64,000 nucleotides of DNA from Streptomyces malaysiensis subsp. samsunensis (GTDB lineage Bacteria > Actinomycetota > Actinomycetes > Streptomycetales > Streptomycetaceae), in the NCBI RefSeq assembly GCF_024519315.1, contig NZ_JANIIC010000003.1:248001-312000 (forward strand), written 5' to 3'. The translations under genes and the position numbers were made by a program. Below the pieces are notes generated by a model. The model saw only the letters and a program-made list of their open reading frames with translations, searched no databases and was not told the origin of the DNA. This document shows positions 1 through 64,000 of this stretch, one piece after another. How positions within the stretch are numbered: position 1 is the stretch's first letter; each line of letters opens with the position of its first letter.

Positions 1-1587
1 GAAGCCGCGCCCGGTGAGATAGGCGGCGTGGTGGGCGGGCAGATGGCCGAGCACCTGCGGTCCGAGCAGGGTTTTCACCGGGTTGTAGCCGAGCAGCGAG
101 GCGAACAGCACCCCGACCGGTGGCAGGGCGGCGACCCGGGCCGCGTCGGCGGGCGGAACCCCTTGCGCGGTCAGGCCGTGGGTGAGGGCGCCGGGGAGCG
201 AACCGGCGAGCCCGGCGATCATCAAGGAGAAGAAGATGCCGATGGACAGGACAGTGGCCGAGTTCTGGAACGTGGTACTGATCCCGGCGCCGACCCCGCG
301 CTGGTCGGGTGGCAGGCTGTTCATGATGGCCGCCCGGTTCGGGGAGCTGAACAGGCCCATGGCGATGCCGTTGACCAGCAGGATCCCGGCGAACACCGGA
401 TAGCCGAAGTTCACCGGCAGCTCCTCCAGCGCCACGAAGGTGGCGGCGGCCAGCAGCATTCCGCCGGTGGCGAAGGTACGGGCGCCGAACCGGTCGGACG
501 CCCAGCCGGAGAAGGGGCCCGCGAGCAGGAACCCGATGGTCAGCGGCAGCATATAGATGCCCGCCCACAGCGGGGTCTCCTCGAAGCCGTAGCCGTGGCG
601 GGGCAGCCAGATGCCCTGCAACCAGATGATCAGGATGAACATCAGGCCACCGCGGCCCAGCGCCGCCAGCAGACTGGCCACGTTTCCGGCGGTGAACGCG
701 CGGATACGGAACAGGCCCAGGTGGAACATGGGCTGCGCGACCCGGTTCTCGATCACACAGAACACGCCCAGCACCGCCACTCCCCCGGCGATCGCGGCGA
801 TCACCGCGGGGTTGCCCCAGCCCATGGTCTGGCCACCATAGGGCTGGATGCCATACGTGATGCCGGACAGCACGGCGATCAGGCCGATGGCGAAGGTGAC
901 ATTGCCCCACCAGTCCAGCCGGGCGGGGGTGCGCACACCGGTGTCCCGCAGCTTCAGATACGCCCAGACCGTGCCGAACACTCCGATGGGGACGGAGACC
1001 AGGAACACCAGGCGCCAGTCGAGCGGACCGAGCAGCCCGCCCAGGATCAGCCCGATGAAGGATCCGGCGATGCCCGCCACCTGGTTCAGCCCCAGGGCGA
1101 GACCGCGCTGATCGGCGGGGAAGGCGTCGGTGAGGATGGCATTGGAGTTGGCCATCAGCATGGCGCCGCCCACACCCTGGAGCACTCGCATCCCGATCAG
1201 CCATAGAGCGCCGGACGTGCCCTGCATCCAGGTCACGGAGAGCAGCACGGAGAACACGGTGAAGACCGCGAACCCCAGGTTGTACATCCGCACCCGGCCC
1301 AACATGTCCCCCAGCCGCCCGAAGCTCACCACGAGCACGGCGGTGACCACCATGTAGCTCATGATCAGCCACAGCAGCAGGCTGGTGTTCCCGGGGCGCA
1401 GCGGATCCACGCCGATGCCACGGAAGATGTCCGGCAGCGCGATCAGCATGATCGAGATGTTGATCGTCGCGATGAGAACGCCCAGCGTGGTATTGGACAG
1501 GGCGATCCACTTGTATCGCGACCCCGCGCCGCCGTCCGCATAAGGCCGTACGGCCCCCTCGGCTCCGGCCGTACGCCGCTCGGTCAT
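1..1587 (-). CDS. MFS multidrug exporter, DHA2 (14-TM) type, 3' end beyond window
   Basis: This is a proton-driven drug or metabolite exporter of the major facilitator superfamily, acting in the cytoplasmic membrane. The ATG at 1585-1587 opens a frame of 529 codons that runs off the window edge, so the C-terminus is missing. Hydrophobic segments alternate throughout. The cytoplasmic loop motif GRLGDMLGR at residues 90-98 is MFS motif A, and RVLQGVGGAM further on is the helix-4 motif. The length and the mid-protein linker fit the DHA2 (EmrB/QacA) subfamily. It is divergent from the catalase gene across 262 bases that hold a perfect inverted repeat at 1619-1640, a plausible operator for one or both genes. 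The substrate cannot be told from sequence. Confidence 0.9.
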   Translation of the reverse strand, partial: MTERRTAGAEGAVRPYADGGAGSRYKWIALSNTTLGVLIATINISIMLIALPDIFRGIGVDPLRPGNTSLLLWLIMSYMVVTAVLVVSFGRLGDMLGRVRMYNLGFAVFTVFSVLLSVTWMQGTSGALWLIGMRVLQGVGGAMLMANSNAILTDAFPADQRGLALGLNQVAGIAGSFIGLILGGLLGPLDWRLVFLVSVPIGVFGTVWAYLKLRDTGVRTPARLDWWGNVTFAIGLIAVLSGITYGIQPYGGQTMGWGNPAVIAAIAGGVAVLGVFCVIENRVAQPMFHLGLFRIRAFTAGNVASLLAALGRGGLMFILIIWLQGIWLPRHGYGFEETPLWAGIYMLPLTIGFLLAGPFSGWASDRFGARTFATGGMLLAAATFVALEELPVNFGYPVFAGILLVNGIAMGLFSSPNRAAIMNSLPPDQRGVGAGISTTFQNSATVLSIGIFFSLMIAGLAGSLPGALTHGLTAQGVPPADAARVAALPPVGVLFASLLGYNPVKTLLGPQVLGHLPAHHAAYLTGRGF

Positions 1588-1618
1588 CCCACCCACCGAG
1601 CATCACTCCCATCGGGAG

Positions 1619-1640
1619 TTGGTTGCTTGACATCAACCAA
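1619..1640. promoter_or_regulatory. Inverted-repeat operator candidate between MFS and catalase genes
   Basis: TTGGTTG and CAACCAA form perfect 7-base arms around an 8-base centre. The centre contains TTGACA (1627-1632), a consensus -35 element pointing toward the catalase gene. A repressor bound here would cover that promoter and sits 32 bases upstream of the MFS start on the other strand. The regulator is not encoded nearby in the window. Confidence 0.5.
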
Positions 1641-1849
1641 CCTAATCCCGATATGTCCCATCTCCAAATGGGATCATGCGGCGCCCGCCGACCGCCGATT
1701 CACCCGGACGGTCGCCGGGCGGGCGGCGTGGCAGGACAACGGCCCGATCGCGGCGAAATACTCCTATGGAGCCCTGACCGGGTCAGCGGCGCGCGGGGGG
1801 ATTCGGCTGGTGGCCGAGACGACCGGACCCATGAGCGAAGGACGCAGAC

Positions 1850-3313
1850 GTGAGTGAACGCCCGCCCCATACGACCACGGATGCCGGCTCTCCCGTCGGC
1901 AGCGACGAGTACTCACTCACCGTCGGCGCCGGCGGTCCCGTCCTGCTCCAGGACACCTATCTGATCGAAAAGCTGGCCCACTTCGTCCGCGAGCGCGTCC
2001 CCGATCGCGTGTACCACGTGAAGGGCGGCGGTGCGTTCGGCTACTTCGAGGTGACCGCCGATGTCACCGAGTGGACCAAGGCCGCCTTCCTGAACGAGGT
2101 CGGCAAGCGCACTCCGGTGCTGCTCCGCTTTTCATCGGTGGCCGGCGAGGAAGGGTACCCGGATTCCGACCGCGATGTGCGCGGCTGGGCCATGAGATTC
2201 TATACGGAGCAGGGCAACTACGACCTCGTCGGCAACAACACCCCCGTCTTCTTCGTACGCGACCCCATGAAGTTCCCGGACTTCATCCATTCACAGGAGC
2301 GGATGCCCGCCACCGGTCTGCGCAGCAACAACATGCAGTGGGATTTCTGGACCCTTTCCCCGGAGTCCGCCCATCAGGTGACGGTCCTGATGAGCGATCG
2401 CGGCACCCCGCGCACCTGGCGGCATATGAACGGCTACAGCAGCGACACGTATATGTGGGAGAACGCCGCGGGCAAGAAGTTCTGGGTCAAGTACCACTTC
2501 AAGACCGAGCAGGGAATTGAGAACTTCACCGACGCAGAGGCCAAGGCGATGCGCGCCGAAGATCTCGACTGTCACCGCCGTGATCTGTGGGACGCGATCG
2601 CCCGCGAGGAATATCCGTCATGGCGCCTCGAAATGCAGATCATGCCCTATGAGGAAGCGGCGGACTACCGCTTCAACCCGTTCGACATCACCAAGGTCTG
2701 GCCGCACGCGGACTATCCGCCCATGACCGTCGGGCGCCTGGTACTCGACCGCAACCCCGAGAACTTCTTCGCCCAGATCGTGCAGGCCGGATTCGACGTG
2801 GCGAACTTCGTCCCGGGAATCGGGCCCAGCCCGGACCGGATGGTAATGGCGCGGATGTTCGCCTACGGGGATTCGAGCCGCTATCGCACCGGCCCGAACT
2901 ATGCGCAGCTCCCCGTCAACCAGCCGCTCAGCGGGGTGCACAACTACAACAAAGACGGCCCGATGCGCTACCACCACAGCGGGAATCAGCCGGTCTACGC
3001 ACCGAACAGCTACGGCGGCCCCAAGGCCGACCCCCAGCGCTTCCGCGACCCCAGCTGGTTCACGGAGGCCGCCGAGATCATGCGCGCGGCCTATGAGGCA
3101 CACCCGGAAGACGACGACTTCGTCCAGCCCGGCATGCTCTACCGCCAGGTGATGACGCAGACCGATCGAGACCATCTGGTCGGCAACATCGTCGCGCATC
3201 TGAGCCAGGGCGTGGAGCGGTCCATGCAGGAACGGGCGGTCGGCGACTACTGGACGAGAGTGGACTCCGACCTCGGCGCGCGCATCGCACGGAGCCTGGG
3301 TCTGAAACCTTGA
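1850..3313 (+). CDS. Catalase, small-subunit clade
   Basis: A haem catalase that converts hydrogen peroxide to water and oxygen in the cytoplasm. At 487 residues it has the length of clade-3 small-subunit catalases. The distal haem histidine is His56 (in RVYHVKG), the distal asparagine is Asn130 (in GNNTPVFF), and the proximal haem tyrosine is Tyr339 (in RMFAYGDSSRYR). The usual His-Ala-Lys-Gly after the catalytic histidine reads His-Val-Lys-Gly here. The GTG start is preceded by GAAGGA at a suitable distance. An inverted repeat at 1619-1640 lies in the upstream region, and a hairpin at 3393-3414 lies between this gene and the convergent HxlR gene. Family assignment is secure. Confidence 0.97.
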   Translation: MSERPPHTTTDAGSPVGSDEYSLTVGAGGPVLLQDTYLIEKLAHFVRERVPDRVYHVKGGGAFGYFEVTADVTEWTKAAFLNEVGKRTPVLLRFSSVAGEEGYPDSDRDVRGWAMRFYTEQGNYDLVGNNTPVFFVRDPMKFPDFIHSQERMPATGLRSNNMQWDFWTLSPESAHQVTVLMSDRGTPRTWRHMNGYSSDTYMWENAAGKKFWVKYHFKTEQGIENFTDAEAKAMRAEDLDCHRRDLWDAIAREEYPSWRLEMQIMPYEEAADYRFNPFDITKVWPHADYPPMTVGRLVLDRNPENFFAQIVQAGFDVANFVPGIGPSPDRMVMARMFAYGDSSRYRTGPNYAQLPVNQPLSGVHNYNKDGPMRYHHSGNQPVYAPNSYGGPKADPQRFRDPSWFTEAAEIMRAAYEAHPEDDDFVQPGMLYRQVMTQTDRDHLVGNIVAHLSQGVERSMQERAVGDYWTRVDSDLGARIARSLGLKP

Positions 3314-3392
3314 ACGCGGACGGCGGGGGCGCTTGGGCGCGGGGCCGCGTGGCCACCAGGCTTCCGGCCCAGGATGACGAATGGCGTCCGCG

Positions 3393-3414
3393 GTACCCAC
3401 TTATTTGTGGGTAC
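3393..3414. terminator. Hairpin between convergent catalase and HxlR genes
   Basis: GTACCCAC and GTGGGTAC form a perfect 8-base stem around the loop TTATTT. It sits 80 bases after the catalase stop and 85 bases after the HxlR stop on the other strand, so it may terminate both transcripts. There is no U tract. An operator role is possible but less likely between convergent genes. Confidence 0.5.
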
Positions 3415-3498
3415 TTGGCAGCGACGGGCGGCCGAGCGAATCTTGTTGCGGGCGGCCGGCGGGGCCACCGGATCGGATGAGACGGAGGTGGTGTCGCG

Positions 3499-3855
3499 TC
3501 AGAGGCCCGGCTGGGCCTCGGCCAGCTTCTCCAGACGGCGATGGCCCCAATCGGACAGGGGAGCCAACGCCTCGGAGAGGTCACGGCCGAACGCGGTCAG
3601 GGAGTAGACGGTCTTCAGCGGCAGCACATCGTGCACTTCCCGGTGCACCAGCCCATCCGTCTCCATCTCACGGAGCGCCTGAGTCAGCACCTTCTCGCTG
3701 AGGCCCGGCAGCCGCCGGCGCAGCTCACCGGGGCGATGCGGACCGGACTCCAGCGCCCAGAGCAGGGCGGTCTTCCACTTGCCGTCGATCACGGCGATCG
3801 CGGCGGTCACTCCACAGACGTTGGTGTCCTGGGCACGGCTGCGCGTCATCGTCAC
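3499..3855 (-). CDS. HxlR-family transcriptional regulator
   Basis: A 118-residue single-domain winged-helix regulator. The family hallmarks are visible: a cysteine near the N-terminus (VCGV), the segment IDGKWKTALLWAL, then PGLSEKVLTQALREMETDGLV as the recognition helix region and the wing that follows. The GTG at 3853-3855 gives the listed length; an in-frame ATG two codons later (3847-3849) is an alternative start. It is transcribed divergently from the imine-reductase-like gene, with 52 bases between them containing the palindrome at 3883-3896. HxlR proteins commonly respond to electrophiles or redox stress through the conserved cysteine and control the adjacent divergent gene, which is the likely arrangement here. 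Confidence 0.93.
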   Translation of the reverse strand: MTMTRSRAQDTNVCGVTAAIAVIDGKWKTALLWALESGPHRPGELRRRLPGLSEKVLTQALREMETDGLVHREVHDVLPLKTVYSLTAFGRDLSEALAPLSDWGHRRLEKLAEAQPGL

Positions 3856-3882
3856 CCTATTTCTTGTGTGTCATCACTTACA

Positions 3883-3896
3883 CGTATATGTATACG
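3883..3896. promoter_or_regulatory. Palindromic operator candidate for the HxlR regulator
   Basis: CGTATA-TG-TATACG is a perfect 6+2+6 dyad, AT-rich in a GC-rich context. It sits in the short divergent region, 11 bases upstream of the imine-reductase-like start codon and 27 bases upstream of the HxlR start. Its position would let one dimer control both genes. Confidence 0.55.
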
Positions 3897-3907
3897 GGAG
3901 TTGGGCC

Positions 3908-4795
3908 ATGTCCATGCACTCCGAACAGTCTGCCGTCACCGTGCTCGGTCTGGGGCCGATGGGCCGCGCACTGGCCGGTGCGTTCCTGGACGCCGGGCTG
4001 CGGACCACGGTCTGGAACCGGACTCCGGGCAGGGACCGGGAGCTGATCGAGCGGGGCGCGGTCGGCGCGCCATCGGCGGAAGAGGCGGTCGCCGCCGGCG
4101 AGTTGACCGTGGTCTGCGTGGTGAACTACGACGCGTCGGATGCGATCCTGCGGCGCCACGCGGTCACCGACGCGCTCAAGGGACGCACCGTCGTGAGTCT
4201 GACCGCGGACACTCCGGACCGGTCCCGGGACACATCGGAATGGGCCGCCGGGCACGGTATCCGGTACCTCGATGGCGCGATCATGACGCCTACCACCACC
4301 ATCGGAACCCCTGCCTCGGTGTTCATCCACAGCGGCCCGGCGGAGCTCTACCAGGAGCACCGGCCCGTGCTGGAGGCGCTGGGCGGCACCCACACCCACC
4401 TCGGCGAGGAGATCGGCCGGGCGGCGGCCTACGACATCGCGCTGCTCGACATCTTCTGGACGGCGATGGCGGGCTACGCACACGCCCTGGCGGTGGCGCG
4501 GGCGGAGGGAATCAGCGCTCGGGAGCTGGCGCCCTTCGCCAAGGGCATCGGCGCGATCCTCCCGCCGCTCTTCGAGGAGACCGCGGAGGAAGTGGACCGA
4601 GGCGGTTTCTCCGGTGCAGGCAACCCGATCACCTCGGCGGTATCGTCCATGGCCCATATCGTCCACACCTCCGAGGGCCACGGCATCGACGCGGGTGTGA
4701 TGCGCGCGGCGGAAGGCATGGCCCGCCGGGCCATCGGGCTGGGCCATGGCACCGATGGGTTCATCCGCGTCGCCGAGGTGCTGGGCCGCCGCTGA
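3908..4795 (+). CDS. Imine-reductase-like NADPH-dependent oxidoreductase
   Basis: A 295-residue beta-hydroxyacid-dehydrogenase-fold enzyme. The N-terminal Rossmann motif GLGPMG (residues 14-19) followed by TVWNRT (35-39) indicates NADP binding. The helical C-terminal half contains YDIALLDIFWTAM, with Asp176 at the position used as the catalytic acid in imine reductases. That segment separates this group from true 6-phosphogluconate or 3-hydroxyisobutyrate dehydrogenases, which use a lysine. I chose the ATG at 3908 because homology starts there; an upstream in-frame start at 3779 would overlap the divergent regulator. The likely reaction is reduction of a cyclic imine or carbonyl; the natural substrate is unknown. 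It is probably controlled by the divergent HxlR regulator. Confidence 0.88.
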   Translation: MSMHSEQSAVTVLGLGPMGRALAGAFLDAGLRTTVWNRTPGRDRELIERGAVGAPSAEEAVAAGELTVVCVVNYDASDAILRRHAVTDALKGRTVVSLTADTPDRSRDTSEWAAGHGIRYLDGAIMTPTTTIGTPASVFIHSGPAELYQEHRPVLEALGGTHTHLGEEIGRAAAYDIALLDIFWTAMAGYAHALAVARAEGISARELAPFAKGIGAILPPLFEETAEEVDRGGFSGAGNPITSAVSSMAHIVHTSEGHGIDAGVMRAAEGMARRAIGLGHGTDGFIRVAEVLGRR

Positions 4796-4933
4796 GAACC
4801 CTCGGTTCGCGGGATATCCACGCAAACCAGGTACCGCTCCGCCGCCGTTGTTCGACGAGGGCTGGTGCAGCCGCCGGAGTGTACGAGATTCTGATCCACT
4901 CAGGCGGGTCTTCAGCCGACGGAGGCTACGAAC

Positions 4934-5455
4934 ATGGCGATATCAAACGCGGCGGAGCGGTCCTCACCGGCCGCGGGCAGCTACGAGATCGATCCGGCGG
5001 CATCGACCGTTCGCTTCGATACGCGTGCCTTCGGGCTGCTCCCGGTCCATGGGATGTTCACCATCGGACAAGGCCGGATCACCGTCGCCGAGACGCCGGA
5101 GGAGTCGTCGGTGGACGTCGAGTTGGACGCGGCCAGCTTCGCGTCCGGCATTCAGCGGCGCGACGACCACGTACGGTCGTCCGACTTCCTGGACGTGGAG
5201 CGACATCCCACGATCCACTTCCGGTGCCGCGGCCTGGAGCGGACCGCTCAAGGCGATGTGCTGCAAGGAGAGTTGACCGTCTGCGAAGTGACCCGGCCGG
5301 TGGTTGTCACGATCGGCTCCGTGGTGGCCGAAGGCAAGCGGATCACGGCCAATGGCACCGCCTCGATCGACCGATACGCCTTCGGTGTCAGCAAGTCCAA
5401 AGGCATGGTGGGTCGCCGGCTGAAGATCACCTTGGACATCGTCGCCGGCCGCTGA
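4934..5455 (+). CDS. YceI-family lipid-binding protein
   Basis: A 173-residue YceI-domain protein. The family forms a lipocalin-like barrel that binds polyisoprenoid or amide lipids. Visible signatures are YEIDPAASTVRFDTR near the N-terminus, the segment RDDHVRSSDFLDVERHPTIHF in the middle (the most conserved part of the family), and FGVSKSKGMVG near the C-terminus. There is no signal peptide, so it is probably cytoplasmic, as in most actinobacterial members. Its 3' end faces the caspase-type gene across 46 bases. It is 138 bases from the imine-reductase-like gene and may or may not be co-transcribed with it. Confidence 0.9.
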   Translation: MAISNAAERSSPAAGSYEIDPAASTVRFDTRAFGLLPVHGMFTIGQGRITVAETPEESSVDVELDAASFASGIQRRDDHVRSSDFLDVERHPTIHFRCRGLERTAQGDVLQGELTVCEVTRPVVVTIGSVVAEGKRITANGTASIDRYAFGVSKSKGMVGRRLKITLDIVAGR

Positions 5456-5501
5456 GCACATCGGGTGTGCGGTCCGGCCGACGAGCGCGCCTCACTCCGG
5501 C

Positions 5502-8500
5502 TTACCGGCCGAGAAACCGGCCACCGTCCTCTTCGCGCCCGCGCCGGGCGCGCCGTTCGAGCACCACGACGTCGCGCCCGGTGCCGATGACCACTTCTTG
5601 TCCGGGTCCCATGCACAGCCGCCGGTGGACGGGTCCTCCCCCGTCGAAAACCGCCAGCTCGGCCGTGGTGCGAAGGTCGAAGATGCGGACGGTCAGGTCG
5701 TAACCGGCGGTGATGGCCACGGGTCGGCCGTCGATCACACCGCAGACCACTTCGACCACCCACGATTGGCCGAGGGTGGCGCGGACGTCACCGGTGGTCA
5801 GATCCCACACCCGCACCGGGTCACGCCCGGCGGTGACCGCCACGGGACGACCGTCAACGCTCGCGCACGCCACCGCGTCCAGCCCTTGGGCAAGGCCGGA
5901 GAGGGTGGTGCGCAGGTCGCCCGTGGTCAGATCCCACACCCGCAGCCTGGTGTGGTCGCCCACGACGGCCACGGGACGACCGTCGACCGTCGTACACGCC
6001 AGCGTGGCGCTCCAGGCCCCCTCATGGGGCAGGGTCATACGCGGTGTGAACGCGGTCAGGTCCCACACCCGTACGGCGTCACGGCCCGCGGTGACGGCCA
6101 CGGGGCGATCGTCGACCGTCGTGCACGCCACCGCGTCCACCGTGTCGGTGTGGCCGGTGAGGGTGGCTCGGAGGGCGCCGGTCGTCAGGTCCCAGACCCG
6201 TACCGTCCTTTCCCATCCGGCCGTGATCGCCAGGGGACGGCCCTGGACGGTGGCACAGGCCACCGCCCTCAGGGGGCTGCGGTGCCCGGCGAGGGTCGTG
6301 CGGAGGGCGCCGGTGGCCAGATCCCAGACGTGCACGGCGGCGTCACGGCCGGCGGTGACGGCGACCGCGCCGCTGTCCACGATGCCGCACGCCACCTCGG
6401 CGATGTCGTCGGTGTGGCCGTCGTCCGGCATGTTCCCACCGGCCGCGCCCGCCAGGTCCCACACCCGCAGCATCGCGTTTCCACTGGTCGTCACGGCCAC
6501 GGGCCGGCCGTCGACCGTGGCGCAGGCCAGCGCCTCCACCGAATCGCCTTCGCCGTCGAGGGCGGCGACGAATGCGGCGTACAGAGCACCGGAGGTCAGA
6601 TCCCACACCCGCACCCCGTCATGGCCCGCGGTGACCACCACGGGCCGGCCGTCGACCTCCGTGCACGCCACCGAGCTCACCTCGCCGCTGTGCCCCGTCA
6701 GAGTGGCGTGCGGGGCTCCCGTGGTCAGATCCCACACCCGCACCGCCAGGTCCTTGGCGATGACCGCCACGGGGCGCCCGTCGACGGTGGCGCACGCCAC
6801 CGACCTCATGTGTTCACCGTCGTCCTGGTCGTCGGCGGAGGCGACGGGGAAGTCGATGTGGAGGGTGTGGGTGGTCAGGTCCCACACTCGCGCCACGTCC
6901 TCATCGCTGACGGTGACAGCCATGGGCCGGCCGCCCACGGTGGTGCAGGCCACCGCCTGCACCCAGGTGTCGCGGCCCGAGAGAGTGGCGCGGAGGGCGC
7001 CGGTGGCCAGGTCCCACACCCGCAGGGCCCGACCGCTGCTGGTGACGGCCACGGCCCTGCCGTCGACGGTCGCACACGCCACCGCGAACAGATGCCAGTC
7101 GTCGCCCGTGAGGGTCGCCCGCAGAGTGCCGTCGGCCAAATCCCAGACCAGCGCCTGCTTATCGCAGCCGACGACGGCCACGGGAGCGCCGTCGACACTG
7201 GCGCAGGCCACCGCGGAGGCACCGAAGCCATGGCCGTACAGGGTGGCGTGGAGGGCGCCGGTGGCCAGGTCCCACACCCGCACCGCGTCGTCGTGGCCGC
7301 CTACGACGGCCATGGGCCGGCCGTCGATCGTGGTGCGGGCCACCGCGTTCATCGAGCCCTCGTCACCGGGGACACTGGCGTACAGGGCCGGGGAGGTCTG
7401 CTGCCCGGTGGCCCAGCGGGGTCGCCATTCGAGCGGCTCCGCGAGCGCGGCACACAGCCGGCCGGCCGCGAACCTGGCGGCGTCGGTGGCGAGTACATGG
7501 CGCCGGCGGCGGGGGCTGAGCGGTCGGTGCACCGTGGCGGACGCCCGGTAGACGGCGGCGGTGAGCCGCCCTTCGTCCGTGTGGACGTCGCGCAGTGCGA
7601 GGAGCAGTCCGTCGGGTTCGGCGTGGACCAGGTAGCCGGCGTCCATGAGGAGATCGTCCAGCAGTCCGCACCGCCCGGCGTGGGTCGCCAGATGCCGCAG
7701 CGCGTAGGGGTGGGCGCGGGTCCAGTCCCGCGAACCGTCGAGCCCGGGAGGCACCCGTGCGAGCAGCACCCGCGTGAACGCGCGGTGGACGGTGGCCTCG
7801 TCCGCACCGTCGCGGAGATGCTCGGCCAGCGCCTGGTGGTAGAGGCGGTAGGCGGAGCGGCCCGCCGCGGGCGCCTCGACGACGTAGGAGCCCGCGCGGC
7901 GGCGCAGCCGGAGCAGGTCGTCGTCGGTGTAGGTCACTCCGGCGATACGGGAGGCGAGCAGGGCCCAGATGTCCTCCCACGGCAGCCCCTGACCTTCGGC
8001 GAAGGCGAGCGGAAGGAGCAGATCCCGTACCCGCGCGGCGTCCGGGCCCAGCCGGGTCTCCAGGTCCTGGCGCATCGCGTCGCTGGGCAGACGGGGAAGG
8101 CTCCGGCGCCATACGGGGTCCTGCGGATCGGGCACGGCGGGGTCGGCGGCGAGGGTGCCACTGGTGATCCGGGCCACCAGGAACGACGGCTCGGACGCCT
8201 CCGCCACCGCCCGTGCGACGGCCCGGAGCGCCGGGGCGGGCTGACGCCGGTAGGGGCTGTCGGCGGCGGAGTCGAGCAGACCGCGGGCGGCGTAGGCGGT
8301 CAGGGCGTCGAGGTCGGCGTAGCGCGGGGCGTCGAGATCGATGCTGCTCTCACGCTGGAGGCCGAGGTCCTTCAGCAGATGCGGACGGGTGCCGACCAGC
8401 AGCCGCAGCCGGCCGCACGCGTGGTCGACCAGAGGCCGCAGCAGACGCCGGACCAGGTGCTCGGGGTCGCCCGCCTCGTCCAGGGCGTCGATGAGGACGG

Positions 8501-9761
8501 TCAGCGGAACCGAGCGCCCGGACAGGGCCTCCAGCAGACTTCCGGGCGTGTCCGCGTCGGTGCGGGCGGCCGCGGAGATCCCGCGCAGCACCTGATCCGT
8601 CGTCAGGCCCTGTGCGTAGAGCGCCACATCGGCCGCGCCGGCCGGCGGGACCGCCGCGGGCGGCAGCCCCAGGGCGTGCAGGGGTACGGTCGCCCGGCGG
8701 TCGGGGTCGGCGAGGGCCGCGATCAGGCCCAGTACGGCGGTCTTGCCCGATCCGGGGGCGGCGGTCACCGCCAGCAGGGGCCGCCCCGGGTCCGGGGTGG
8801 CCAGCCATCGGGTGATGTCGGTCAGCGCCGCGTGGCGCCCCAGGAACCACCATCCGCGGGCCGGTCCCTGGTATCCCATCGCCCGGGTCAGCAGCCGCGT
8901 CCGGTACTCGACGGCACGCCGTTCGTCCTGGGCCTCCCACTCACCGGCCCGCTGGATCGCCAGGTCCACCTCGGTCGGCCGGGACCGGTGCCGGGGGTTG
9001 GGCAGGAACGGCGGGACCCTGCCGGTCAGGAGGGACAGGCTGGCGCTGATCGTCTGGAACCCGGGCCGCTCGGAGTCGGCGTTCATCGCCGAAACCACCG
9101 CGTCCACCGCCAGTGTCGAGGGGGCGTGGCCGGCCGTGGGCAGGCCGTCCACCGCCCTCCGCAGCAGATGGGGGAAGGCGCCGGTCCGGGCCTGCTCGGC
9201 GGGCTGGGCGGAGGTGACCACGGCCAGGCCGGATCCCGACGTGCGCTCCCAGCTGTGGGCCATCCGGGTCAGCGCCGCGGCGGTGAGTTCGTTGCCACCG
9301 CGTCCGGAGTAGCAGGTGTCGAGCATCAGCAGCACCCGCCGCACCCGGGTGCCGAGCAGCATCTTGCGGGCCAGCTCGGCGGTGGGCAGCGCGTCGGCGA
9401 TGTCCTCGGGGTCGGTGTCGGCGGTGAGCAGGACATGCTCCTCGCTGCCTTCGAGCACCTCGCCATGGCAGGCGATGTAGACCGTGAGCAGGTCCGTGGG
9501 CCGCCGCTCCGGGGAGCGGCAGAACTCCCGCAGCCGCGTGGTCAGTTGCTCACGCGTCGGGTTCAGTCCGAGCTCATTGACGTGCTCGTACCCCATGGGG
9601 CCGGTGAACAGGTCGATGATCTCCTCGCGGGCGGCGGCCAGGCCGGGGCGGTTCCACCCGGGCTCGTGGCGGTGGTTCGCCACGGCGGTGGCGATCAGGA
9701 ATCGCCTCTCGGTGTCGCTCTCCTGGACGCGGCTCCCCTCGCGGTCGGTGTCATGGAGCAC
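5502..9761 (-). CDS. Caspase-like protease - NACHT-type NTPase - WD40 receptor protein
   Basis: A 1419-residue three-part protein. Residues about 18-230 form a caspase-fold peptidase (C14/metacaspase type) with catalytic His99 in YIACHGE and Cys150 in LMLDTCYSG. A P-loop STAND/NACHT-type module follows, with Walker A APGSGKT (residues 335-341) and Walker B TVLIDALDEAGD (421-432). A helical region leads to a C-terminal array of at least 13 WD40 repeats (from about residue 800), most ending in a VRVWDLTTGALRATL-like strand. A degenerate last unit would make 14, enough for two seven-bladed propellers. In this family the propeller senses a ligand, the NTPase oligomerises and the protease is the effector. 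The GTG start overlaps the stop of the upstream hydrolase gene by 11 bases, indicating translational coupling. The ligand and protease targets are unknown. Confidence 0.93.
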   Translation of the reverse strand: MLHDTDREGSRVQESDTERRFLIATAVANHRHEPGWNRPGLAAAREEIIDLFTGPMGYEHVNELGLNPTREQLTTRLREFCRSPERRPTDLLTVYIACHGEVLEGSEEHVLLTADTDPEDIADALPTAELARKMLLGTRVRRVLLMLDTCYSGRGGNELTAAALTRMAHSWERTSGSGLAVVTSAQPAEQARTGAFPHLLRRAVDGLPTAGHAPSTLAVDAVVSAMNADSERPGFQTISASLSLLTGRVPPFLPNPRHRSRPTEVDLAIQRAGEWEAQDERRAVEYRTRLLTRAMGYQGPARGWWFLGRHAALTDITRWLATPDPGRPLLAVTAAPGSGKTAVLGLIAALADPDRRATVPLHALGLPPAAVPPAGAADVALYAQGLTTDQVLRGISAAARTDADTPGSLLEALSGRSVPLTVLIDALDEAGDPEHLVRRLLRPLVDHACGRLRLLVGTRPHLLKDLGLQRESSIDLDAPRYADLDALTAYAARGLLDSAADSPYRRQPAPALRAVARAVAEASEPSFLVARITSGTLAADPAVPDPQDPVWRRSLPRLPSDAMRQDLETRLGPDAARVRDLLLPLAFAEGQGLPWEDIWALLASRIAGVTYTDDDLLRLRRRAGSYVVEAPAAGRSAYRLYHQALAEHLRDGADEATVHRAFTRVLLARVPPGLDGSRDWTRAHPYALRHLATHAGRCGLLDDLLMDAGYLVHAEPDGLLLALRDVHTDEGRLTAAVYRASATVHRPLSPRRRRHVLATDAARFAAGRLCAALAEPLEWRPRWATGQQTSPALYASVPGDEGSMNAVARTTIDGRPMAVVGGHDDAVRVWDLATGALHATLYGHGFGASAVACASVDGAPVAVVGCDKQALVWDLADGTLRATLTGDDWHLFAVACATVDGRAVAVTSSGRALRVWDLATGALRATLSGRDTWVQAVACTTVGGRPMAVTVSDEDVARVWDLTTHTLHIDFPVASADDQDDGEHMRSVACATVDGRPVAVIAKDLAVRVWDLTTGAPHATLTGHSGEVSSVACTEVDGRPVVVTAGHDGVRVWDLTSGALYAAFVAALDGEGDSVEALACATVDGRPVAVTTSGNAMLRVWDLAGAAGGNMPDDGHTDDIAEVACGIVDSGAVAVTAGRDAAVHVWDLATGALRTTLAGHRSPLRAVACATVQGRPLAITAGWERTVRVWDLTTGALRATLTGHTDTVDAVACTTVDDRPVAVTAGRDAVRVWDLTAFTPRMTLPHEGAWSATLACTTVDGRPVAVVGDHTRLRVWDLTTGDLRTTLSGLAQGLDAVACASVDGRPVAVTAGRDPVRVWDLTTGDVRATLGQSWVVEVVCGVIDGRPVAITAGYDLTVRIFDLRTTAELAVFDGGGPVHRRLCMGPGQEVVIGTGRDVVVLERRARRGREEDGGRFLGR
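5560..7370 (-). repeat. WD40 repeat array inside the caspase-NACHT gene
   Basis: About 14 coding repeats of roughly 40-46 codons each. The strongly repeated parts are CATVDGRPVAVTAG and VRVWDLTTGALRATL, and the DNA is visibly repetitive (recurrent variants of gatcccacacccgcac and gtggcgcacgccacc on the + strand). The similarity between units is much higher than in an old, diverged propeller. That suggests recent amplification or ongoing homogenisation by recombination between units. One unit (residues near GAAGGNMPDDGHTDDI) and the last unit are the most divergent. Confidence 0.85.
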
Positions 9762-10611
9762 GCAGACCCCCGGCGATCGCTTCGCCCGTATGCGCCTCGG
9801 TCAGATAGGCGGTGACATCGTGGGCATGCGCCCCGTTGTGGACGATCGCGTTGCGCACCCGGTCACCGAACCGGGGGCGGAGGTCCTTCTCGAGCGCCAC
9901 CACATCCCCGTGGTCGGCGATATTGGTCCACCTCATCCGCTCCGTACCGGGCCACCGGCCGCGCCCCTCCTCCGGCGCGGGGTCGAGGCGGTGGAAGACC
10001 AGATGGGCGATGCCCAGCGGGGAACCGAGTGTGACCAGGGCCCGTACGGGGTGCTCCGGCAGCGCGCACAGCGCCTCATAGGCCACGACCGACCCCAGCG
10101 AATGGGCGACCACCACTTCGGTGTCCGCCGTGATCCGGTCCACCACCCGCTGCCGGGCGGCCCGCCGCACCTCGACGTCGAGGAGGTAGCGGCTGACCTG
10201 TTTGAGGTCGAAGACCAGGGCGCGCAACGCGACCCCGGCGAAGAACCTCGAACGGGACAGCTGTCGCAGCGCCGCCTGCACCGACGCCGGTGTGCGCACC
10301 AGGGTGTCCGCGTCCGGTGGGGCCACCGTCTCGTCCACCGCCGCGGCCTGCCGCCACCAGGCCAGCAGCAACTCCCGCTCCAGTCCGGGGGCGACGTCCG
10401 CCGCGGTGAGGACCGGATCGCCGACGGCGAGCAGCTCCCCGGGCGGACGGAACAGATCCCCGTAGAAGGCCATCGCGACCTCCGCGTCGGCCACAGGGGC
10501 GTGGGCGGCACGTGTCAGACCGTCGGCCAGCGCCGGCCGCCACGCGCTGAGCAGGACCTGCTCGCCCTTCATCTGTTGGGCGATGCCATGCACACCCACG
10601 ACACGAGCCAT
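9751..10611 (-). CDS. Alpha/beta hydrolase partnered with the caspase-NACHT-WD40 protein
   Basis: A 286-residue serine hydrolase. The protein opens with VVGVHGIAQQ, an oxyanion-hole strand typical of lipase-like hydrolases. The nucleophile elbow is AHSLG with Ser171, and likely triad partners are Asp236 (in DHGDVVAL) and His264 (in GAHAHDVTAYL). There is no signal peptide or membrane segment. Its stop overlaps the start of the caspase gene by 11 bases, so the two are made together. This makes it a candidate second effector (lipase or esterase acting on membranes or a small molecule) or a processing partner. The 112 bases upstream separate it from tpg and contain a dyad at 10688-10703. The fold is confident; the substrate is not. 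Confidence 0.85.
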   Translation of the reverse strand: MARVVGVHGIAQQMKGEQVLLSAWRPALADGLTRAAHAPVADAEVAMAFYGDLFRPPGELLAVGDPVLTAADVAPGLERELLLAWWRQAAAVDETVAPPDADTLVRTPASVQAALRQLSRSRFFAGVALRALVFDLKQVSRYLLDVEVRRAARQRVVDRITADTEVVVAHSLGSVVAYEALCALPEHPVRALVTLGSPLGIAHLVFHRLDPAPEEGRGRWPGTERMRWTNIADHGDVVALEKDLRPRFGDRVRNAIVHNGAHAHDVTAYLTEAHTGEAIAGGLRAP

Positions 10612-10687
10612 GCCGCTCCTCAGCTCCGTACCGAACCCTCACCCCTCGACCCTACTGACCGCACCACGGCCCAACTGGAGTGCGTCG

Positions 10688-10703
10688 CCGCACAGTTGTG
10701 CGG
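10688..10703. promoter_or_regulatory. Dyad between tpg and the hydrolase-caspase operon
   Basis: CCGCACA-GT-TGTGCGG is a perfect 7+2+7 inverted repeat in the short gap downstream of tpg and upstream of the hydrolase start on the minus strand. The 2-base centre is too tight for a stable hairpin, so a protein-binding site is more likely than a terminator. No regulator is encoded beside it. Confidence 0.4.
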
Positions 10704-10723
10704 TTGATGAAAGCAGCCGGGGC

Positions 10724-11278
10724 TCACAGGTCGACCTCGATGTAGTCGATGTCGGTGAACTCCACCAGCAGGCCCTGGGCGCGGCGGCCACGGTCCTTGA
10801 AGTAGATCTCCTGGAGGCCCTCGGCCGCGATGTCGATGAGCTGCTGTTCGGCCGCGCCCTGCTCCTGGGCGTCGAAGAGCCGGGCGGCGTACCGCGGTGG
10901 CAGCGCCTGGGTGATGTGGCGCAGCCGGGCGTCGTCGGTGGTGCCGGGGGCGGCGGTGAAGCCGAAACGGGCGCGGGTGTCGAGGACGAGACCGCCCGTG
11001 GTGGCGGCGTGCTGTTTGGCCTTGGCGCGGATCTGCGGCTGCCACCGCTTCCTCACCTCGCGCTCCATCCGGGTGGCGAGGGGCTGACGCGGCCGCTTGA
11101 GCTGGTCCTTGACGTAGCGCTCGACGGTGCGCTGGGAGATGCCGAGCAGGTCGGCCACCGGCCGGGTGCCCTTGAGCTGCCTGACCAGATAACGCATCCG
11201 CGCACCCGCCGACTTGGGGATGGGGCGGGTGAAGGCGCCCTCCACCGCCTTGTCCAGGCCCTCCGCCAGCTTGCCCAT
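10724..11278 (-). CDS. tpg: Telomere terminal protein Tpg
   Basis: Tpg is the protein covalently attached to the 5' ends of linear Streptomyces replicons, where it primes the filling-in of the recessed telomere end. The 184-residue length matches chromosomal Tpg proteins. A helix-turn-helix is visible at about residues 40-57 (VADLLGISQRTVERYVK). Thr114, in PGTTDDARL, lies at the position reported as the deoxynucleotidylation site in the Streptomyces coelicolor protein. The basic N-terminal half suits DNA binding. It lies 6 bases downstream of tap on the same strand, the standard tap-tpg operon. Its presence marks the replicon as linear, or derived from a linear one. Confidence 0.95.
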   Translation of the reverse strand: MGKLAEGLDKAVEGAFTRPIPKSAGARMRYLVRQLKGTRPVADLLGISQRTVERYVKDQLKRPRQPLATRMEREVRKRWQPQIRAKAKQHAATTGGLVLDTRARFGFTAAPGTTDDARLRHITQALPPRYAARLFDAQEQGAAEQQLIDIAAEGLQEIYFKDRGRRAQGLLVEFTDIDYIEVDL

Positions 11279-11284
11279 CGTCTT

Positions 11285-13525
11285 CTACTCCCCGTTGTCC
11301 GGGCCGGTGACCTGGCCGTCCTTGATGTACCGGGCGAGGTTGAGGTCGTCGCCGTGCTCCTCGCGCACGCCCTCGGCCCACAGTGTCGTCTGGGTGCCCT
11401 CGTGCTTGACCATCCCCGGACTCACACCGATCCGGAAGCCGCCCGGCAGCGGTTTGCCGTCCTTGTGGGGCAGGAAGTCCAGCGGGCCGGGCCCGTCGGA
11501 GGGGTAGACGGCGCAGTCCGAGAGGACCGCCACCGGGTACTGGCCGGTGACCGCCGCCATCTTGAGCATCTTGCGGTGCATATTGATCCGTGCCTTGGAG
11601 ATGACCGCCGCGCGGATGTCCGGCCGCCAGGTCGGGCGCTGGAGCGCCGGCCACGGCTGACCGGGGCGCCAGCCACCGCCGCGGGGACGCTCCCGCAGCT
11701 TGCCGATGCCGCCCTTGACGGTCGCCTTGATCGCGGAGAGGACGATCGCCATCCGCGGGTCGGCCTGCCGGTGGCCGTCCATCGCGGCCAGGAACTCCCG
11801 CGGCCCCATGCCGGTGGTGACCCCCAGGTCGGCCATCGTGGCGACATAGGCGTCCCGCAGCCGTGAGTACCAGGCGTCCAGATAGCGGCCGTTGTCCGGG
11901 CGGAGGTACGCCTCGACGGGGGCGACGCCGTAGCCGAGCTCGACGGCGTAGGCGACGGTCGGGGTGGCGTACCAGGCGGGTCCCGACGGCCGCTCCCCGG
12001 TCGGGGTGAAGGGGCTCGGCAGGCGTGGATCGAGTTCGATGTGGGAGAGGTCCACCAGCCAGGAGCCGGGGACCTTCGGGTCGAACGGCGGCCGCTTGAC
12101 GTGCACGGGCTCGCCGAGGCCGAAGACGGTGCCGTTGGCGGCCGCGGCGAAGGCCATGTTGACGTCGATGCCGACCACATAGCGCTTGGCGCATTCGTCG
12201 TCGGTGAGCGGCCGCGCCCAGTCGTACGCCTCCTCCACCAGGACCTCATCGGGGGTGCGCTGGTGGAAGCGCGGCAGATGCGCCAGCAGGGGGTGGCCGT
12301 CCGGGGCCTCGGGCGGGGCGCACCGCACCGGCTGGGTGCCCAGCGAGCCGGGGTTGTGCTCGCCGTGCCGCCGGCCGCTGTCGTCCGGCTCACCGGCGCG
12401 GGTGGGCGGGTGCAGAGCGGTCATCAGCTCCAGGCCGGTGACGGCGGTGGAGCCGCAGGGGGTCATGACGCGGTCGGCGTAGGTGCCCAGCAGATGCGCC
12501 AGATCGGCGGGCGGCAACTGCGCGGCCCCGCCCCAGGAGCGCGCGTCGAGGGCGTCCCAGCCCAGCACGCACAGCTGGACGCAGGCGCGCCGCGAGCCCT
12601 CGGCGGGGCGGTAGATCCGCGCCCACGGGCCGAGCCCACGCCGGGTGAGGCGCCAGTCGGCCCGCTCCAGCTGCTCGAGGACCTTGTGGCCCTCGGACAG
12701 TCTCCCGGCCCGGCGCTCCTCGTCGGTCAGCCGGGCCGGGAGGCCGAAGCGCACCGCGGCCGCGTCGGTGAGCACCACCACCGGGTCGGCGTCCCTGCCG
12801 TTGCGGTTCAGCCGAGGCGCGCCCAGCCGCGCCTCGGCCAGAGTCCACTCCACGAGGGACGGCAGGGACTTGGCCGGTGTGTCCAGCACCAGTCCGCCGG
12901 GGCAGTACGCCCAGACCTCGCCATCGGCGACATTTACGACCGCCAGGGGGCCGTTGGCGAAGCGCGGGTCCACGGCGGGGGCCGCCATGGTGGTGTCGGC
13001 CGCCGCCGTCGCGGGCTTCTTCGCATCCGGGCGGCGCGACGCGGACGGCCGGGGCGGGTGGGACCGCTGCGCCGGGGGCGTGGCGGGTCGCCGGGGCGCG
13101 CCCTGTGCGGGGGGCGCCCCGGGGCCCTCGTGACTCCGCGCCGGGGAATGGTCCCGCCCCGGGGAAGGACCCTGGTCCGGGTGCGGGGGTCGCGTCGGTG
13201 TGGGCCGGGCGGGAGGTGACAGCTCGGGGGCGGCGGGGGCCGGACCCGTCCCCGGCGCCTCCGCGGCCGGGGTGGGGAAGCGGGCGGCCAGGCCCTTCAG
13301 AAGCCGGGCGTAGGCGGCACGCTTCGGCTGCCGGGGCTCGGTTCTGCCGGATTCCCAGTTGCCCACCGCTTCCCGGCGGATGTCCAGCGCCCTGGCGATC
13401 TCGGCCTGGCTCAGTCCCGCGGCCTCGCGCAGCCTCTTGCGCTCCGCGGGTGGCGGAAGATCGTCCTGGGCGACCTGTTCCAGGAGCGCGTCAACAGCGC
13501 TGAACAACTCGTCCTCAGCGGGCAC
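11285..13525 (-). CDS. tap: Telomere-associated protein Tap
   Basis: Tap binds the single-stranded 3' overhang of Streptomyces telomeres and recruits Tpg. The 746-residue length agrees with known Tap proteins. Near the N-terminus an XRE-type helix-turn-helix is visible (RLREAAGLSQAEIARALDI, then REAVGNWESG), followed by a long proline-rich linker (about residues 90-165) and a large conserved C-terminal region containing GIDVNMAFAAAANG. I prefer the GTG at 13523-13525 because GGAGG lies 8 bases before it; an in-frame GTG three codons upstream (13532-13534) overlaps that ribosome binding site. tpg follows after 6 bases. The DxN-type segment recalls polymerase-like active sites, but that is only a resemblance. 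Confidence 0.94.
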   Translation of the reverse strand: MPAEDELFSAVDALLEQVAQDDLPPPAERKRLREAAGLSQAEIARALDIRREAVGNWESGRTEPRQPKRAAYARLLKGLAARFPTPAAEAPGTGPAPAAPELSPPARPTPTRPPHPDQGPSPGRDHSPARSHEGPGAPPAQGAPRRPATPPAQRSHPPRPSASRRPDAKKPATAAADTTMAAPAVDPRFANGPLAVVNVADGEVWAYCPGGLVLDTPAKSLPSLVEWTLAEARLGAPRLNRNGRDADPVVVLTDAAAVRFGLPARLTDEERRAGRLSEGHKVLEQLERADWRLTRRGLGPWARIYRPAEGSRRACVQLCVLGWDALDARSWGGAAQLPPADLAHLLGTYADRVMTPCGSTAVTGLELMTALHPPTRAGEPDDSGRRHGEHNPGSLGTQPVRCAPPEAPDGHPLLAHLPRFHQRTPDEVLVEEAYDWARPLTDDECAKRYVVGIDVNMAFAAAANGTVFGLGEPVHVKRPPFDPKVPGSWLVDLSHIELDPRLPSPFTPTGERPSGPAWYATPTVAYAVELGYGVAPVEAYLRPDNGRYLDAWYSRLRDAYVATMADLGVTTGMGPREFLAAMDGHRQADPRMAIVLSAIKATVKGGIGKLRERPRGGGWRPGQPWPALQRPTWRPDIRAAVISKARINMHRKMLKMAAVTGQYPVAVLSDCAVYPSDGPGPLDFLPHKDGKPLPGGFRIGVSPGMVKHEGTQTTLWAEGVREEHGDDLNLARYIKDGQVTGPDNGE

Positions 13526-13711
13526 GGGGCTCACCTCCGGCCAGACCCTATCCCAATCGCTCTCTGTAGCGCATACTCCATCGCACCCTCAACCGCTCCT
13601 TCCGCAAAGGCGGTAGCGGTGCGGAGACCTGAGCCGTTCCGGGCCACGGAGGACGGCGGGCCGGCCGAAAAGCACGGCCGGCCCTGTGAGCGGCGGCGCA
13701 GACGGAGCTGA

Positions 13712-13951
13712 TTAATCGTCAACGCACTTGGGGTACTTCGAGCCCCGGTTGCAGTCGTGATAGTCATACTTACTGACACGGAACTTCTTCTCATTACCCC
13801 CCTTGGCCGGATTGACGACCAAGTAGAACTTCTTCCCGTCCTTGACCTTGTCGGTGACCTGGCCGTCGGGGCCTCGGTCGAAATCCTGCGCGCAGCCGGC
13901 GAGCGAGGCAAAAGCGGTCAATACCAAAAGGGCGGCGGCAAGGCGACGCAT
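13712..13951 (-). CDS. Small predicted lipoprotein
   Basis: A 79-residue protein with a lipoprotein signal peptide: MRR, a hydrophobic stretch, then the lipobox LAGC with Cys20 as the expected lipidation site. The mature part is about 60 residues, charged, and has two further cysteines near the C-terminus (DCNRGSKYPKC) that could form a disulphide. It would be anchored on the outer face of the membrane. A promoter and ribosome site (GGAG about 5 bases before ATG) fit the 293-base region upstream, where I see no other gene. Function unknown; it resembles other short actinomycete lipoproteins only in layout. Confidence 0.8.
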   Translation of the reverse strand: MRRLAAALLVLTAFASLAGCAQDFDRGPDGQVTDKVKDGKKFYLVVNPAKGGNEKKFRVSKYDYHDCNRGSKYPKCVDD

Positions 13952-14244
13952 ATGGTGCTCCGATCAACTTGGGGACCGGCACAGTCTAGGAGAGACACAC
14001 CACCGGCAGCACCGCCCGGGATGCCCATGGCCGGCAACGACAGCACGTCCGGCAAAAGCCCCGAAGAATGACCGGCGGACGCCCTCACCCCCTCCACCAA
14101 AACATCACACTTCAGGGGGTACGGGTTCCAAAGAGTTCGATATCCCTTCCCCCGACAGCTCGGTGGCCGTCAGCCCCATTTCGGTTCGCGTTTCTTGCGT
14201 AAGCCGTCTTCTCCCGCCTTGGACCGGTACACGGTGTGGCGCTG

Positions 14245-14736
14245 CTACGCGGTCACCTTGGCGAGGAACGCGGCGACGTTCGCCACGGTCCGCTGGATCT
14301 TCTCCTCCAGCGTGAGGGACTCGGGGGGCCGCGATCCGGAGCCCGCGTCCTTCTTGCCCCGCACATACAGCGAGCAGGCGAGGTCGCTGCATATGTAGGC
14401 ACCCACCGAATTGCCCTGCTGCCTGGCCTTGCCCGCCTTCGGCGCGACCATCAGGGAGACGCCGCCGGTGTGGGCGGTCAGGCACATCGAGCACATGCTG
14501 CGCCGCGCCTGCCAGGAGGCGGGGCCGGGGCAGCGCAGCGCGAGGGCGGTCGGGCGGCCGTCCAGTTCGGTGACGAGGTAGGCGCGGCCGGGGGCCTGGG
14601 GATCTCGCCAGCCCAGGTAGTCCAGATCGTCCCAGGGCCGGTCGGCCAGGTCGCGGGGGACGGAGAGGCGCTTCGCCTCGCCCTTGGTGCAGTTCACGAA
14701 CGCGGCACGGATCTCTTGCTCAGTCAGCGGCTTCAT
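14245..14736 (-). CDS. FBP-domain protein (treble-clef, EF-G-binding type)
   Basis: A 163-residue FBP-type protein. The N-terminal half (MKPLTEQEIRAAFVNCTKGEA) is the conserved start of the family, so I place the start at the ATG 14734-14736 rather than further upstream, where the frame stays open but would cover the operator. The C-terminal half carries paired cysteines, CSMCLTAHTGG and CSDLACSLYVRG, which fit a zinc-binding treble-clef. Related C-terminal domains bind elongation factor G and are linked to fusidic acid resistance, but whether this clade does so is not established. It is divergent from a TetR gene across 71 bases that hold the perfect operator at 14750-14774. It is therefore a likely target of that regulator. 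Confidence 0.85.
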   Translation of the reverse strand: MKPLTEQEIRAAFVNCTKGEAKRLSVPRDLADRPWDDLDYLGWRDPQAPGRAYLVTELDGRPTALALRCPGPASWQARRSMCSMCLTAHTGGVSLMVAPKAGKARQQGNSVGAYICSDLACSLYVRGKKDAGSGSRPPESLTLEEKIQRTVANVAAFLAKVTA

Positions 14737-14749
14737 ATACCGCAGGCTA

Positions 14750-14774
14750 ATTTGCCTAAAGGTGTTAGGCAAAT
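14750..14774. promoter_or_regulatory. Perfect TetR-type operator between FBP gene and TetR gene
   Basis: ATTTGCCTAA and TTAGGCAAAT are perfect 10-base arms around the spacer AGGTG. The site is AT-rich, lies 13 bases upstream of the FBP start and 33 bases upstream of the TetR start, and would let one repressor dimer pair silence both divergent genes. This is among the clearest operators in the window. Confidence 0.8.
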
Positions 14775-14807
14775 GCATAATCGGCTCCGGCAAGGGAGAG
14801 GACAGCT

Positions 14808-15377
14808 ATGGCACGGGTAGGACTGACCACGGAACGCCTGACCCGGGCGGGGGCGGAGCTGGCCGACGAGGTCGGCTTCGACCAGGTGACCGTCTCGGCG
14901 CTGGCCAGGCGGTTCGACGTCAAGGTCGCGAGTCTGTACTCGCATGTGAAGAACTCCCAGGACCTCAAGACCAGGATCGCCCTGCTCGCCCTGGAGGAGC
15001 TCGCCGACCTGGCCGCCGACGCCCTGGCCGGGCGGGCCGGAAAGGACGCCCTGGTCGCCTTCGCGAACGTCTACCGCGACTACGCCCGCGAGCATCCCGG
15101 CCGCTACACCGCGGCCCGGCTCAGGCTCGACCCGGAGACGGCGGCCGCCAGCGCTGGTGTCAGGCACTCGCAGATGACGCGGGCGATCCTGCGCGGCTAT
15201 GACCTGGCCGAGCCGGACCAGACGCACGCGGTCCGGCTGCTGGGCAGCGTCTTCCACGGCTACGTCAGCCTCGAGCTGGCGGGCGGGTTCAGCCACAGCG
15301 CCCCCGACAGCCAGGAGAGCTGGTCGCGCGCCTTGGACGCCCTCGACGCCCTACTGCGGCACTGGCCCGCCCCCTGA
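14808..15377 (+). CDS. TetR-family repressor with WHG-type C-terminal domain
   Basis: A 189-residue TetR/AcrR repressor. The N-terminal helix-turn-helix spans about residues 8-55 (VTVSALARRFDVKVASLYSHVKNSQDL). The C-terminal ligand domain contains GYVSLELAGGF, typical of the WHG subgroup. The ATG has a GAGAGGA-like ribosome site. The regulator most likely binds the perfect dyad at 14750-14774, repressing itself and the divergent FBP gene. The ligand is unknown. The downstream SGNH hydrolase gene is on the same strand after 102 bases and could belong to the same regulon. Confidence 0.93.
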   Translation: MARVGLTTERLTRAGAELADEVGFDQVTVSALARRFDVKVASLYSHVKNSQDLKTRIALLALEELADLAADALAGRAGKDALVAFANVYRDYAREHPGRYTAARLRLDPETAAASAGVRHSQMTRAILRGYDLAEPDQTHAVRLLGSVFHGYVSLELAGGFSHSAPDSQESWSRALDALDALLRHWPAP

Positions 15378-15479
15378 CCGGCGGATACGGCGTCGAGCCC
15401 GAGGCGGTCGGCCCCGCCGCGCACCGTCGCATGCGCACCATCAGTCCATCCGTACATCCGTGATCAACAGGCTGGAACC

Positions 15480-16667
15480 ATGCACACCACCGAGCACGAC
15501 TGGATCACCACGCCCATCACCGCGGACATCCTGCGGGGCGCCCTGGACCTGGAGCACACCGCGCACGGCGTACTGCCGCACCGGCTGCCCGCCTGGGCCC
15601 GCGCCCAGAACACCGACGGGCAGCTCGCCATGGCGGAGGCCCAGCCCTCCGGCGTACGGCTGGCCTTCCGTACCCGGGCCACCGCCGTCGAACTGGACAC
15701 ACTGCCCACCAAGCGGGTCTACGCGGGCGCCCCGCCCCGCCCGGACGGCGTGTACGACCTGCTCGTCGACGGCCGCCTGGCCGGGCAGTCCACAGTGACC
15801 GGCGGCAACACCCTGGCCATCGACCTGGCCACCGGGACCGCCGAGAACCACCCCGGCCCGGCGGGCACCGTCCGCTTCACCGATCTGCCCGACGCCGTCA
15901 AGAACGTCGAGATCTGGCTGCCGCACAACGAGACCACCGAGCTCGTCGCCCTGCGCACCGACGCCCCCGTCGAGCCCGTACCGGACCGGGGCCGCACGGT
16001 GTGGCTGCACCACGGCAGTTCGATCAGCCATGGCTCCGACGCCGCGAGCCCCACCGCCATCTGGCCCGCGCTCGCGGCCTCCCTCGGCGGCGTGGAGCTG
16101 ATCAACCTGGGCCTGGGCGGCAGCGCCCTGCTCGATCCGTTCACCGCCCGGACGATGCGGGACATCCCCGCCGACCTGATCAGCATCAAGATCGGCATCA
16201 ATCTGGTCAACGCCGATCTGATGCGGCTGCGCGCCTTCACCCCGGCGGTGCACGGCTTCCTCGACACGATCCGCGAGGGGCATCCCACCACGCCACTGCT
16301 GGTCGTCTCGCCCATCCTGTGCCCCATCCACGAGGACACGCCCGGCCCCGCGGCCTTCGACGTCAGCGCGCTCGGTGCCGGAAAGCTGCGGTTCCAGGCC
16401 ACCGGCGACCCCGCCGAGCGGGCCGCCGGGAAGCTGACGCTGCGCGTCATCCGGGAGGAGCTGTCGCGGATCGTCAAGCAGCGGGCGGCCGACGACCCCC
16501 ACCTCCACTACCTCGACGGCCTCGAACTCTACGGCGAGGCCGACGCCGCCGAGCTGCCGCTGCCCGACGAGCTCCACCCGGACGCGGCCACCCACCGCCG
16601 TATGGGGGAGCGTTTCGCCGCGCTGGCCTTCACCGCCGATGGTCCGTTCGCGGGCTACGGCGTCTGA
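15480..16667 (+). CDS. SGNH/GDSL-family hydrolase
   Basis: A 395-residue esterase-type enzyme with two parts. Residues about 1-165 form a beta-rich domain. From about residue 172 comes an SGNH hydrolase domain: block I is HGSSISHGSD with nucleophile Ser181, a glycine block is LINLGLGGSA, an asparagine block is GINLVNADL, and the Asp-His pair sits in DELHPD near the C-terminus. No signal peptide is visible, so it is likely cytoplasmic. Such two-domain members act as carbohydrate or lipid esterases; the substrate is unknown. It follows the TetR gene by 102 bases. Confidence 0.88.
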   Translation: MHTTEHDWITTPITADILRGALDLEHTAHGVLPHRLPAWARAQNTDGQLAMAEAQPSGVRLAFRTRATAVELDTLPTKRVYAGAPPRPDGVYDLLVDGRLAGQSTVTGGNTLAIDLATGTAENHPGPAGTVRFTDLPDAVKNVEIWLPHNETTELVALRTDAPVEPVPDRGRTVWLHHGSSISHGSDAASPTAIWPALAASLGGVELINLGLGGSALLDPFTARTMRDIPADLISIKIGINLVNADLMRLRAFTPAVHGFLDTIREGHPTTPLLVVSPILCPIHEDTPGPAAFDVSALGAGKLRFQATGDPAERAAGKLTLRVIREELSRIVKQRAADDPHLHYLDGLELYGEADAAELPLPDELHPDAATHRRMGERFAALAFTADGPFAGYGV

Positions 16668-16792
16668 CCCCGGGCTCCGTCCGGTACAACGAGAGGGTCC
16701 GGTCGCTCGACAGGAGGAAGCGGCGCGCCACAGGAGGAGGAAGCCGTGATGGTGGACGCGGAACAGCGGTGCCGCCGCGAGGGGCGGCGGTG

Positions 16793-17134
16793 ATGACGCC
16801 CGAGGTGTGGGTGCGGGTGAACAGCGCGGCGTTCGGCGGCCGCATGGTGCGCTCCGACACCATCGAGCAGGTCAGATGGGACCGGAAGACGCCCCAGCAT
16901 CTGATCCTGACCCTGCACAACGGCGACGAGGTCCATCAGGACGTGCGGGGCGGCGCGCCGATCGACGACATGGACGACGCCGAGGGCGACGACCTCGCCG
17001 AGCATCTGGTGAGCGCGATCGCGAGGGCCTCGGACCGGCCCGGTGGCCACATCCTGGATCTGAGGCGCGATGAGGCCACCGGACGCATGGGATGGTTCCG
17101 GACACCGCTGGTGGACAAGCCCTGGGCGGAGTGA
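16793..17134 (+). CDS. Conserved actinomycete protein of unknown function
   Basis: A 113-residue soluble, acidic protein that I do not recognise. The ATG at 16793 (GTG at 16790 is also in frame) opens a frame with strong third-position G/C bias, so it is likely a real gene. An upstream AGGAGGA motif lies too far away to settle the start. The middle reads TLHNGDEVHQDVRGGAPIDDMDDAEGDDLAEHLVSAI, an alternation of beta and helix with no catalytic motif. It precedes the phosphatase/fructosamine-kinase operon by about 76 bases on the same strand. Function cannot be assigned. Confidence 0.7.
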   Translation: MTPEVWVRVNSAAFGGRMVRSDTIEQVRWDRKTPQHLILTLHNGDEVHQDVRGGAPIDDMDDAEGDDLAEHLVSAIARASDRPGGHILDLRRDEATGRMGWFRTPLVDKPWAE

Positions 17135-17210
17135 GCGGGGCGCGGGCCCGGGGGTTCCCGGGCCGCCTGACCGCTGCGGTACCGCGGGGCCAGGCCCTAC
17201 CCTGGTGGCC

Positions 17211-17675
17211 GTGCACATCTGCTTTGTCTGCACCGGGAACATCTGCCGGTCGCCGTCCGCCGCGCTGGTCTTCGCCGAGCATCTGCGCCGGGCCGGCCTC
17301 GATGGCGCGGTACGGGTCAGCAGCGCCGGTATCGGCCCCTGGCACGCCGGTGAACCCATCGACGAACGGGCCGGGGCGCTGCTGGCCCGGCACGGCTACC
17401 CGGTCGGGCATGTCGCGGCCCAGATCGGCGCCGAGCACCGGGACGCCGAGCTGTTCCTGGCGATGGACCGCGGCCATGAGAAGGCGCTGCGGCGTCTGGT
17501 GGACGATCCGTCCCACATCAGAATGTTGCGGTCCTTCGACCCGGACGCGACCGGTGACCTGGATGTACCCGACCCGTACTACGGCGGCCCGGAGGGGTTC
17601 GACGAGGTGCTGGCCATGATCGAAGCCGCGGTGCCCGGCCTGCTGGGCTGGGTGCGCGAGCGCCTCGGCTCATGA
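17211..17675 (+). CDS. Low-molecular-weight protein-tyrosine-phosphatase family
   Basis: A 154-residue LMW phosphatase. The P-loop CTGNICRS places the nucleophile at Cys7 and the phosphate-binding arginine at Arg13, and the general acid is the Asp of DPYYGG near the C-terminus. The family removes phosphate from protein tyrosines or from sugar-phosphate adducts. The GTG at 17211 is used here; GTG at 17205, two codons earlier, is equally possible. Its stop overlaps the start of the fructosamine kinase gene (ATGA), indicating translational coupling. The pairing suggests a role in repair of glycated amines, by removing phosphate from fructosamine phosphates, rather than classic signalling. That role is inferred from context. 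Confidence 0.93.
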   Translation: MHICFVCTGNICRSPSAALVFAEHLRRAGLDGAVRVSSAGIGPWHAGEPIDERAGALLARHGYPVGHVAAQIGAEHRDAELFLAMDRGHEKALRRLVDDPSHIRMLRSFDPDATGDLDVPDPYYGGPEGFDEVLAMIEAAVPGLLGWVRERLGS

Positions 17676-18553
17676 GCGCCCGTCCGGCGGCCGGGACGGG
17701 CGAGGACCCCGGTGCCGCGGCGGCCCGGCTCACCGGCCGTCCGGTGACCCGCCGGCGGCCACTGTCCGCGACGCTCACCGAGGTCACCCTGGACGGCGGG
17801 CGGACGGTGATGGTCAAACGGGGTGACGGCCCCGGCGCGGTGCGGGCCGAGGCGGCCGGGCTGCGCTGGCTGGCCGCCGCGGACACGGTCCGCGTCCCGG
17901 CGGTGCACGGCCACGACCGGCACTGGCTGGTCACCGGCCAGGTGCCGGTCGGCCGGCCGAGCGCCCGGGCGGCGGCCCGGCTCGGCCGCGACCTGGCCGC
18001 CCTGCACACCGCCGGCGCGCCCGCGTTCGGTGCCCCGCCGCCCGACGGGCCCACGGACGCGTACATCGGGCTGGCCCCGATGCGCAACGTACCGGGCACC
18101 GACTGGCCGCACTGGTACGCCGAACACCGGGTGCTGCCCTATCTGCGCCGCGCCGTCGACGACGGCACGGTGGGCCGCGGCGAGGCCGAGTTGATCGAAC
18201 GCGCATGTGAGCGGCTGCCGGAGCTGGCCGGACCCGCCGAGCCGCCCGCCCGGCTGCACGGCGATCTGTGGAACGGCAATGTCCTGTGGGGCACCGACGG
18301 GCAGACGTGGCTGATCGACCCGGCCGCGCACGGCGGCCACCGGGAGACCGACCTGGCGATGCTCCACCTGTTCGGCTGCCCGCATCTCGACCGGGTGCTG
18401 GAGGGCTACCAGGAGGTGGCCCCGCTCGCCGCGGGCTGGGCCGACCGCGTCGGACTGCACCAGCTCTTCCCGCTGCTGGTGCACACCGTGCTGTTCGGCC
18501 GCGGCTACGCCGGGCAGGCGCTCACGGTGGCCCGGACGGCCCTGGCCCGGTGA
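17672..18553 (+). CDS. Fructosamine kinase family protein
   Basis: A 293-residue kinase of the fructosamine/ribulosamine-3-kinase family (protein-kinase-like fold). The nucleotide lysine lies in VMVKRG, the catalytic loop is HGDLWNGNVLW, and the metal-binding aspartate is in WLIDPAAHGGHRETDLAM, all characteristic of the family. These enzymes phosphorylate the C3 hydroxyl of ketosamines formed by glycation; the product decomposes and frees the amine. The gene overlaps the phosphatase gene by 4 bases, so both are expressed together. The downstream APH-like gene is convergent with 1 base between stops. Confidence 0.93.
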   Translation: MSARPAAGTGEDPGAAAARLTGRPVTRRRPLSATLTEVTLDGGRTVMVKRGDGPGAVRAEAAGLRWLAAADTVRVPAVHGHDRHWLVTGQVPVGRPSARAAARLGRDLAALHTAGAPAFGAPPPDGPTDAYIGLAPMRNVPGTDWPHWYAEHRVLPYLRRAVDDGTVGRGEAELIERACERLPELAGPAEPPARLHGDLWNGNVLWGTDGQTWLIDPAAHGGHRETDLAMLHLFGCPHLDRVLEGYQEVAPLAAGWADRVGLHQLFPLLVHTVLFGRGYAGQALTVARTALAR

Positions 18554-18554
18554 G

Positions 18555-19475
18555 CTACCGCAGCTCCTCGCGCAGCCCTTCCAGAGCGGTGTGGTCGTCA
18601 TCCGTGCCGGTGTGCGGGGCGGCGAACCAGTGCGCGTACTCGACGATCTCGGAGAGGCGCCAGTCCAGGGCGAAGAGCTCCACCATCGCCGGGTCGGGGC
18701 GCAGCCGGTCGCCCGCCCCGGCCTCGATCAGATCCGCGTAGTCCCGCTCCCGTGGCGCGAGGGCCAGCGACTCCCAGTCGACCAGCTTCAGCCCGCGCGC
18801 GCCCACGACCTGGTTGCCGTTGTGCGGCTCGCCATGGGTCGGCACCCACGTCTCCCGGCGGGAGAGGGCGAGGTCCGCGAGTTCGAGGTAGCGGTCCGTC
18901 CAGCGGGCGATCGCGGCATCGTGTGCGGCGATCGCGGCCCGCGCCTCCTCCCCCAGCGGTCCTGACGTCCAGGGCCGGGCGGTCCGCGCCCGCAACTCCT
19001 CGGCGAACTCCGGGCCGACCCGCGGGGTCCACTGCCGCAGCCCGGGTGGCGGCGCGGCGCGGTGCAGCGCGGCCAGGGCGGCCTCGACCTCACGGACGTG
19101 GCGGGGCCCGCGCGCCTCCTCCTCGGTGGGGCTCCGCCCGTCCAGCCACGGCGTCACGCTCAGCGCGCCCGCCCCGACGCCGACGGTGAACCGGCCGGAC
19201 GACCGGGCGGGCAACGGCGCGCACACCACGCCCACACCGCCTGCGGCCAGCGCCGCCGCCCCCGCGTAGGCGGCCTCCAGCGTCGCCGCGGTGTGCCGCG
19301 GCTCCAGCTGGTCCAACGTCACGAACAAGACTGTGCCGCCACCGGCCACCACCCGCCAGTGGTGGGCGCCGAAACCCCAGGGCAGATACGCGACTTCGGC
19401 GACATCGGGCAGCCAGTGGGCGGCGACGGCATGCGCGATCGCTTCGTCGCCGATGAAGGAGGGACGGGAGAGCAC
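18555..19475 (-). CDS. Aminoglycoside-phosphotransferase-like kinase
   Basis: A 306-residue member of the APH/choline-kinase superfamily. The catalytic loop reads HGEPHNGNQ, with glutamate where most family members have aspartate (HGD). The metal-binding segment DWESLALAPRERDYADL is intact. HGEPH-type loops are common in uncharacterised actinomycete relatives, so the enzyme may still be active. Resistance to an aminoglycoside cannot be inferred. It lies tail-to-tail with the fructosamine kinase gene, with a single base between the stops, and its start is 116 bases from the divergent EEP-fold gene. Confidence 0.85.
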   Translation of the reverse strand: MLSRPSFIGDEAIAHAVAAHWLPDVAEVAYLPWGFGAHHWRVVAGGGTVLFVTLDQLEPRHTAATLEAAYAGAAALAAGGVGVVCAPLPARSSGRFTVGVGAGALSVTPWLDGRSPTEEEARGPRHVREVEAALAALHRAAPPPGLRQWTPRVGPEFAEELRARTARPWTSGPLGEEARAAIAAHDAAIARWTDRYLELADLALSRRETWVPTHGEPHNGNQVVGARGLKLVDWESLALAPRERDYADLIEAGAGDRLRPDPAMVELFALDWRLSEIVEYAHWFAAPHTGTDDDHTALEGLREELR

Positions 19476-19591
19476 GAGATCCGATCCTAGGCAGCGAGCG
19501 GGCCGCCGTCACCGGAATTTCGCCGCTCACCGCCCAAACCGATTCGCCCGGTGGCTCGTCTTGGAAGGCGAGGTCGAACGGATGGGAAGCC

Positions 19592-20629
19592 ATGGTGGAG
19601 CGGGTGGACAGCGGTGCGACGCCGCCGGTGCGGGCGGCAGCGCCTCGGCGGGCGGGGCGCTGGGTGGTGCGGTGGACTCGGGGCGAGGACGCCCGGGGCC
19701 GGTCGGCCTGGACGCGGGGGCGGGTGCTCGCCGTACTGGCCATGCTGCTGGCCGGGCTGCTGGCGTTCCACCGGGCGGTGCCCAACTCCGTGGGGCGGCT
19801 GGGCAGTTTGCTGGAAGCGTTCCTGCCGTGGCTCGGCCTGGTGGTCGTGGTGCTGCTCGGCCTGGCGCTGCTGCGCCGTTCGGCCATCGCCCTGGTGGCC
19901 CTGCTCCTGCCGGTGACGGCCTGGACGTACCTCTTCGGCGGGCTGTTCCTGCCCGGGCCGGAACCGGGCGCCCATGACCTGGTCGTGGTGCAGCACAACG
20001 TCAGCGATGAGAACACCGACCCGGCGGGGACGGCCCGCGCCCTGGCCGACGCCGGGCCCGATCTCATCGCGCTGGAGGAACTGGTGCCCACGGCGCTGCC
20101 GGTCTACGAGAAGACCCTCGCCCGGGACTACCCGTACCACGCCGTCCGGGGGACCGTCGGGCTCTGGTCGAAGCATCCGCTCACCGATGCCCGGCCGTTG
20201 GACATCAAACCCCGGGGGATCACGGAGGCATGGAATCGCGGACTGCGGGCCGCCGTCCACACACCGCGCGGCGAGATCGCGGCGTATGTCGCGCATCTGC
20301 CCTCGGTCCGCGTCCGGGCGAGCGGCCTCGCGTCCTCCTGGCGTGACGAGAGCGCCGGCCTGCTGGGCAGGGCCATCGCCGCGGAGAGGCGGGATCCGGT
20401 GATCCTGCTGGGCGACCTCAACGGCACGGTCGACGACCGCGGGCTGGCGCCGCTGACGTCTCGGATGAACGTGGCGGAGCGGGGCTTCTCCTTCAGCTTC
20501 CCGGCGGGCTTCCCGCTGGCCCGGATCGACCAGGTCATGGCCCGCTCGGCGACCGTCGGCCACATCCGCGCCCTGCCCGCCACCGGCAGCGACCATCTGC
20601 CGGTCGCGGCGCGGATCACACTGGACTGA
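19592..20629 (+). CDS. Membrane-anchored endonuclease/exonuclease/phosphatase-family hydrolase
   Basis: A 345-residue protein with three N-terminal membrane segments (about residues 44-60, 72-92 and 96-118) followed by an EEP-fold catalytic domain. Its metal and catalytic motifs are visible: VVQHNVSDEN, a glutamate in LIALEELV, GDLN in ILLGDLNGT and SDH in TGSDHLPV. The catalytic domain would face outside the cell. Relatives cleave phosphodiesters in nucleic acids, phospholipids or inositol phosphates; here the substrate is unknown. Just after the stop begins a remnant of an unrelated dehydrogenase gene. Confidence 0.88.
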   Translation: MVERVDSGATPPVRAAAPRRAGRWVVRWTRGEDARGRSAWTRGRVLAVLAMLLAGLLAFHRAVPNSVGRLGSLLEAFLPWLGLVVVVLLGLALLRRSAIALVALLLPVTAWTYLFGGLFLPGPEPGAHDLVVVQHNVSDENTDPAGTARALADAGPDLIALEELVPTALPVYEKTLARDYPYHAVRGTVGLWSKHPLTDARPLDIKPRGITEAWNRGLRAAVHTPRGEIAAYVAHLPSVRVRASGLASSWRDESAGLLGRAIAAERRDPVILLGDLNGTVDDRGLAPLTSRMNVAERGFSFSFPAGFPLARIDQVMARSATVGHIRALPATGSDHLPVAARITLD

Positions 20630-20634
20630 CGGGC

Positions 20635-21036
20635 TACTGGGCGGACGAGGTCCGCTCGGTAGCCGGGGGACCTCCGGTGAGTGTGGCGTTCGACCCGATC
20701 GGCGGGAAGCCGGCGGAGCGCCTGCTGGACCTGTTGGCGCCGGGCGGGAAGCTGGTCGGTTACGGGCTGGTCGCCGAGGAGCCGATCTCGGTGCACGCGT
20801 CGACGCCGCTGAGCAAGTCGCTGACGCTGCGGGGCGAGAAAGTCGTCGGCCGGTGGCCGACCGAGGCGTCCGCCGAGAGGCGGGCCTCGGACGTGGCCAC
20901 CGCGAAGCGGCTCGCGCCGGGGCTCACGGACCAGTTCGACGTGGCCGCCACGTATGGCCCCGACGGGCTGACCGACGCCGTGGAGCACGCGGTACGGCCC
21001 GGCAAGGTCGGCACCGTCCTCATCCGCCCCTGCCAG
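20635..21036 (+). pseudogene. Remnant of a medium-chain dehydrogenase/quinone oxidoreductase gene
   Basis: In-frame codons encode about 130 residues matching the C-terminal half of MDR-superfamily NAD(P)-dependent oxidoreductases: SVAFDPIGGKPAERLLDLL, LVGYGLVAEEP, and the closing VEHAVRPGKVGTVLIRP. The N-terminal catalytic domain and the start of the nucleotide-binding domain (about 200 residues) are absent. Upstream lies the intact EEP-fold gene. The frame has also lost its stop and stays open into the following secreted-protein gene at 21157. It is a truncated pseudogene. Confidence 0.8.
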
Positions 21037-21156
21037 CCGCCGCCACCGCCGCGGCCGGGACACCGCACCACGGTCAGGCACCTCCTCGGGAACGGTCCCG
21101 GGACCCGCGGGTTAGAAAAGCCGCGCACGAGTTCCCCGACACAGGAGGTCCAACTG

Positions 21157-21528
21157 ATGGGTACCGGTATGCGCTGGAGGACCGCGACGGCCGCGGTGAC
21201 CACGACTCTGGCGGGCACGCTGGGACTCGGCCTGATGTCACCGGTGGCGCACGCCGCCGGCCACGGGCCCTGCTACGACGGGCGGTGCAAGACCACCGTG
21301 TCGAGGCCCACGAGCATCAAGGTCGACAGCCACCGGTTCGGGTTCGGGAAGCTGCGGATCACCCACATCAGCTCCCGGTCCGTGAAGATGTCGGCCACCA
21401 CGACGGGCGGCGCGCGCCTGAGCGGCAGCACCAGTCCGGGCGGCACCGTCAGGCTCAACAACCTGAGCATTCGGGTGCAGTCGGCCTCCGGACACAAGGC
21501 CAAGCTCGTCCTGACACCCGCGTCCTGA
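21157..21528 (+). CDS. Small secreted protein with Sec signal peptide
   Basis: A 123-residue protein of unknown function. The start is the ATG at 21157, preceded by AGGAGG at 21143-21148. Residues 1-32 form a signal peptide: basic RWR, a hydrophobic core, then SPVAHA before the cut. The mature protein has one cysteine pair (CYDGRC) and a serine/threonine-rich beta-type sequence (TTTGGARLSGSTSPGGTVRLNNLSIRV). The open frame extends upstream through the dehydrogenase remnant, but the ribosome site and signal peptide show where the real gene begins. A strong hairpin at 21555-21603 follows. Confidence 0.82.
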   Translation: MGTGMRWRTATAAVTTTLAGTLGLGLMSPVAHAAGHGPCYDGRCKTTVSRPTSIKVDSHRFGFGKLRITHISSRSVKMSATTTGGARLSGSTSPGGTVRLNNLSIRVQSASGHKAKLVLTPAS

Positions 21529-21554
21529 CGCCCCGTCCGCCCTCATGGCGGACC

Positions 21555-21603
21555 CGTCGTCGGAGCCCCGGCGCATCCGTTCCGCGCCGGGGCTCCGACG
21601 ACG
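21555..21603. terminator. Strong hairpin terminator after the secreted-protein gene
   Basis: Arms at 21555-21574 and 21584-21603 form a perfect 20-base stem (the inner part is GGAGCCCCGGCGC against its complement) around a 9-base loop. It lies 26 bases after the stop. There is no U tract, as is usual for Streptomyces terminators. Confidence 0.8.
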
Positions 21604-21694
21604 AGCGGCGGCAGGCGGGACGCCTCCGCTGCTGTCCGTGCACGGCCCCTGGGCCACCACCGGACAGCCGATCAACTATGTTCGGCGGGGCGCC

Positions 21695-21961
21695 TCACCG
21701 TGGCGCGTCCGCCTCCTCGACGGCCGCGGCGCGCAGCGCCTCGGCGACGCGTGCCGTCGCTTCATCGGGCGGATCGGGGAGCCGGGCGAGGACGAGGCGG
21801 CGCTGCTCCCGTGGGCCGCCGCGCACGGGCAGGATGCGTACTCCCTCGGGGGCGGCCGGGGCGAGCGAGGCCCCGACCGTGGTGAGGCCGCAGCCCGCGG
21901 CGACCAGGCTGAGCTTGGCCAGCCAGTCACGGGTGGTGTGGACGATCTCGGGCCGAGCCGC
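21695..21961 (-). pseudogene. 3' fragment of a LysR-family regulator gene
   Basis: On the minus strand about 88 codons up to the TGA at 21695-21697 encode the C-terminus of a LysR substrate-binding domain. Key stretches are IVHTTRDWLAKLSLVAAGCGL and then VRILPVRGGPREQRRLVLARLP. The N-terminal helix-turn-helix and most of the effector domain, about 200 residues, are missing. The homology stops at about 21955-21961, exactly where the truncated otnK gene begins on the other strand, so both lost their 5' ends in one event. It cannot encode a DNA-binding protein. Confidence 0.82.
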
Positions 21962-21963
21962 CG

Positions 21964-23145
21964 GTGGACGCGGACGCCGTGGTCATCGCACTCAAGTCGC
22001 GGACCGTTCCGGCCGCCGACGCGGTCGACGCGTCGCTGCGGGCCCTCGCCCGGCTGCGCGCCGCGGGCGCCGAGCAGATCTACTTCAAGTACTGCTCCAC
22101 CTTCGACTCGACACCGGCCGGCAACATCGGACCGGTCACCGAGGCCCTGATGGACGCGCTCGGCACCGGCTTCACGATCGCGACACCTGCGTTCCCCGAC
22201 AACGGGCGCACGGTCTTCAAGGGCCATCTCTTCGTCGGCGATGTGCTGCTCAGCGAGAGTGGTATGCGCCACCATCCGCTCACCCCGATGACCGACCCCG
22301 ATCTGGTCTCGGTCCTCGGTGCGCAGACCACACGGGCGGTCGGCCTGATCGACCATACGGTCGTCGGCCGCGACGCCGAGGCGGTCCGGGCCCGGATCGA
22401 CGAACTGCGCGAGCAGGGGGTCGGAATCGCCATCGCCGACGCCGTCTCCAACGACGATCTGCTGCGCCTCGGCGCGGCGGTCCAGGGGATGCCCCTGGTG
22501 ACGGCGGGCTCGGGCCTGGCCATCGGCCTGCCCGCGAACTGGGGGTTCACACCGTCCGGGGCCGCCGCGCGGCTGCAACCGCCGAGTGGCCACCAAGCCG
22601 TCATCTCCGGATCGGTCTCCGCCGCCACCCATCAGCAGGTCCTGGAGTTCCTGCGCGGTGGCCGGCCCGCGTTCCGCGTGGATCCGCTGCGTGTCGCGGC
22701 CGGTGAGGACGTGGCGGGCCAGGCCCTCGCCTTCGCCGAGCCGCGGCTGGCCGACGGGCCTGTCCTCTTCTACTCCACCGAGCCGCCCGAGGCGGTCCGG
22801 ACCGTCCAGAGCAGACTCGGCGCCGCCGAGGCCGGCGAACTCGTGGAGCGGACCCTGGCCCGCGTGGCCCAGGGCCTGGTGGAGCGCGGTGTCCGGCAAC
22901 TCGTCGTCGCCGGGGGCGAAACCTCGGGAGCGGTCGTCCGGGCGCTCGGCATCACCGGGCTGCGGATCGGCCCGCAGATCGACCCCGGTGTGCCCTGGTG
23001 CGCGGCGGCGCTTCCCGACGGCGACACGCTCCGGCTTCCCGGCGGTGACACGCTCCACATCACGCTGAAGTCCGGCAACTTCGGCGGCCCCGGCTTCTTC
23101 ACCGACTCGTTCGCCCTGCTCGGCCCCGACCGGGAGACCTCATGA
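21964..23145 (+). pseudogene. otnK: 3-oxo-tetronate kinase OtnK, N-terminally truncated
   Basis: OtnK (DUF1537 family) phosphorylates 3-oxo-tetronate to the 4-phosphate in four-carbon sugar-acid catabolism. The visible 393 residues start at VVIALKSRT and continue with FKYCSTFDSTPAGNIGP, LFVGDVLLSESGM, VTAGSGLAIGL, AGGETSG and ALKSGNFG-type LKSGNFGGPGFF, all diagnostic. Known members begin about 40 residues earlier with an IADDFTGATD-type acidic motif that helps bind the sugar acid, and that part is absent. A GTG at 21964 could still start translation, but I see no clear ribosome site, and the protein would lack this motif, so it is probably inactive. The stop overlaps otnC by 4 bases (ATGA). 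Confidence 0.85.
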
Positions 23146-23819
23146 CGACCGGGCTCCCCCACACCGCCGTGGACAGGGCGCGCGACGAGATCGTCCGGGT
23201 GGGTACGAGCCTGTTCAACAGGGGCTATGTCCACGCCGGCGCCGGGAACATCAGCGCCAGGGTCGGCAACGGCCATCTGATCACCCCCACCGACGCCGCC
23301 CTGGGTTTTCTCGATCGCCACCGCCTGGCGCTGGTGGACGCCAACGGCGAGCGGATCGCGGGCGACCGCGCGAGCAAGACCCTGACGCTCCATCGACGCG
23401 TCTACGCGGCCGACCCCACGGCCGGGTTCGTCATCCACACCCACTCCACCCATCTGGTCGCGCTCACCCTGGCCGGTGTGTGGAGCCAGGACGATGTGCT
23501 CCCGCCCATCACGCCCTACTTCGTGATGAAGGTGGGGCATGTCCCGCTCATCCCCTACCACCGGCCCGGCGACCCGCGCGTGGCCGATCTGGTGACCGCC
23601 CGGATCGCCGACCGCCTGGCGAGCCACACCCCGATCCGGGCCGTCCTGCTCGAGCGGCTCGGCCCCGTGGTGTGGGGCCCGGACGCGGCCGCCGCCCTCG
23701 CCGTCCTCGAAGAACTCGAGGAAACGGCACGTCTCTGGCTCCTGACCGACCGTCGGCCCGGGCCTCTCACCACCGACGCCATCGGCGAGCTGAGGTCCGC
23801 CTTCGGCGCCGCTTGGTGA
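23142..23819 (+). CDS. otnC: 3-oxo-tetronate 4-phosphate decarboxylase OtnC (class II aldolase family)
   Basis: A 225-residue class II aldolase/adducin-family enzyme. In the established pathway OtnC decarboxylates 3-oxo-tetronate 4-phosphate to dihydroxyacetone phosphate. The zinc-ligand motif IHTHSTH is intact, GNISARVGNGHLITPT near the N-terminus is the phosphate-binding start of the family, and LERLGPVVWG follows further on. It overlaps the truncated otnK gene by 4 bases and precedes the MFS transporter gene by 54 bases, within the sugar-acid operon. The sequence itself looks intact even though the kinase supplying its substrate is damaged. Confidence 0.88.
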   Translation: MTTGLPHTAVDRARDEIVRVGTSLFNRGYVHAGAGNISARVGNGHLITPTDAALGFLDRHRLALVDANGERIAGDRASKTLTLHRRVYAADPTAGFVIHTHSTHLVALTLAGVWSQDDVLPPITPYFVMKVGHVPLIPYHRPGDPRVADLVTARIADRLASHTPIRAVLLERLGPVVWGPDAAAALAVLEELEETARLWLLTDRRPGPLTTDAIGELRSAFGAAW

Positions 23820-23873
23820 CCTGTCTCCCCCTCCCCGCCGCAGAATCCCCTGAGCCGCACAAAGGATTCCGTC

Positions 23874-25181
23874 ATGCCCATGCCCGCAGTGGCGGCCGAG
23901 ACCCCCGCGCTCGCCCGTGAGAACGCCGTCTACCGCAAGGTCGTACGCCGCATCGTCCCCTTCCTCATCCTCTGCTACGTGGCGTCCTACCTGGACCGGG
24001 TCAACGTGGGCTTCGCGAAGCTCCAGATGTCCGATGACCTCGGGTTCAGCGAGGCGGCGTACGGCCTGGGGGCGGGCCTGTTCTTCATCGGCTACTTCCT
24101 GCTGGAGGTCCCCTCGAACCTGATGCTGCAACGCGTCGGGGCCCGCACCTGGATCGCCCGCATCATGATCAGCTGGGGCCTGGTCTCAGCGGCGTTCATG
24201 TTCGTCACCAACGAGGCGACGTTCTACGTACTCAGGTTTCTGCTCGGTGCGGCGGAGGCGGGGTTCTACCCGGGTGTGATCCTGTACTGCACCTACTGGT
24301 TCCCCTCGCACCGCCGGGCCCGGGTCATCGCGATGTTCATGTCGGCCATCCCGGTGGCGGGCATCTTCGGCAACCCGCTCTCCGGCTGGATCATGGACCA
24401 TTTCCAGGGTGTGAACGGATGGCGGGGCCGGCAGTGGATGTTCCTGCTGGAGGCGGCGCCCGCGCTTGTCATCGGTGTCATCACGCTCTTCTACCTCGAT
24501 GACGATGTGCGCGGCGCCAAGTGGCTGACCGATGAGGAGAAGGCCGTGGTCGAGCGGGCGGTCGCCGATGACACCGCGCACCAGACGGTGCGGAGCCGGG
24601 TCCGGGACGCCTTCCGTGAGCCCAGGGTGTGGCTGATGTGCCTCATCTACTTCTGCTTCGTGATGGGCCAGTACGCCCTGACCTTCTGGATGCCCTCGTT
24701 CGTGAAGTCCACCGGTATCGAGGGCAACTACGCGATCGGCGTGCTCAGCGCCGTGCCGTTCCTGGCCGCGCTCGTCGCCATGAACCTGTTCGGCCGTTCG
24801 GCGGACAGACGCCGCGAGCGCCGCTGGCACCTGGTCATACCGAGCCTCATGGGCGCCGTCGGGTTCTCGCTGGCCGCCGTCTGGAACGGATCGACCGCGC
24901 TGTCCCTGACCGCGCTGTCCGTCGCCGCGGCCGGGGTGCTGACCTGCGCTCCGCTGTTCTGGTCGCTCCCCACCGCATTCCTGGGCGGCACCGCGGCCGC
25001 GGCGGGACTCGCCATCATCAACTCGGTGGGCAACCTCGCCGGTTTCGTCAGTCCCTACATGATCGGCGCGATCAAGGACGCCACCGGTTCGGCGTCGATC
25101 CCGATGTACGTCCTGGCGTTCACCCTCGTCGCCGGCGCCGCCGCGGTGCTCACCACCAACAAGCACGTCGTCAACCGCTGA
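23874..25181 (+). CDS. MFS transporter, anion:cation symporter type, likely sugar-acid uptake
   Basis: A 435-residue, 12-segment major facilitator of the anion:cation symporter subfamily (GudP/phthalate-permease relatives), which import organic acids. The signature [17 protein letters not shown] in the first helix region and the conserved [23 protein letters not shown] stretch are typical. It sits between otnC and otnI in the four-carbon sugar-acid cluster, which points to tetronate (erythronate or threonate) uptake. The ATG at 23874 is used; a second ATG two codons on is possible. A short dyad (CCGGGAC-G-GTCCCGG) right after the stop could modulate downstream expression. Confidence 0.88.
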
Positions 25182-25215
25182 CCGGGACGGTCCCGGCCCG
25201 AACGCAGGAGCCAGC

Positions 25216-26040
25216 ATGCCGAGGTTCGCCGCGAACCTGTCCATGATGTACACCGAGCACGACTTCCTCGACCGCTTCGCCGCGGCGTCGGCGGACGGCT
25301 TCGAGGCCGTGGAGTACCTCTTCCCGTACCCGTACGACGCCACCGAGCTGCGCCGCAGGCTCGACGACCACGGTCTGCGGCAGGTGCTCTTCAACGCGCC
25401 TCCCGGCGCCTGGGAGTCCGGAGAGCGCGGGCTCGCGGCGCTGCCCGGACGCGAGGCGGAGCTGCGCTCGGGGATCGACCGGGCGCTGGAGTACGCGGCC
25501 GAGCTCAGCTGCCCGCGGGTGCATGTGATGGCCGGGCTGGTGGGACCGGCGGGCGCCACACCGGCGGAGCCGGCCAAGCCGGTTGAGGCAGCCGAGCACC
25601 GTGACACCTACCTGGCCAACCTCGCCTGGGCCGCGGAGCGGGCCGCCGCGGCGGGCGCGGACATCCTGATCGAGCCGATCAACGGCCGTGATATGCCGGG
25701 CTACTTCCTGAACCGCCAGTCCGAAGCGCACACCGTGGTACGGGAGGTGGCGGCCCCGAACCTCAAGGTGCAGCTCGACCTCTACCACTGCCAGATCGTC
25801 GAGGGCGACCTGACCACGACCCTGCGCCGGGACCTGCCCACCGGCCGGGTCGGTCACCTTCAGATCGCGGGCGTACCCGATCGCCATGAGCCCGACCGGG
25901 GCGAGCTCAACATCCGTCATCTGTTGGGGGTCATCGACGACCTGGGCTTCGACGGGTGGATCGGCTGTGAGTACATCCCCCGCGCCGGCACGAGCGAGGG
26001 CCTCGGCTGGCGCCACGACTACCGAGGAGACAACACATGA
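25216..26040 (+). CDS. otnI: 2-oxo-tetronate isomerase OtnI (hydroxypyruvate-isomerase family)
   Basis: A 274-residue TIM-barrel isomerase. OtnI interconverts 2-oxo-tetronate and 3-oxo-tetronate. Family marks are the start [24 protein letters not shown], the catalytic-glutamate strand [16 protein letters not shown], and the second glutamate in [10 protein letters not shown]. The gene follows the MFS gene by 34 bases with a GCAGGAG ribosome site, and its stop overlaps the denD start by 4 bases. Hydroxypyruvate isomerase activity is the main alternative, but the neighbours favour OtnI. Confidence 0.88.
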
Positions 26041-27053
26041 GGATCGTCATCACGGGTGGCTTCGGCTTCCTGGGGCAGCGGGTCGCCGACGCGCTGCTCA
26101 CCACACGGACGTTCCGTGGTGCGCCGATCGACCGGCTGGTGCTCGCCGACCGTGTCGTGCCGTCCGGCTCGGCGGCGGCCGACCCCCTCGTGGACGTCGT
26201 ACGGGGCGACCTGGCGGACCGGCTCGACGAAGTGTTCGCGGAACCGGTGGATGTGCTGATCCACCTCGCCTCCGCGGTCTCGGCCGAATGCGAGGCCGAC
26301 TTCGACCTCGGGATGCGCACCAATGTGGACACCACCCGCGCGCTGCTCGAGGCCGCGCGGGCCCAGTCGGCCGCCGGCGGGCCGACGCCACGGGTGGTGT
26401 TCTCCAGCAGCGTCGCCGTCTACGGCTCCGATCCCGCGCTGCCGCTGCCGCCGGTCGTCAGCGAGTCCACCCTGCCCACACCGCGGTCGAGCTACGGGAT
26501 CCAGAAGCTCATCTGCGAGCAGCTGATCGCGGACTACACCCGCCGCGGCTTCCTCGACGGGCGCGTCGCCCGCCTGATGACCGTGTCCGTACGGCCGGGC
26601 AAGCCGAACGCGGCGGCCTCCGGCTTTCTGTCCGGCATCATCCGCGAACCGCTCGCGGGCCTCCCCGCCGTCTGTCCGGTCCACCCCGCTCTGAAAGTGG
26701 CCCTGGCCTCGCCACGGCGCACCGTCGAGGGCATCCTCCGCGTGGCCGAGGTGGAGCGCGGCGCCGGGCCCGGCCGGATCGACGGCGCGGTCCCGGTCAA
26801 CCTTCCGGCGCTCACGGTCTCGGTCGCCGACATCCTGAGCACACTGCGGCGGGTGGCCGGAGACGCCGTCGCCGACCTGGTGTCCATCGCGCCCGATCCC
26901 GGTGTCGAGGCCATCGTGGGCTCGTGGCCCGCCGCGTTCGACAACGCCCGCGCCGCCGCTCTCGGCCTGGCCCCCGACCCGGACTTCGCATCGGTGGTGC
27001 GCGACTACCTCGAAGACCACGCCGACGCGGTCGCGGGCGGTGCGCAGCGCTAG
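26037..27053 (+). CDS. denD: D-erythronate dehydrogenase DenD (SDR/epimerase family)
   Basis: A 338-residue NAD-dependent SDR-superfamily enzyme. The N-terminal nucleotide motif is TGGFGFLG (residues 6-13), and the catalytic Tyr-x-x-x-Lys is in [13 protein letters not shown]. The stretch [28 protein letters not shown] is characteristic of the DenD branch. DenD oxidises D-erythronate to 2-oxo-tetronate, the first step of the pathway that continues through OtnI, OtnK and OtnC to dihydroxyacetone phosphate. It overlaps otnI by 4 bases. With denD present and no threonate dehydrogenase visible, D-erythronate is the likely original substrate of the cluster. Confidence 0.87.
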
Positions 27054-27097
27054 CCGCCGGGGCGGTGCCGATCAGCGGTGCCGATAAACTGAAGACC

Positions 27098-27853
27098 ATG
27101 TTCTCCAAGGTGAGCGGTCCCGTGCGGCTCGCGGATCGGGTCGCGTCGATACTCTCGGAAGAGATCGAGTCGGGGCGGCTGGCCGAGGGCGACAAGCTCC
27201 CGACCGAGGTGGAGCTGGTCAAGCAGCTGGGCGTCAGCCGTACCGTCGTGCGCGAGGCCGTGTCCAGGCTCCGTAACGCGGGCCTGGTCGAAGCGCGTCA
27301 GGGGCTCGGTGTGTTCGTGATGCCGCGCCGCACCCGGCCGCTCGACCTGGAGGCCGAGACCGCCGAGGACACCAAGTCCAAGGTGCGGCAGATCGTGGAG
27401 GTGCGCCGCCCCATCGAGGGCGAGGCGGCGTACCTCGCCGCCACCCGCGCCACCCCGGCCGACCTCGCCCGGATGCGTCAGGCCCTGGAGGCCATCGACG
27501 TGGCGGTGGCGGCCGGTGGCGACGGTGTGGACGAGGATCTCGCCTTCCACCGCTCCATCGCCGAATCGACCGGCAACGCGGTGATGCTCTCGACGCTGCG
27601 CTACCTCGGCGAGGTGCTGCGCGGCGGAATCCGCGTCACGCGCGCGAACGAAGCGCGCCGCGGCGACTTCCTCGAAGCGGTCCGGCGGGAGCACCACGCG
27701 ATCCTGGCCGCCATCGAGGCCCGCGACGCCGAGGCGGCGCGCGACGCGGCGCTGCTCCATCTGAGGCACGCGGCGTCCCGGCTCCAGGACGCGGACGACG
27801 GGTTCTGGACCGAGACCGAGAACCTCGAGGTGGATCTCGACGCCGCGCCCTGA
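27098..27853 (+). CDS. FadR-type GntR regulator of the sugar-acid cluster
   Basis: A 251-residue GntR-family repressor. The winged helix-turn-helix covers about residues 10-75 (DKLPTEVELVKQLGVSRTVVREAVSRLRNAGLV, then ARQGLGVFV). The C-terminal helical FCD ligand domain has metal-binding-type residues DLAFHRSIAESTGN and HHAILAAIEARD. I use the ATG at 27098 because the helix-turn-helix begins just after it; the frame is open far upstream within denD, but that is not coding. It lies 44 bases after denD, so it probably autoregulates and controls the cluster in response to a tetronate. Confidence 0.9.
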   Translation: MFSKVSGPVRLADRVASILSEEIESGRLAEGDKLPTEVELVKQLGVSRTVVREAVSRLRNAGLVEARQGLGVFVMPRRTRPLDLEAETAEDTKSKVRQIVEVRRPIEGEAAYLAATRATPADLARMRQALEAIDVAVAAGGDGVDEDLAFHRSIAESTGNAVMLSTLRYLGEVLRGGIRVTRANEARRGDFLEAVRREHHAILAAIEARDAEAARDAALLHLRHAASRLQDADDGFWTETENLEVDLDAAP

Positions 27854-27888
27854 GACGCGATGCGGTGCTGGGACGCGATGCGCTGCTG
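27854..27888 (+). repeat. Short tandem duplication after the GntR gene
   Basis: GACGCGATGCGGTGCTG (27854-27870) and GACGCGATGCGCTGCTG (27872-27888) are 17-base units with one mismatch, set one base apart. The rest of the 85-base gap to the convergent WYL gene shows further GCGATG/CGATGC motifs but no hairpin that I trust. Confidence 0.6.
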
Positions 27889-27938
27889 AGGCCCGATGAG
27901 CGGCACGCTCCCGAGGCACGATGCCCGGCGCCCATCAC

Positions 27939-28955
27939 TCATCGGCTCGAAGGTGGCGGCGTGGGCTCGGCGGGTCCGCCCGCCGCGTCGGCGTAGCGGC
28001 GGGCCAGATGGGCGAAGGCGTCCTTGAGTTCGGCCGGGCCAACGACCTCGATATCGGCGTCGAACCTGCCGATGGTGGCGGCCAGTCCGGGCCATGACCA
28101 CGCGCCCAGGACGAGCCGGCAGCGGTCCGGGCCGAGTTCCTCCACGACTCCGTCGTGGGCGAAGGGGGAGACGTCGGCGGCGGGGAGGTCGAGGATCACC
28201 TCGCCCCGGCAGGGCCAGCCGCCGGGGCCGTCGGAGCCCTGGAACCGGCCGGCCACGAAGGCGGCCACCTCCCCTCCGGGCACTTCACGCGGGGTGAAGC
28301 GGGGCCCGGTGGGGGTGCGCGGGGTGATGCGGTCGACGCGGAAGGTGCGCCAGTCCTCGCGGTCGAGGTCCCATGCGACGAGATACCAGCGCCCGCCCCG
28401 GGTGACGAGGTGGTGCGGCTGTGCCCGGCGCGGTGGCGCCGTGGCGGGGCCGTCGTCGCCGACCCGGGCCGATGTGTAGTCGAAGCGCAGCACCTCGCGG
28501 GCGCGGACGGCCGCGCTGAGTGTCATCAGAACCCGCGGGTCGACCCGCGGTTGCGGCCGGGCCCCCGCGTGTTCGACGGCGGTGATCCGGAGGGCGTCGA
28601 CGCGATGGCGCAGCCGTGCGGGCATCACCTGCCGGACGGTGCTCAGCGCACGGGCCGCCGCCTCCTCGATTCCCGCCCCGGTGGCGGTGGCGGTCTGAAG
28701 CGCCACCGTGAGCGCCACGGCCTGGTCGTCGTCGAACAGCAGCGGTGGCAGTTCCGTACCGGCGCCGAGCCGGTAACCCCCGTCGGGGCCCTTGGTGGCC
28801 ACGATGGGGTAGCCGAGCTCGCGCAGCCGGTCGACATCGCGGCGCACGGTGCGCGGGCTGACCTCCAGCCGCTCGGCCAGCAGCTGCCCCGGCCAGTCCC
28901 GGCGCGCCTGGAGCAGCGAGAGCAGGGAGAGCAGTCGCGCTGAGGTCTTCGGCAT
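27939..28955 (-). CDS. YafY-type WYL-domain transcriptional regulator
   Basis: A 338-residue regulator with an N-terminal DeoR-like winged helix (RLLSLLSLLQARRDWPGQLLAERLEVSPRTVRRDVDRLRELG) and a C-terminal WYL ligand-sensing domain (TRGGRWYLVAWDLDREDWRTFRVDRI). A WCX-type C-terminal extension follows. I use the ATG giving MPKTSARLL; an upstream ATG ten codons earlier is in frame. It is transcribed divergently from the DinB-like gene across about 100 bases, an arrangement seen often in Streptomyces. It probably controls that neighbour. Confidence 0.9.
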   Translation of the reverse strand: MPKTSARLLSLLSLLQARRDWPGQLLAERLEVSPRTVRRDVDRLRELGYPIVATKGPDGGYRLGAGTELPPLLFDDDQAVALTVALQTATATGAGIEEAAARALSTVRQVMPARLRHRVDALRITAVEHAGARPQPRVDPRVLMTLSAAVRAREVLRFDYTSARVGDDGPATAPPRRAQPHHLVTRGGRWYLVAWDLDREDWRTFRVDRITPRTPTGPRFTPREVPGGEVAAFVAGRFQGSDGPGGWPCRGEVILDLPAADVSPFAHDGVVEELGPDRCRLVLGAWSWPGLAATIGRFDADIEVVGPAELKDAFAHLARRYADAAGGPAEPTPPPSSR

Positions 28956-29056
28956 GACTCCCATTCTGCCGCCAGTAGCGGCCACGACCTGTCCGCTTCC
29001 CCTGCCACTGTTGTCTCCGTCAGAGCAACCGGAACGACCAGAAGGACCCGATCACC

Positions 29057-29752
29057 GTGACCGCCACCACCACACCCTCCGCCGAGCTCGACAGCGAGCG
29101 GGCCGATCTGCTCGCCGAGCTCGCCGCCGCGCGATCCGCCCTCACCAAGACGGTGCGCGGGCTCGGCGACCAGCAGGCCGGCGAGCGCCCGACGGTCAGC
29201 ACGCTCTGTCTGGGCGGGCTGATCAAGCACGTCGCGGCCATCGAGGAAGGATGGCTGCGCTTCGTACTCGAAGGCCCGTCGGCGCTGCGCTTCGACCTGC
29301 CCGACGGTGTCACCTGGGCCGACCTCGCGGCCGGTACCGCACGGGAGATCCCGCAGTGGGCGATCGACAACCAGAACAACTTCCAGATGCTGCCCGGTGA
29401 CACGCTGGCCGGGATCCTCCAGCGCTACGAGGAGGTCGCCGCCCGGAGCGAGGAGATCATCACCACCGTGCCCGATCTGTCGGCGACGCATCCGCTGCCG
29501 GAGGCGCCCTGGAACGAGCCGGGGGCGGCGCACAGCGTGCGCCGGGTGCTGATGCACGTCATCGCGGAGACCGCCCAGCACGCCGGGCACGCGGACCTCA
29601 TCCGCGAGTCGCTCGACGGGCAGAAGTCCAGCCGACCGACGACCGGACCTCCTCGGAGCCGCGCCGGTGACGGACGTCACCGGCGCGGCTCCGGAACCCA
29701 GGAGCCAGGGAACCCAAGAACCAAGGAACCGAAGGGAACGGCGCGACCGTGA
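29057..29752 (+). CDS. DinB-superfamily protein with an unusual C-terminal extension
   Basis: A 231-residue DinB/YfiT-like four-helix protein (the family may act as metal-dependent thiol S-transferases). The histidine positions that bind metal in this fold are visible: LIKHVAAIEEGW, then MHVIAETAQHAGHADLIRESLDG. Relatives normally stop shortly after RESLDG; here the frame runs 40 residues further through a perfect 18-base-stem hairpin (29654-29693), giving a basic, low-complexity tail. The tail therefore looks like read-through produced by loss of the original stop. It is divergent from the WYL regulator and is followed by an AlkZ-like gene fragment. Confidence 0.82.
   Translation: MTATTTPSAELDSERADLLAELAAARSALTKTVRGLGDQQAGERPTVSTLCLGGLIKHVAAIEEGWLRFVLEGPSALRFDLPDGVTWADLAAGTAREIPQWAIDNQNNFQMLPGDTLAGILQRYEEVAARSEEIITTVPDLSATHPLPEAPWNEPGAAHSVRRVLMHVIAETAQHAGHADLIRESLDGQKSSRPTTGPPRSRAGDGRHRRGSGTQEPGNPRTKEPKGTARP
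29654..29693. terminator. Perfect long hairpin lying inside the 3' end of the DinB frame
   Basis: Arms 29654-29671 and 29676-29693 (CGGAGCCGCGCCGGTGAC against its complement) form an 18-base stem with a GGAC loop. This is a strong terminator shape. It lies within the open frame of the DinB-like gene, about 60 bases before that frame's stop. Confidence 0.75.
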
Positions 29753-29768
29753 AGACGCGTGAGCCGGG

Positions 29769-30143
29769 GAGCTGGTCACCTTCCGCGATGAACGCGGCCG
29801 GGAGCTGTTCGACCTCCCCGGCGCGCCACGCCCCGACCCCGACACGCCCGCGCCGGTGCGGTTCCTGCCCGCGTTCGACAACGCGATCCTCGGTTACCAC
29901 GACCGCGGCCGGATCATCGACGACGCCCACCGCGGCCTTTCGGTGGCCGGGGAGCGCGTTGTGCTGGTGGACGGCCGGGTGGCCGCGACCTGGACCGTCG
30001 ACGCCGGCACCGTGGCCGTCACCCCGCTGGGCCGCCTCTCCCCCGCCGACCGCACCGCGGTGGCCGAGGAGGGGCGGGAACTGGCGTCGTTCCTCTCCGA
30101 CGGCGAAAGCCATCGCGTAAGCGTCGCCGCCTCGCCAGGCTGA
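29769..30143 (+). pseudogene. C-terminal fragment of an AlkZ-like winged-helix DNA-binding protein
   Basis: About 124 codons encode the C-terminal part of the family of winged-helix proteins related to DNA glycosylase AlkZ/YcaQ: ELVTFRDERGRELFDLPGA, RPDPDTPAPVRFLPAFDNAIL, HDRGRIIDD, then GERVVLVDGRVAATWTV. Full-length relatives have about 250 additional N-terminal residues, and these are absent. No start codon with a ribosome site opens this frame near its beginning. The fragment abuts the end of the DinB frame, consistent with a deletion that removed the 5' part of this gene. Confidence 0.75.
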
Positions 30144-30177
30144 GCGGTTCCGTCCCGTGCCGCCGCCGCGCGCGGGC

Positions 30178-30219
30178 GTTCACGGGGCCGCCCGGTGGGC
30201 GGTGTTCACGGGGCCGCCC
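30178..30219 (+). repeat. Direct repeat of 16 bases between gene fragment and acyltransferase
   Basis: GTTCACGGGGCCGCCC occurs at 30178-30193 and again at 30204-30219, and a weaker third copy (GCTCACCGGGGCGCCC) follows. It lies in the gap downstream of the acyltransferase gene, which is on the other strand. It may be a slipped-strand expansion. Confidence 0.55.
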
Positions 30220-30248
30220 CGTCAGCGGTGCTCACCGGGGCGCCCCGG

Positions 30249-31481
30249 TCAGGGAGTCGGGTCCTCCTGGCGCAAGGACGCGGTCCGGTCGTCCGGCGTG
30301 GCGGGGCGCGCGGTCGGCGAGGAACGGCCGCCGGGGCGGGCGAAACGGCGCATCATCGGCACCTCGACCCCGCGCCACAGCAGCAGCGACACCGCCACGC
30401 ACAGCGCCGATACCGCCACGGACAACACCGTGGCGGTCACGGTGTCGAACGTCCGCCGGTCCAGCAGTACCCGGATCGCGTACAGCACCGGGAAGTGGAC
30501 CATGTAGAGCGCGAACGACGCCTCGCCCAGCAGCACCAGGCCGCGACGGCCCAGCCGGCTCTCCCGGCCCTGGATGTCGCGGGTGGCGAGGGCCGGGATC
30601 AGGGCGGCCACCGGCAGACAGGTCGCCGCTCCCCATACGTACTCCTCCGGCAACTCCGGCCGCACCGCGAAGACCGCCGCCAGGGCGAGCAGCGGCCAGG
30701 CGGGGCGGAGCGCCGGCCAGCGGTCCAGCTGGACCGCCCGGGCGAGCACCAGCCCGAGGATGAACTCCAGCAGCCGCACCGGAGGGAAGAAGTAGATCAG
30801 CCACCAGCGCTCGGTCGACAGCGGTGACCAACTCCCCGGGGCCGCCTCGTCGGTGACGGCCATGGCCACCATCGGCATCGTCACCACCGCCCCCGCCACC
30901 AGGGCGATCACCGGCCACAGCAGCCGCGCCGGGACCGCCCGCACCGGCCGGATCAGCAGGGGGAAGAGGAGGTAGAAGAACGCCTCGCACGAGATGGACC
31001 ACGTCACCGGATTGACACTGCTGAAATCGGTCATGGCCGGAACCCAGGCGTGTACCAGAAGCAGATTCCGGACCGCCTCCCCCAGCCCCGGATCCGGCAC
31101 CGGAAGCGATGCGGCGGTGCCCGTCACCATGAGCAGACCCAGCATCAAGGCCCAGGTCACCGCGTGGTTGGGGAAGATCTTCACCACTCGGCGGCGCCAG
31201 AACCCGAGGGCGGTGTCGGACGGGGACGCGTTCCACGCCAGCACAAAGCCGCTGAGGAGGAAGAACGAGGAAACCGCCGCCGCGCTCGCCATGGACGAGG
31301 CGTCGGCGGCCTCGTAGACCCCCTGGGCCTCGAAGAATCGGCCCAGCGTCAGCACATGGCCCGCCAACACCACACCGGCCAGCAGAAAGCGAAGCCCCGT
31401 CAACGACGGCAGCCGATCGCCACGCGGTAACACACCGGCCACAGGAGACCCCTCCCCATACGAAGCAGGCACAGCACCCAC
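30249..31481 (-). CDS. Acyltransferase-3 family membrane protein
   Basis: A 410-residue integral membrane protein of the OafA/YrhL acyltransferase-3 family with about ten hydrophobic segments. Family marks are the N-terminal SLTGLRFLLAGVVLAGHVL, the pair FFLLSGFVLAWN and FWRRRVVKIFPNH, and NPVTWSISCEAFFYLLFPLL. These proteins transfer acyl groups (often acetyl) to extracellular sugars, lipids or antibiotics. The proline- and arginine-rich C-terminal tail is probably cytoplasmic. There is no close functional partner nearby, so the acceptor is unknown. Confidence 0.9.
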   Translation of the reverse strand: MGAVPASYGEGSPVAGVLPRGDRLPSLTGLRFLLAGVVLAGHVLTLGRFFEAQGVYEAADASSMASAAAVSSFFLLSGFVLAWNASPSDTALGFWRRRVVKIFPNHAVTWALMLGLLMVTGTAASLPVPDPGLGEAVRNLLLVHAWVPAMTDFSSVNPVTWSISCEAFFYLLFPLLIRPVRAVPARLLWPVIALVAGAVVTMPMVAMAVTDEAAPGSWSPLSTERWWLIYFFPPVRLLEFILGLVLARAVQLDRWPALRPAWPLLALAAVFAVRPELPEEYVWGAATCLPVAALIPALATRDIQGRESRLGRRGLVLLGEASFALYMVHFPVLYAIRVLLDRRTFDTVTATVLSVAVSALCVAVSLLLWRGVEVPMMRRFARPGGRSSPTARPATPDDRTASLRQEDPTP

Positions 31482-31567
31482 GAGCCTGCCCGTCGCACCG
31501 CCCCGGCCCCAAGACCGCCCCTACGGGAACATCCACGCGAACACCACCACCCCCGGGAGGACTCGCG

Positions 31568-32488
31568 TCAGTGCGAGGCCGGGGGCACGGGCGAGAGCCG
31601 GTAGGCGTTCCCGTCGGTGATCACATGACCGCCGGTGGGCGGCGGGAAGTGGGTGCCCAGCAGAAGGGTGCCCGTATCGGCGAGGGAGCCCAGAAGCTCG
31701 CGGCGGGTGGCCTCGGACTGCTCGGGGGCGATGTCCACGCACGAGCCGATGGCGGGATGGGCGAGCTGGACGGGGTGGTGAACACAGTCGCCGGTGATCA
31801 GCGCCCTCTCGCCGTGGCTGTCAAGCTGGAGGGCGATATGGCCGGGGGTGTGCCCGGGTGTGGGGATCAGCCGCAGCCCGGGGGCGACCTCGGTGCCCCC
31901 GGCCGGGACGTCGACCAAGTCGAGCAGTCCCGCGTCCTCGACCGGCGTCACGGAGTCATGGAACATCCGCGCACGCGGTTCGTCCATGTCGTAGGACGCC
32001 CAGAACTCACGCTCCGTACGGGAAGTGAGGTAGCGCGCCCGGGGAAAGGTGGGCACCCATGCGCCGTCCACCTCATGGGTGTTCCAGCCGACGTGGTCGG
32101 TGTGCAGATGGGTGAGGATCACCAGGTCGACGGATTCCGGAGGGAACCCGGCGGCGGTGAGCCGCTCCAGGTAGTCGGTACGCAGATCGTGCCAGGCCGG
32201 GTTGGCCCGCGTCTTGCCGTTGCCTATGCCGGTGTCGACCAGGACCCGCGCCCCGGCCACCTCGAAGGCGAAGCTGTGGCTGTCGAGGCGCAGGATGCCC
32301 CGCTGGTCGGCGAAGTCGGGGCGCAGCCAGTCCTGTTGGGCGACCACGTCGGCGGTGGCGCCGGGCAGCAGCCACGGCCCGGTCCGCGGTGGCAGCAGCA
32401 CCTCCTCGATGCGGTGGACGGCGATGTCGCCCACGGCCCAGAAGGGGATGGTGTGCGGCGCGCGCGTGCTGGCGTGCGGTGTGCGCAT
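31568..32488 (-). CDS. Metallo-beta-lactamase-fold hydrolase
   Basis: A 306-residue MBL-fold enzyme. The zinc motif THLHTDHVGWN is complete, with further ligands in TPGHTPGHIALQL, TGDCVHHP and GTHFPPP. The spacing resembles the lactonase/arylsulphatase-like branch rather than beta-lactamases. It has no signal peptide. The gene starts 21 bases downstream of the MFS stop on the same strand, so the two probably form one transcript and may act on the same compound (hydrolysis plus export). The substrate is unknown. Confidence 0.9.
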   Translation of the reverse strand: MRTPHASTRAPHTIPFWAVGDIAVHRIEEVLLPPRTGPWLLPGATADVVAQQDWLRPDFADQRGILRLDSHSFAFEVAGARVLVDTGIGNGKTRANPAWHDLRTDYLERLTAAGFPPESVDLVILTHLHTDHVGWNTHEVDGAWVPTFPRARYLTSRTEREFWASYDMDEPRARMFHDSVTPVEDAGLLDLVDVPAGGTEVAPGLRLIPTPGHTPGHIALQLDSHGERALITGDCVHHPVQLAHPAIGSCVDIAPEQSEATRRELLGSLADTGTLLLGTHFPPPTGGHVITDGNAYRLSPVPPASH

Positions 32489-32509
32489 GGTGTGTCGTCT
32501 CCTTGGTGT

Positions 32510-33790
32510 CTAGCGGGGGAGGGCATTGGTGGTGCGGGGCGCGATGCGGCGCCGTGACGCGGTCAGTGCCGCCACCGCCGCGGCGGCGAGCACGGCGGCG
32601 CCGATGGCGTAGGCGTGGCAGGCGGTACGGAGCCCGTAGTGCTGGGTGGCGGCGCCCGCGGCGATGGCGGGCAGGCTCATCGACAGATAGCTGAGGACGT
32701 AGTAGGCGGCCACGGTGGTGGCCCGGTCCCGCTCGTCGAGCGAGGCGAGCAGCAGCCGCAGCGCTCCCTGGGACACGGCGCCGAAGGCGACACCGGCCAG
32801 GGCCGCGCCGCCGAACAGGGCGAGCGGGCCGGCACCGTGCAGCGCGCCCAGGCTCAGGGCGGCGGAGGGGATGACGGCCAGGCAGCCGCCGATCGCGGCG
32901 GCGCCCGGAGCCGTGCGCCGCAGTGTCCACACGGTGAGCGCGGCGGCGGCGCTGACGGTGAAGAACACCATCCCGCCCGCGGGAGGCGGAGTGCCGGGGG
33001 CCACCAGGCGTACGAGCGCGGGCCCCAGGGAGGAGTAGAGACCGCCCAGCGCCCAGACGGCGACGACGCCCGTGCCCACGGTCAGCAGCGCGCCGCGGGC
33101 CGACGGCGGGAGGCCGAGCCGCGGGCGCAGGGACCGCAGCGCCCCGGGCCGCCGGTGTCCGGTCTCCGCGGCGCGGGCGACCGCGGCCGCCTGGGCCACG
33201 AACAGCGCGGCCGGCAGCAGATAGACGGTGACCGTGGGTGCCGGGGAGAGGGCGATGAGGAGGGTCGAGGCCAGCACGCCGGCGGCCATCCCGGCCACCG
33301 GGGTGATGCTGTTGATCAGGGCCGGTCTGCCGGGGCGCAGGGGGTCCTCGAGGTCGAGGAGCGCCGCGCCCGAGGCGCTGGTGGCCGCGCCCGTGGCCGC
33401 CCCTTGCAGGACCCGGGCGGCGATCAGCGGTCCGGCGCCGTCCGCCGCGGCCAGCAGCGCCATCGAGCCGGCCTCCAGGATCAGCGCGCCCAGCAGGACG
33501 GGGCGCCGTCCCAGATGGTCGGAGAGGGCTCCGACGGTGAGCAGGGCCAGCAGCAGCGCCAGGGCGTAGGCGCTGAAGATCACCGTGATGGTGAGCGCGG
33601 AGAGGTCCCAGCGATCCTGGTAGAGCGGATACAGCGGGGTCGGGGCGCTGGACGCGGCCAGGAGTGCCGTGAGGACCGAGGCGTGGAGGACGAGGGGGCC
33701 GAGGGGGGCCGCGCGGTGCGCCGTGGCCTTCCGGATGGGGGCGGCCGCGTAGGGGCAGTGCGCGGGGGCGCCGGATATGGCGCTGGGCAT
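32510..33790 (-). CDS. MFS transporter, 12-segment, drug-exporter-like
   Basis: A 426-residue major facilitator. The N-terminal half shows SSAPTPLYPLYQDRWDLS and the motif-A loop GALSDHLGRRPVLLG; helix 4 has AARVLQGAATGAATSASGAALLD. The alanine-rich sequence and short loops are common in actinomycete exporters. Its start lies 144 bases from the divergent AtzG gene; the gap contains AT-rich promoter-like sequence (33800-33870). It is followed by the MBL hydrolase gene in the same orientation after 21 bases. Confidence 0.88.
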   Translation of the reverse strand: MPSAISGAPAHCPYAAAPIRKATAHRAAPLGPLVLHASVLTALLAASSAPTPLYPLYQDRWDLSALTITVIFSAYALALLLALLTVGALSDHLGRRPVLLGALILEAGSMALLAAADGAGPLIAARVLQGAATGAATSASGAALLDLEDPLRPGRPALINSITPVAGMAAGVLASTLLIALSPAPTVTVYLLPAALFVAQAAAVARAAETGHRRPGALRSLRPRLGLPPSARGALLTVGTGVVAVWALGGLYSSLGPALVRLVAPGTPPPAGGMVFFTVSAAAALTVWTLRRTAPGAAAIGGCLAVIPSAALSLGALHGAGPLALFGGAALAGVAFGAVSQGALRLLLASLDERDRATTVAAYYVLSYLSMSLPAIAAGAATQHYGLRTACHAYAIGAAVLAAAAVAALTASRRRIAPRTTNALPR

Positions 33791-33934
33791 GGGACTCCTT
33801 CTCGCTAAACGCTACGATTTTGCTTTAAGCGACCGTAGCCCCTACGATCACCTAACGCAAACCATTAGCCTTTATCGCGAGAATCGGGGTCGCCGGGAGC
33901 GCGCCGCCGCGCCGGCCCCGGAAACGGAGACACC

Positions 33935-34144
33935 ATGTCCACCGCCGGACTCACGCCCGAGGAGGCGGCCCGCTGGGCCGACCGGGCCGGGCTTCCGCTG
34001 CCGCCCGACCGCCGCACCGCGGTGGCGGCCGCCGCCCAGCACATCCACTCCGTCGTCGCCGTCCTGCGCGAGCTCGACTTCGGCGACACCCCGCCCGCCT
34101 CCGTCTACCGCGCGGGAGAGGAGGAGCACGATGCGGCCGTATGA
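33935..34144 (+). CDS. AtzG-like amidase accessory subunit (DUF4089 type)
   Basis: A 69-residue helical protein. It matches the small subunits encoded just upstream of AtzE-type amidases: LTPEEAARWADRAGLPLPPDRRTAVAAAAQHIHSV, ending in LRELDFGDTPPASVY, which is highly characteristic. In the characterised AtzG-AtzE complex the small subunit stabilises the amidase. The stop overlaps the amidase start by 14 bases, so the proteins are made in step. Confidence 0.85.
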   Translation: MSTAGLTPEEAARWADRAGLPLPPDRRTAVAAAAQHIHSVVAVLRELDFGDTPPASVYRAGEEEHDAAV

Positions 34145-35522
34145 ACTGACCCTCACCGCGGCCGCCGACGCGATCCGGGCCGGACGGCTGTCCCCCGTCG
34201 AGCTGGTGGACTCCGTCCTGGAGCGCGTCGAGCGGCTGGAACCCCACCTCAACGCCTACGCCACGGTGACCGCCGAACGGGCGCGTCTGGCGGCCCGGGA
34301 GGCCGCCGACGACGCCGCGGCCGGCCGCCTCCGGGGCCCGCTGCACGGCATCCCGATGGGGCTGAAGGACCTGATCGACGTGGCGGGAGTGGCCACCGCC
34401 GCCGGTTCCCGGGTCCGCGCCGACCACCGCGCCCAGGCGGACAGCGCGGTCGCCGCACGCCTCGGCGCGTCCGGCGCGATCCTGGCCGGCAAGACCCACA
34501 CCCATGAGTTCGCCTACGGGCTGATCACCCCGCAGACCCACAACGCCTGGGACACCGGGCGGGTCGCGGGCGGCTCCAGCGGCGGATCCGCCGTGGCCGT
34601 CGCCGCGGGCACCGCGACCTTCGCCCTGGGCACCGACACCGGCGGTTCCATACGCGTCCCGGCCGCGCTCAACGGGGTCGTCGGCCTCAAGCCGACGTAC
34701 GGCCTCGTCCCCCGGCACGGCGTCACCTCCCTGTCGTGGTCGCTGGACCATGTCGGCCCCCTCACCCGCACCGTCGAGGACCAGGCCCTGGTCCTGGCGG
34801 TCCTGGCCGGGCACGACCCCCGCGACCCCGCGTCCCTGGCCGGGCCCGCGCGGGACTACCGGCCGGGCGCGAGCGAGGACCTGACGGGGCTGCGCGTCGG
34901 CGTGCCGCGCAACTACTACTTCGAGCGGGTCGACGCGCAGGTGGAAGCCGCGGTCCGGCGGGCCATCGACGGGCTCGAAGCCCTCGGCGCGCGCCTCGTC
35001 GAGGTCGAGATCCCCATGACCCGCTACATCCAGGCCACGCACTGGGGCCTGATGGTGCCGGAGGCCACCGCCTACCACGAGCGCACTCTGCGCGCGGCCC
35101 CCGAGCTGTACCAGGCGGATGTGCGCACCCTGCTCGAGGCCGGCGAACTGATGCCCGCCGGGGACTATCTGCGCGCCCAGCGCTCCCGGACGCTGATGCG
35201 GCGGGAGTGGGCACGCATGCTCCAGGACGTCGACCTGATCGCCGCCCCGACCGTCCCGGCGACCGCGGTGAAGGCCGACGAGGAGGTGATCACCTGGCCG
35301 GACGGCACCGTCGAAGCCGTCTCCGAAGCCTATGTACGCCTCTCGGCCCCCGCCAACGTCACCGGGGTGCCGTCGCTGTCCGTCCCGGTCGGCCATGACA
35401 CGGCGGGCCTCCCGATCGGCATGCAGCTGCTCGGGCGACCGCTCGGGGAGAGCGTGCTCCTGCGGGCCGGTCACGTCTACGAGCGGACCCGGCCCGCCCG
35501 CGAGCTCGCGCCGGTGGTCTGA
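34131..35522 (+). CDS. AtzE-like amidase (amidase signature family)
   Basis: A 463-residue amidase-signature enzyme. The Ser-cisSer-Lys triad is visible as Lys79 (GIPMGLKD), Ser149 (GGSSGGSA) and nucleophile Ser173 (TDTGGSIR). The ATG at 34131 follows GGAGAGGAGGAG and overlaps the AtzG-like gene. With that partner the closest known role is AtzE-type hydrolysis of 1-carboxybiuret or a related ureido compound. No cyanuric-acid, biuret or allophanate hydrolase gene is nearby, so the real substrate may differ. Confidence 0.88.
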   Translation: MRPYELTLTAAADAIRAGRLSPVELVDSVLERVERLEPHLNAYATVTAERARLAAREAADDAAAGRLRGPLHGIPMGLKDLIDVAGVATAAGSRVRADHRAQADSAVAARLGASGAILAGKTHTHEFAYGLITPQTHNAWDTGRVAGGSSGGSAVAVAAGTATFALGTDTGGSIRVPAALNGVVGLKPTYGLVPRHGVTSLSWSLDHVGPLTRTVEDQALVLAVLAGHDPRDPASLAGPARDYRPGASEDLTGLRVGVPRNYYFERVDAQVEAAVRRAIDGLEALGARLVEVEIPMTRYIQATHWGLMVPEATAYHERTLRAAPELYQADVRTLLEAGELMPAGDYLRAQRSRTLMRREWARMLQDVDLIAAPTVPATAVKADEEVITWPDGTVEAVSEAYVRLSAPANVTGVPSLSVPVGHDTAGLPIGMQLLGRPLGESVLLRAGHVYERTRPARELAPVV

Positions 35523-35629
35523 CGACGGCCTCGGGCCCGGTCTGGAGCCCACCGGCGGACGGCCGGGCCACGGCGGCCGAACTCCCCTGAGCAGCCTCGG
35601 GACGCACCGCTCCTAGAAGCAACGGAATT

Positions 35630-35645
35630 GCCTTAAGGCTTAAGG
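35630..35645. promoter_or_regulatory. AT-rich palindrome upstream of TetR gene
   Basis: GCCTTAAGGC (35630-35639) is a perfect palindrome, and CTTAAGG repeats immediately after (35639-35645), so the run CCTTAAGGCTTAAGG contains two overlapping half-site pairs. It ends 7 bases before the TetR start codon, in the position expected for an autoregulatory operator. Confidence 0.6.
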
Positions 35646-35652
35646 TGGTGGA

Positions 35653-36222
35653 ATGAGCAGGCAGATGGTGCGCCCCGGCGGGCGCAGCGCCCGGGTCCAG
35701 GCGGCGGTGCACACCGCCGTGCGCGAGCTGGAAGCCGAGGTGGGCCGCGACGCTCTGACGGTGCCGCTGATCGCCCAGCGCGCGGGGGTCACCCCCTCCA
35801 CGATCTACCGCCGCTGGGGAGCCCTCACCGAGCTGCTGTCGGACGTGGCGGTCGAGCGCCTGCGGCCCGACACCGCGCCCGGGGACCACGGCGGCCTGGC
35901 GTCCGATCTGGCGGCCTGGGCCGAGCAGTTCCTCGACGAGATGTCCTCCCCCGCGGGCCGTGCCTATATCCGCGACGCCCTGCTCGGCGACCCGGACGGC
36001 AGCAACGCGGGCCGGTGCTCGGCCTACGCCGCCGATCAGGTCGACGTCATCCTGACCCGCGCGGCCGAGCGCGGGGAGGACATCCCCGCCGTCGAGACGG
36101 TCATGGACCGGGTCGTCTCACCTTTGATGTACCGCATCCTCTTCCGCCCCGCCGGGCTCGGCGCCGCGTATGCCCGCGGCCTGGTGGCGGGGCTTCTCGA
36201 AGGGGATTCGGCCGGGAACTGA
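35653..36222 (+). CDS. TetR-family regulator
   Basis: A 189-residue TetR/AcrR regulator. The helix-turn-helix spans about residues 16-62 (LTVPLIAQRAGVTPSTIYRRWGALTELLSDVA). The C-terminal domain (MSSPAGRAYIRDALLG, MDRVVSPLMYRILFRPAG) is of the TetR_C_11/16-like type. It directly follows its likely operator at 35630-35645. Its start is 130 bases after the amidase stop, and the convergent aminotransferase gene ends 43 bases beyond its own stop. Targets other than itself are not obvious. Confidence 0.9.
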   Translation: MSRQMVRPGGRSARVQAAVHTAVRELEAEVGRDALTVPLIAQRAGVTPSTIYRRWGALTELLSDVAVERLRPDTAPGDHGGLASDLAAWAEQFLDEMSSPAGRAYIRDALLGDPDGSNAGRCSAYAADQVDVILTRAAERGEDIPAVETVMDRVVSPLMYRILFRPAGLGAAYARGLVAGLLEGDSAGN

Positions 36223-36265
36223 CGGCGTTCCCGGCGGGGTAAGTCAGCCGTCCCGGCCGGGTGCG

Positions 36266-37486
36266 TCAGCCGCGTGGGGTCGGCGTGCGCAGGAAGTCCG
36301 AGAGGGCCTCCAGCAGTCGGTCCACATCCTCGGCGCTGTTGTAGGGGGCCAGGCCGACACGCAGCCCTCCGGTGTCGCCCAGGCCCAGCCTGCGGGACGC
36401 CTCCACGGCGTAGAAGGAGCCAGAGGGGGCGTCGACGCCACGGCTCGCGAGATGGCGGTAGGCGTCGGTGGTGTCGTGGCCGTCGATGGTCAGCAGCACG
36501 GTCGGGGTGCGGTCCGCCGCCCGGGAGTGGACGGTGATCGGGCCGAGGGCGGCCAGCCCCTCGTCGATACGCCGACGAAGGGTGGCCTCGTGCCCTTCGA
36601 GGGCCGTGAACGCCGCCGCCAGCCGCTCCCTGCGGCCGCCTTCGGCGCCGGGGGCCAGGGTGGTGAGGAAGTCGACGGCGGCGCGGGTGCCGGCGAGGAA
36701 TTCATAGGGCAGGGTGCCGAATTCGAAGCGCTCGGGAACGGCGTTCGAGGAGGGGAGCAGCTTGTCCGGGGTCAGGGTCTCCAGGAGCTCGGGCGCGCTT
36801 GCCAGAACGCCGAGGTGGGGGCCGAGGAACTTGTAGGGGGAGCAGACGAAGAAGTCCGCGCCGAGCCGCTCGATGTCCACCTGGGCATGGGCGGCGTAGT
36901 GCACCCCGTCGACGTAGAGCAGCGCCCCGGCCGCGTGCGCCCGCCGGGAGATCTCCGGGATGGCGGGGCGGGTGCCGATCAGGTTCGATGCGGCGGTGAC
37001 CGCGACCAGCCGGGTACGGTCGCCGAGCTGGGCGCTGATGTCATCGGGTGTCAGTTCGCCGGTGGCGGGGTCGAAGTCGGCCCAGCGCACGGTGGCCCCG
37101 GCGGCTTCGGCGGCCTGGATCCAGGGGCGGATGTTGGAGTCGTGGTCCAGCCGGGACACCACGACCTCGTCCCCCGGTGACCAGGTCTTGGCGAGGGTGC
37201 GGGCGAAGTCGTAGGTGAGGGCGGTGGCGCTGCGCCCGAAGACGATCCCCGCCGGGTCGGCGCCGAGCAGATCGGCCATGGCCTGCCGGGCCGACCGGAC
37301 GAGGGCCTCGGCGTTGCGCTCCCCCGCTGTCAGGCGGCCGCGGTTGGACAGGGGGTTGGCCAGCGCGTCGGAGACGGCCTCGATGACGGGGAGCGGGGTC
37401 TGGGTGCCTCCCGGGCCGTCGAAGTGGGCCGACCCGGCCTTCAGTGCGGGGAACTGCGCGCGGATGGCGGTGATGTCGTATGTCAC
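36266..37486 (-). CDS. Class V aminotransferase, cysteine-desulfurase-like
   Basis: A 406-residue PLP enzyme of fold type I, class V. The Schiff-base lysine is in FFVCSPYKFLGPHLG, the PLP-aspartate in LLYVDGVHYAAH, and the N-terminal segment FPALKAGSAHFDGPGGTQTP is typical of the VC1184-type cysteine-desulfurase-like subfamily. I chose the GTG at 37484-37486, which has AAGGAG at proper spacing; the frame is open for another 143 codons upstream without homology. These proteins lack a proven common substrate. Sulphur transfer from cysteine is possible, but no Fe-S assembly partner is near. Confidence 0.88.
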   Translation of the reverse strand: MTYDITAIRAQFPALKAGSAHFDGPGGTQTPLPVIEAVSDALANPLSNRGRLTAGERNAEALVRSARQAMADLLGADPAGIVFGRSATALTYDFARTLAKTWSPGDEVVVSRLDHDSNIRPWIQAAEAAGATVRWADFDPATGELTPDDISAQLGDRTRLVAVTAASNLIGTRPAIPEISRRAHAAGALLYVDGVHYAAHAQVDIERLGADFFVCSPYKFLGPHLGVLASAPELLETLTPDKLLPSSNAVPERFEFGTLPYEFLAGTRAAVDFLTTLAPGAEGGRRERLAAAFTALEGHEATLRRRIDEGLAALGPITVHSRAADRTPTVLLTIDGHDTTDAYRHLASRGVDAPSGSFYAVEASRRLGLGDTGGLRVGLAPYNSAEDVDRLLEALSDFLRTPTPRG

Positions 37487-37701
37487 GAGCGACTCCTTGC
37501 AGAGGTCCTGGCACAGGGGTGACCAGGGCGATCCTAGGCAGTCGACGGTGCGGAACGGCAGGGGGCGGGCAGGGGCCGCCGCGCCGGGGAGAGGTGTTCG
37601 GGCGCCCGGACAGCCACCCTGATTGAATCTGTACGTATGGGGATGAATCGCCATCCTCTTCCGCCGCGCAGGACCGGGACGCAGAAGGCGGTGGCGCCGA
37701 C

Positions 37702-38955
37702 GTGAGCAGCGACTCTCCTCCCCCGCCCGAGCGACCGGGAGGGCGGGGCAGACGCCCTCGGCGCGGTGTGACCGGCGGACCGGCGGGGCGGGCCGCACGG
37801 GCGGTGGCGCGGGCCCGCGGCACCGGTTCCGCGGCCCTGGCCGCGGCGGTGCGCCGGGCGGGGGACGAGAACGGGCGGGTCCATCCCGGACTGCGGCTGG
37901 CCACCGCGTACGCATGGCGGCTGATGGTCATCGGGGTGGCCGTCTATCTGGCGTTCTCGGTGCTGGGGCAGTTCGAACTCGTCGCGATCGCGGTGTTCCT
38001 GGCGCTGGTGGCCACCGCCCTGCTGCGGCCGTTGGCCGATCTGCTGGCACGGGCGGTCCCCAGGCCGCTCGCGGTGGCGCTCGCGGTGTTCGGCACGCTG
38101 TTCGTCGCACTGGGGCTGCTGGCGCTGGTGGGAAACGCGGCGGCCGCGGAGGCGGGCCGGCTCGTGGGAGAGCTGCGCGGCGGGATCGGCCGGATCGAGC
38201 GGTGGCTGGAGGGGCCGCCGTTCCATGTCCGGCGCGGTGTGCTCTCGGGGGCCCACCAGAAGGTCAGCGACTTCGTGACACGGCATCGCGGGGCGCTGAT
38301 CAGCAAGGCGCTCAGCAGTGCGGGGCGGGTCGTGGAGGCGGGCACGGCGGCGTTCCTGGCCCTGTTCTGCTCGGTCTTCTTCGTCCATTCCGGCGACCGG
38401 ATGTGGCAGTGGTTCCGGGAACAGCTCCCCGAGCGCGCCCGGTCCACCTGGGATCGGGGGGCGCGGGCGGCCTGGAGCACCTTCGCCGGATACACCCGGG
38501 GCATCATCGTCGTGGCGGCCTCCAACGCGGTCCTGGTCGGTATCGCCCTGTCCGTGCTGCGGGTGCCGCTGGCCCTGCCGCTGACGCTGCTGGTCTTCTT
38601 CGCGACGTTCGTTCCGCTGATCGGTTCGCCGATCGCGCTGGCGGTGGCGACGGTGGTGGCTCTGGCCGGGCGCGGTCCGGCCATCGCGGCCGTGGTGCTG
38701 CTGCTGATCGTGGCGGTGGGTCAGTTCGAGGGCCATGTGCTGCATCCGCTGGTGATGAGCTGGGCGGTGCGGCTGCATCCGGTGGTGGTGGCGATCTCGG
38801 TCATCGCCGGCTCCATCGTCGCGGGGGTGATCGGGGCGGTCGTGGCCGTGCCCATGGTGTCCGTCGCCTGGTCGGTGACCCGGGCGCTGCGCGGGCAGCC
38901 GCCCGGCGGGGCCCGACCCGCGACGGGGCCACCTTCGCCGCCCAAGCGCCCATAA
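37702..38955 (+). CDS. AI-2E-family (UPF0118) membrane transporter
   Basis: A 417-residue integral membrane protein. A basic, disordered N-terminus of about 70 residues precedes eight predicted hydrophobic segments. The family marks GYTRGIIVVAASNAVLVGIALSVL, FFATFVPLIGSPIA and GQFEGHVLHPLVMSWAVRLHPVVVAISVIAG are clear. Members export small molecules or act as Na+/H+ antiporters; few substrates are proven. The stop lies within the NsrR operator-like sequence at 38954-38978, but there is no sign it belongs to the nitric-oxide regulon. Confidence 0.88.
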   Translation: MSSDSPPPPERPGGRGRRPRRGVTGGPAGRAARAVARARGTGSAALAAAVRRAGDENGRVHPGLRLATAYAWRLMVIGVAVYLAFSVLGQFELVAIAVFLALVATALLRPLADLLARAVPRPLAVALAVFGTLFVALGLLALVGNAAAAEAGRLVGELRGGIGRIERWLEGPPFHVRRGVLSGAHQKVSDFVTRHRGALISKALSSAGRVVEAGTAAFLALFCSVFFVHSGDRMWQWFREQLPERARSTWDRGARAAWSTFAGYTRGIIVVAASNAVLVGIALSVLRVPLALPLTLLVFFATFVPLIGSPIALAVATVVALAGRGPAIAAVVLLLIVAVGQFEGHVLHPLVMSWAVRLHPVVVAISVIAGSIVAGVIGAVVAVPMVSVAWSVTRALRGQPPGGARPATGPPSPPKRP

Positions 38956-38978
38956 ATTGCATCTCAGATTCGCATTAA
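38954..38978. promoter_or_regulatory. NsrR operator upstream of nsrR
   Basis: The 25-base AT-rich segment, read on the minus strand, contains TAATGCGAATCTGAGATGCAA, nearly identical to TAATACGAATCTGAGATACAA upstream of hmp (19 of 21 bases). Its place 15-39 bases before nsrR and the shared sequence make it the probable NsrR binding site for autoregulation. Confidence 0.8.
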
Positions 38979-38992
38979 GTTAATCTCAGGGC

Positions 38993-39442
38993 ATGCGGCT
39001 GACGAAGTCAACGGACCTGGCCCTCCGCACGATCATGCGGCTGGCGGTCACCGGAGCCGAGCCCTGCACCGCGCGGCAGATCGCCGGGGAGATGCAGGTG
39101 GCCTATAGCCATCTGGCCAAGGTGGCGGCCCGGCTCCAGCACCTGGGCCTGATCGAGACACGGCGCGGACGGGGCGGCGGGCTGACGCTCACCGCGACCG
39201 GGCGCACCGCCTCGATCGGCCGGCTGGTCCGGGAGTTCGAAGGGGTCGGCGATGTCGTCGACTGCGAGGGGGATGTGCCGTGTCCGCTGCGGCAGGGCTG
39301 CCAACTGCGCATGGCGCTGCGCCGGGCGCAGGAGGCGTTCTTCGCCTCGCTCGACCCCCTGACGGTCGACGATCTGGTGGCGTCCCCGACCGGTCCGGTA
39401 CTGCTGGGGCTGGTCGGGCGCGCACCCGGCCTGTCCCCATGA
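38993..39442 (+). CDS. nsrR: Nitric-oxide-sensing repressor NsrR (Rrf2 family)
   Basis: A 149-residue Rrf2-family repressor that holds a [4Fe-4S] cluster and loses DNA binding when the cluster reacts with nitric oxide. The three cluster cysteines are Cys91, Cys97 and Cys103 (DCEGDVPCPLRQGC), and Asp8 in KSTDLALR matches the fourth ligand known from the Streptomyces coelicolor protein. The winged helix covers residues 1-65. The gene lies 123 bases before hmp, and both genes have near-identical operators (38954-38978, 39532-39555). It is thus a self-contained NO-detoxification module. Confidence 0.95.
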   Translation: MRLTKSTDLALRTIMRLAVTGAEPCTARQIAGEMQVAYSHLAKVAARLQHLGLIETRRGRGGGLTLTATGRTASIGRLVREFEGVGDVVDCEGDVPCPLRQGCQLRMALRRAQEAFFASLDPLTVDDLVASPTGPVLLGLVGRAPGLSP

Positions 39443-39531
39443 GGCCGCCGCGCGGGGCATGACCCCCGGACCCCGCCCCGCCGAGCAGCGAGGACACGGA
39501 GCCCTATGCCCGGCTCACCGACCATGCCGCA

Positions 39532-39555
39532 TAATACGAATCTGAGATACAAGTT
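39532..39555. promoter_or_regulatory. NsrR operator upstream of hmp
   Basis: TAATACGAATCTGAGATACAA at 39532-39552 matches the reverse strand of the site before nsrR at 19 of 21 positions. It ends 11 bases before the hmp start codon, placing it over the transcription or translation start region. Confidence 0.8.
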
Positions 39556-39565
39556 AGGCCCGCTC

Positions 39566-40777
39566 ATGCTCACCCAGAAGTCCACCGAGACCGTCCGCGC
39601 CACACTTCCCGCCGTCGGTGAGGCCATCGACACCATCACCGACCTGTTCTACCGAAAGCTCTTCGCGGCCCACCCCGAACTGCTGCGGAATCTGTTCAAC
39701 CGGGCCAATCAGGCGGCGGGCACCCAACGACAGGCTCTCGCGGGCGCGATCGCCGCGTTCGCCACCGCCCTGGTCGAGCGGCCGGGCACCCGCCCCGACG
39801 CCCTGCTGAACCGGATCGCCCATAAGCACGCCTCGCTCGGGGTGAGCGCCGCACAGTATCCGGTGGTGCACCGTCATCTGTCCGCCGCCATCGCGGAGGT
39901 GCTCGGCGACGCGGCCACCGAGGAGGTGACCGCCGCCTGGGACGAGGTCTACTGGCTGATGGCCGACGCCCTGATCCAGATCGAGCGGGGGCTGTACGCG
40001 GAGCAGGGTGTGCTGGTCGGCGGGACCTGGCGGCAGTGGCGGGTGATCGAGCGGGTCCCGGAGACGGCGGATGTGGTCAGCTTCCGGATCCGGCCCGCGG
40101 ACGGCCGCCGCGCCCCCGCGTTCACGGCCGGCCAGTACATCTCGGTACGGGTGGAACTGGCCGACGGGGCGCACCAGATCCGCCAGTACAGCCTGACCAA
40201 CGCCCCGGGCGCCACCGTGCGCTCCTTCTCCGTCAAGCGCGCGGACACCGGCGAGGGCCCGGCCGGTGAGGTCTCCGGCCATCTGCACGACCATGTCCAC
40301 GAGGGCGATGCGCTCACCGTCTCCGCGCCGTTCGGCGACACCGTGCTCGACGCCACGGACGCGCCGCTGCTGCTCGCCTCCGCGGGGATCGGCTGCACCC
40401 CGATGGTGGCCATGCTGGAGGATCTGGCGGCGCGCGGGCACCAGGCCCCGGTCATCGCCGTCCACGCCGACCGCTCCCCCGCCGACCACGCCCTGCGCGC
40501 CGACCAGGAGCGGCTGATCACCAAGCTGGCGCGGGGCACGGCCCACATCTGGTACGAGCGGCCCGAGGGCGACTGGCCGGCCGGGCGCACCGGCCTCGTC
40601 GACCTGTCCGGGATCGAGCTCCCCGATGGCGTCCAGGCGTATCTGTGCGGACCGCTGCCCTTCATGCGGTCGGTGCGGACCCAGCTGCTGGAGCGCGGTG
40701 TGCACCCCTCCGCGATCCACTACGAGGTCTTCGGTCCCGACCTGTGGCTGACACGGGACGACGGCGAGGGCCGCTGA
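39566..40777 (+). CDS. hmp: Flavohaemoglobin, nitric oxide dioxygenase
   Basis: Hmp oxidises nitric oxide to nitrate with O2 and NAD(P)H. The 403-residue protein has an N-terminal globin domain with Tyr29 (B10), Gln54 (E7 region) and proximal His88 (AHKHASLG). An FAD-binding domain follows (RQYSLTNAPG) and then an NAD domain (ASAGIGCTPMVAML; CGPLPFM). I start at the ATG 39566, which gives the standard N-terminus MLTQKSTETVRATLP; an upstream in-frame ATG at 39506 would cover the NsrR operator. Regulation by NsrR is strongly supported by the shared operator. Confidence 0.96.
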   Translation: MLTQKSTETVRATLPAVGEAIDTITDLFYRKLFAAHPELLRNLFNRANQAAGTQRQALAGAIAAFATALVERPGTRPDALLNRIAHKHASLGVSAAQYPVVHRHLSAAIAEVLGDAATEEVTAAWDEVYWLMADALIQIERGLYAEQGVLVGGTWRQWRVIERVPETADVVSFRIRPADGRRAPAFTAGQYISVRVELADGAHQIRQYSLTNAPGATVRSFSVKRADTGEGPAGEVSGHLHDHVHEGDALTVSAPFGDTVLDATDAPLLLASAGIGCTPMVAMLEDLAARGHQAPVIAVHADRSPADHALRADQERLITKLARGTAHIWYERPEGDWPAGRTGLVDLSGIELPDGVQAYLCGPLPFMRSVRTQLLERGVHPSAIHYEVFGPDLWLTRDDGEGR

Positions 40778-40947
40778 CGCTCACCGCCGCGCCCGTCCCC
40801 CGATGTTGGCCGGATGAACTCGAATGGCCCAGACGCCAGTCGCTTTTGCCCGGGGGAACGTGGGACCGTACGGACACGGGTTCTGCCCATTCCGTACACA
40901 ACCGGCACGCAATGGTCCGTCCGGTACCCCCACATCGACGAGGAACC

Positions 40948-41766
40948 ATGGATCGCGAAAAGATCACTCTCAGCGGCGCTCAGGAAACCTTGCTCGCCAC
41001 GCTGTACGGCAGGGCGGTGGACAGCCGTTCACCGGACTCCATCCTGCACGACCACACGGCCCGGGAGGCCGTGGAGCGCGTGGCCTACGACTTCGGCAAA
41101 ACGGGGATGACGGATACGACAGCGGTCGGCATCGCCCTGCGGGCGAAACAGCTCGACGACTGGGCGATGGAGTTCCTGGCCGAGCATCAGAAGGCCACCG
41201 CGCTCCATCTCGCCTGCGGTCTGGACACCCGGGTGCAGCGGCTGGATCCGCCCTCGTCGGTGCGCTGGATCGACGTCGACTACCCCGAGGTGATCGAGCT
41301 GCGCCGGCGGCTGCTTCCCGAGCCGTCGGGGAACTACGAGATGGTCGGCGCCTCCGTGACCGATGAGGCATGGCTGCGCGAGGTGCCCGACGACCGGCCC
41401 ACCGTGGTCGTCGCCGAGGGGCTGACGATGTATCTGCGCAAGGAGGAGGGCAAGCGGCTGATCCAGCGGGTCACCGACCGGTTCCCCAGCGGCCAGTTGC
41501 TCTTCGACGTCTACGGGCCGCTGGGCATCCGGCTCCAGAAGATGGTCCCCGCGGTGCGCAACGCGGGCGCCACACTCCACTGGGGGCTGGACGACCCCCA
41601 TGAGATCGAGAGCTGGCACCCGGGGCTGACCTGCCTCGACGCGGTGCGCAGCGTGGACATGCCGGGGGTGGAGAAGATGCCCGCCTCCGGCCGGATGAGC
41701 ATGCGGCTGATGGCACACCTTCCCGGCTTCCGGGATGTGGGCCGGATCCTGCGCTACCGCTTCTAG
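40948..41766 (+). CDS. SAM-dependent O-methyltransferase, LCMT/TcmP family
   Basis: A 272-residue class I methyltransferase of the leucine-carboxyl-methyltransferase-like family, which includes polyketide O-methyltransferases. The start of the family pattern is LSGAQETLLATLYGRAVDSRSPDSIL. SAM-binding strands are ALHLACGLDTRVQRL and VRWIDVDYPEVIELRR, with VVAEGLTMYL as the conserved post-II motif. The ATG at 40948 follows GAGGA. Two further ATGs and a long open frame upstream are non-coding. The convergent O-methyltransferase gene ends 46 bases on, but the two belong to different families. The acceptor is unknown. Confidence 0.88.
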   Translation: MDREKITLSGAQETLLATLYGRAVDSRSPDSILHDHTAREAVERVAYDFGKTGMTDTTAVGIALRAKQLDDWAMEFLAEHQKATALHLACGLDTRVQRLDPPSSVRWIDVDYPEVIELRRRLLPEPSGNYEMVGASVTDEAWLREVPDDRPTVVVAEGLTMYLRKEEGKRLIQRVTDRFPSGQLLFDVYGPLGIRLQKMVPAVRNAGATLHWGLDDPHEIESWHPGLTCLDAVRSVDMPGVEKMPASGRMSMRLMAHLPGFRDVGRILRYRF

Positions 41767-41812
41767 TGCTCCGGTGCGGTCTCGTGATCCGTCGAGCGGG
41801 TTCGCCGGGCGG

Positions 41813-42823
41813 CTATTTGATGCCCACCAGCATGGAGTAGCCGTCCGTCAGCGGTTCGATCCGGCTGCCGCGGAATCCCGCCTCGGCCATCCAGGCGCGG
41901 CCGTCGGCGGCGGTGTACTCGAAGCCGGACCGGGTCTCGATGAGCATGTTCAGGCTCGCCAGCAGACCGAAGGTGTTCGCCTTGCGGTCGTCGTCGATGA
42001 TGGCGTCGTAGACGAGGACCGCTCCCCCGTCGGGCAGCGCGTCGTACGCCTTCTTCAGCAGCAGCCGCTTCTCCTCCAGACCCCAGCCGTGCAGGATCTG
42101 GCCGAGCACGATGACATCCGCGCCGGGCAGGTCATCGGTGAAGAAGTCGCCCCCGTGGAAGGTGAGCCGGTCCTCCAGGCCGAAGGACGCCACGTACCTC
42201 TCGAAGACCGGCCGCACCCGGGGCAGTTCGAAGACACCGCCGCTCATATGGGGGTGGCGCTGGGCCACCGCCACCGGAACGCAGCCCACCGCTCCCCCGA
42301 CGTCCAGCACCGTCCGGTAGTCGGCCCAGGGGAACCGCTCGGCTATCACCAGCGCCTTGCCCATGCTGAGCCCGGTCATTCCGTGCAGGAATCCCTCGAG
42401 GCCCTCCTGGTCCCGGTAGATGGCGTCGAATACATCGCCACCGTGCCTGTGCTCGTTCTGCGGCTTTCCCGTTCTCAGCGCCTCGGTGAGCGATCCCCAG
42501 AAGGGATACAGCCGGCTGTTGGCCATCTCCAGAATGCCGCCGGCATACGTGGCCTTCCTGCGGTCGAGAAAAGTGTCGGCGGACGGGCTGTTGCGGTACA
42601 CATCCTCCGATCGCTCCAGGAATCCGAGGGCCACCAGGGCGTCGAGGAAGTCGGCGGCGCCGCGCGGGTGCAGTCCGAGCGCCCCGGCCAGGTCACCGCC
42701 GGTGCGAGGGCCTTCCGCGAGCCGGCTGAACAGATCCAGTTCCACCGCGGTGAGCAGTGTCTTCGACGCCATAAAGCCGAGCCCGACCTGAAGAATGGGC
42801 TCGGGGCTGATCTCGTGCCGCAT
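41813..42823 (-). CDS. SAM-dependent O-methyltransferase, plant COMT/ASMT-like type
   Basis: A 336-residue methyltransferase. The N-terminal winged-helix dimerisation domain (ELDLFSRLAEGPRTGGDLAGALGLHPRGAADFLDALVALG) precedes a Rossmann domain with LDVGGAVGCVPVAVA (SAM motif I) and GADVIVLGQILHGWGLEEKRLLLKKAYDALPDGG. The catalytic base position has His in ILHGW, as in this family. Such enzymes methylate hydroxyl groups on secondary metabolites. It faces the LCMT-type gene tail-to-tail, and its promoter region is shared with the divergent MerR gene (159 bases). Confidence 0.9.
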   Translation of the reverse strand: MRHEISPEPILQVGLGFMASKTLLTAVELDLFSRLAEGPRTGGDLAGALGLHPRGAADFLDALVALGFLERSEDVYRNSPSADTFLDRRKATYAGGILEMANSRLYPFWGSLTEALRTGKPQNEHRHGGDVFDAIYRDQEGLEGFLHGMTGLSMGKALVIAERFPWADYRTVLDVGGAVGCVPVAVAQRHPHMSGGVFELPRVRPVFERYVASFGLEDRLTFHGGDFFTDDLPGADVIVLGQILHGWGLEEKRLLLKKAYDALPDGGAVLVYDAIIDDDRKANTFGLLASLNMLIETRSGFEYTAADGRAWMAEAGFRGSRIEPLTDGYSMLVGIK

Positions 42824-42945
42824 AAGGCTCCCTCACTGCTTCCCGGATGTGCGTTCGCACCGCACCTGGCCGCATTTCGGCTTCGCTACGCTACCGTGCC
42901 GTTGCCCCCTACACCGGTCGCGTCCCGGGCAGGCCGGGGCCGTGC

Positions 42946-42976
42946 TTGACCTTGACGCAGCGGCAGGGTTTCTACT
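42946..42976 (+). promoter_or_regulatory. MerR-type promoter with 19-base spacer and internal dyad
   Basis: The -35 is TTGACC (42946-42951) and the -10 is TCTACT (42971-42976), separated by 19 bases. Within lies the imperfect dyad ACCTTGACGC-A-GCGGCAGGGT (42949-42969, 8 of 10 pairs). Over-long spacers with an internal dyad are the hallmark of promoters activated by MerR regulators through DNA distortion. The expected transcription start falls at or beside the A of the merR ATG. Confidence 0.72.
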
Positions 42977-42982
42977 GGCACC

Positions 42983-43723
42983 ATGCGCATCGGAGAGATC
43001 GCCGCGCTCGTCGGAGTCACATCCCGGACCGTGCGGCATTACCACCACATCGGCCTGCTGCCCGAACCCCAGCGGCGGGCCAACGGCTACCGCGTCTACA
43101 CCATCCGGGACGCCATTCTGCTGGCCCGGATCCGGCGGCTGACCGAGCTCGGGCTCGCCCTGGACGAGGTGCGGGACGTCCTCGCGGACGACGCCGGACG
43201 CGAACTGGCCGAGGTGCTGGGCGAGCTGGACGCCGACCTGGCGCGCCAGGAACACGAGATCCAAAAGCGCCGCAAGGTGCTGGCGGCCCTGCTGGCCGGG
43301 CCGCTCACACCGGACGCGCCGCTCTCCCCCGCACTCGCCGAACTGCTGAAAAGCGCACCCGTCACCTCCTCGCCGACCGCCGCCAAGGACCGCGAGCACC
43401 TGATCCTGCTGGACGGGGTGGTCGGCGGTGACGCGGTGTACGCGGCGCTGCGGCCGCTGGCCGACGACCCCGCCGTGGTCCGGATGTACGAGCGGCTGGA
43501 CGAACTGGAGGGGGCCGCGGCGGACGATCCGCGGATCGCGGCGCTGGCCGACGACCTGATCGCCGCCGTACCCGACGAGGTCCTGGCGGCCATCCCGGAC
43601 AGCGGCCCGACGGCGACGGGCTTCGAGGAGGCGCTCCTCGCCGACTACTCGCCGGCCCAGGCCGAGGTGGTGCGCCGGGTGATGGAGAGGGTGACCGCCC
43701 GGCTGAAGAGGAGGTCGTCATGA
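42983..43723 (+). CDS. MerR-family transcriptional regulator
   Basis: A 246-residue MerR regulator. The N-terminal winged helix (MRIGEIAALVGVTSRTVRHYHHIGLLPEPQRRANGYRVYTIRDAILLARI) is classic, followed by the coiled-coil dimerisation helix and a 130-residue effector domain without the cysteine cluster of metal sensors. No ribosome site precedes the ATG, and the promoter at 42946-42976 would start transcription at or next to it, so the message is probably leaderless. The stop overlaps the start of the following membrane-protein gene (ATGA). It probably activates this two-gene operon and may affect the divergent O-methyltransferase gene. Confidence 0.92.
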   Translation: MRIGEIAALVGVTSRTVRHYHHIGLLPEPQRRANGYRVYTIRDAILLARIRRLTELGLALDEVRDVLADDAGRELAEVLGELDADLARQEHEIQKRRKVLAALLAGPLTPDAPLSPALAELLKSAPVTSSPTAAKDREHLILLDGVVGGDAVYAALRPLADDPAVVRMYERLDELEGAAADDPRIAALADDLIAAVPDEVLAAIPDSGPTATGFEEALLADYSPAQAEVVRRVMERVTARLKRRSS

Positions 43724-44400
43724 ATCGGCGGATCGCACGGACGGCGGAGCGGGCGACGGGCGCACTGGAGAAACTGGTCCCGGCGATCGTGCGCCGACTC
43801 ATCCGGCACGAGATCCAAGCCCTGCACAGCCTCTGGCTGTGGGTGCTGCGCCGCCGCCACCAGATCCCCGAGGGGGCACTGGCCTTCCCCTACACCGGGC
43901 CCCAGACGGCCATGATGTACGGGATGGTCTTCGTCTCGGTCATCGAGACGATCGCGCTGGCCCTGGTGATCCCATGGCCGGTCGTACACCGGATCCTGCT
44001 CGTCATCGATGTGTACGGGGTCGTGCTGATCCTCGCCCTGCACGCGGCCTGTGTGGTCCGGCCGCATGTGGTGGGGCCGGACGGCTCGCTGCGTATACGG
44101 TACGGCGTGCTGTTCGACCTGCGGGTTCCGGCCGCCACCATCGCCACCGCCCGGGTCGACCGGCGCTATCCGGACGGACGGCTGGTGCGGGTGAGCGCGG
44201 ACGGGGTGCTCGACCTCTCGGTGGGCAGCCAGACCACGGTGACGGTGGAGCTGACGGAGCCGGTGGCGTTCGTGAGGCCGCTGGGCGCGCGGGGCTCCGC
44301 CCGTACGCTCCGGTTCCACGCGGACGATCCGCGGGAGGCGGTGGCCGCCCTCACCCGGGTCCGGACGGCCCCGCCGCCCGTGCCGGGATCCGCCGCCTGA
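43720..44400 (+). CDS. Predicted membrane protein co-transcribed with MerR regulator
   Basis: A 226-residue protein that I do not recognise as a named family. After a basic N-terminus two hydrophobic segments are clear (about residues 65-86 and 90-112), followed by a soluble C-terminal half (about 110 residues) of beta-type sequence reminiscent of PH-like domains: GSLRIRYGVLFDLRVPAATIATARV. The 4-base overlap with merR shows translational coupling. Similar MerR-plus-membrane-protein pairs occur in actinomycetes, but no function is established. Confidence 0.75.
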   Translation: MNRRIARTAERATGALEKLVPAIVRRLIRHEIQALHSLWLWVLRRRHQIPEGALAFPYTGPQTAMMYGMVFVSVIETIALALVIPWPVVHRILLVIDVYGVVLILALHAACVVRPHVVGPDGSLRIRYGVLFDLRVPAATIATARVDRRYPDGRLVRVSADGVLDLSVGSQTTVTVELTEPVAFVRPLGARGSARTLRFHADDPREAVAALTRVRTAPPPVPGSAA

Positions 44401-44518
44401 GCGCCCCGCTGGAAGTGCCCCGACCTGCCGTCGATCGTCCGCGGCGCCGTCGTGGCTCTGCCGCGCCCAGGCGGCGGAGCCGCACATCGACACAGCCTCC
44501 GCCTCCTTCGGGGCGCCC

Positions 44519-45538
44519 TCAGCGGCGCCGCAGTGATGGGTCGAGCAGCGCGGGCGGGGTGTCGTGCTTCTCATGTGCGGCGAGATCGGTGCCGGGGGCC
44601 ACGATCGCGTCGATGGCGTCGAGCACATCGGCGGAGAGCACGGTGTCGGCGGCGGCCAGTTGCGAGTGCAGATGGTCCAGGGTGCGGGGGCCGATGAGCG
44701 CGCTGGTCACGCCGGGGTGCGCGGTCACGAAGCCGAGCGCGAGCTGGATCATGGTCAGACCGGCCTCGTCGGCCACCTCGGCCAGCCGCTCGACGGCGTC
44801 GAGCCGGGCCCGGTTGGCGGGGGTGGTGAGATCGAAGCGCTCCGGCATGAAGGCCGAGCGGCTGGTGGTGATGTCCCGGCCCGCGCGGATCGCGCCCGAC
44901 AGCCAGCCCGAGGCCAACGGACTCCACACCAGCACGCCGAGCCCGTACTGCTCGGTCACGGGCAGCACATGGGCCTCGATCCCGCGTTGCAGTATCGAGT
45001 AGCTGGGCTGCTCGGTGATGTAACGGCTCAGGTGGTGCTCACGGGCGGCCCACTGGGCCTGCACGACGCGGTAGGCGGGGAAGGTCGAGGAGCCGAAGTA
45101 GCGGATCTTGCCCGCGCGCTGCAAGTCGGTCAGCGCCGACAGCGTCTCCTCATCGCTGGTGCTCGGGTCCCAGCGGTGGATCTGAAAGAGGTCCACGTGG
45201 TCGACACCGAGGCGGCGCAGGCTGTTGTCCAGTTCGGTGACCAGCCAGCGGCGCGAACCGCCCCGGTGGTTGCGCTCGTCGTCCATGGGCATGCCCGCCT
45301 TCGTGGCCAGCACGATGTCGTCGCGGCGGCCCGCGATGGCCTTGCCGACCATCTCCTCCGACTCGCCGCCGCTGTACATGTCGGCGGTGTCGATGAGGTT
45401 GATCCCGGCCTCGAGAGCGGCATCGACGATGGCGGTGGCCTCGTCCTGGGTGGTGCGCCCGATCGCGCCGAAGTTCATCGCGCCGAGCGCGAGTGAGCTG
45501 ACCTGTACACCGGTGTGGCCCAAGGTGCGGTACTGCAT
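44519..45538 (-). CDS. Aldo/keto reductase
   Basis: A 339-residue NADPH-dependent aldo/keto reductase. The catalytic tetrad is visible: Asp in INLIDTADMYSGG with the Tyr four residues on, Lys in VLATKAGMP, and His in DLFQIHRWDP. The C-terminal NADP-binding part is VTSALIGPRTLDHLHSQL. The sequence falls with the YhdN/tas-like bacterial group that reduces aldehydes, often in stress response. It is divergent from the TetR gene across twin operators (45633-45671), so repression by that regulator is likely. Confidence 0.93.
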   Translation of the reverse strand: MQYRTLGHTGVQVSSLALGAMNFGAIGRTTQDEATAIVDAALEAGINLIDTADMYSGGESEEMVGKAIAGRRDDIVLATKAGMPMDDERNHRGGSRRWLVTELDNSLRRLGVDHVDLFQIHRWDPSTSDEETLSALTDLQRAGKIRYFGSSTFPAYRVVQAQWAAREHHLSRYITEQPSYSILQRGIEAHVLPVTEQYGLGVLVWSPLASGWLSGAIRAGRDITTSRSAFMPERFDLTTPANRARLDAVERLAEVADEAGLTMIQLALGFVTAHPGVTSALIGPRTLDHLHSQLAAADTVLSADVLDAIDAIVAPGTDLAAHEKHDTPPALLDPSLRRR

Positions 45539-45632
45539 GACCGTGTTCCTTCACTGCGGGGGAGCGTGGCGGCATCGCGAGATGGCGATGCGTGGTTTGG
45601 TCGCGGGCCCCTGCTCTGGCATCATAAGCAAA

Positions 45633-45671
45633 CGGAACCTCGCTCCGGTAAAGATACGGAACGTCGTTCCG
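45633..45671. promoter_or_regulatory. Twin TetR-type operators between AKR and TetR genes
   Basis: Two dyads of the form CGGAAC-N3-GTTCCG: CGGAAC-CTC-GCTCCG (45633-45647, one mismatch) and CGGAAC-GTC-GTTCCG (45657-45671, perfect). Their centres are 24 bases apart, a little over two helical turns. They lie between the divergent genes and could bind two dimers cooperatively. Confidence 0.8.
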
Positions 45672-45680
45672 CTTGGCAAG

Positions 45681-45718
45681 CCCGGTAGTGTCCGGCAGTC
45701 CCGGTAGTGTCCGGCAGT
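45681..45718 (+). repeat. Perfect 19-base tandem duplication before TetR gene
   Basis: CCCGGTAGTGTCCGGCAGT occurs twice back to back (45681-45699, 45700-45718). It lies between the twin operators and the GTG start at 45735, so it lengthens the leader of the regulator gene. It looks like a recent replication slip. Confidence 0.85.
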
Positions 45719-45734
45719 GGAAGGGAGCGGCGCG

Positions 45735-46325
45735 GTGAACGACGGCGGCAAGGGCGCGGAGCCCGCGGCCCGGTCCAAGCGGGCGGACGCCCGGCGCAAC
45801 GAGGAGACGCTGCTCGACGCGGCCGCCTCGGTCTTCGTCGCCTCGGGCGTGGAAGCGCCGGTGCGCGATATCGCGGCCAAGGCCGGTGTCGGGGTGGGCA
45901 CCATCTACCGCCACTTCCCGACCCGGGCGGATCTCATCATCGCCGTCTACCGGCACCAGGTCGAGGCGTGCGCCGAGGCCGGTCCGGCCCTGCTGGAGAG
46001 CAGCGAGACCCCATACGCCGCACTGACGCAGTGGATCGACCTCTTCGTCGACTTCCTGGTCACCAAGCATGGCCTCGCCGCCGTGCTCCAGTCCGACAAC
46101 AGCGGCTTCGACACGCTGCACAGCTACTTCATCGATCGGCTCCAGCCCGTGGGCACCCAGTTGCTCGAGGCCGCGGCCGCCGCCGGCGAGATCCGGCCCG
46201 GCCTCGAGGCGTACGAGCTCATGCGCGGCGTCGGGAACCTCTGCATCGGCGCCGACCACGATCCCCGCTACGACGCACGGCGGCTGGTCGCGCTCCTCAT
46301 CGCGGGACTGCGCCAACCGCGGTGA
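45735..46325 (+). CDS. TetR-family regulator
   Basis: A 196-residue TetR/AcrR repressor. The helix-turn-helix is ETLLDAAASVFVASGVEAPVRDIAAKAGVGVGTIYRHFPTRADLI (about residues 22-66), and the C-terminal SbtR-like part reads LMRGVGNLCIGADHDPRYDARRLVALLIAGL. I choose the GTG at 45735 because GGAAGGGAG precedes it by 7 bases; a GTG at 45717 in the tandem repeat is less likely. It faces the aldo/keto reductase gene across two CGGAAC-N3-GTTCCG operators. That is strong circumstantial evidence for regulation of that reductase. Confidence 0.92.
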   Translation: MNDGGKGAEPAARSKRADARRNEETLLDAAASVFVASGVEAPVRDIAAKAGVGVGTIYRHFPTRADLIIAVYRHQVEACAEAGPALLESSETPYAALTQWIDLFVDFLVTKHGLAAVLQSDNSGFDTLHSYFIDRLQPVGTQLLEAAAAAGEIRPGLEAYELMRGVGNLCIGADHDPRYDARRLVALLIAGLRQPR

Positions 46326-46401
46326 CAGCGCCCGATTTCTGAGTACGTCCTGAGTATCCGGACGGATGCGGGGCCGGGCGCATCCGCCCATCGTTGTCCG
46401 C

Positions 46402-46689
46402 ATGAGTGAGACACCGGTCAAGCAGCAGAGCACGGCCGCGTTCTACGGCCAGGCGATCGCCTCCTTCGGCGTCGCCATGGCGGCCACCGCCATCGGCATC
46501 TTCCAGCTGAGCGCCGACGCCTGGGTGCGCGGCTTCCTGGCCATCTCCGTGCTCTATCTGGTGACGTCCGCGTTCACCTTGGCCAAGGTGATCCGGGACC
46601 GGCAGGAGGCGGGGCAGATCGTCAGCCGGGTCGATCAGGCACGGGTGGAGAAGCTGCTCGCCGGGCACGACCCCTTCGAGAAGCTGTGA
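46402..46689 (+). CDS. YiaA/YiaB two-helix inner membrane protein
   Basis: A 95-residue membrane protein with two helices (about residues 16-36 and 42-62) matching the YiaA/B domain: FYGQAIASFGVAMAATAIGIFQL and RGFLAISVLYLVTSAFTLAKVIRDRQE. The C-terminal tail is charged and probably cytoplasmic. Function of the family is unknown. It lies 76 bases after the TetR gene and is convergent with the LacI gene. Confidence 0.85.
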   Translation: MSETPVKQQSTAAFYGQAIASFGVAMAATAIGIFQLSADAWVRGFLAISVLYLVTSAFTLAKVIRDRQEAGQIVSRVDQARVEKLLAGHDPFEKL

Positions 46690-46727
46690 CCACCACTCAC
46701 GCCGACACCCCGTAGCCGGGATCGGGC

Positions 46728-47753
46728 TCACACCCCCGGTGGTGGTCCGCTGGTGCCGCGTACGGTCAGCTTCGGATCCAGTACCGCCTCCCGCGGCTCC
46801 GGCGCCCCGCTCCCCAGGCGCTCCACGGCGAACCGCACCGCGTACTCGGCCATGAGCACCGCGTCCTGGCGGACGGTGGTCAGGCCGATCGGCATCAGAT
46901 GGGAGAGGTGGCTGTCGTCGTAGCCGACGACGGACAAGTCGCGCGGGACCTCGACGCCCGCCCGTGTCAGGGTCATCAACAGCCCCATCGCACAACGGTC
47001 GTTGCCCGCGAGGACCGCCGTCGGCAGCGGCCGGCCGTGGTCGCGCTCGTCCAGCAGCAGCCGCCCCGCGTCGATGCCCGACCGCTCCGTGTGGTCGCCG
47101 GGGATCACCCGTAGTTCCGGCTCCAGGCCATGGCGGCGCATGGCGGCCCGGTAGGCGCGGCGGCGTTCGACCGAGCCCGGTCCGCGGCCGCCGTCGATGT
47201 GCACGATCCTGCGGTGGCCCAGTTCGGCGAGGTGCTCGATGGCCTGCCGTACGCCCTTGCCCTCGGCGGTGTGCACGCTGTCGACGCGGGCGTGGGGCAC
47301 CGGGCGGCCGACGGAGACGACGACCGTTCGGTGCCCCAGGGCGTCGATGTCCGCGGGCTGTGCGTCGGGGCCGAGCAGGATCACCGCCTCGCAGCGGTGG
47401 CCGAGCAGCGCCTCGACGGCCTTGGTCTCGTCACGCCCCTGTGCGGTCGCGGAGAGCAGGACGTCATAGCCGAGCCGCTCGGCCTCGGGGTAGATGCCCT
47501 CGACGAGGTCGGCGTGGAAGGGCTGATGCAGGGTGAACATCACGCCGAGCGTGCGGCTGCGGCCGCGGGCCAGCAGGCGGGCCGCGCTGTCGGGGCGGTA
47601 GCCGATCTCGTCGGCGACGCGCAGCACCCGGTCGCGGGTCTGCGGGCTCGCTCCCGGCTGATCGCGGAAGACGATCGAGACGAGTGCCCTGGACACGCCC
47701 GCTCGCTCGGCCACGTCCGCCATGGTGGGCCGCTGCCTGCCCGATGTATCCAC
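46728..47753 (-). CDS. LacI-family transcriptional regulator
   Basis: A 341-residue LacI/GalR repressor. The helix-turn-helix with hinge covers residues 11-60 (TMADVAERAGVSRALVSIVFRDQPGASPQTRDRVLRVADEIGY). A periplasmic-binding-protein-like ligand domain follows, with dimer and effector segments VVVSVGRPVPHARVDSVHTAEGKG and VVGYDDSHLSHLMPIGLTTVRQ. It is divergent from the decayed inositol-type operon and very probably bound the tandem repeat at 47855-47880. With that operon broken, its remaining target may be the isomerase gene at 48860. Confidence 0.92.
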   Translation of the reverse strand: MDTSGRQRPTMADVAERAGVSRALVSIVFRDQPGASPQTRDRVLRVADEIGYRPDSAARLLARGRSRTLGVMFTLHQPFHADLVEGIYPEAERLGYDVLLSATAQGRDETKAVEALLGHRCEAVILLGPDAQPADIDALGHRTVVVSVGRPVPHARVDSVHTAEGKGVRQAIEHLAELGHRRIVHIDGGRGPGSVERRRAYRAAMRRHGLEPELRVIPGDHTERSGIDAGRLLLDERDHGRPLPTAVLAGNDRCAMGLLMTLTRAGVEVPRDLSVVGYDDSHLSHLMPIGLTTVRQDAVLMAEYAVRFAVERLGSGAPEPREAVLDPKLTVRGTSGPPPGV

Positions 47754-47854
47754 CTGTGATCACCCTCCGACCTCGCCCACCTTACGGGCCGTCGTGAAAT
47801 CCCCCGGCAACAAGCTATTGACATGACATTCGGACAGGAGTCATCGTACTCGCC

Positions 47855-47880
47855 TAGAGCGCGCTAGTAGAGCGCGCTAG
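47855..47880 (+). promoter_or_regulatory. Tandem 13-base operator-like repeat in front of decayed operon
   Basis: TAGAGCGCGCTAG occurs twice with no gap (47855-47867, 47868-47880); each unit contains the palindrome AGCGCGCT, a CG-centred dyad as LacI-family proteins prefer. A consensus -35 TTGACA lies at 47818-47823 upstream, so the repeat would sit just downstream of the promoter. Confidence 0.65.
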
Positions 47881-47936
47881 TCAACCGCCTCCCCTGACAT
47901 CTCCCCAGATCCACGGAGCGAAGGGAAATCAGCGTG

Positions 47937-48036
47937 ATGCCGTTCGAAGTGCTGACCATGGGCCGTGTGGGAGTGGATGTGCACCAAGGCGGTGCGCCGC
48001 TTCCAGCGCAAGATCAAGGTCGGCATCATCGGCGTC
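47937..48036 (+). pseudogene. Start of an iolC-like kinase gene fused to a scrap of a Gfo/Idh/MocA gene
   Basis: The first codons read MPFEVLTMGRVGVDV, the typical beginning of IolC-type (5-dehydro-2-deoxygluconokinase, PfkB family) proteins, but the homology stops after 15 residues. Some 25 bases later KIKVGIIG recalls the nucleotide-binding start of Gfo/Idh/MocA dehydrogenases, in another frame. Both pieces are far too short to function. The kinase start is convincing; the dehydrogenase scrap is tentative. Confidence 0.6.
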
Positions 48037-48088
48037 AGTGTGCCGGTGCCCCCTCGCCCACCGTCCCCACTCCGCAGAAGGACACCCC

Positions 48089-48718
48089 ATGGCAACGGCG
48101 CCATCCCCACTCAGCACCACCGCGGGCGATCTGTGCCTGGGCTCCGCCCCCGACTCCTGGGGCATCTGGTTCCCCGAGGACGAGCACCAGGTTTCCCGCA
48201 CCCGCTTCCTCGACGAGCTGGCCGCGGCCGGCTACCAGTGGCTGGAGCTCGGCCCGTAAGGTTATCTGCCCACCGACCCTAAGCGGCTGAAGGACGAGCT
48301 CGACGCCCGTGGTCTGCGGGTGTCCGGCGGTACCGCGTTCGGGGCGCTGAACGAGTCCGACAGCTGCTACACCAACCTCTGCCTGGACACCGGACATGTG
48401 GCCTACGGCGGCGGTGACAACCTCGACCTGATCCGCAGCTTCGGCGAGCGCGTGGGCTATGTGCACATCAAGCAGATGGGCCCCGCCGTCCTCGCCCAGG
48501 TGACCGCCGAGAACCTCTCCTTCGGCGAGGCCGTCAAGCGCGGCGTATGTGTCTCGCCGCCCGCGGGGGTGCCCAAGCCGGCCGATGTGGTGGCCGAACT
48601 CGCCGCGCTGGACGCCGAGTTGTTCGTCATCGTCGAGCAGGATCTGTACCGTGCGCACCCGAGGTGCCGCTGCCCATCGCCGTCAGCACCCGTGAGCACC
48701 TGGCCGGCTGCGGCCTGA
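48089..48718 (+). pseudogene. Broken inosose-dehydratase-like (IolE-type) sugar isomerase gene
   Basis: The first 56 codons encode LGSAPDSWGIWFPEDEHQVSRTRFLDELAAAGYQWLELGP, the family start. A TAA at 48257-48259 stands where relatives have Tyr in GPYGYLPTDP, and the same frame resumes after it with GYLPTDPKRLKDELDARGLRVSGGTAFGAL. About 140 residues are then missing in frame before YTNLCLDTGHVAYGGGDNLDLI. Near 48650 the frame shifts: EQDLY continues as CAPEVPLPIAVSTREHLAGCGLTG in another frame. Nonsense, internal deletion and frameshift together mean the gene is dead. Confidence 0.85.
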
Positions 48719-48737
48719 CCGGAACCCGACGTCCGAC

Positions 48738-48863
48738 CCTCCCTGGGACAGCTACGCCGCCACCGTCATCACCGACGCCGCCGTCCGGTCCCTGGAGTCG
48801 GGCGGCCAGGTCATCACCGTCGGCATGAAGCCCCGACCCGCGTTCTACGGAGCCACCTCGTGA
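48738..48863 (+). pseudogene. C-terminal remnant of a Gfo/Idh/MocA oxidoreductase gene
   Basis: The last 41 codons before the TGA at 48861-48863 encode PWDSYAATVITDAAVRSLE and MKPRPAFYGATS, which matches the C-terminus of Gfo/Idh/MocA sugar dehydrogenases such as inositol 2-dehydrogenase. Everything before it is missing. The stop overlaps the GTG start of the intact isomerase gene, which shows the original genes were translationally coupled. Confidence 0.7.
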
Positions 48864-49726
48864 AGATCGCACTCGACCCCTATATGCTCCGCGCGCTGCC
48901 GCTCGACGAGATGGTGCGCACGGTCGCCGAACTCGGCTATGAATACATCGAGTTGTCCCCACGCGACGACTTCATACCGTTCTTCCTCCACCCCCGGGCG
49001 GACGACGACCGCGTCGCGGCGCTCAAGCGGGCCCTGCGCACCCACGGTGTGCGGCTCTCCTCCGTGCTGCCGCTGTACAAGTGGTCCTCGACCGACGAGA
49101 CCGAGCGGCAGGCCGCCGTCCGCTACTGGAAGCGGATGATCGAGATCACCGCCGACCTCGAATGCCCGCTGATGAACTCGGAGTTCAACGGCCGCCCCGA
49201 ACGCGCCGCCGAGAGCGAGGCCGCCTTCTGGCGCTCGCTGGAGGAACTGCTGCCGCTCTTCGAACGCGAGGGCATCGCCCTCAACCTGGAGGCCCACCCG
49301 GACGACTTCTGCGAGGAGAACACCCCCGCCGTCGATCTGGTCCGCGCCATCAACAAGCCCTGGGTGAACTACCTCTACTGCGCTCCGCACACCTTCCATC
49401 TCTCGGGCGCCGACCCGACGGCGGACATCGCGGCGATGATGCGTTACGCGGGCGACAAGCTCCAGCATGTGCACATCGCGGACTCCTTCAACCACAAGGG
49501 CTCCTCCGGGCTGCGCTACATCCTCAACCCGCCCGGCACCCCCGCCCGCATCCACCAGCACCTGGACATCGGCCAGGGCGAAGTCGACTGGGACACCTTC
49601 TTCGGCACCCTCCGGGAGCTGAACTTCGACGGCGTCGCCACCTCATGTGTCTTCGCCTGGGAGGAACGGGCGCGGAAGTCCTCCGCCTTCATGCTGAACC
49701 GCATCCGTAAGGAGCTCACGGCGTAG
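48860..49726 (+). CDS. Sugar phosphate isomerase/epimerase (TIM barrel, xylose-isomerase-like)
   Basis: A 288-residue TIM-barrel protein of the AP endonuclease 2/xylose-isomerase-like family. Metal-binding residues are expected at Glu in GIALNLEAHPDDF, Asp/His in VHIADSFNHKG and further His/Glu in the C-terminal third. It is full length and uninterrupted. The GTG start overlaps the stop of the dehydrogenase remnant, so it was the next gene of an inositol- or sugar-catabolic operon whose other members are destroyed. Its substrate is unknown; candidates are keto-inositol or ketose intermediates. Confidence 0.88.
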   Translation: MKIALDPYMLRALPLDEMVRTVAELGYEYIELSPRDDFIPFFLHPRADDDRVAALKRALRTHGVRLSSVLPLYKWSSTDETERQAAVRYWKRMIEITADLECPLMNSEFNGRPERAAESEAAFWRSLEELLPLFEREGIALNLEAHPDDFCEENTPAVDLVRAINKPWVNYLYCAPHTFHLSGADPTADIAAMMRYAGDKLQHVHIADSFNHKGSSGLRYILNPPGTPARIHQHLDIGQGEVDWDTFFGTLRELNFDGVATSCVFAWEERARKSSAFMLNRIRKELTA

Positions 49727-49731
49727 CGCAC

Positions 49732-49792
49732 GGCGTGGATGGGGCCACGGGGTCGCGATCGCCTCGTCCGCCCCATGGACCCCATCCACGCC
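49732..49792. terminator. Terminator-like inverted repeat after the isomerase gene
   Basis: GGCGTGGATGGGG (49732-49744) and CCCCATCCACGCC (49780-49792) form a perfect 13-base stem enclosing 35 bases. It begins 6 bases after the stop and probably ends the transcript. Confidence 0.7.
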
Positions 49793-49890
49793 GCCTGAGC
49801 GCAAGGATCCCGTCAAAGGTGTTCGCGGCGGCGTAAGAGGCGCGTCAGGGCGCATTCCCCCTGGTCGTACGCCCGACATAGCGTGCTCGT

Positions 49891-50415
49891 ATGGAACGGA
49901 TCATGGCCTGGTCCGCCCGGACGCCCCGTGGCCGCCGTCAGGGCGCGAACGCGCGGTGGGCGGTGTGTATCGCGCTGGCGTTCGCCGGGGTGACCACGCT
50001 GCTCGACTGGGCCTCGGGCGGGCTCACCGTGGCGCGGGCCGATCTGTGGGCCCTGCTCGGAGTGGCCGCCTTCACCGTGCTCCGGCCACCGCGGGTGGCG
50101 GCGGGCGGCGGCTGGCTGACGGTACGCGGTCTCGTACGCGTCCGCCGGGTGCGTATCGACGCCCTGGCCGGGGTGTGGCAGGACGGCCGGATCGCCACCC
50201 GGCTGATCCTGTGGGATGTCCACGGCCGCCGGGTGGCGCTCGACCTCCGCGCCCTGGCCGCGGACCCCGTGCTGTGGCATGAGCTGGAGACCGGTGCCCG
50301 GCGCTCCCTCGAACGCGGTACGTTGCGGCACGGCACCGAAATCCTGCGGTTGCTGGGCCGCGATCTCGACGACACGGCCGCCCGGGGCATCCTCGGGGCG
50401 TCGGGCCTGGAGTAG
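49891..50415 (+). CDS. Predicted membrane protein with PH-like domain
   Basis: A 174-residue protein of unknown function. Two hydrophobic segments (about residues 24-42 and 50-66) anchor it. The rest is a beta-rich soluble domain resembling bacterial PH domains (GGWLTVRGLVRVRRVRIDALAGVWQDGR, then LILWDVHGRRVALDLRALA), ending in a basic helix. The ATG at 49891 follows a likely -10 region (ACATAGCGT). An in-frame ATG at 49903 is an alternative. It is flanked by unrelated genes and a terminator upstream, so it is probably a single transcript. Confidence 0.72.
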   Translation: MERIMAWSARTPRGRRQGANARWAVCIALAFAGVTTLLDWASGGLTVARADLWALLGVAAFTVLRPPRVAAGGGWLTVRGLVRVRRVRIDALAGVWQDGRIATRLILWDVHGRRVALDLRALAADPVLWHELETGARRSLERGTLRHGTEILRLLGRDLDDTAARGILGASGLE

Positions 50416-50472
50416 GCACACGGGCAGCGTCGGGCCTTCTCAGGGCACACCCCCCGGGGCCCCGGCGGCGGG

Positions 50473-51525
50473 TCAGCCGCGCAGCGCCCGCAGATGTGCG
50501 CTCCGGACGTCGGTGGTCTGGCCCTGCACCACCAGGAACAGGCCCTCCCGGGCCAGCCGCTGGGCGGGGCTGCCGAGGCCGAAGGCCCGGCCGCCGCCCG
50601 CGACGAGCGCCGCGGTGGTGGCGGCGCGCAGCACCTCGTAGGCCCGGGTCTTCACCGCGAGCCGGTCGGTCAGGCGCTCGCCCGCGGGGACCTCGTCCAC
50701 CAGCGCGTACGCCTCCCGGCGGACCTCACGCAGCCGTTCGGCCAGCACCTGTGCCGTCTCCTTCGCCTCCGCGTCTCCGGCGGCCGCCAGCAGGTCCAGG
50801 GCCGCGCCGGCCACGCCGAACACGGCGGGGTTCGGGTTGGTGTTCTTCGGCCGGTCCGTGACCGCCCACTCCTCGTGAGGACGGCTCCAGACCACCGCCT
50901 CCTCGGGCACCACCAGGCCGTCCAGCTCCAGGCCGACCGTGCGGGTGCCGGTCAGCGCGGCCAGTTGGAGCGGCGGTGTGGGCCGCAGACCGGGCTGCTC
51001 CCGGGCGTCCGCGAAGGCGAACAGCGCCTCACCGTCGTCGGTGACCCCGGCCAGCAGCATCACGTCGTTCAGGCCCCAGCCGGTGTACCACGGCACCCGG
51101 CCGTCGAAGCGCCTGCCGCCCGGGACCCGGGTGACCCGCACCGGTCTGCGGGGGAAGGCCCGCAGATGGGAGAAGGCGATACCGGACAGCAGTGTGCCCT
51201 CGCACAGCGGCCGCAGCAGCCGCTCGCGCACCGGGGAGCCGGAGGTGGCGAGCATTCTGACCGGGGTGTGGTGCTGGGCCTGGACGAAATAGGTGGAGCA
51301 GCAGGCCCCGGCGAGGATCTCGGCGATCTCGCGGGCGACCGCGTCCGGCGCCTGCGCCCCGCCGTACGCCGCGGGGCCGCTCACCCCGAGCACCCCGGAC
51401 CTCTTGACCTCGGCGATCGCGGCCGGCGAGACACCCTCGCGGTCGGCGGACTCGGCGCCGGGGGCGAGCACCTCGTCGGCGAGGCGCCGGGCCGCCTCGA
51501 TCAGCGTCGGGGCCGCGGCGGTCAT
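50473..51525 (-). CDS. Acyl-CoA-dehydrogenase-family protein
   Basis: A 350-residue flavoenzyme of the acyl-CoA dehydrogenase superfamily: N-terminal helices (EVLAPGAESADREGVSPAAIAEVKRSGVLGVSGPAAYGGA), a beta domain (GIAFSHLRAFPRRPVRV, GRRFDGRVPWYTGW), and C-terminal helices. It is shorter than standard members (about 380 residues), and I cannot identify the catalytic base by eye. It may belong to the monooxygenase-like or oxidative-release branch rather than beta-oxidation. The ATG at 51523-51525 has AAGGAG. The open frame upstream only translates the 8-base repeat array. The TetR gene upstream is on the same strand. Confidence 0.83.
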   Translation of the reverse strand: MTAAAPTLIEAARRLADEVLAPGAESADREGVSPAAIAEVKRSGVLGVSGPAAYGGAQAPDAVAREIAEILAGACCSTYFVQAQHHTPVRMLATSGSPVRERLLRPLCEGTLLSGIAFSHLRAFPRRPVRVTRVPGGRRFDGRVPWYTGWGLNDVMLLAGVTDDGEALFAFADAREQPGLRPTPPLQLAALTGTRTVGLELDGLVVPEEAVVWSRPHEEWAVTDRPKNTNPNPAVFGVAGAALDLLAAAGDAEAKETAQVLAERLREVRREAYALVDEVPAGERLTDRLAVKTRAYEVLRAATTAALVAGGGRAFGLGSPAQRLAREGLFLVVQGQTTDVRSAHLRALRG

Positions 51526-51540
51526 GAACGCTCCTTTCGT

Positions 51541-51596
51541 CGGCACGTCGGCACGTCGGCACGTCGGCACGTCGGCCGGTCGGCTCGTCGCTTCGT
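51541..51596 (-). repeat. Eight-base tandem array (seven units) before the acyl-CoA dehydrogenase gene
   Basis: CGGCACGT is repeated four times exactly (51541-51572), then three degenerate units follow: CGGCCGGT, CGGCTCGT, CGCTTCGT. It lies 15 bases upstream of the gene start on the minus strand. Such short tandem units are prone to slip and can vary in number between strains. Confidence 0.85.
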
Positions 51597-51638
51597 CGGG
51601 GTGGGCCTGTCCGGCCACGTGTCACGTCGCCGGGCCGC

Positions 51639-52385
51639 TTACGCGTGAGCGTCGGGGGACGTGAGACCGGCGAGCAGCAGACGCATGCCGCGGCGGAAGT
51701 GGGAGTCCCAGTCGTCCTCTTCGAGGAGCGGGAAGTGACCGGCGAGGGTGGGGTATTCGTCGATATGGGCGCGGATGTGGGCGTCCACGGCCGAGCGGGT
51801 CGCCGCCTCGTCGGAGCGCTGTTGCCACACCGCCTCGGAGGAGGCCGAGCCGATCACATAGTGGGTGATGGTGGCCGCGGCGGAGGACAGGTGGACCCCT
51901 TCGAAACCGCCCGTGGTGAGCGCGGTGTAGGCGAACTCCGAGGAGCGCAGGGCGTTGGGCCCCACGAGGGGGCGGGAGTTGGCCAGGGCCGCGGCCCACG
52001 GATGGCGCAGGAGGACCGAGCGCAGGCCGGTCATGAACGCCTCGATGTCCTCCTGCCATGAGGCGCTGTGCTCCTCGGGGAGGTCGAGTTCGGCGAAAAC
52101 CGCGTCGAGGGCCAGGTCGAGGACGTCGTCCTTGGTGGCCACATGCCAGTAGAGGCTGGTGGCGTGGGCGCCGAGCCGCTCGGCGAGCCGTCGCATGCTC
52201 AGCTTCTGCACGCCGTCGCGGTCCAGCAGCTCGACGGCGGTGGCGATGATCCGCTCATGTGACAGCTGAGGCCGTGGCCGGGACGTCTTCTCCGCGCGGA
52301 ACCATACGGCTCCCGGCGCGTTCTCCAGCGCCTTCTTCCCTTTGTTCCCGTTCGTTCCCTTGTTCCCATTCGGCTTCGCGCTCAC
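51639..52385 (-). CDS. TetR-family regulator of the adjacent MFS exporter
   Basis: A 248-residue TetR/AcrR repressor with a longer C-terminal domain of the TetR_C (tetracycline-repressor-like) type. The N-terminal 35 residues are lysine/asparagine-rich ([13 protein letters not shown]). The helix-turn-helix follows ([45 protein letters not shown]). It is transcribed divergently from the DHA2-type MFS gene, with 96 bases between the starts that hold an inverted repeat at 52430-52456. Drug-inducible control of the exporter is the likely arrangement. Confidence 0.92.
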
Positions 52386-52429
52386 GAGCCCGCAGCCTAC
52401 CTCGTTGCCGTTACGGCTCCATTCCTCCT

Positions 52430-52456
52430 ACAGTGGTGGATAGATTCATACACTGT
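52430..52456. promoter_or_regulatory. Operator candidate between TetR and MFS genes
   Basis: ACAGTG (52430-52435) and CACTGT (52451-52456) are inverted 6-base arms with 15 bases between, in the divergent promoter region. The centre contains TAGATT, a plausible -10. The dyad is shorter than other operators in this window, so confidence is moderate. Confidence 0.5.
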
Positions 52457-52481
52457 TTGGGAAATGGAACGAGGGAGGACC

Positions 52482-54005
52482 ATGAGCGACGAAGAAGGCC
52501 ATCCGCGCCGGTGGGCGATCCTGGTGGCGCTGTGCGCCGCCCTGCTCGTGATCGTCATCGACAACACCGTCCTGCATGTCGCGGTGCCCGCCATCGGCGA
52601 TGCCTTCGACGCCTCGACGGACCAGCTCCAGGCGGTGATCGACGCCTATGTCGTGGTCTTCGCCGGACTCCTCATCACCGCGGGGGTGCTCTCCGACCGC
52701 TACGGGAGGCGGCGCGCCCTCGTGGCGGGACTGCTGGTCTTCGGGGCGGCCTCGGCGCTCGCCGCGGCGGCCCCGTCGGTCTGGTGGCTGATCGCCATGC
52801 GGGCGCTCATGGGGGTGGGCGCGGCGCTGGTGATGCCCGCGACGCTCGCGGTGCTCGTCGTGGTCTTCCCCGAGCAGGAGCGCCCGCGGGCCTTCGCGGT
52901 GTGGAGCGCCGTCGCCTCCGTCGGCATGGCGGCGGGGCCGCTGCTCGGTGGCGCCCTGGTGGACATGTGGAGCTGGGCGGGGGTCTTCCTGATCAACATC
53001 CCCGTGGTGGCGGTGGCGCTGTTCGGGGTCGTACGGCTGGTGCCCGAGACGCGGGCGCCCGATCGCCGCGGGCTGGATCCGTTCGGCACCGTCCTGGTCA
53101 CCGCGGGCATGACCGGCCTGGTGTGGGCCCTGATCGAGGCCCCGGCGTACGGGTACACCGCGCCCGCGGTGCTGGGCGGGGCGGCGGTGGCCCTGATGGC
53201 GCTGATCGGCTTCGGCGTGCGGCAGCGGCGCTCCGCGGCGCCGATGGTCGATCTGCGGCTCTACCGGGACCGGCGGTTCTCCGGGGCCAGCTTCGCGGTG
53301 GCGGTGATGACGATCGCCACCGGCAGCACCCTCTTCGTGCTGAGCCAGTATCTGCAACTGGTGCTGGGCTACAGAGCGTTCGAGACCGGGCTGGCGGCGG
53401 TGCCACTCGCGGCGGGGGTCGTGGCGGGCTCGACCGTGGGCGGCCGGGCACCGGCCAGGTTCGGGCCACGGGCCTGCATCGTCGCCGGGTTCACCGTCAC
53501 CGCGGCCGGATTCGTGGTGCTGGCCTCGCTCTCCGAGGGCAGCGGCTACGTGGCGGTGTCCATCGGGCTGGCGCTGGCCGGTGTCGGATCCGGTATCGCG
53601 GGGCCCTCGGCCACCAGCACGGTGCTGGGGGCGGTGCCGCCCGAGCGAGCCGGAATGGGCTCCGCGCTCAACGACACCCACCAGCAACTCGGCATCGCCC
53701 TGGGCGTGGCCGGGCTGGGCAGCCTGCTCGCCACCGTCTACCGGGGCAAGCTGCCGGACGGTCTGCCCGACGACGCGATGTCCTCGCTCGGGGCCACCCT
53801 GTCCCACGCCCGGGACCACGCGGACGGCGGGGCGCTGGCCGGCGCTGCCCGCTCGGCCTTCACCGATGCCCAGTCCGTCACGATGAGCGTCGGGGTGGCG
53901 GCCGCCCTGGTCGGCGCGGCCGTTGCGCTGTTCGCACTGCCGGGCCGCGCCACCCGGGCGACGGCACCCGACCCGGAGTCCGAGGAGGCGGGGCAGCGGG
54001 GATGA
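52482..54005 (+). CDS. MFS exporter, DHA2 (14-TM) type
   Basis: A 507-residue major facilitator exporter. Motif A is [17 protein letters not shown], motif C-like [16 protein letters not shown], and helix-4 [19 protein letters not shown]; about 14 hydrophobic segments fit DHA2/EmrB-like efflux pumps. I place the start at the ATG 52482, which follows GGGAGGA at suitable spacing; an ATG six codons upstream lacks a ribosome site. It is divergent from its probable TetR repressor. The two DHA2 genes of this window (this and 1-1587) are different proteins. The substrate is unknown. Confidence 0.93.
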
Positions 54006-54060
54006 GCGGGGGCGCGGCGCCAGGGCGATACCGACCGGCAACTACCGCTTCCGGGCGGGA

Positions 54061-55074
54061 TCACAGCGGAACGCGCAGTGCGGACCGGCCCTCCCGCCAG
54101 GCGCCCAGAACCTCCTCGGCGAAGCGGTCCTCCAGGAGCACGGTGGCGTCGACGCCGAACGCCACATCCTTGGCCAGTGCGGGCTCGCGCGTCAGAAGGC
54201 CGTCGATCACCCCGTGGCGCACGACCTGCTCGTGGACGGCGTCGGCCTCGACATGCTCGGTGTAGAAGAACACCGCCGCCTCGCCGGCGCCCAGCCGCCG
54301 CAGCGCCTGGGCCAGCCGGTCCGACGCGGGCGAGGAGGTGATCTCGACCGTCGCGAAGTGTCCCACCAGAGCGCCGCGCAGCGCCCTGTGCAACCCCAGC
54401 AGCGACATCATGTTGACCACGGCCAGCATCCGCGCCGACGTGGCGTTCAGGTAGTGGTTGTACGTCGGGTCCAGAGCCAGGTCGGTCATCAACTCGGCGA
54501 AGAGCTCCGCGTGCACCCGCTCCCCGCGCCCGGCCCCGAACTCGTCGTACTCCACCGCCGCCATCGCCGCCTTGGCCCGGCCCCGCAGCCGTGGAACGAC
54601 CCATACATGCGGGTCGGCCTCCTTGAGCTGGTACAGCGACCGATGCGCGATGTACTCACGCATCTGCCACAGCTCGCCCTCGTCCCGGAGGTGATGTGAC
54701 ACCCCCGCACCGTCCACCGGCTCCACCAGCAGCCCGGCCACGGCGGCTTGCGGGTCGTCGTGGGCGGTGGCCTCGGAGCGCAGCGCATCCAGAAAGCGCC
54801 ACTCCAGCACCTGCCGCACCCGCAGCAGATCCGGGTCCCACTCCCATGCGTCGTCCACACCGGAGAACCCCTGGTAGTGGAGCTCGTAGCACACATACAG
54901 CGCGAGCTGTGCGTCATCGCCGTAGGGATCGGCCGCCCGGAGCGACCGGCCGCCGGGCAGCGTCGCCCCGCCGGGCTCGCGTACGAGAGCGTCGAGGAGC
55001 GCGCCGGACACCTCTCCCCGCGCCGTGGGCAAGGGCATCGGCCGGGCCGTCTCCGCCGGACGTGTTTCACTCAC
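54061..55074 (-). CDS. Haem-oxygenase-like iron-containing redox enzyme
   Basis: A 337-residue helical protein of the iron-containing redox enzyme (haem-oxygenase-like diiron oxidase, HDO) superfamily. Metal-ligand candidates are Glu/His in YELHYQGFSG, the stretch EYDEFGAGRGERVHAELF in the middle, and FFYTEHVEADAVHEQVV, which carries the typical E-H-x-x-x-D-x-x-x-H spacing. Superfamily members oxidise amino-acid-derived or fatty-acid substrates with O2. It lies 54 bases downstream of the PLP decarboxylase gene on the same strand, so the two may act in turn on one amino acid or amine. Actual chemistry is unknown. Confidence 0.8.
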   Translation of the reverse strand: MSETRPAETARPMPLPTARGEVSGALLDALVREPGGATLPGGRSLRAADPYGDDAQLALYVCYELHYQGFSGVDDAWEWDPDLLRVRQVLEWRFLDALRSEATAHDDPQAAVAGLLVEPVDGAGVSHHLRDEGELWQMREYIAHRSLYQLKEADPHVWVVPRLRGRAKAAMAAVEYDEFGAGRGERVHAELFAELMTDLALDPTYNHYLNATSARMLAVVNMMSLLGLHRALRGALVGHFATVEITSSPASDRLAQALRRLGAGEAAVFFYTEHVEADAVHEQVVRHGVIDGLLTREPALAKDVAFGVDATVLLEDRFAEEVLGAWREGRSALRVPL

Positions 55075-55128
55075 TGTTCCCTCTGCCTCTGTCGTGGTAT
55101 CTCGGATCGGCCCGCGCCGGTGTGTGCG

Positions 55129-56607
55129 TCAATCGGCCCCTGTCCCCTCGGCCAGGACGCGGATGGTGTCCAGCCCGGGGTCGGCCGCGTCGGGGAGGTT
55201 CATCCCGGCCTTCACTCCGGTCCGCAGATAGTCCAGGACCGGCTGCTTCAGCACCTCGCCGGGCAGCACGGCCGGTATGCCCGGCGGGTAGGGGGTGATC
55301 ATCTCGGCCGCCACCCGGCCCGCCGCGCGGGCCAGGGGCACATCGGCCACGGAGCCGAAGTAGGCGTCACGCGGCAGGCAGGACTGCGCCATCCGCAACT
55401 CGCCCGGTGCCGGCACGGCCACCTCGGGAGCGGGCCGCAGATCGTCCGCATGGCCGGCCAGGTCGCGCAGCGCCGTCAGCAGCGCGCCGGTCGTCGAGGT
55501 GTCATCGGCGTGGGTGAGTTGGGCGCTGATCCGGCGGTGGTCGGCGAGGTGCGCGTTGACGCCGTGGTGGTCCCGGAGCCAGTCGGCCGCCCGGTAGCCA
55601 CTGACCCCGAGACCGGTGAGGTCGATGACGACGGGGAACGGATCGAAGTCGGTTGCGAGACCCGGGCCCACGTAGTCCGCGCGCCCGTCCACATGCAGTC
55701 CGCCGATGGCCTCGATCTCCTCGCGCACCGCATGCGCCCGGTGCAGGGCCGCGCCGAGCAGTTCCTCGCCGCCCAGCGCCATCTGCCGGCGCCATCCGTC
55801 CATTCCCGCGTAGAGGAGCACGGACGGGCTCGTGGTGCCGAGCAGATCGGCGCGGGACCTCAGGACGGCCGGGTCGATCAGATCGCCCTGGAGGTGGAAC
55901 ACCGAGCCCTGCTCCAGGCCGCTGCCCATCTTGTGGATGCTGGTCACACAGACGTCGGCGCCCGCGTCCATGGCCCAGCTCGGCAGCTCGGAGCAGAACG
56001 GCAGATGCGCTCCCCACGCCTCGTCGACGATGAGCGGGCGTCCGCGCCGATGGCAGACCTCGGCGATCCCCGCCAGGTCGGCGCAGGACCCGTATGGAGT
56101 GGGGCTGGTCACCAGGGCTCCCCTGGCCTCCGGACACGCGTCGAAGGTCCGCTCGAACGACGCGGCTGACGGCGGATGCGCGATATGGCGGGCACCGTCC
56201 CATTCGGGTTCCACCCAGGCCGGCCGGACACCGGAGATGATCAGGCCGGAGACCACCGATTTATGCGCGTCCCGGCCCACCAGCAGGGTCTCGTGGGGTC
56301 CTGCCACCGCCAGCATCGCCGCCTTGACGGAGAGCGAACTGCCGCAGGTCGAGAAGAAGGTGTGCCCGGCGCGGACCGCGTCCGCCATCAGCGCCTCCGC
56401 ACGCTCCAGCACGCGGCCCGACCCCAGCCGGTCGTCCAGGCCACCGAAAGCGAGGAGGTCGGTGCGGAACACCTCGTCCCCCAGAACCTTGACGACCTCC
56501 GGGTCGGCACCCCGGCCCTGCTTGTGCCCGGGCGGAGTGAATGGAAGGGCCCCGCGCCGGTGGTACCGGGCCAGGGCCTCCAGAACGGGAGCCTCCATGT
56601 GATCCAT
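55129..56607 (-). CDS. Orn/Lys/Arg decarboxylase-family PLP enzyme
   Basis: A 492-residue fold-I PLP enzyme of the ornithine/lysine/arginine decarboxylase group in the shorter, Gram-positive form that lacks the N-terminal receiver-like wing. The start PFTPPGHKQGRGADPEV is diagnostic. The PLP aspartate is in LIVDEAWGAHLPF and the Schiff-base lysine in TSIHKMGSGLEQGSVFH. The C-terminal domain includes MITPYPPGIPAVLPGEVL. The ATG at 56605-56607 is chosen from homology; the frame stays open 167 codons further without it. It likely makes a polyamine precursor (cadaverine, putrescine or agmatine). It precedes the HDO-type gene by 54 bases. Confidence 0.9.
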   Translation of the reverse strand: MDHMEAPVLEALARYHRRGALPFTPPGHKQGRGADPEVVKVLGDEVFRTDLLAFGGLDDRLGSGRVLERAEALMADAVRAGHTFFSTCGSSLSVKAAMLAVAGPHETLLVGRDAHKSVVSGLIISGVRPAWVEPEWDGARHIAHPPSAASFERTFDACPEARGALVTSPTPYGSCADLAGIAEVCHRRGRPLIVDEAWGAHLPFCSELPSWAMDAGADVCVTSIHKMGSGLEQGSVFHLQGDLIDPAVLRSRADLLGTTSPSVLLYAGMDGWRRQMALGGEELLGAALHRAHAVREEIEAIGGLHVDGRADYVGPGLATDFDPFPVVIDLTGLGVSGYRAADWLRDHHGVNAHLADHRRISAQLTHADDTSTTGALLTALRDLAGHADDLRPAPEVAVPAPGELRMAQSCLPRDAYFGSVADVPLARAAGRVAAEMITPYPPGIPAVLPGEVLKQPVLDYLRTGVKAGMNLPDAADPGLDTIRVLAEGTGAD

Positions 56608-56681
56608 GCGCGACGGGTGCCCCGCCACCTGGACGGAAAACCGTGCGGGACGCCGGGCCGTACGGCCGGGCGGCGCACCCC

Positions 56682-57197
56682 TCAGCGCTCCCTGCGCGAG
56701 CGGTGGAAAAGCCACAACGCGGGTACGAACCAGCAGGTCACAAACCAGATCACGGCCGCGGCCACCAGCCAGAACGCGGTCACATCGGCCACGACCACAC
56801 GCAGGATCAGCAGCAGCGCCGACGCCACCGTGCACAGCAACAGCACCAGCCCGGCCACGGTGAAGCGGGAAGCCCAGTCCACCGTTTCCGGCTTCAGCCG
56901 GCGCCCGGTGACGATCCGGTGCAGGGCCACCGGCGCGATCAGCGCGCCGGTGGCCGCCGCCCCCAGCAGGACGGTCACGACGTAGATGCCCCGGTCCACC
57001 TGGCCCAGACCCTGGAAACGCGGTGTGAAGGCGACGGTGAGCAGGAACGCGAACAGGATCTGCACACCCGTCTGCGTCACCCTCACCTCCTGGAGCAGTT
57101 CGGCCCATTTGCGGTCCGCCCGCTCCTCGCGGGTCTCCACACGACCGGACCGTGCCTCGTGGCCGCCGTTCCTCGGCGCGTCGTGGTCGTCACGCAT
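56682..57197 (-). CDS. DUF6328-like four-helix membrane protein
   Basis: A 171-residue membrane protein. A charged N-terminus (about 30 residues) leads into WAELLQEVRVTQTGVQILFAFLLTVAF, the most conserved part of this actinomycete family, and four hydrophobic segments follow. The C-terminus is basic (WLFHRSRRER). No function is known. It lies upstream of the PLP decarboxylase gene on the same strand (74 bases) and downstream of the DUF6480-like gene; whether they share a transcript is unclear. Confidence 0.78.
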   Translation of the reverse strand: MRDDHDAPRNGGHEARSGRVETREERADRKWAELLQEVRVTQTGVQILFAFLLTVAFTPRFQGLGQVDRGIYVVTVLLGAAATGALIAPVALHRIVTGRRLKPETVDWASRFTVAGLVLLLCTVASALLLILRVVVADVTAFWLVAAAVIWFVTCWFVPALWLFHRSRRER

Positions 57198-57286
57198 CTA
57201 CGGGACCTCCTTCGGGTCCCGCCACGGGTTCCCACCCACCCCGAAGGGCGAACATCACACAGCCGAGCCCCGGAGAAGCCCTCGGG

Positions 57287-57520
57287 TCACCTCAGCACGT
57301 CGACGGCGAACGCGACGCAGAAGGCCACGAACAGCGCCACGAAGAGCCAGATGACGATCGTGGGCCCCTTCGACCAGCCCTTCGTGGGGTTGTACGTCTC
57401 CCGCGGACCCGTCTCCGAGAGGCCGTCTTCGGCCGGTGGGGTCTCCCCCGGGGGTACTCCCACATGTGGCTGGAGCCGGGGAGTGCGGTCGGGGTCAGTG
57501 GCCGGGTTCCGCTGGTCCAT
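57287..57520 (-). CDS. DUF6480-like small membrane protein
   Basis: A 77-residue protein. It starts MDQRNPATDPDRTP, has a proline-rich middle with GGVPPGETPPAE-like sequence (GVPPGETPPAEDG) and ends with one membrane helix (TIVIWLFVALFVAFCVAFAVDVL). This pattern is the DUF6480 family found in Streptomyces. I use the ATG at 57518-57520. Function unknown; many such genes appear under general-stress control, but no promoter for that is clear here. The 284 bases from here to 57804 hold no gene. Confidence 0.78.
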   Translation of the reverse strand: MDQRNPATDPDRTPRLQPHVGVPPGETPPAEDGLSETGPRETYNPTKGWSKGPTIVIWLFVALFVAFCVAFAVDVLR

Positions 57521-57804
57521 GTCCGATGCGCTCCTCTCCGCCTGCGGCGTGCCGGCTGCCCGGGTTCCGCCACCCCGTTCGAGGCGCTCTCCCCGGTGGC
57601 CACTTCCCACGATACGGCGGAAGCCACGCCGCGCACGTCACGGCGTTCGTGGCGTACGGGAATGGCCTCTTGTCGCGCGGTCCCGGCCAGGCGTCCGGAT
57701 CGCACCCGCGGCAGGTGGGACGTGGGCGGCCCGGACACGCGATAACGTGGTGCGCTGCCGACCGCGCTTACCGAGGACGTTGCGTGACCAGCAGGAGGTG
57801 ACGA

Positions 57805-59517
57805 GTGGGGTCAGCCGATCCCCTGCCCATACGGGTACCGGTCGGTGCGGACTCCGATCGCTGGGCCAGCCGCGCGACGCATCGCCGCGTTCTGCTGGTG
57901 GTGCACAACGTCACCTCCGCCGGGCGCCTGCTGGACGTGCTGCCGCTGTTCCACGACGACTTTCGAGTACAACTGCTGGCCACGTCGACGGAGTCATCCG
58001 CGTTCCAAGGTGGCATCCGCGAGCTGTTCGCGGAGCTGGGTCTGCCCGTGCTGCCGTGGGAACAGGCGCTGGAAACACCGGTGGACCTGGCGGTTTCCGC
58101 CAGCTTCGGTGGACAACTCCACCGCCTGCCCGGCAAGTTGGCCGTATTGTCCCATGGTGTCGGATACACCAAGAAGCTGATGGCACCGGGGGCCGGTGGC
58201 CAGGAGCCGACGTTCGGGTTGTCACCGGAGTGGCTGCTGGCGAACGGCGAACCCTTCGTGGACGGTCTCGTACTGTCCCATCCGGAGCAGCTGGAGCGGT
58301 TGCGAAACACCTGCCCCGAAGCCGAGGCGGCGGCCGTCCTCGCGGGCGACCCGTGCTTCGACCGCCTGCTGGCCGGCCGGCCGTACCGGGAGCGGTTCCG
58401 GCGGGCGCTGGGCGTGCGGCGCGGTCAGCGGCTCGTAGTGCTGAACTCCACCTGGAACCCGGAGGGTCTCTTCGGAAACGGCGGTGACCACGACGTCCTG
58501 CCGAGTCTGCTGCCCCGGCTCGCCGCCGAGTTGCCGGCCGACGACTACCGGCTGGTGGCCGTATTGCATCCGAACATCTGGTACGGGCATGGCCCGGGGC
58601 AGATCCGGGTGTGGCTGGACCGGGCCCGACGCGGCGGCCTCACCCTGATCGACCCCGTACACGCATGGCGGCAGGCCCTGCTGGCGGCGGATGTCGTCGT
58701 GGGGGACTTCGGGGCGGTCTCCTACTACGCGGCGGCGCTGGGCATCCCCGTACTGCTGGCGTCGGCCACCCGGGACAGACTGGATCCGGCGGCGCCACTC
58801 GCCACATTCGTCCGGGAAGCGCCGCGACTCGATCCACACGGCCCGCCACGGGATCAGCTGGAGGAACTGCTGGCGTGGCACCGCCCGCTCCCCGGTCCCG
58901 CGGAGTTCACCAGCTCGGCCCCGGGCGCCTCGGCGGCGCTGCTGCGGCGGCTCTTCTACACGCTGATGGATCTCCCCGAGCCCGCGGCCCCCGCGCTGCT
59001 GGAGCCGCTGCCGCTGCCACCGTACGATCCGCCACGGCGCACCGCTCCCCTGAACGTCCGTACGCGTGTGCACGGAACCGAGGTCCGGGTCGAGCGCACC
59101 ACGGGCCACCCGTACGACGCCGTGGGCGAGGCCCATCTCGCCGTGCACGAGGACACCCGGGACCCCGGCGACCTGGAGCCGGCCGACGTGATCGTACGCG
59201 AGGGGCGGCCGGACGACCCCCGCCTCGGTGGCCCGCGGGAGTGGACCGCGGAGGTGCTGGACCGGTATCCGCACTGTGCGCTCGCCGTGTATGTGAGCGG
59301 ACCGGACCGCTGCACCGTACGCAGCCGGGAACACGGCGTGTTCGAGCTGTCGGCGGGCCCGGGCGCGGACGCCGACCCGGCGGCGTACGCCTCCTCGCTG
59401 CACGCATGGCTGGCGGGCGGCCGCACCGTGCCGCCCGGTGGGACGACGCTCCGGGTGCACACGGCCGGCGGTGTGCACCCGGTGGCGGTGGCACCCGGTG
59501 GCGGTGGCGCCCGCTAG
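57805..59517 (+). CDS. CDP-glycerol-glycerophosphotransferase-like protein of unknown role
   Basis: A 570-residue protein. The first 390 residues look like a GT-B glycosyl/glycerophosphotransferase fold: HRRVLLVVHNVTSAGRLLDVLPLF, KLAVLSHGVGYTKKLM, VVLNSTWNPEGLFG, VLHPNIWYGHGPGQIRVWL and ADVVVGDFGAVSYYAAALGIPVLL. The last is the hallmark C-terminal motif of teichoic-acid-type polymerases. A beta-rich tail (about 410-570) has no recognisable family. There is no membrane segment. The GTG start has GGAGG 6 bases before it. Its stop overlaps the stop of the convergent STAND gene within CTAG. Substrate and pathway are unknown. Confidence 0.75.
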   Translation: MGSADPLPIRVPVGADSDRWASRATHRRVLLVVHNVTSAGRLLDVLPLFHDDFRVQLLATSTESSAFQGGIRELFAELGLPVLPWEQALETPVDLAVSASFGGQLHRLPGKLAVLSHGVGYTKKLMAPGAGGQEPTFGLSPEWLLANGEPFVDGLVLSHPEQLERLRNTCPEAEAAAVLAGDPCFDRLLAGRPYRERFRRALGVRRGQRLVVLNSTWNPEGLFGNGGDHDVLPSLLPRLAAELPADDYRLVAVLHPNIWYGHGPGQIRVWLDRARRGGLTLIDPVHAWRQALLAADVVVGDFGAVSYYAAALGIPVLLASATRDRLDPAAPLATFVREAPRLDPHGPPRDQLEELLAWHRPLPGPAEFTSSAPGASAALLRRLFYTLMDLPEPAAPALLEPLPLPPYDPPRRTAPLNVRTRVHGTEVRVERTTGHPYDAVGEAHLAVHEDTRDPGDLEPADVIVREGRPDDPRLGGPREWTAEVLDRYPHCALAVYVSGPDRCTVRSREHGVFELSAGPGADADPAAYASSLHAWLAGGRTVPPGGTTLRVHTAGGVHPVAVAPGGGGAR

Positions 59518-61637
59518 CGCGGGGCCTGGCAGCGCAGCCGCAGACGGGCGAGATGCGTCAGATGCGGGGTCGCCTGCTCCGGGTTGAGCAGCCGCTCGGC
59601 CTCGGTGATCTTCGTCAGGGCCTCGGCGTCGTCGCCGGCGTCGTGCAGTGTCTCGGCGAGGTCGGTGAGGGTGCGGGCCTGGTTGTACGCCTCTCCCCGC
59701 TCCGCGAAGAAGTCCCGTACGGCCTCCAGGCGTACGCGGGATTCCTCCAGCCGGCCCAGACCGCGCAGGGCTCGCCCCTGGTGGCGTTCGGCCAGGGCGA
59801 GGGCACGTGGCAGGTCCTCCGCGCCCTCCTGGCCGGGGGTGATCCGCCGGTAGACGCGCTCCGCCTCGACGAACCGCTCGTACGCCGCCTCGTAACGCCA
59901 CCCGTTCAGACTCAGCAGGCCCAGCATCTCCAGGGACGACGCCTCGCCCCGTACGTGGCCCGCCGCGCGTTCACACGCGGCGGCGGTGCGCACTTCGCGG
60001 TCGGCCTCCTCCGCCCGCCCCAATTCGCCGAGGCAGTGCCCCAGTTGGAAGTGGAGCGCGCCCGCCATGCGGGAATCCGCGCGATACCGGTCGGCACACC
60101 GTGCCCCGACCCGGAGGGCGGGCAGCACCTCGTCCCACCGCCCGGCCTTCAGCTGGACCGGCCACAGCGCGCGGGCCAGCCGCAGCGCGGTGTCGATGTG
60201 CTGGTACTCCTCCGCCACCGAAACCGCCCGGACCACGTTTCCGGCCTCGGCCAGCAGCACCGCCATGCCCTCGGCCTCGTCGCGGTACGCGGTGCCCTCC
60301 GCCGGTGCGGGCTCGGTCCGCCAGCTCTGCGGCAGCGCCGCGTGCGCGGCGTGCAGCGCTCGGTTGAGCAGTCCGTCGAGGGCCCGGGAGATCGCCGCGG
60401 AGCACTCCGGGATGCCGTGTTCCAGGGCCGCGGTGTCCGCCAGCGCGTGACGCACTTCGGGCCGGAATCGGTACCGGCCGTCGCCCAGGGGCTCCACCAG
60501 CTGCACCTCGGCCGCTTCCACGAGCATCCCGGCGGCCTCCTCCCGGCCCACCTGCGCGGTCTCCGCGGCCAGCCGGGCGTCGAGCGCGGGCCAGCCGCCC
60601 AGCGCGGTCAGCCGGCAGAGCCGCGCCGTATCCGGCCGGAGGCGGCGGCAGGCGTTCCGCACCATGCCGTGCACCGGATGGCGTGCCGAGGACTCCGCCA
60701 CCTCCTCCGGCAGGGGCGGCTCCTCGGCCAGCAGGCTCATCGCCGCGGCCTTCAGGGCGAAGGCGTTGCCCGCGCAATCGCCCAGCAGGGCCGGCATCCG
60801 CGGCTTGGCCAGCGCCACCTTCTCCGGCGTGGCCACCTTGCGCAGCATCTTCACCGCGTCCCGGTCGCTCAGCGGAGGCACCGCGATGCGCTCCGCCTCC
60901 AGCGCGAAGGCCGGACCGGAGGCGACCACCAGCAGGAACACCTCCGGCGTGGCCGGAACGAGGCCGCGGACCTGCGCCGCGGAGGACGCGTGGTCGATCA
61001 CCACCAACGCCCTGCGGCCGGTCAGCATCCGCCGATAGAGCTCCACGCGCGCCGGCTCCGCGGGCGGAATCAGCTCGGGCTCGACGCCCATCCGACCGAG
61101 CAGGCGCAGCAGGACGGCGGACGGCTCCAGCCCGCTCTCCCCGGGGGCATCGCGAAGGTCGACGTAGAACTGCCCGTCGGGGTACCGCGCGACCTGGTCG
61201 GCGCCCCAGTGGAGGGCCACCGCGCTGGTGCCGATCCCGGGCGGCCCGTATAACAGCGCGACCCGTGGCCGCCCCGCCGCGGCGCGGGTCGCCTCCCGCC
61301 TCAGCTGCCGCAGGACGGTCTGTCGGTCGGTGAAGTCGCGCGTGGCGGGCGGCAGTTGAGCCCCGGGGCGCAGCGCCACCGCCGAATCCGGCAAGGTCCG
61401 CAGCAGAAGGGCCCATTCACCGCCACGCCGCCCGTCCCGGCCGAGCCGCGGATGCATCTCCCGCGCCAGCACCTCCCACCCCTCCGGGGTGGTCGGCAGC
61501 GGTGTCTCCCGCCCCAGGGTCCGTCTCACCAGCGCGCCCGTCGACAGCAGCATCTGCTTGCCCATCTCCCCGGCGGCGCCGTTCCCCACCGCGGTGAGGA
61601 ACGCGGTGAGCGCACTCACCGTCACGACCTCGAACAC
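59514..61637 (-). CDS. STAND (NB-ARC-type) ATPase with TPR-like C-terminus
   Basis: A 707-residue signalling protein. After an N-terminal region of about 100 residues with a short hydrophobic helix (VSALTAFLTAVGNGAAG), an NB-ARC-like ATPase begins. Its P-loop reads GPPGIGTSAVAL (residues 131-142), with Thr137 where lysine is standard. A Walker-B-like strand is ALVVIDHASSAAQVRGL, and a winged-helix region follows. The C-terminal 250 residues are TPR-like helices (LGHCLGELGRAEEADREVRTAAA; ALAERHQGRALRGLGRLEESRVRLEAV). I choose the GTG at 61635-61637, with GGAGG 7 bases before it, over starts further upstream. Its target and trigger are unknown. Confidence 0.82.
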   Translation of the reverse strand: MFEVVTVSALTAFLTAVGNGAAGEMGKQMLLSTGALVRRTLGRETPLPTTPEGWEVLAREMHPRLGRDGRRGGEWALLLRTLPDSAVALRPGAQLPPATRDFTDRQTVLRQLRREATRAAAGRPRVALLYGPPGIGTSAVALHWGADQVARYPDGQFYVDLRDAPGESGLEPSAVLLRLLGRMGVEPELIPPAEPARVELYRRMLTGRRALVVIDHASSAAQVRGLVPATPEVFLLVVASGPAFALEAERIAVPPLSDRDAVKMLRKVATPEKVALAKPRMPALLGDCAGNAFALKAAAMSLLAEEPPLPEEVAESSARHPVHGMVRNACRRLRPDTARLCRLTALGGWPALDARLAAETAQVGREEAAGMLVEAAEVQLVEPLGDGRYRFRPEVRHALADTAALEHGIPECSAAISRALDGLLNRALHAAHAALPQSWRTEPAPAEGTAYRDEAEGMAVLLAEAGNVVRAVSVAEEYQHIDTALRLARALWPVQLKAGRWDEVLPALRVGARCADRYRADSRMAGALHFQLGHCLGELGRAEEADREVRTAAACERAAGHVRGEASSLEMLGLLSLNGWRYEAAYERFVEAERVYRRITPGQEGAEDLPRALALAERHQGRALRGLGRLEESRVRLEAVRDFFAERGEAYNQARTLTDLAETLHDAGDDAEALTKITEAERLLNPEQATPHLTHLARLRLRCQAPR

Positions 61638-61872
61638 ACCGGCCCCTCCCCTGGTACCCATCCGAACCCTGGCCGGACTGTATCCCCGCGGCCATGACGG
61701 GGAACAGTCGAACCTCTCCGCACACAATCAGTTATCCGCGGGCGACACGCCGTGAACCACATCCTCGCGGTGCGGCGGTCGCGTTCTCGCGAGAGCCTGG
61801 AGAAGGAGAGCGTGCCCGGCGGTGGCGCCGCACATCCACGGTGGCACCTGCGCCTGGCGAGGAAGGCGGGCC

Positions 61873-62442
61873 ATGATGAGCGCTTCAGAAACCGCCGTGG
61901 GGCGGAGCCAGGGCGAGATGGCCCCACTCTCGGCGATCACGTTGAACGTCAACGATCAGGTGCGGCAGCTCCAGGTGGATCCACGGACCTCGCTGCTCGA
62001 CGCGTTGCGTGAACACCTGCGTCTGAGCGGGACCAAGAAGGGGTGTGACCACGGGCAGTGCGGCGCCTGCACGGTCCTGATCAACGGCCGCCGCGTCAAC
62101 TCGTGTCTGACGCTCGCCGTGATGCATGAGAACGACGCGATCGTGACGATCGAGGGCTTGGGCGATCCCGGCCATCTGCATCCCATGCAACGGGCCTTCG
62201 TCGAACGTGACGGCTTCCAATGCGGCTACTGCACCCCCGGCCAGATCTGTTCGGCCGTCGGCATGCTCGCCGAGGTGGAAGCGGGCTGGCCCAGCCACGT
62301 CACCGCCGATGTTGCCACGCCGGGGATCGCGTTGACCGACAACGAGATCCGCGAGCGAATGAGCGGCAACATCTGCCGGTGCGCCGCCTACCCGAACATC
62401 GTCGCGGCCATCCGCGGCAGCGCGGAGGGAGGTCCGGGATGA
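61873..62442 (+). CDS. paoA: Aldehyde oxidoreductase 2Fe-2S subunit (PaoA type)
   Basis: A 189-residue xanthine-oxidase-family iron-sulphur subunit. The plant-type cluster is [22 protein letters not shown], and the second cluster motifs are [11 protein letters not shown] and [10 protein letters not shown]. It passes electrons from the molybdenum subunit to the FAD subunit. Escherichia coli PaoA has a twin-arginine signal; none is visible here, so the enzyme is probably cytoplasmic. The ATG at 61873 is used (a second ATG follows directly). It overlaps paoB by 4 bases (ATGA). The upstream 235 bases hold no gene. Confidence 0.92.
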
Positions 62443-63422
62443 GGTCCTTCACCTACGAGCGGGCGACGGACCCACGGGCCGCCGTCGCCGCGGTGTCCCG
62501 CTCCGGTGCGAAGTTCATCAGCGGCGGCACCAACCTGCTCGATCTGATGAAGCTCGACATCGAGGATCCCAGCCATCTGGTGGACATCAGCCGGCTTCCG
62601 CTGCGGGACATCGAGGAGCTGCCGGACGGTGGACTGCGCATCGGCGCCCAGGCGCGGAACTCCGACGTGGCCGCCGACGCCCGCGTGCGCACCCGCTACC
62701 CGGCGCTGTCGGAGGCGCTGGTGTCCGGCGCCTCGGGCCAGTTGCGCAACAAGGCGTCCACCGGCGGAAATCTGGTGCAGCGCACCCGCTGCCCCTACTT
62801 CTACGACACGGCCGCGGGCTGCAACAAGCGCGATCCCGGATCCGGCTGCGCGGCGATCGGCGGGTTCAACCGGATACACGCGATACTCGGCGCCAGCGAC
62901 TCCTGCATCGCCACCCACCCCTCGGACATGGCCGTGGCGATGACCGCGCTCGAAGCGCAGATCGAGCTGCTGCGCGCCGACGGCTCGGCGCGCCGCGTCG
63001 CCATCACCGACTTCTACCGGCTGCCGGGCGACACACCGCATATCGAGAATGTGCTGGAGCCCGACGAGATGATCACGGGTGTGCTGCTGCCGCCGCCCCT
63101 GCCGGGCCGACAGCTCTACCGCAAGGTGCGGGACCGGGCGTCGTACGAGTTCGCGCTGGTCTCGGTGGCGGCCGTCGTCTCGACCGAGCGGGGAACGATC
63201 AGTGAGGCACGGGTGGCGTTCGGCGGTGTGGCGCACAAGCCGTGGCGGTCCGTCGAGGCGGAGGACGCGCTGACCGGCCGTCCGGCCACGATGGCCACCT
63301 ATCGCGCCGCCGCCGAGGCGGCCATGCGCGACGCGGTCGGGCGGGGGCACAACGACTTCAAGATCGAACTGGCCAAGCGCACGCTGTGCCGCACGCTGGC
63401 GCAAGCGGCCGGGGCGAGCTGA
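62439..63422 (+). CDS. paoB: Aldehyde oxidoreductase FAD subunit with 4Fe-4S insert (PaoB type)
   Basis: A 327-residue FAD-binding subunit of the xanthine-oxidase family. The FAD motif is [13 protein letters not shown], and [31 protein letters not shown] carries the cysteines that hold an extra [4Fe-4S] cluster in PaoB/YagS-type proteins. [19 protein letters not shown] is the conserved C-terminal segment. It overlaps paoA (ATGA) and is followed by paoC after 10 bases, a tight three-gene operon. Confidence 0.93.
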
Positions 63423-63432
63423 GGAGGCGAGA

Positions 63433-64000
63433 TGATCGGGCAAGCTGTGAACCGCGTCGACGGCCCGCTGAAGGCCACCGGCCGGGCGACCTACGCCTAC
63501 GAGCACTGGGAGGCCGGTCAGCCGCTCTACGGCTTCATCGTCGGCGCGACGATCGGCAAGGGCCGCATCACCCGGATCGACACCGAGGACGCCGAACGCG
63601 CGCCCGGTGTGCAACTGGTGATGACCTATCTCACCACCCCCGAGCAGGGCCCCCGCGACGAGTCCATTCCCTTCGAGTACTGGCGAGCCCAGCCGGTGCT
63701 GACCGGCCCGGACATTCACTATTACGGCGAGCCGGTGGCGCTGGTCGTCGCCGAGACCCTGGAGGAGGCCCGGTCCGCGGCCGATCTCGTCGAGGTCGAA
63801 TACCGCGCCGGGCGGGGACGCTTCGACTTCGGCGAGTTCGAAGACGTCTACATCCCCAAGACGGTCAACGCCGGCCTCCCCACCGACACCGCGGTGGGCG
63901 ACTTCGACGCCGGGTTCGCCGGGGCGGAGGTCAAGGTCGACCAGCAGTACACGACGCCGTACGAGTTCTCGTTGCCGATCGAACCGAACGCGTGCATGGC
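63433..64000 (+). CDS. paoC: Aldehyde oxidoreductase molybdenum subunit (PaoC type), partial
   Basis: The first 189 codons of the large molybdopterin subunit; the gene continues past the window. The start is ATG 63433 with GAGGAGG before it. The sequence VNRVDGPLKATGRATYAYEH, then HYYGEPVALVVAETLEEARSAADLVEVEY, is the conserved N-terminal region of xanthine-oxidase-family molybdenum subunits. The catalytic glutamate and molybdopterin motifs lie beyond the window. With paoA and paoB it forms an aldehyde or aromatic-aldehyde oxidoreductase that needs molybdopterin cytosine dinucleotide; the matching maturation factor (PaoD/XdhC type) may follow downstream. Confidence 0.92.

Follow-up and report, generated by a model that had tools for sequence, protein, structure and literature searches.

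An accessory inositol operon has decayed in the 64,000 nucleotides of Streptomyces DNA analysed here, the whole of which is referred to as the window (G000:C223:248001-312000, from a host genome of 11.05 Mb in 306 contigs). No working set of iol genes is left at the locus, whose only open frames are those of a lacI-family repressor gene and of the distal gene iolH. It is likely that a redundant operon was lost step by step and that the retained iolH is under purifying selection, probably controlled by the LacI-type repressor. An earlier note on this DNA had described a ruined inositol operon flanked by a LacI regulator gene and by a single isomerase-like survivor, a description that the comparisons below support. 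It missed that the survivor can be classed by homology as IolH, that most of the lost genes have counterparts at another place in the genome and that relatives display further, mostly independent losses. The named loci nearest to the window are those of Streptomyces niphimycinicus, S. endocoffeicus and S. iranensis, which we take to be members of the violaceusniger group.

The ancestral arrangement can be read from relatives in which the operon is intact. Its gene order is lacI (divergent) followed by iolC, a 290-aa gene, iolB, iolD, iolA, iolE, iolT, iolG and iolH, where "iolT" and "290-aa gene" are labels given in the present analysis. At locus L058 (genome G253), all operon genes from iolC to the TIM-barrel gene are open downstream of the divergent lacI, and iolT codes for an MFS transporter. 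A second intact locus is L081 from S. justiciae, which includes part of lacI. Its products exceed the NCBIfam cut-offs for IolC (377.6 bits for a cut-off of 300), IolB (301.3 for 205), IolD (907.8 for 715) and methylmalonate-semialdehyde dehydrogenase, MMSDH (692.2 for 448.5). IolE has the expected best model with a score of 145 bits, below the cut-off of 290, and the best model of IolG is inositol/D-chiro-inositol dehydrogenase IolG with 484.7 bits, below the cut-off of 540. The 290-aa protein of L081 has no NCBIfam match at E <= 0.01. Across the genus, the set of genes in the operon differs greatly. Genome G253 holds two accessory operons, each with its own lacI, namely the full one at L058 (iolC to iolH) and a short one at L248 (iolE-T-G-H). 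The gene iolT is missing between iolE and iolG in L098, L117, L112, G110 and G225, and iolB is broken or absent at other loci such as L078, L089 and L122. Decay of this operon is thus not confined to one clade.

Table 1. Features of the decayed inositol locus, with positions in the window.
Feature	Position	Strand	Basis or remarks
lacI-family repressor gene, intact, 341 aa	46728..47753	-	Open reading frame; divergent from operon
Conserved upstream region: TTGACA-like box (47818-47823) and double operator-like repeat (~47853-47881)	47818..47881	+	
iolC remnant, codons 1-16	47937..47985	+	DNA alignment to intact locus L058
iolA (mmsA) internal remnant, ~21 codons	47987..48051	+	DNA match; MMSDH model
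iolE pseudogene	48089..48741	+	Stop, in-frame deletion, frameshift, last codons lost
iolG remnant, last 40 codons and stop	48741..48863	+	Alignment to L058; IolG model
iolH, intact, 288-aa xylose-isomerase-like TIM-barrel protein	48860..49726	+	Pfam AP_endonuc_2 (9.1e-53)

Aligned with L058, the remnants of the window (Table 1) follow the intact order: iolC codons 1-16, a piece of iolA, iolE up to ~48352, iolE again from ~48346 to 48741, the end of iolG and iolH. The iolC-like start, previously counted as 15 codons, belongs to a segment (47914-47985) with 91.7% DNA identity to L058. The scrap behind it had been taken for the start of a Gfo/Idh/MocA gene. This identity was rejected, as the DNA matches the inside of iolA both in L058 (80% identity over 65 nt) and in G234 (87.7% over 57 nt, E 8e-15), and MMSDH is the only NCBIfam match of its 25-aa frame (E 0.0018, profile positions 417-437). 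The three lesions previously noticed in the iolE-like gene were all located: a stop at 48257-48259, an in-frame 288-bp deletion near 48346-48352 and a 1-nt frameshift near 48649. A chance match is excluded by the DNA E-values of the two iolE pieces (4e-94 and 6e-143). The former 41-codon Gfo/Idh/MocA end is the end of iolG and matches positions 302-337 of the 343 of the IolG model (E 9.4e-6). Inside this remnant, a GGAG motif (48849-48852) lies ahead of the intact TIM-barrel gene, iolH, whose GTG start overlaps the iolG stop as the earlier note had observed. On the other side, the lacI product matches the Pfam families LacI (3.6e-13) and Peripla_BP_3 (1.2e-35). The alignment with intact Streptomyces loci that the earlier note had proposed gives a count of four deletions, of ~5.8 kb, ~0.17 kb (a size taken from the alignment to G234), 288 bp and 2.36 kb, together with the nonsense codon and the frameshift. 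The claim of several small deletions with preserved gene order therefore holds for their number and for the order, while two of them are not small. The remnants do align with iol genes; a failure to do so had been named as grounds for abandoning the idea of a ruined inositol operon.

The same genome carries a core iol cluster on contig C201 in which every gene is open, with iolG and iolE on one strand and iolC, a 290-aa gene, iolB, iolD and iolA on the other. Its genes are 44-71% identical to their accessory homologues, and a stop within the core iolG match is the natural end of the gene. Neither iolT nor iolH had a match in the C201 stretch searched, and the genome gave no second copy of iolH at E <= 1e-5. 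An iolD-like gene was found at E <= 1e-30 in all 14 genomes tested; it is full-length with at least 57% identity in 13 of them and consists of two pieces on two contigs in G150. The intact core cluster and the iolD-like genes indicate that the decayed operon was for the most part a second copy of a functioning pathway, with the consequence that the accessory copies of iolC, B, D, A, E and G were dispensable, and this redundancy may have permitted the loss of the operon. An inositol cluster occurs in 87% of 1,235 Streptomycetaceae species according to a published survey (PMC9430895), and here a close or moderately close IolH was found at E <= 1e-80 in 61 of 295 genomes of the genus (two of them partial). 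IolH is therefore probably not required for the core pathway.

The window belongs to a clade of nine species (support 100/100) with G165, G150, G055, G096, S. endocoffeicus, S. iranensis, S. sabulosicollis and S. rugosispiralis. G150 and S. niphimycinicus (L064) are apparently the same record and were counted once; S. sparsogenes and S. milbemycinicus were left out of the tree, their lacI being cut or absent. With a deletion defined as a break in the BLAST alignment to G234 missing at least ~60 bp, 17 deletions were counted between iolE and iolG: two in the window, one in G165, three in G150, none in G055, four in G096, three in S. endocoffeicus, one each in S. iranensis and S. sabulosicollis and two in S. 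rugosispiralis. Their ends differ, except that one deletion of G150 and one of S. endocoffeicus nearly coincide. Deletions further upstream were kept out of this count. One of them, from the promoter region through iolE, is common to G165, G150 and G055, another that removes iolC to iolA is common to G096, S. endocoffeicus, S. iranensis and S. rugosispiralis, and both agree with the tree; the window and S. sabulosicollis have their own separate upstream deletions. The gene iolE remains open in S. rugosispiralis, and G055 has kept iolT and iolG.

These sister loci bear on two explanations that involve no decay in place. The deletions could be assembly or sequencing artefacts of a draft genome, as its 306 contigs might suggest. 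This is hardly credible, since the contig of the window measures 330,768 bases, the remnants show numerous private point differences and related but different losses recur in sister species, including G165 (one contig) and G055 (three contigs). Alternatively, the locus could have been acquired by horizontal transfer in an already truncated state, a scenario to which the high variability of operon content across the genus lends something. It is very improbable nonetheless: both DNA flanks are common to G096 and to G055, which keeps iolT and iolG, the remnants are similar to those found in the clade, with which lacI and iolH also group.

All nine species have open frames for iolH and lacI, the five found through lacI as well as the other four. 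None of the 17 deletions enters iolH, the nearest one stopping 61 nt ahead of it (S. iranensis). If deletions were placed at random from iolE to the end of iolH, all 17 would miss iolH with p ~0.004, and the 10 in the lacI-found genomes with p 0.041, rough values that overstate independence because the lineages are related. The main rival of retention under selection is a plain decay still in progress, in which iolH and lacI would merely have not been reached yet and IolH would have no retained role. The avoidance of iolH by the 17 deletions in nine species speaks against it.

Since iolH was the only bait that led to four of the nine species, a survey with lacI as bait is the fairer measure. 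A lacI match at E <= 1e-130 was obtained in 53 of 295 genomes of the genus, among which 48 have a close intact iolH and 36 have iolE; iolH occurs without iolE in 12 and iolE without iolH in none. G047, G050, G105 and G184, with an iolE only 79-80% identical, were excluded from this count. G262 has iolE in the absence of the lacI of interest and of a close iolH. Of 55 lacI loci, 52 were used after G084, G239 and G196, cut by contig ends, had been dropped. The numbers of intact, broken and absent copies are 32, 7 and 13 for iolE, 32, 5 and 15 for iolT, 40, 5 and 7 for iolG and 43, 0 and 9 for iolH. Broken copies thus amount to 0 of 43 for iolH vs 17 of 121 for iolE, iolT and iolG together (Fisher 0.0069, a value that overstates the independence of related loci), which again disfavours plain decay. 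The nine lacI loci devoid of iolH are in its favour and demonstrate that iolH is not an obligatory survivor: G180 keeps iolT only and G263 iolG only. The notion of iolH as the invariable survivor was accordingly rejected, lacI being also found with iolT alone, iolG alone or neither. Five lacI genomes have no close intact iolH, of which G180, G254 and G263 possess a 64-65% identical paralogue elsewhere. No iolH was found in G275 at E <= 1e-80. In G244, an iolH split by a frameshift (L235 9363-10225), either a real pseudogene or a sequencing slip, adjoins a full-length iolG away from lacI.

The dN/dS of the surviving gene, whose determination had also been proposed, is 0.12 within the clade vs 0.09 in ten relatives outside it, and that of lacI 0.21 vs 0.18; these are mean pairwise values that include the time before operon loss. 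Most of the ten outside relatives have larger operons, and S. sparsogenes contributes only a short lacI piece. The low value of iolH is a further argument against decay without selection. On the branch of the window, the iolE remnant has accumulated 14 non-synonymous changes (one of them a stop) and 16 synonymous ones in 219 codons, and iolH 7 and 15, respectively, in 288 codons. With the same five comparators for both genes, the contrast in lineage-specific changes is modest (30 of 657 positions in iolE vs 22 of 864 in iolH, Fisher 0.033). A comparison of 30/657 with 15/864 (Fisher 0.0019) was discarded as the comparator species differed between the two genes. The iolE remnant thus changes faster, but its changes retain a third-position bias (18 of 30), a trace of earlier selection. 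This indicates that inactivation was recent and that iolH may so far just have escaped damage, as plain decay supposes. The IolH of the window has kept all 90 residues that are invariant in 15 sequences from outside the clade. Two changes at such positions occur elsewhere in the clade, Gly226 to Arg in G096, which can be counted for plain decay, and Ile237 to Val in G055. Overall, unselected survival is unlikely.

The assignment of the survivor (48860-49726) to IolH rests on homology and on gene position. A relative with 53.8% identity over 99% of the query is encoded by the Peribacillus plasmid pB in the order methylmalonate-semialdehyde dehydrogenase, iolB, C, D, E, MFS transporter, Gfo/Idh/MocA oxidoreductase, IolH relative, iolI and fba, that is, clear homology is joined to the place between iolG and iolI in a Bacillus-type operon. 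Relatives at E <= 1e-20 occur in 172 plasmid records. On two rhizobial plasmids the relative lies within a few kb of iolC (L273 and L274), beside ABC sugar transporter genes and Gfo/Idh/MocA genes, a neighbourhood that differs from the Bacillus-type operon. The best NCBIfam model for IolH is that of the 5-keto-L-gluconate epimerase IolO (NF041099), an identity that was rejected because the score of 39.8 bits is far below the curated cut-off of 300. Among PDB sequences, TM_0416 (2zvr), presumably an IolO, is alone in matching at E <= 1e-5, and the match covers only residues 23-210. The structure predicted for IolH has a moderate mean pLDDT of 70.1. With this model, Foldseek returned generic sugar-epimerase and isomerase neighbours (TM ~0.6), with IolI (1i60) at rank 46 of the best 50, and such a neighbourhood of a predicted fold does not fix a substrate. 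No biochemical activity of IolH was found in the literature searched, which included PMC4326333 and covered little of the subscription literature. It is conceivable, at somewhat less than even chances, that the function of IolH is independent of the operon altogether: it would be a stand-alone LacI-regulated enzyme, exposed by the repeated loss of its neighbours, for instance one that converts an isomer of inositol or some unrelated sugar acid and feeds the core cluster in trans.

Upstream of the remnants, the TTGACA-like box and the double repeat around AGCGCGCT are recognisable in all 18 upstream regions aligned; the box and the first repeat are nearly unchanged, and the second repeat varies. 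A search of the 11.05 Mb genome for the double repeat with up to three mismatches gave one match, that at the locus with no mismatch, and the backwards control also gave one. The repressor may be expected to bind this double repeat. A scan with the sigma-70 consensus and patterns found no promoter and no terminator, which leaves the promoter role of the region putative. In several relatives, a second operator-like stretch occurs ~1.2-1.4 kb beyond the 3' end of lacI (L051 5150-5178, L052 5513-5542, L063 5457-5484 and L061 4160-4187), which suggests that another gene is under the same repressor there; no second site was found in the genome of the window with up to three mismatches.

According to the favoured reading, stepwise loss with iolH retained by selection, the ancestor would have been an accessory LacI-controlled inositol operon (iolC, 290-aa gene, iolB, D, A, E, T, G and H). 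With an intact core cluster elsewhere, the accessory copies of iolC, B, D, A, E and G would have been dispensable and would have been lost through a series of deletions, a nonsense mutation and a frameshift, with the repressor, the operator region and the distal iolH surviving under purifying selection. The present locus would most likely be a LacI-controlled iolH unit with a decayed leader of ~900 nt. The gene may still be transcribed from the putative promoter, and IolH may act in trans in inositol metabolism, complementing the core cluster that lacks it, perhaps by interconverting inososes. A point against retention is that the window has lost iolT, a gene for which the core cluster gave no match either.

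Operon decay is common, and the locus is ordinary in kind. No description of decay as seen here was noticed in the titles or abstract openings of the literature matches listed. The value of the locus lies in repetition: within one clade, the species lost different pieces of a redundant operon, and the gene that all nine sampled species keep intact in it is iolH, for which the literature searched, as far as accessible, gave no biochemical role. This makes it a mildly interesting natural experiment on IolH function, for which a LacI protein offers an assay handle, a single operator-like site being recognisable in the 11 Mb genome.

The gene order of Bacillus-type inositol operons is iolABCDEFGHIJ. 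The Streptomyces operon shares with them the succession of iolE, MFS transporter gene, iolG and iolH, as on the Peribacillus plasmid pB, but differs by its divergent lacI, by iolC in first position, by the 290-aa gene and by having no iolI seen in the operon; in the window, moreover, all operon genes but iolH are lost. The core cluster of C201 contains homologues of iolC, the 290-aa gene, iolB, D, A, E and G, but it is intact, its iolE and iolG are divergent from iolC to iolA and neither iolT nor iolH was matched within the part of C201 searched. Finally, the locus resembles the pseudogenes of redundant operons in general by its deletions, nonsense codon, frameshift and preserved gene order, and stands apart from them in that losses recur among sister species and spare the same regulator and distal gene each time.
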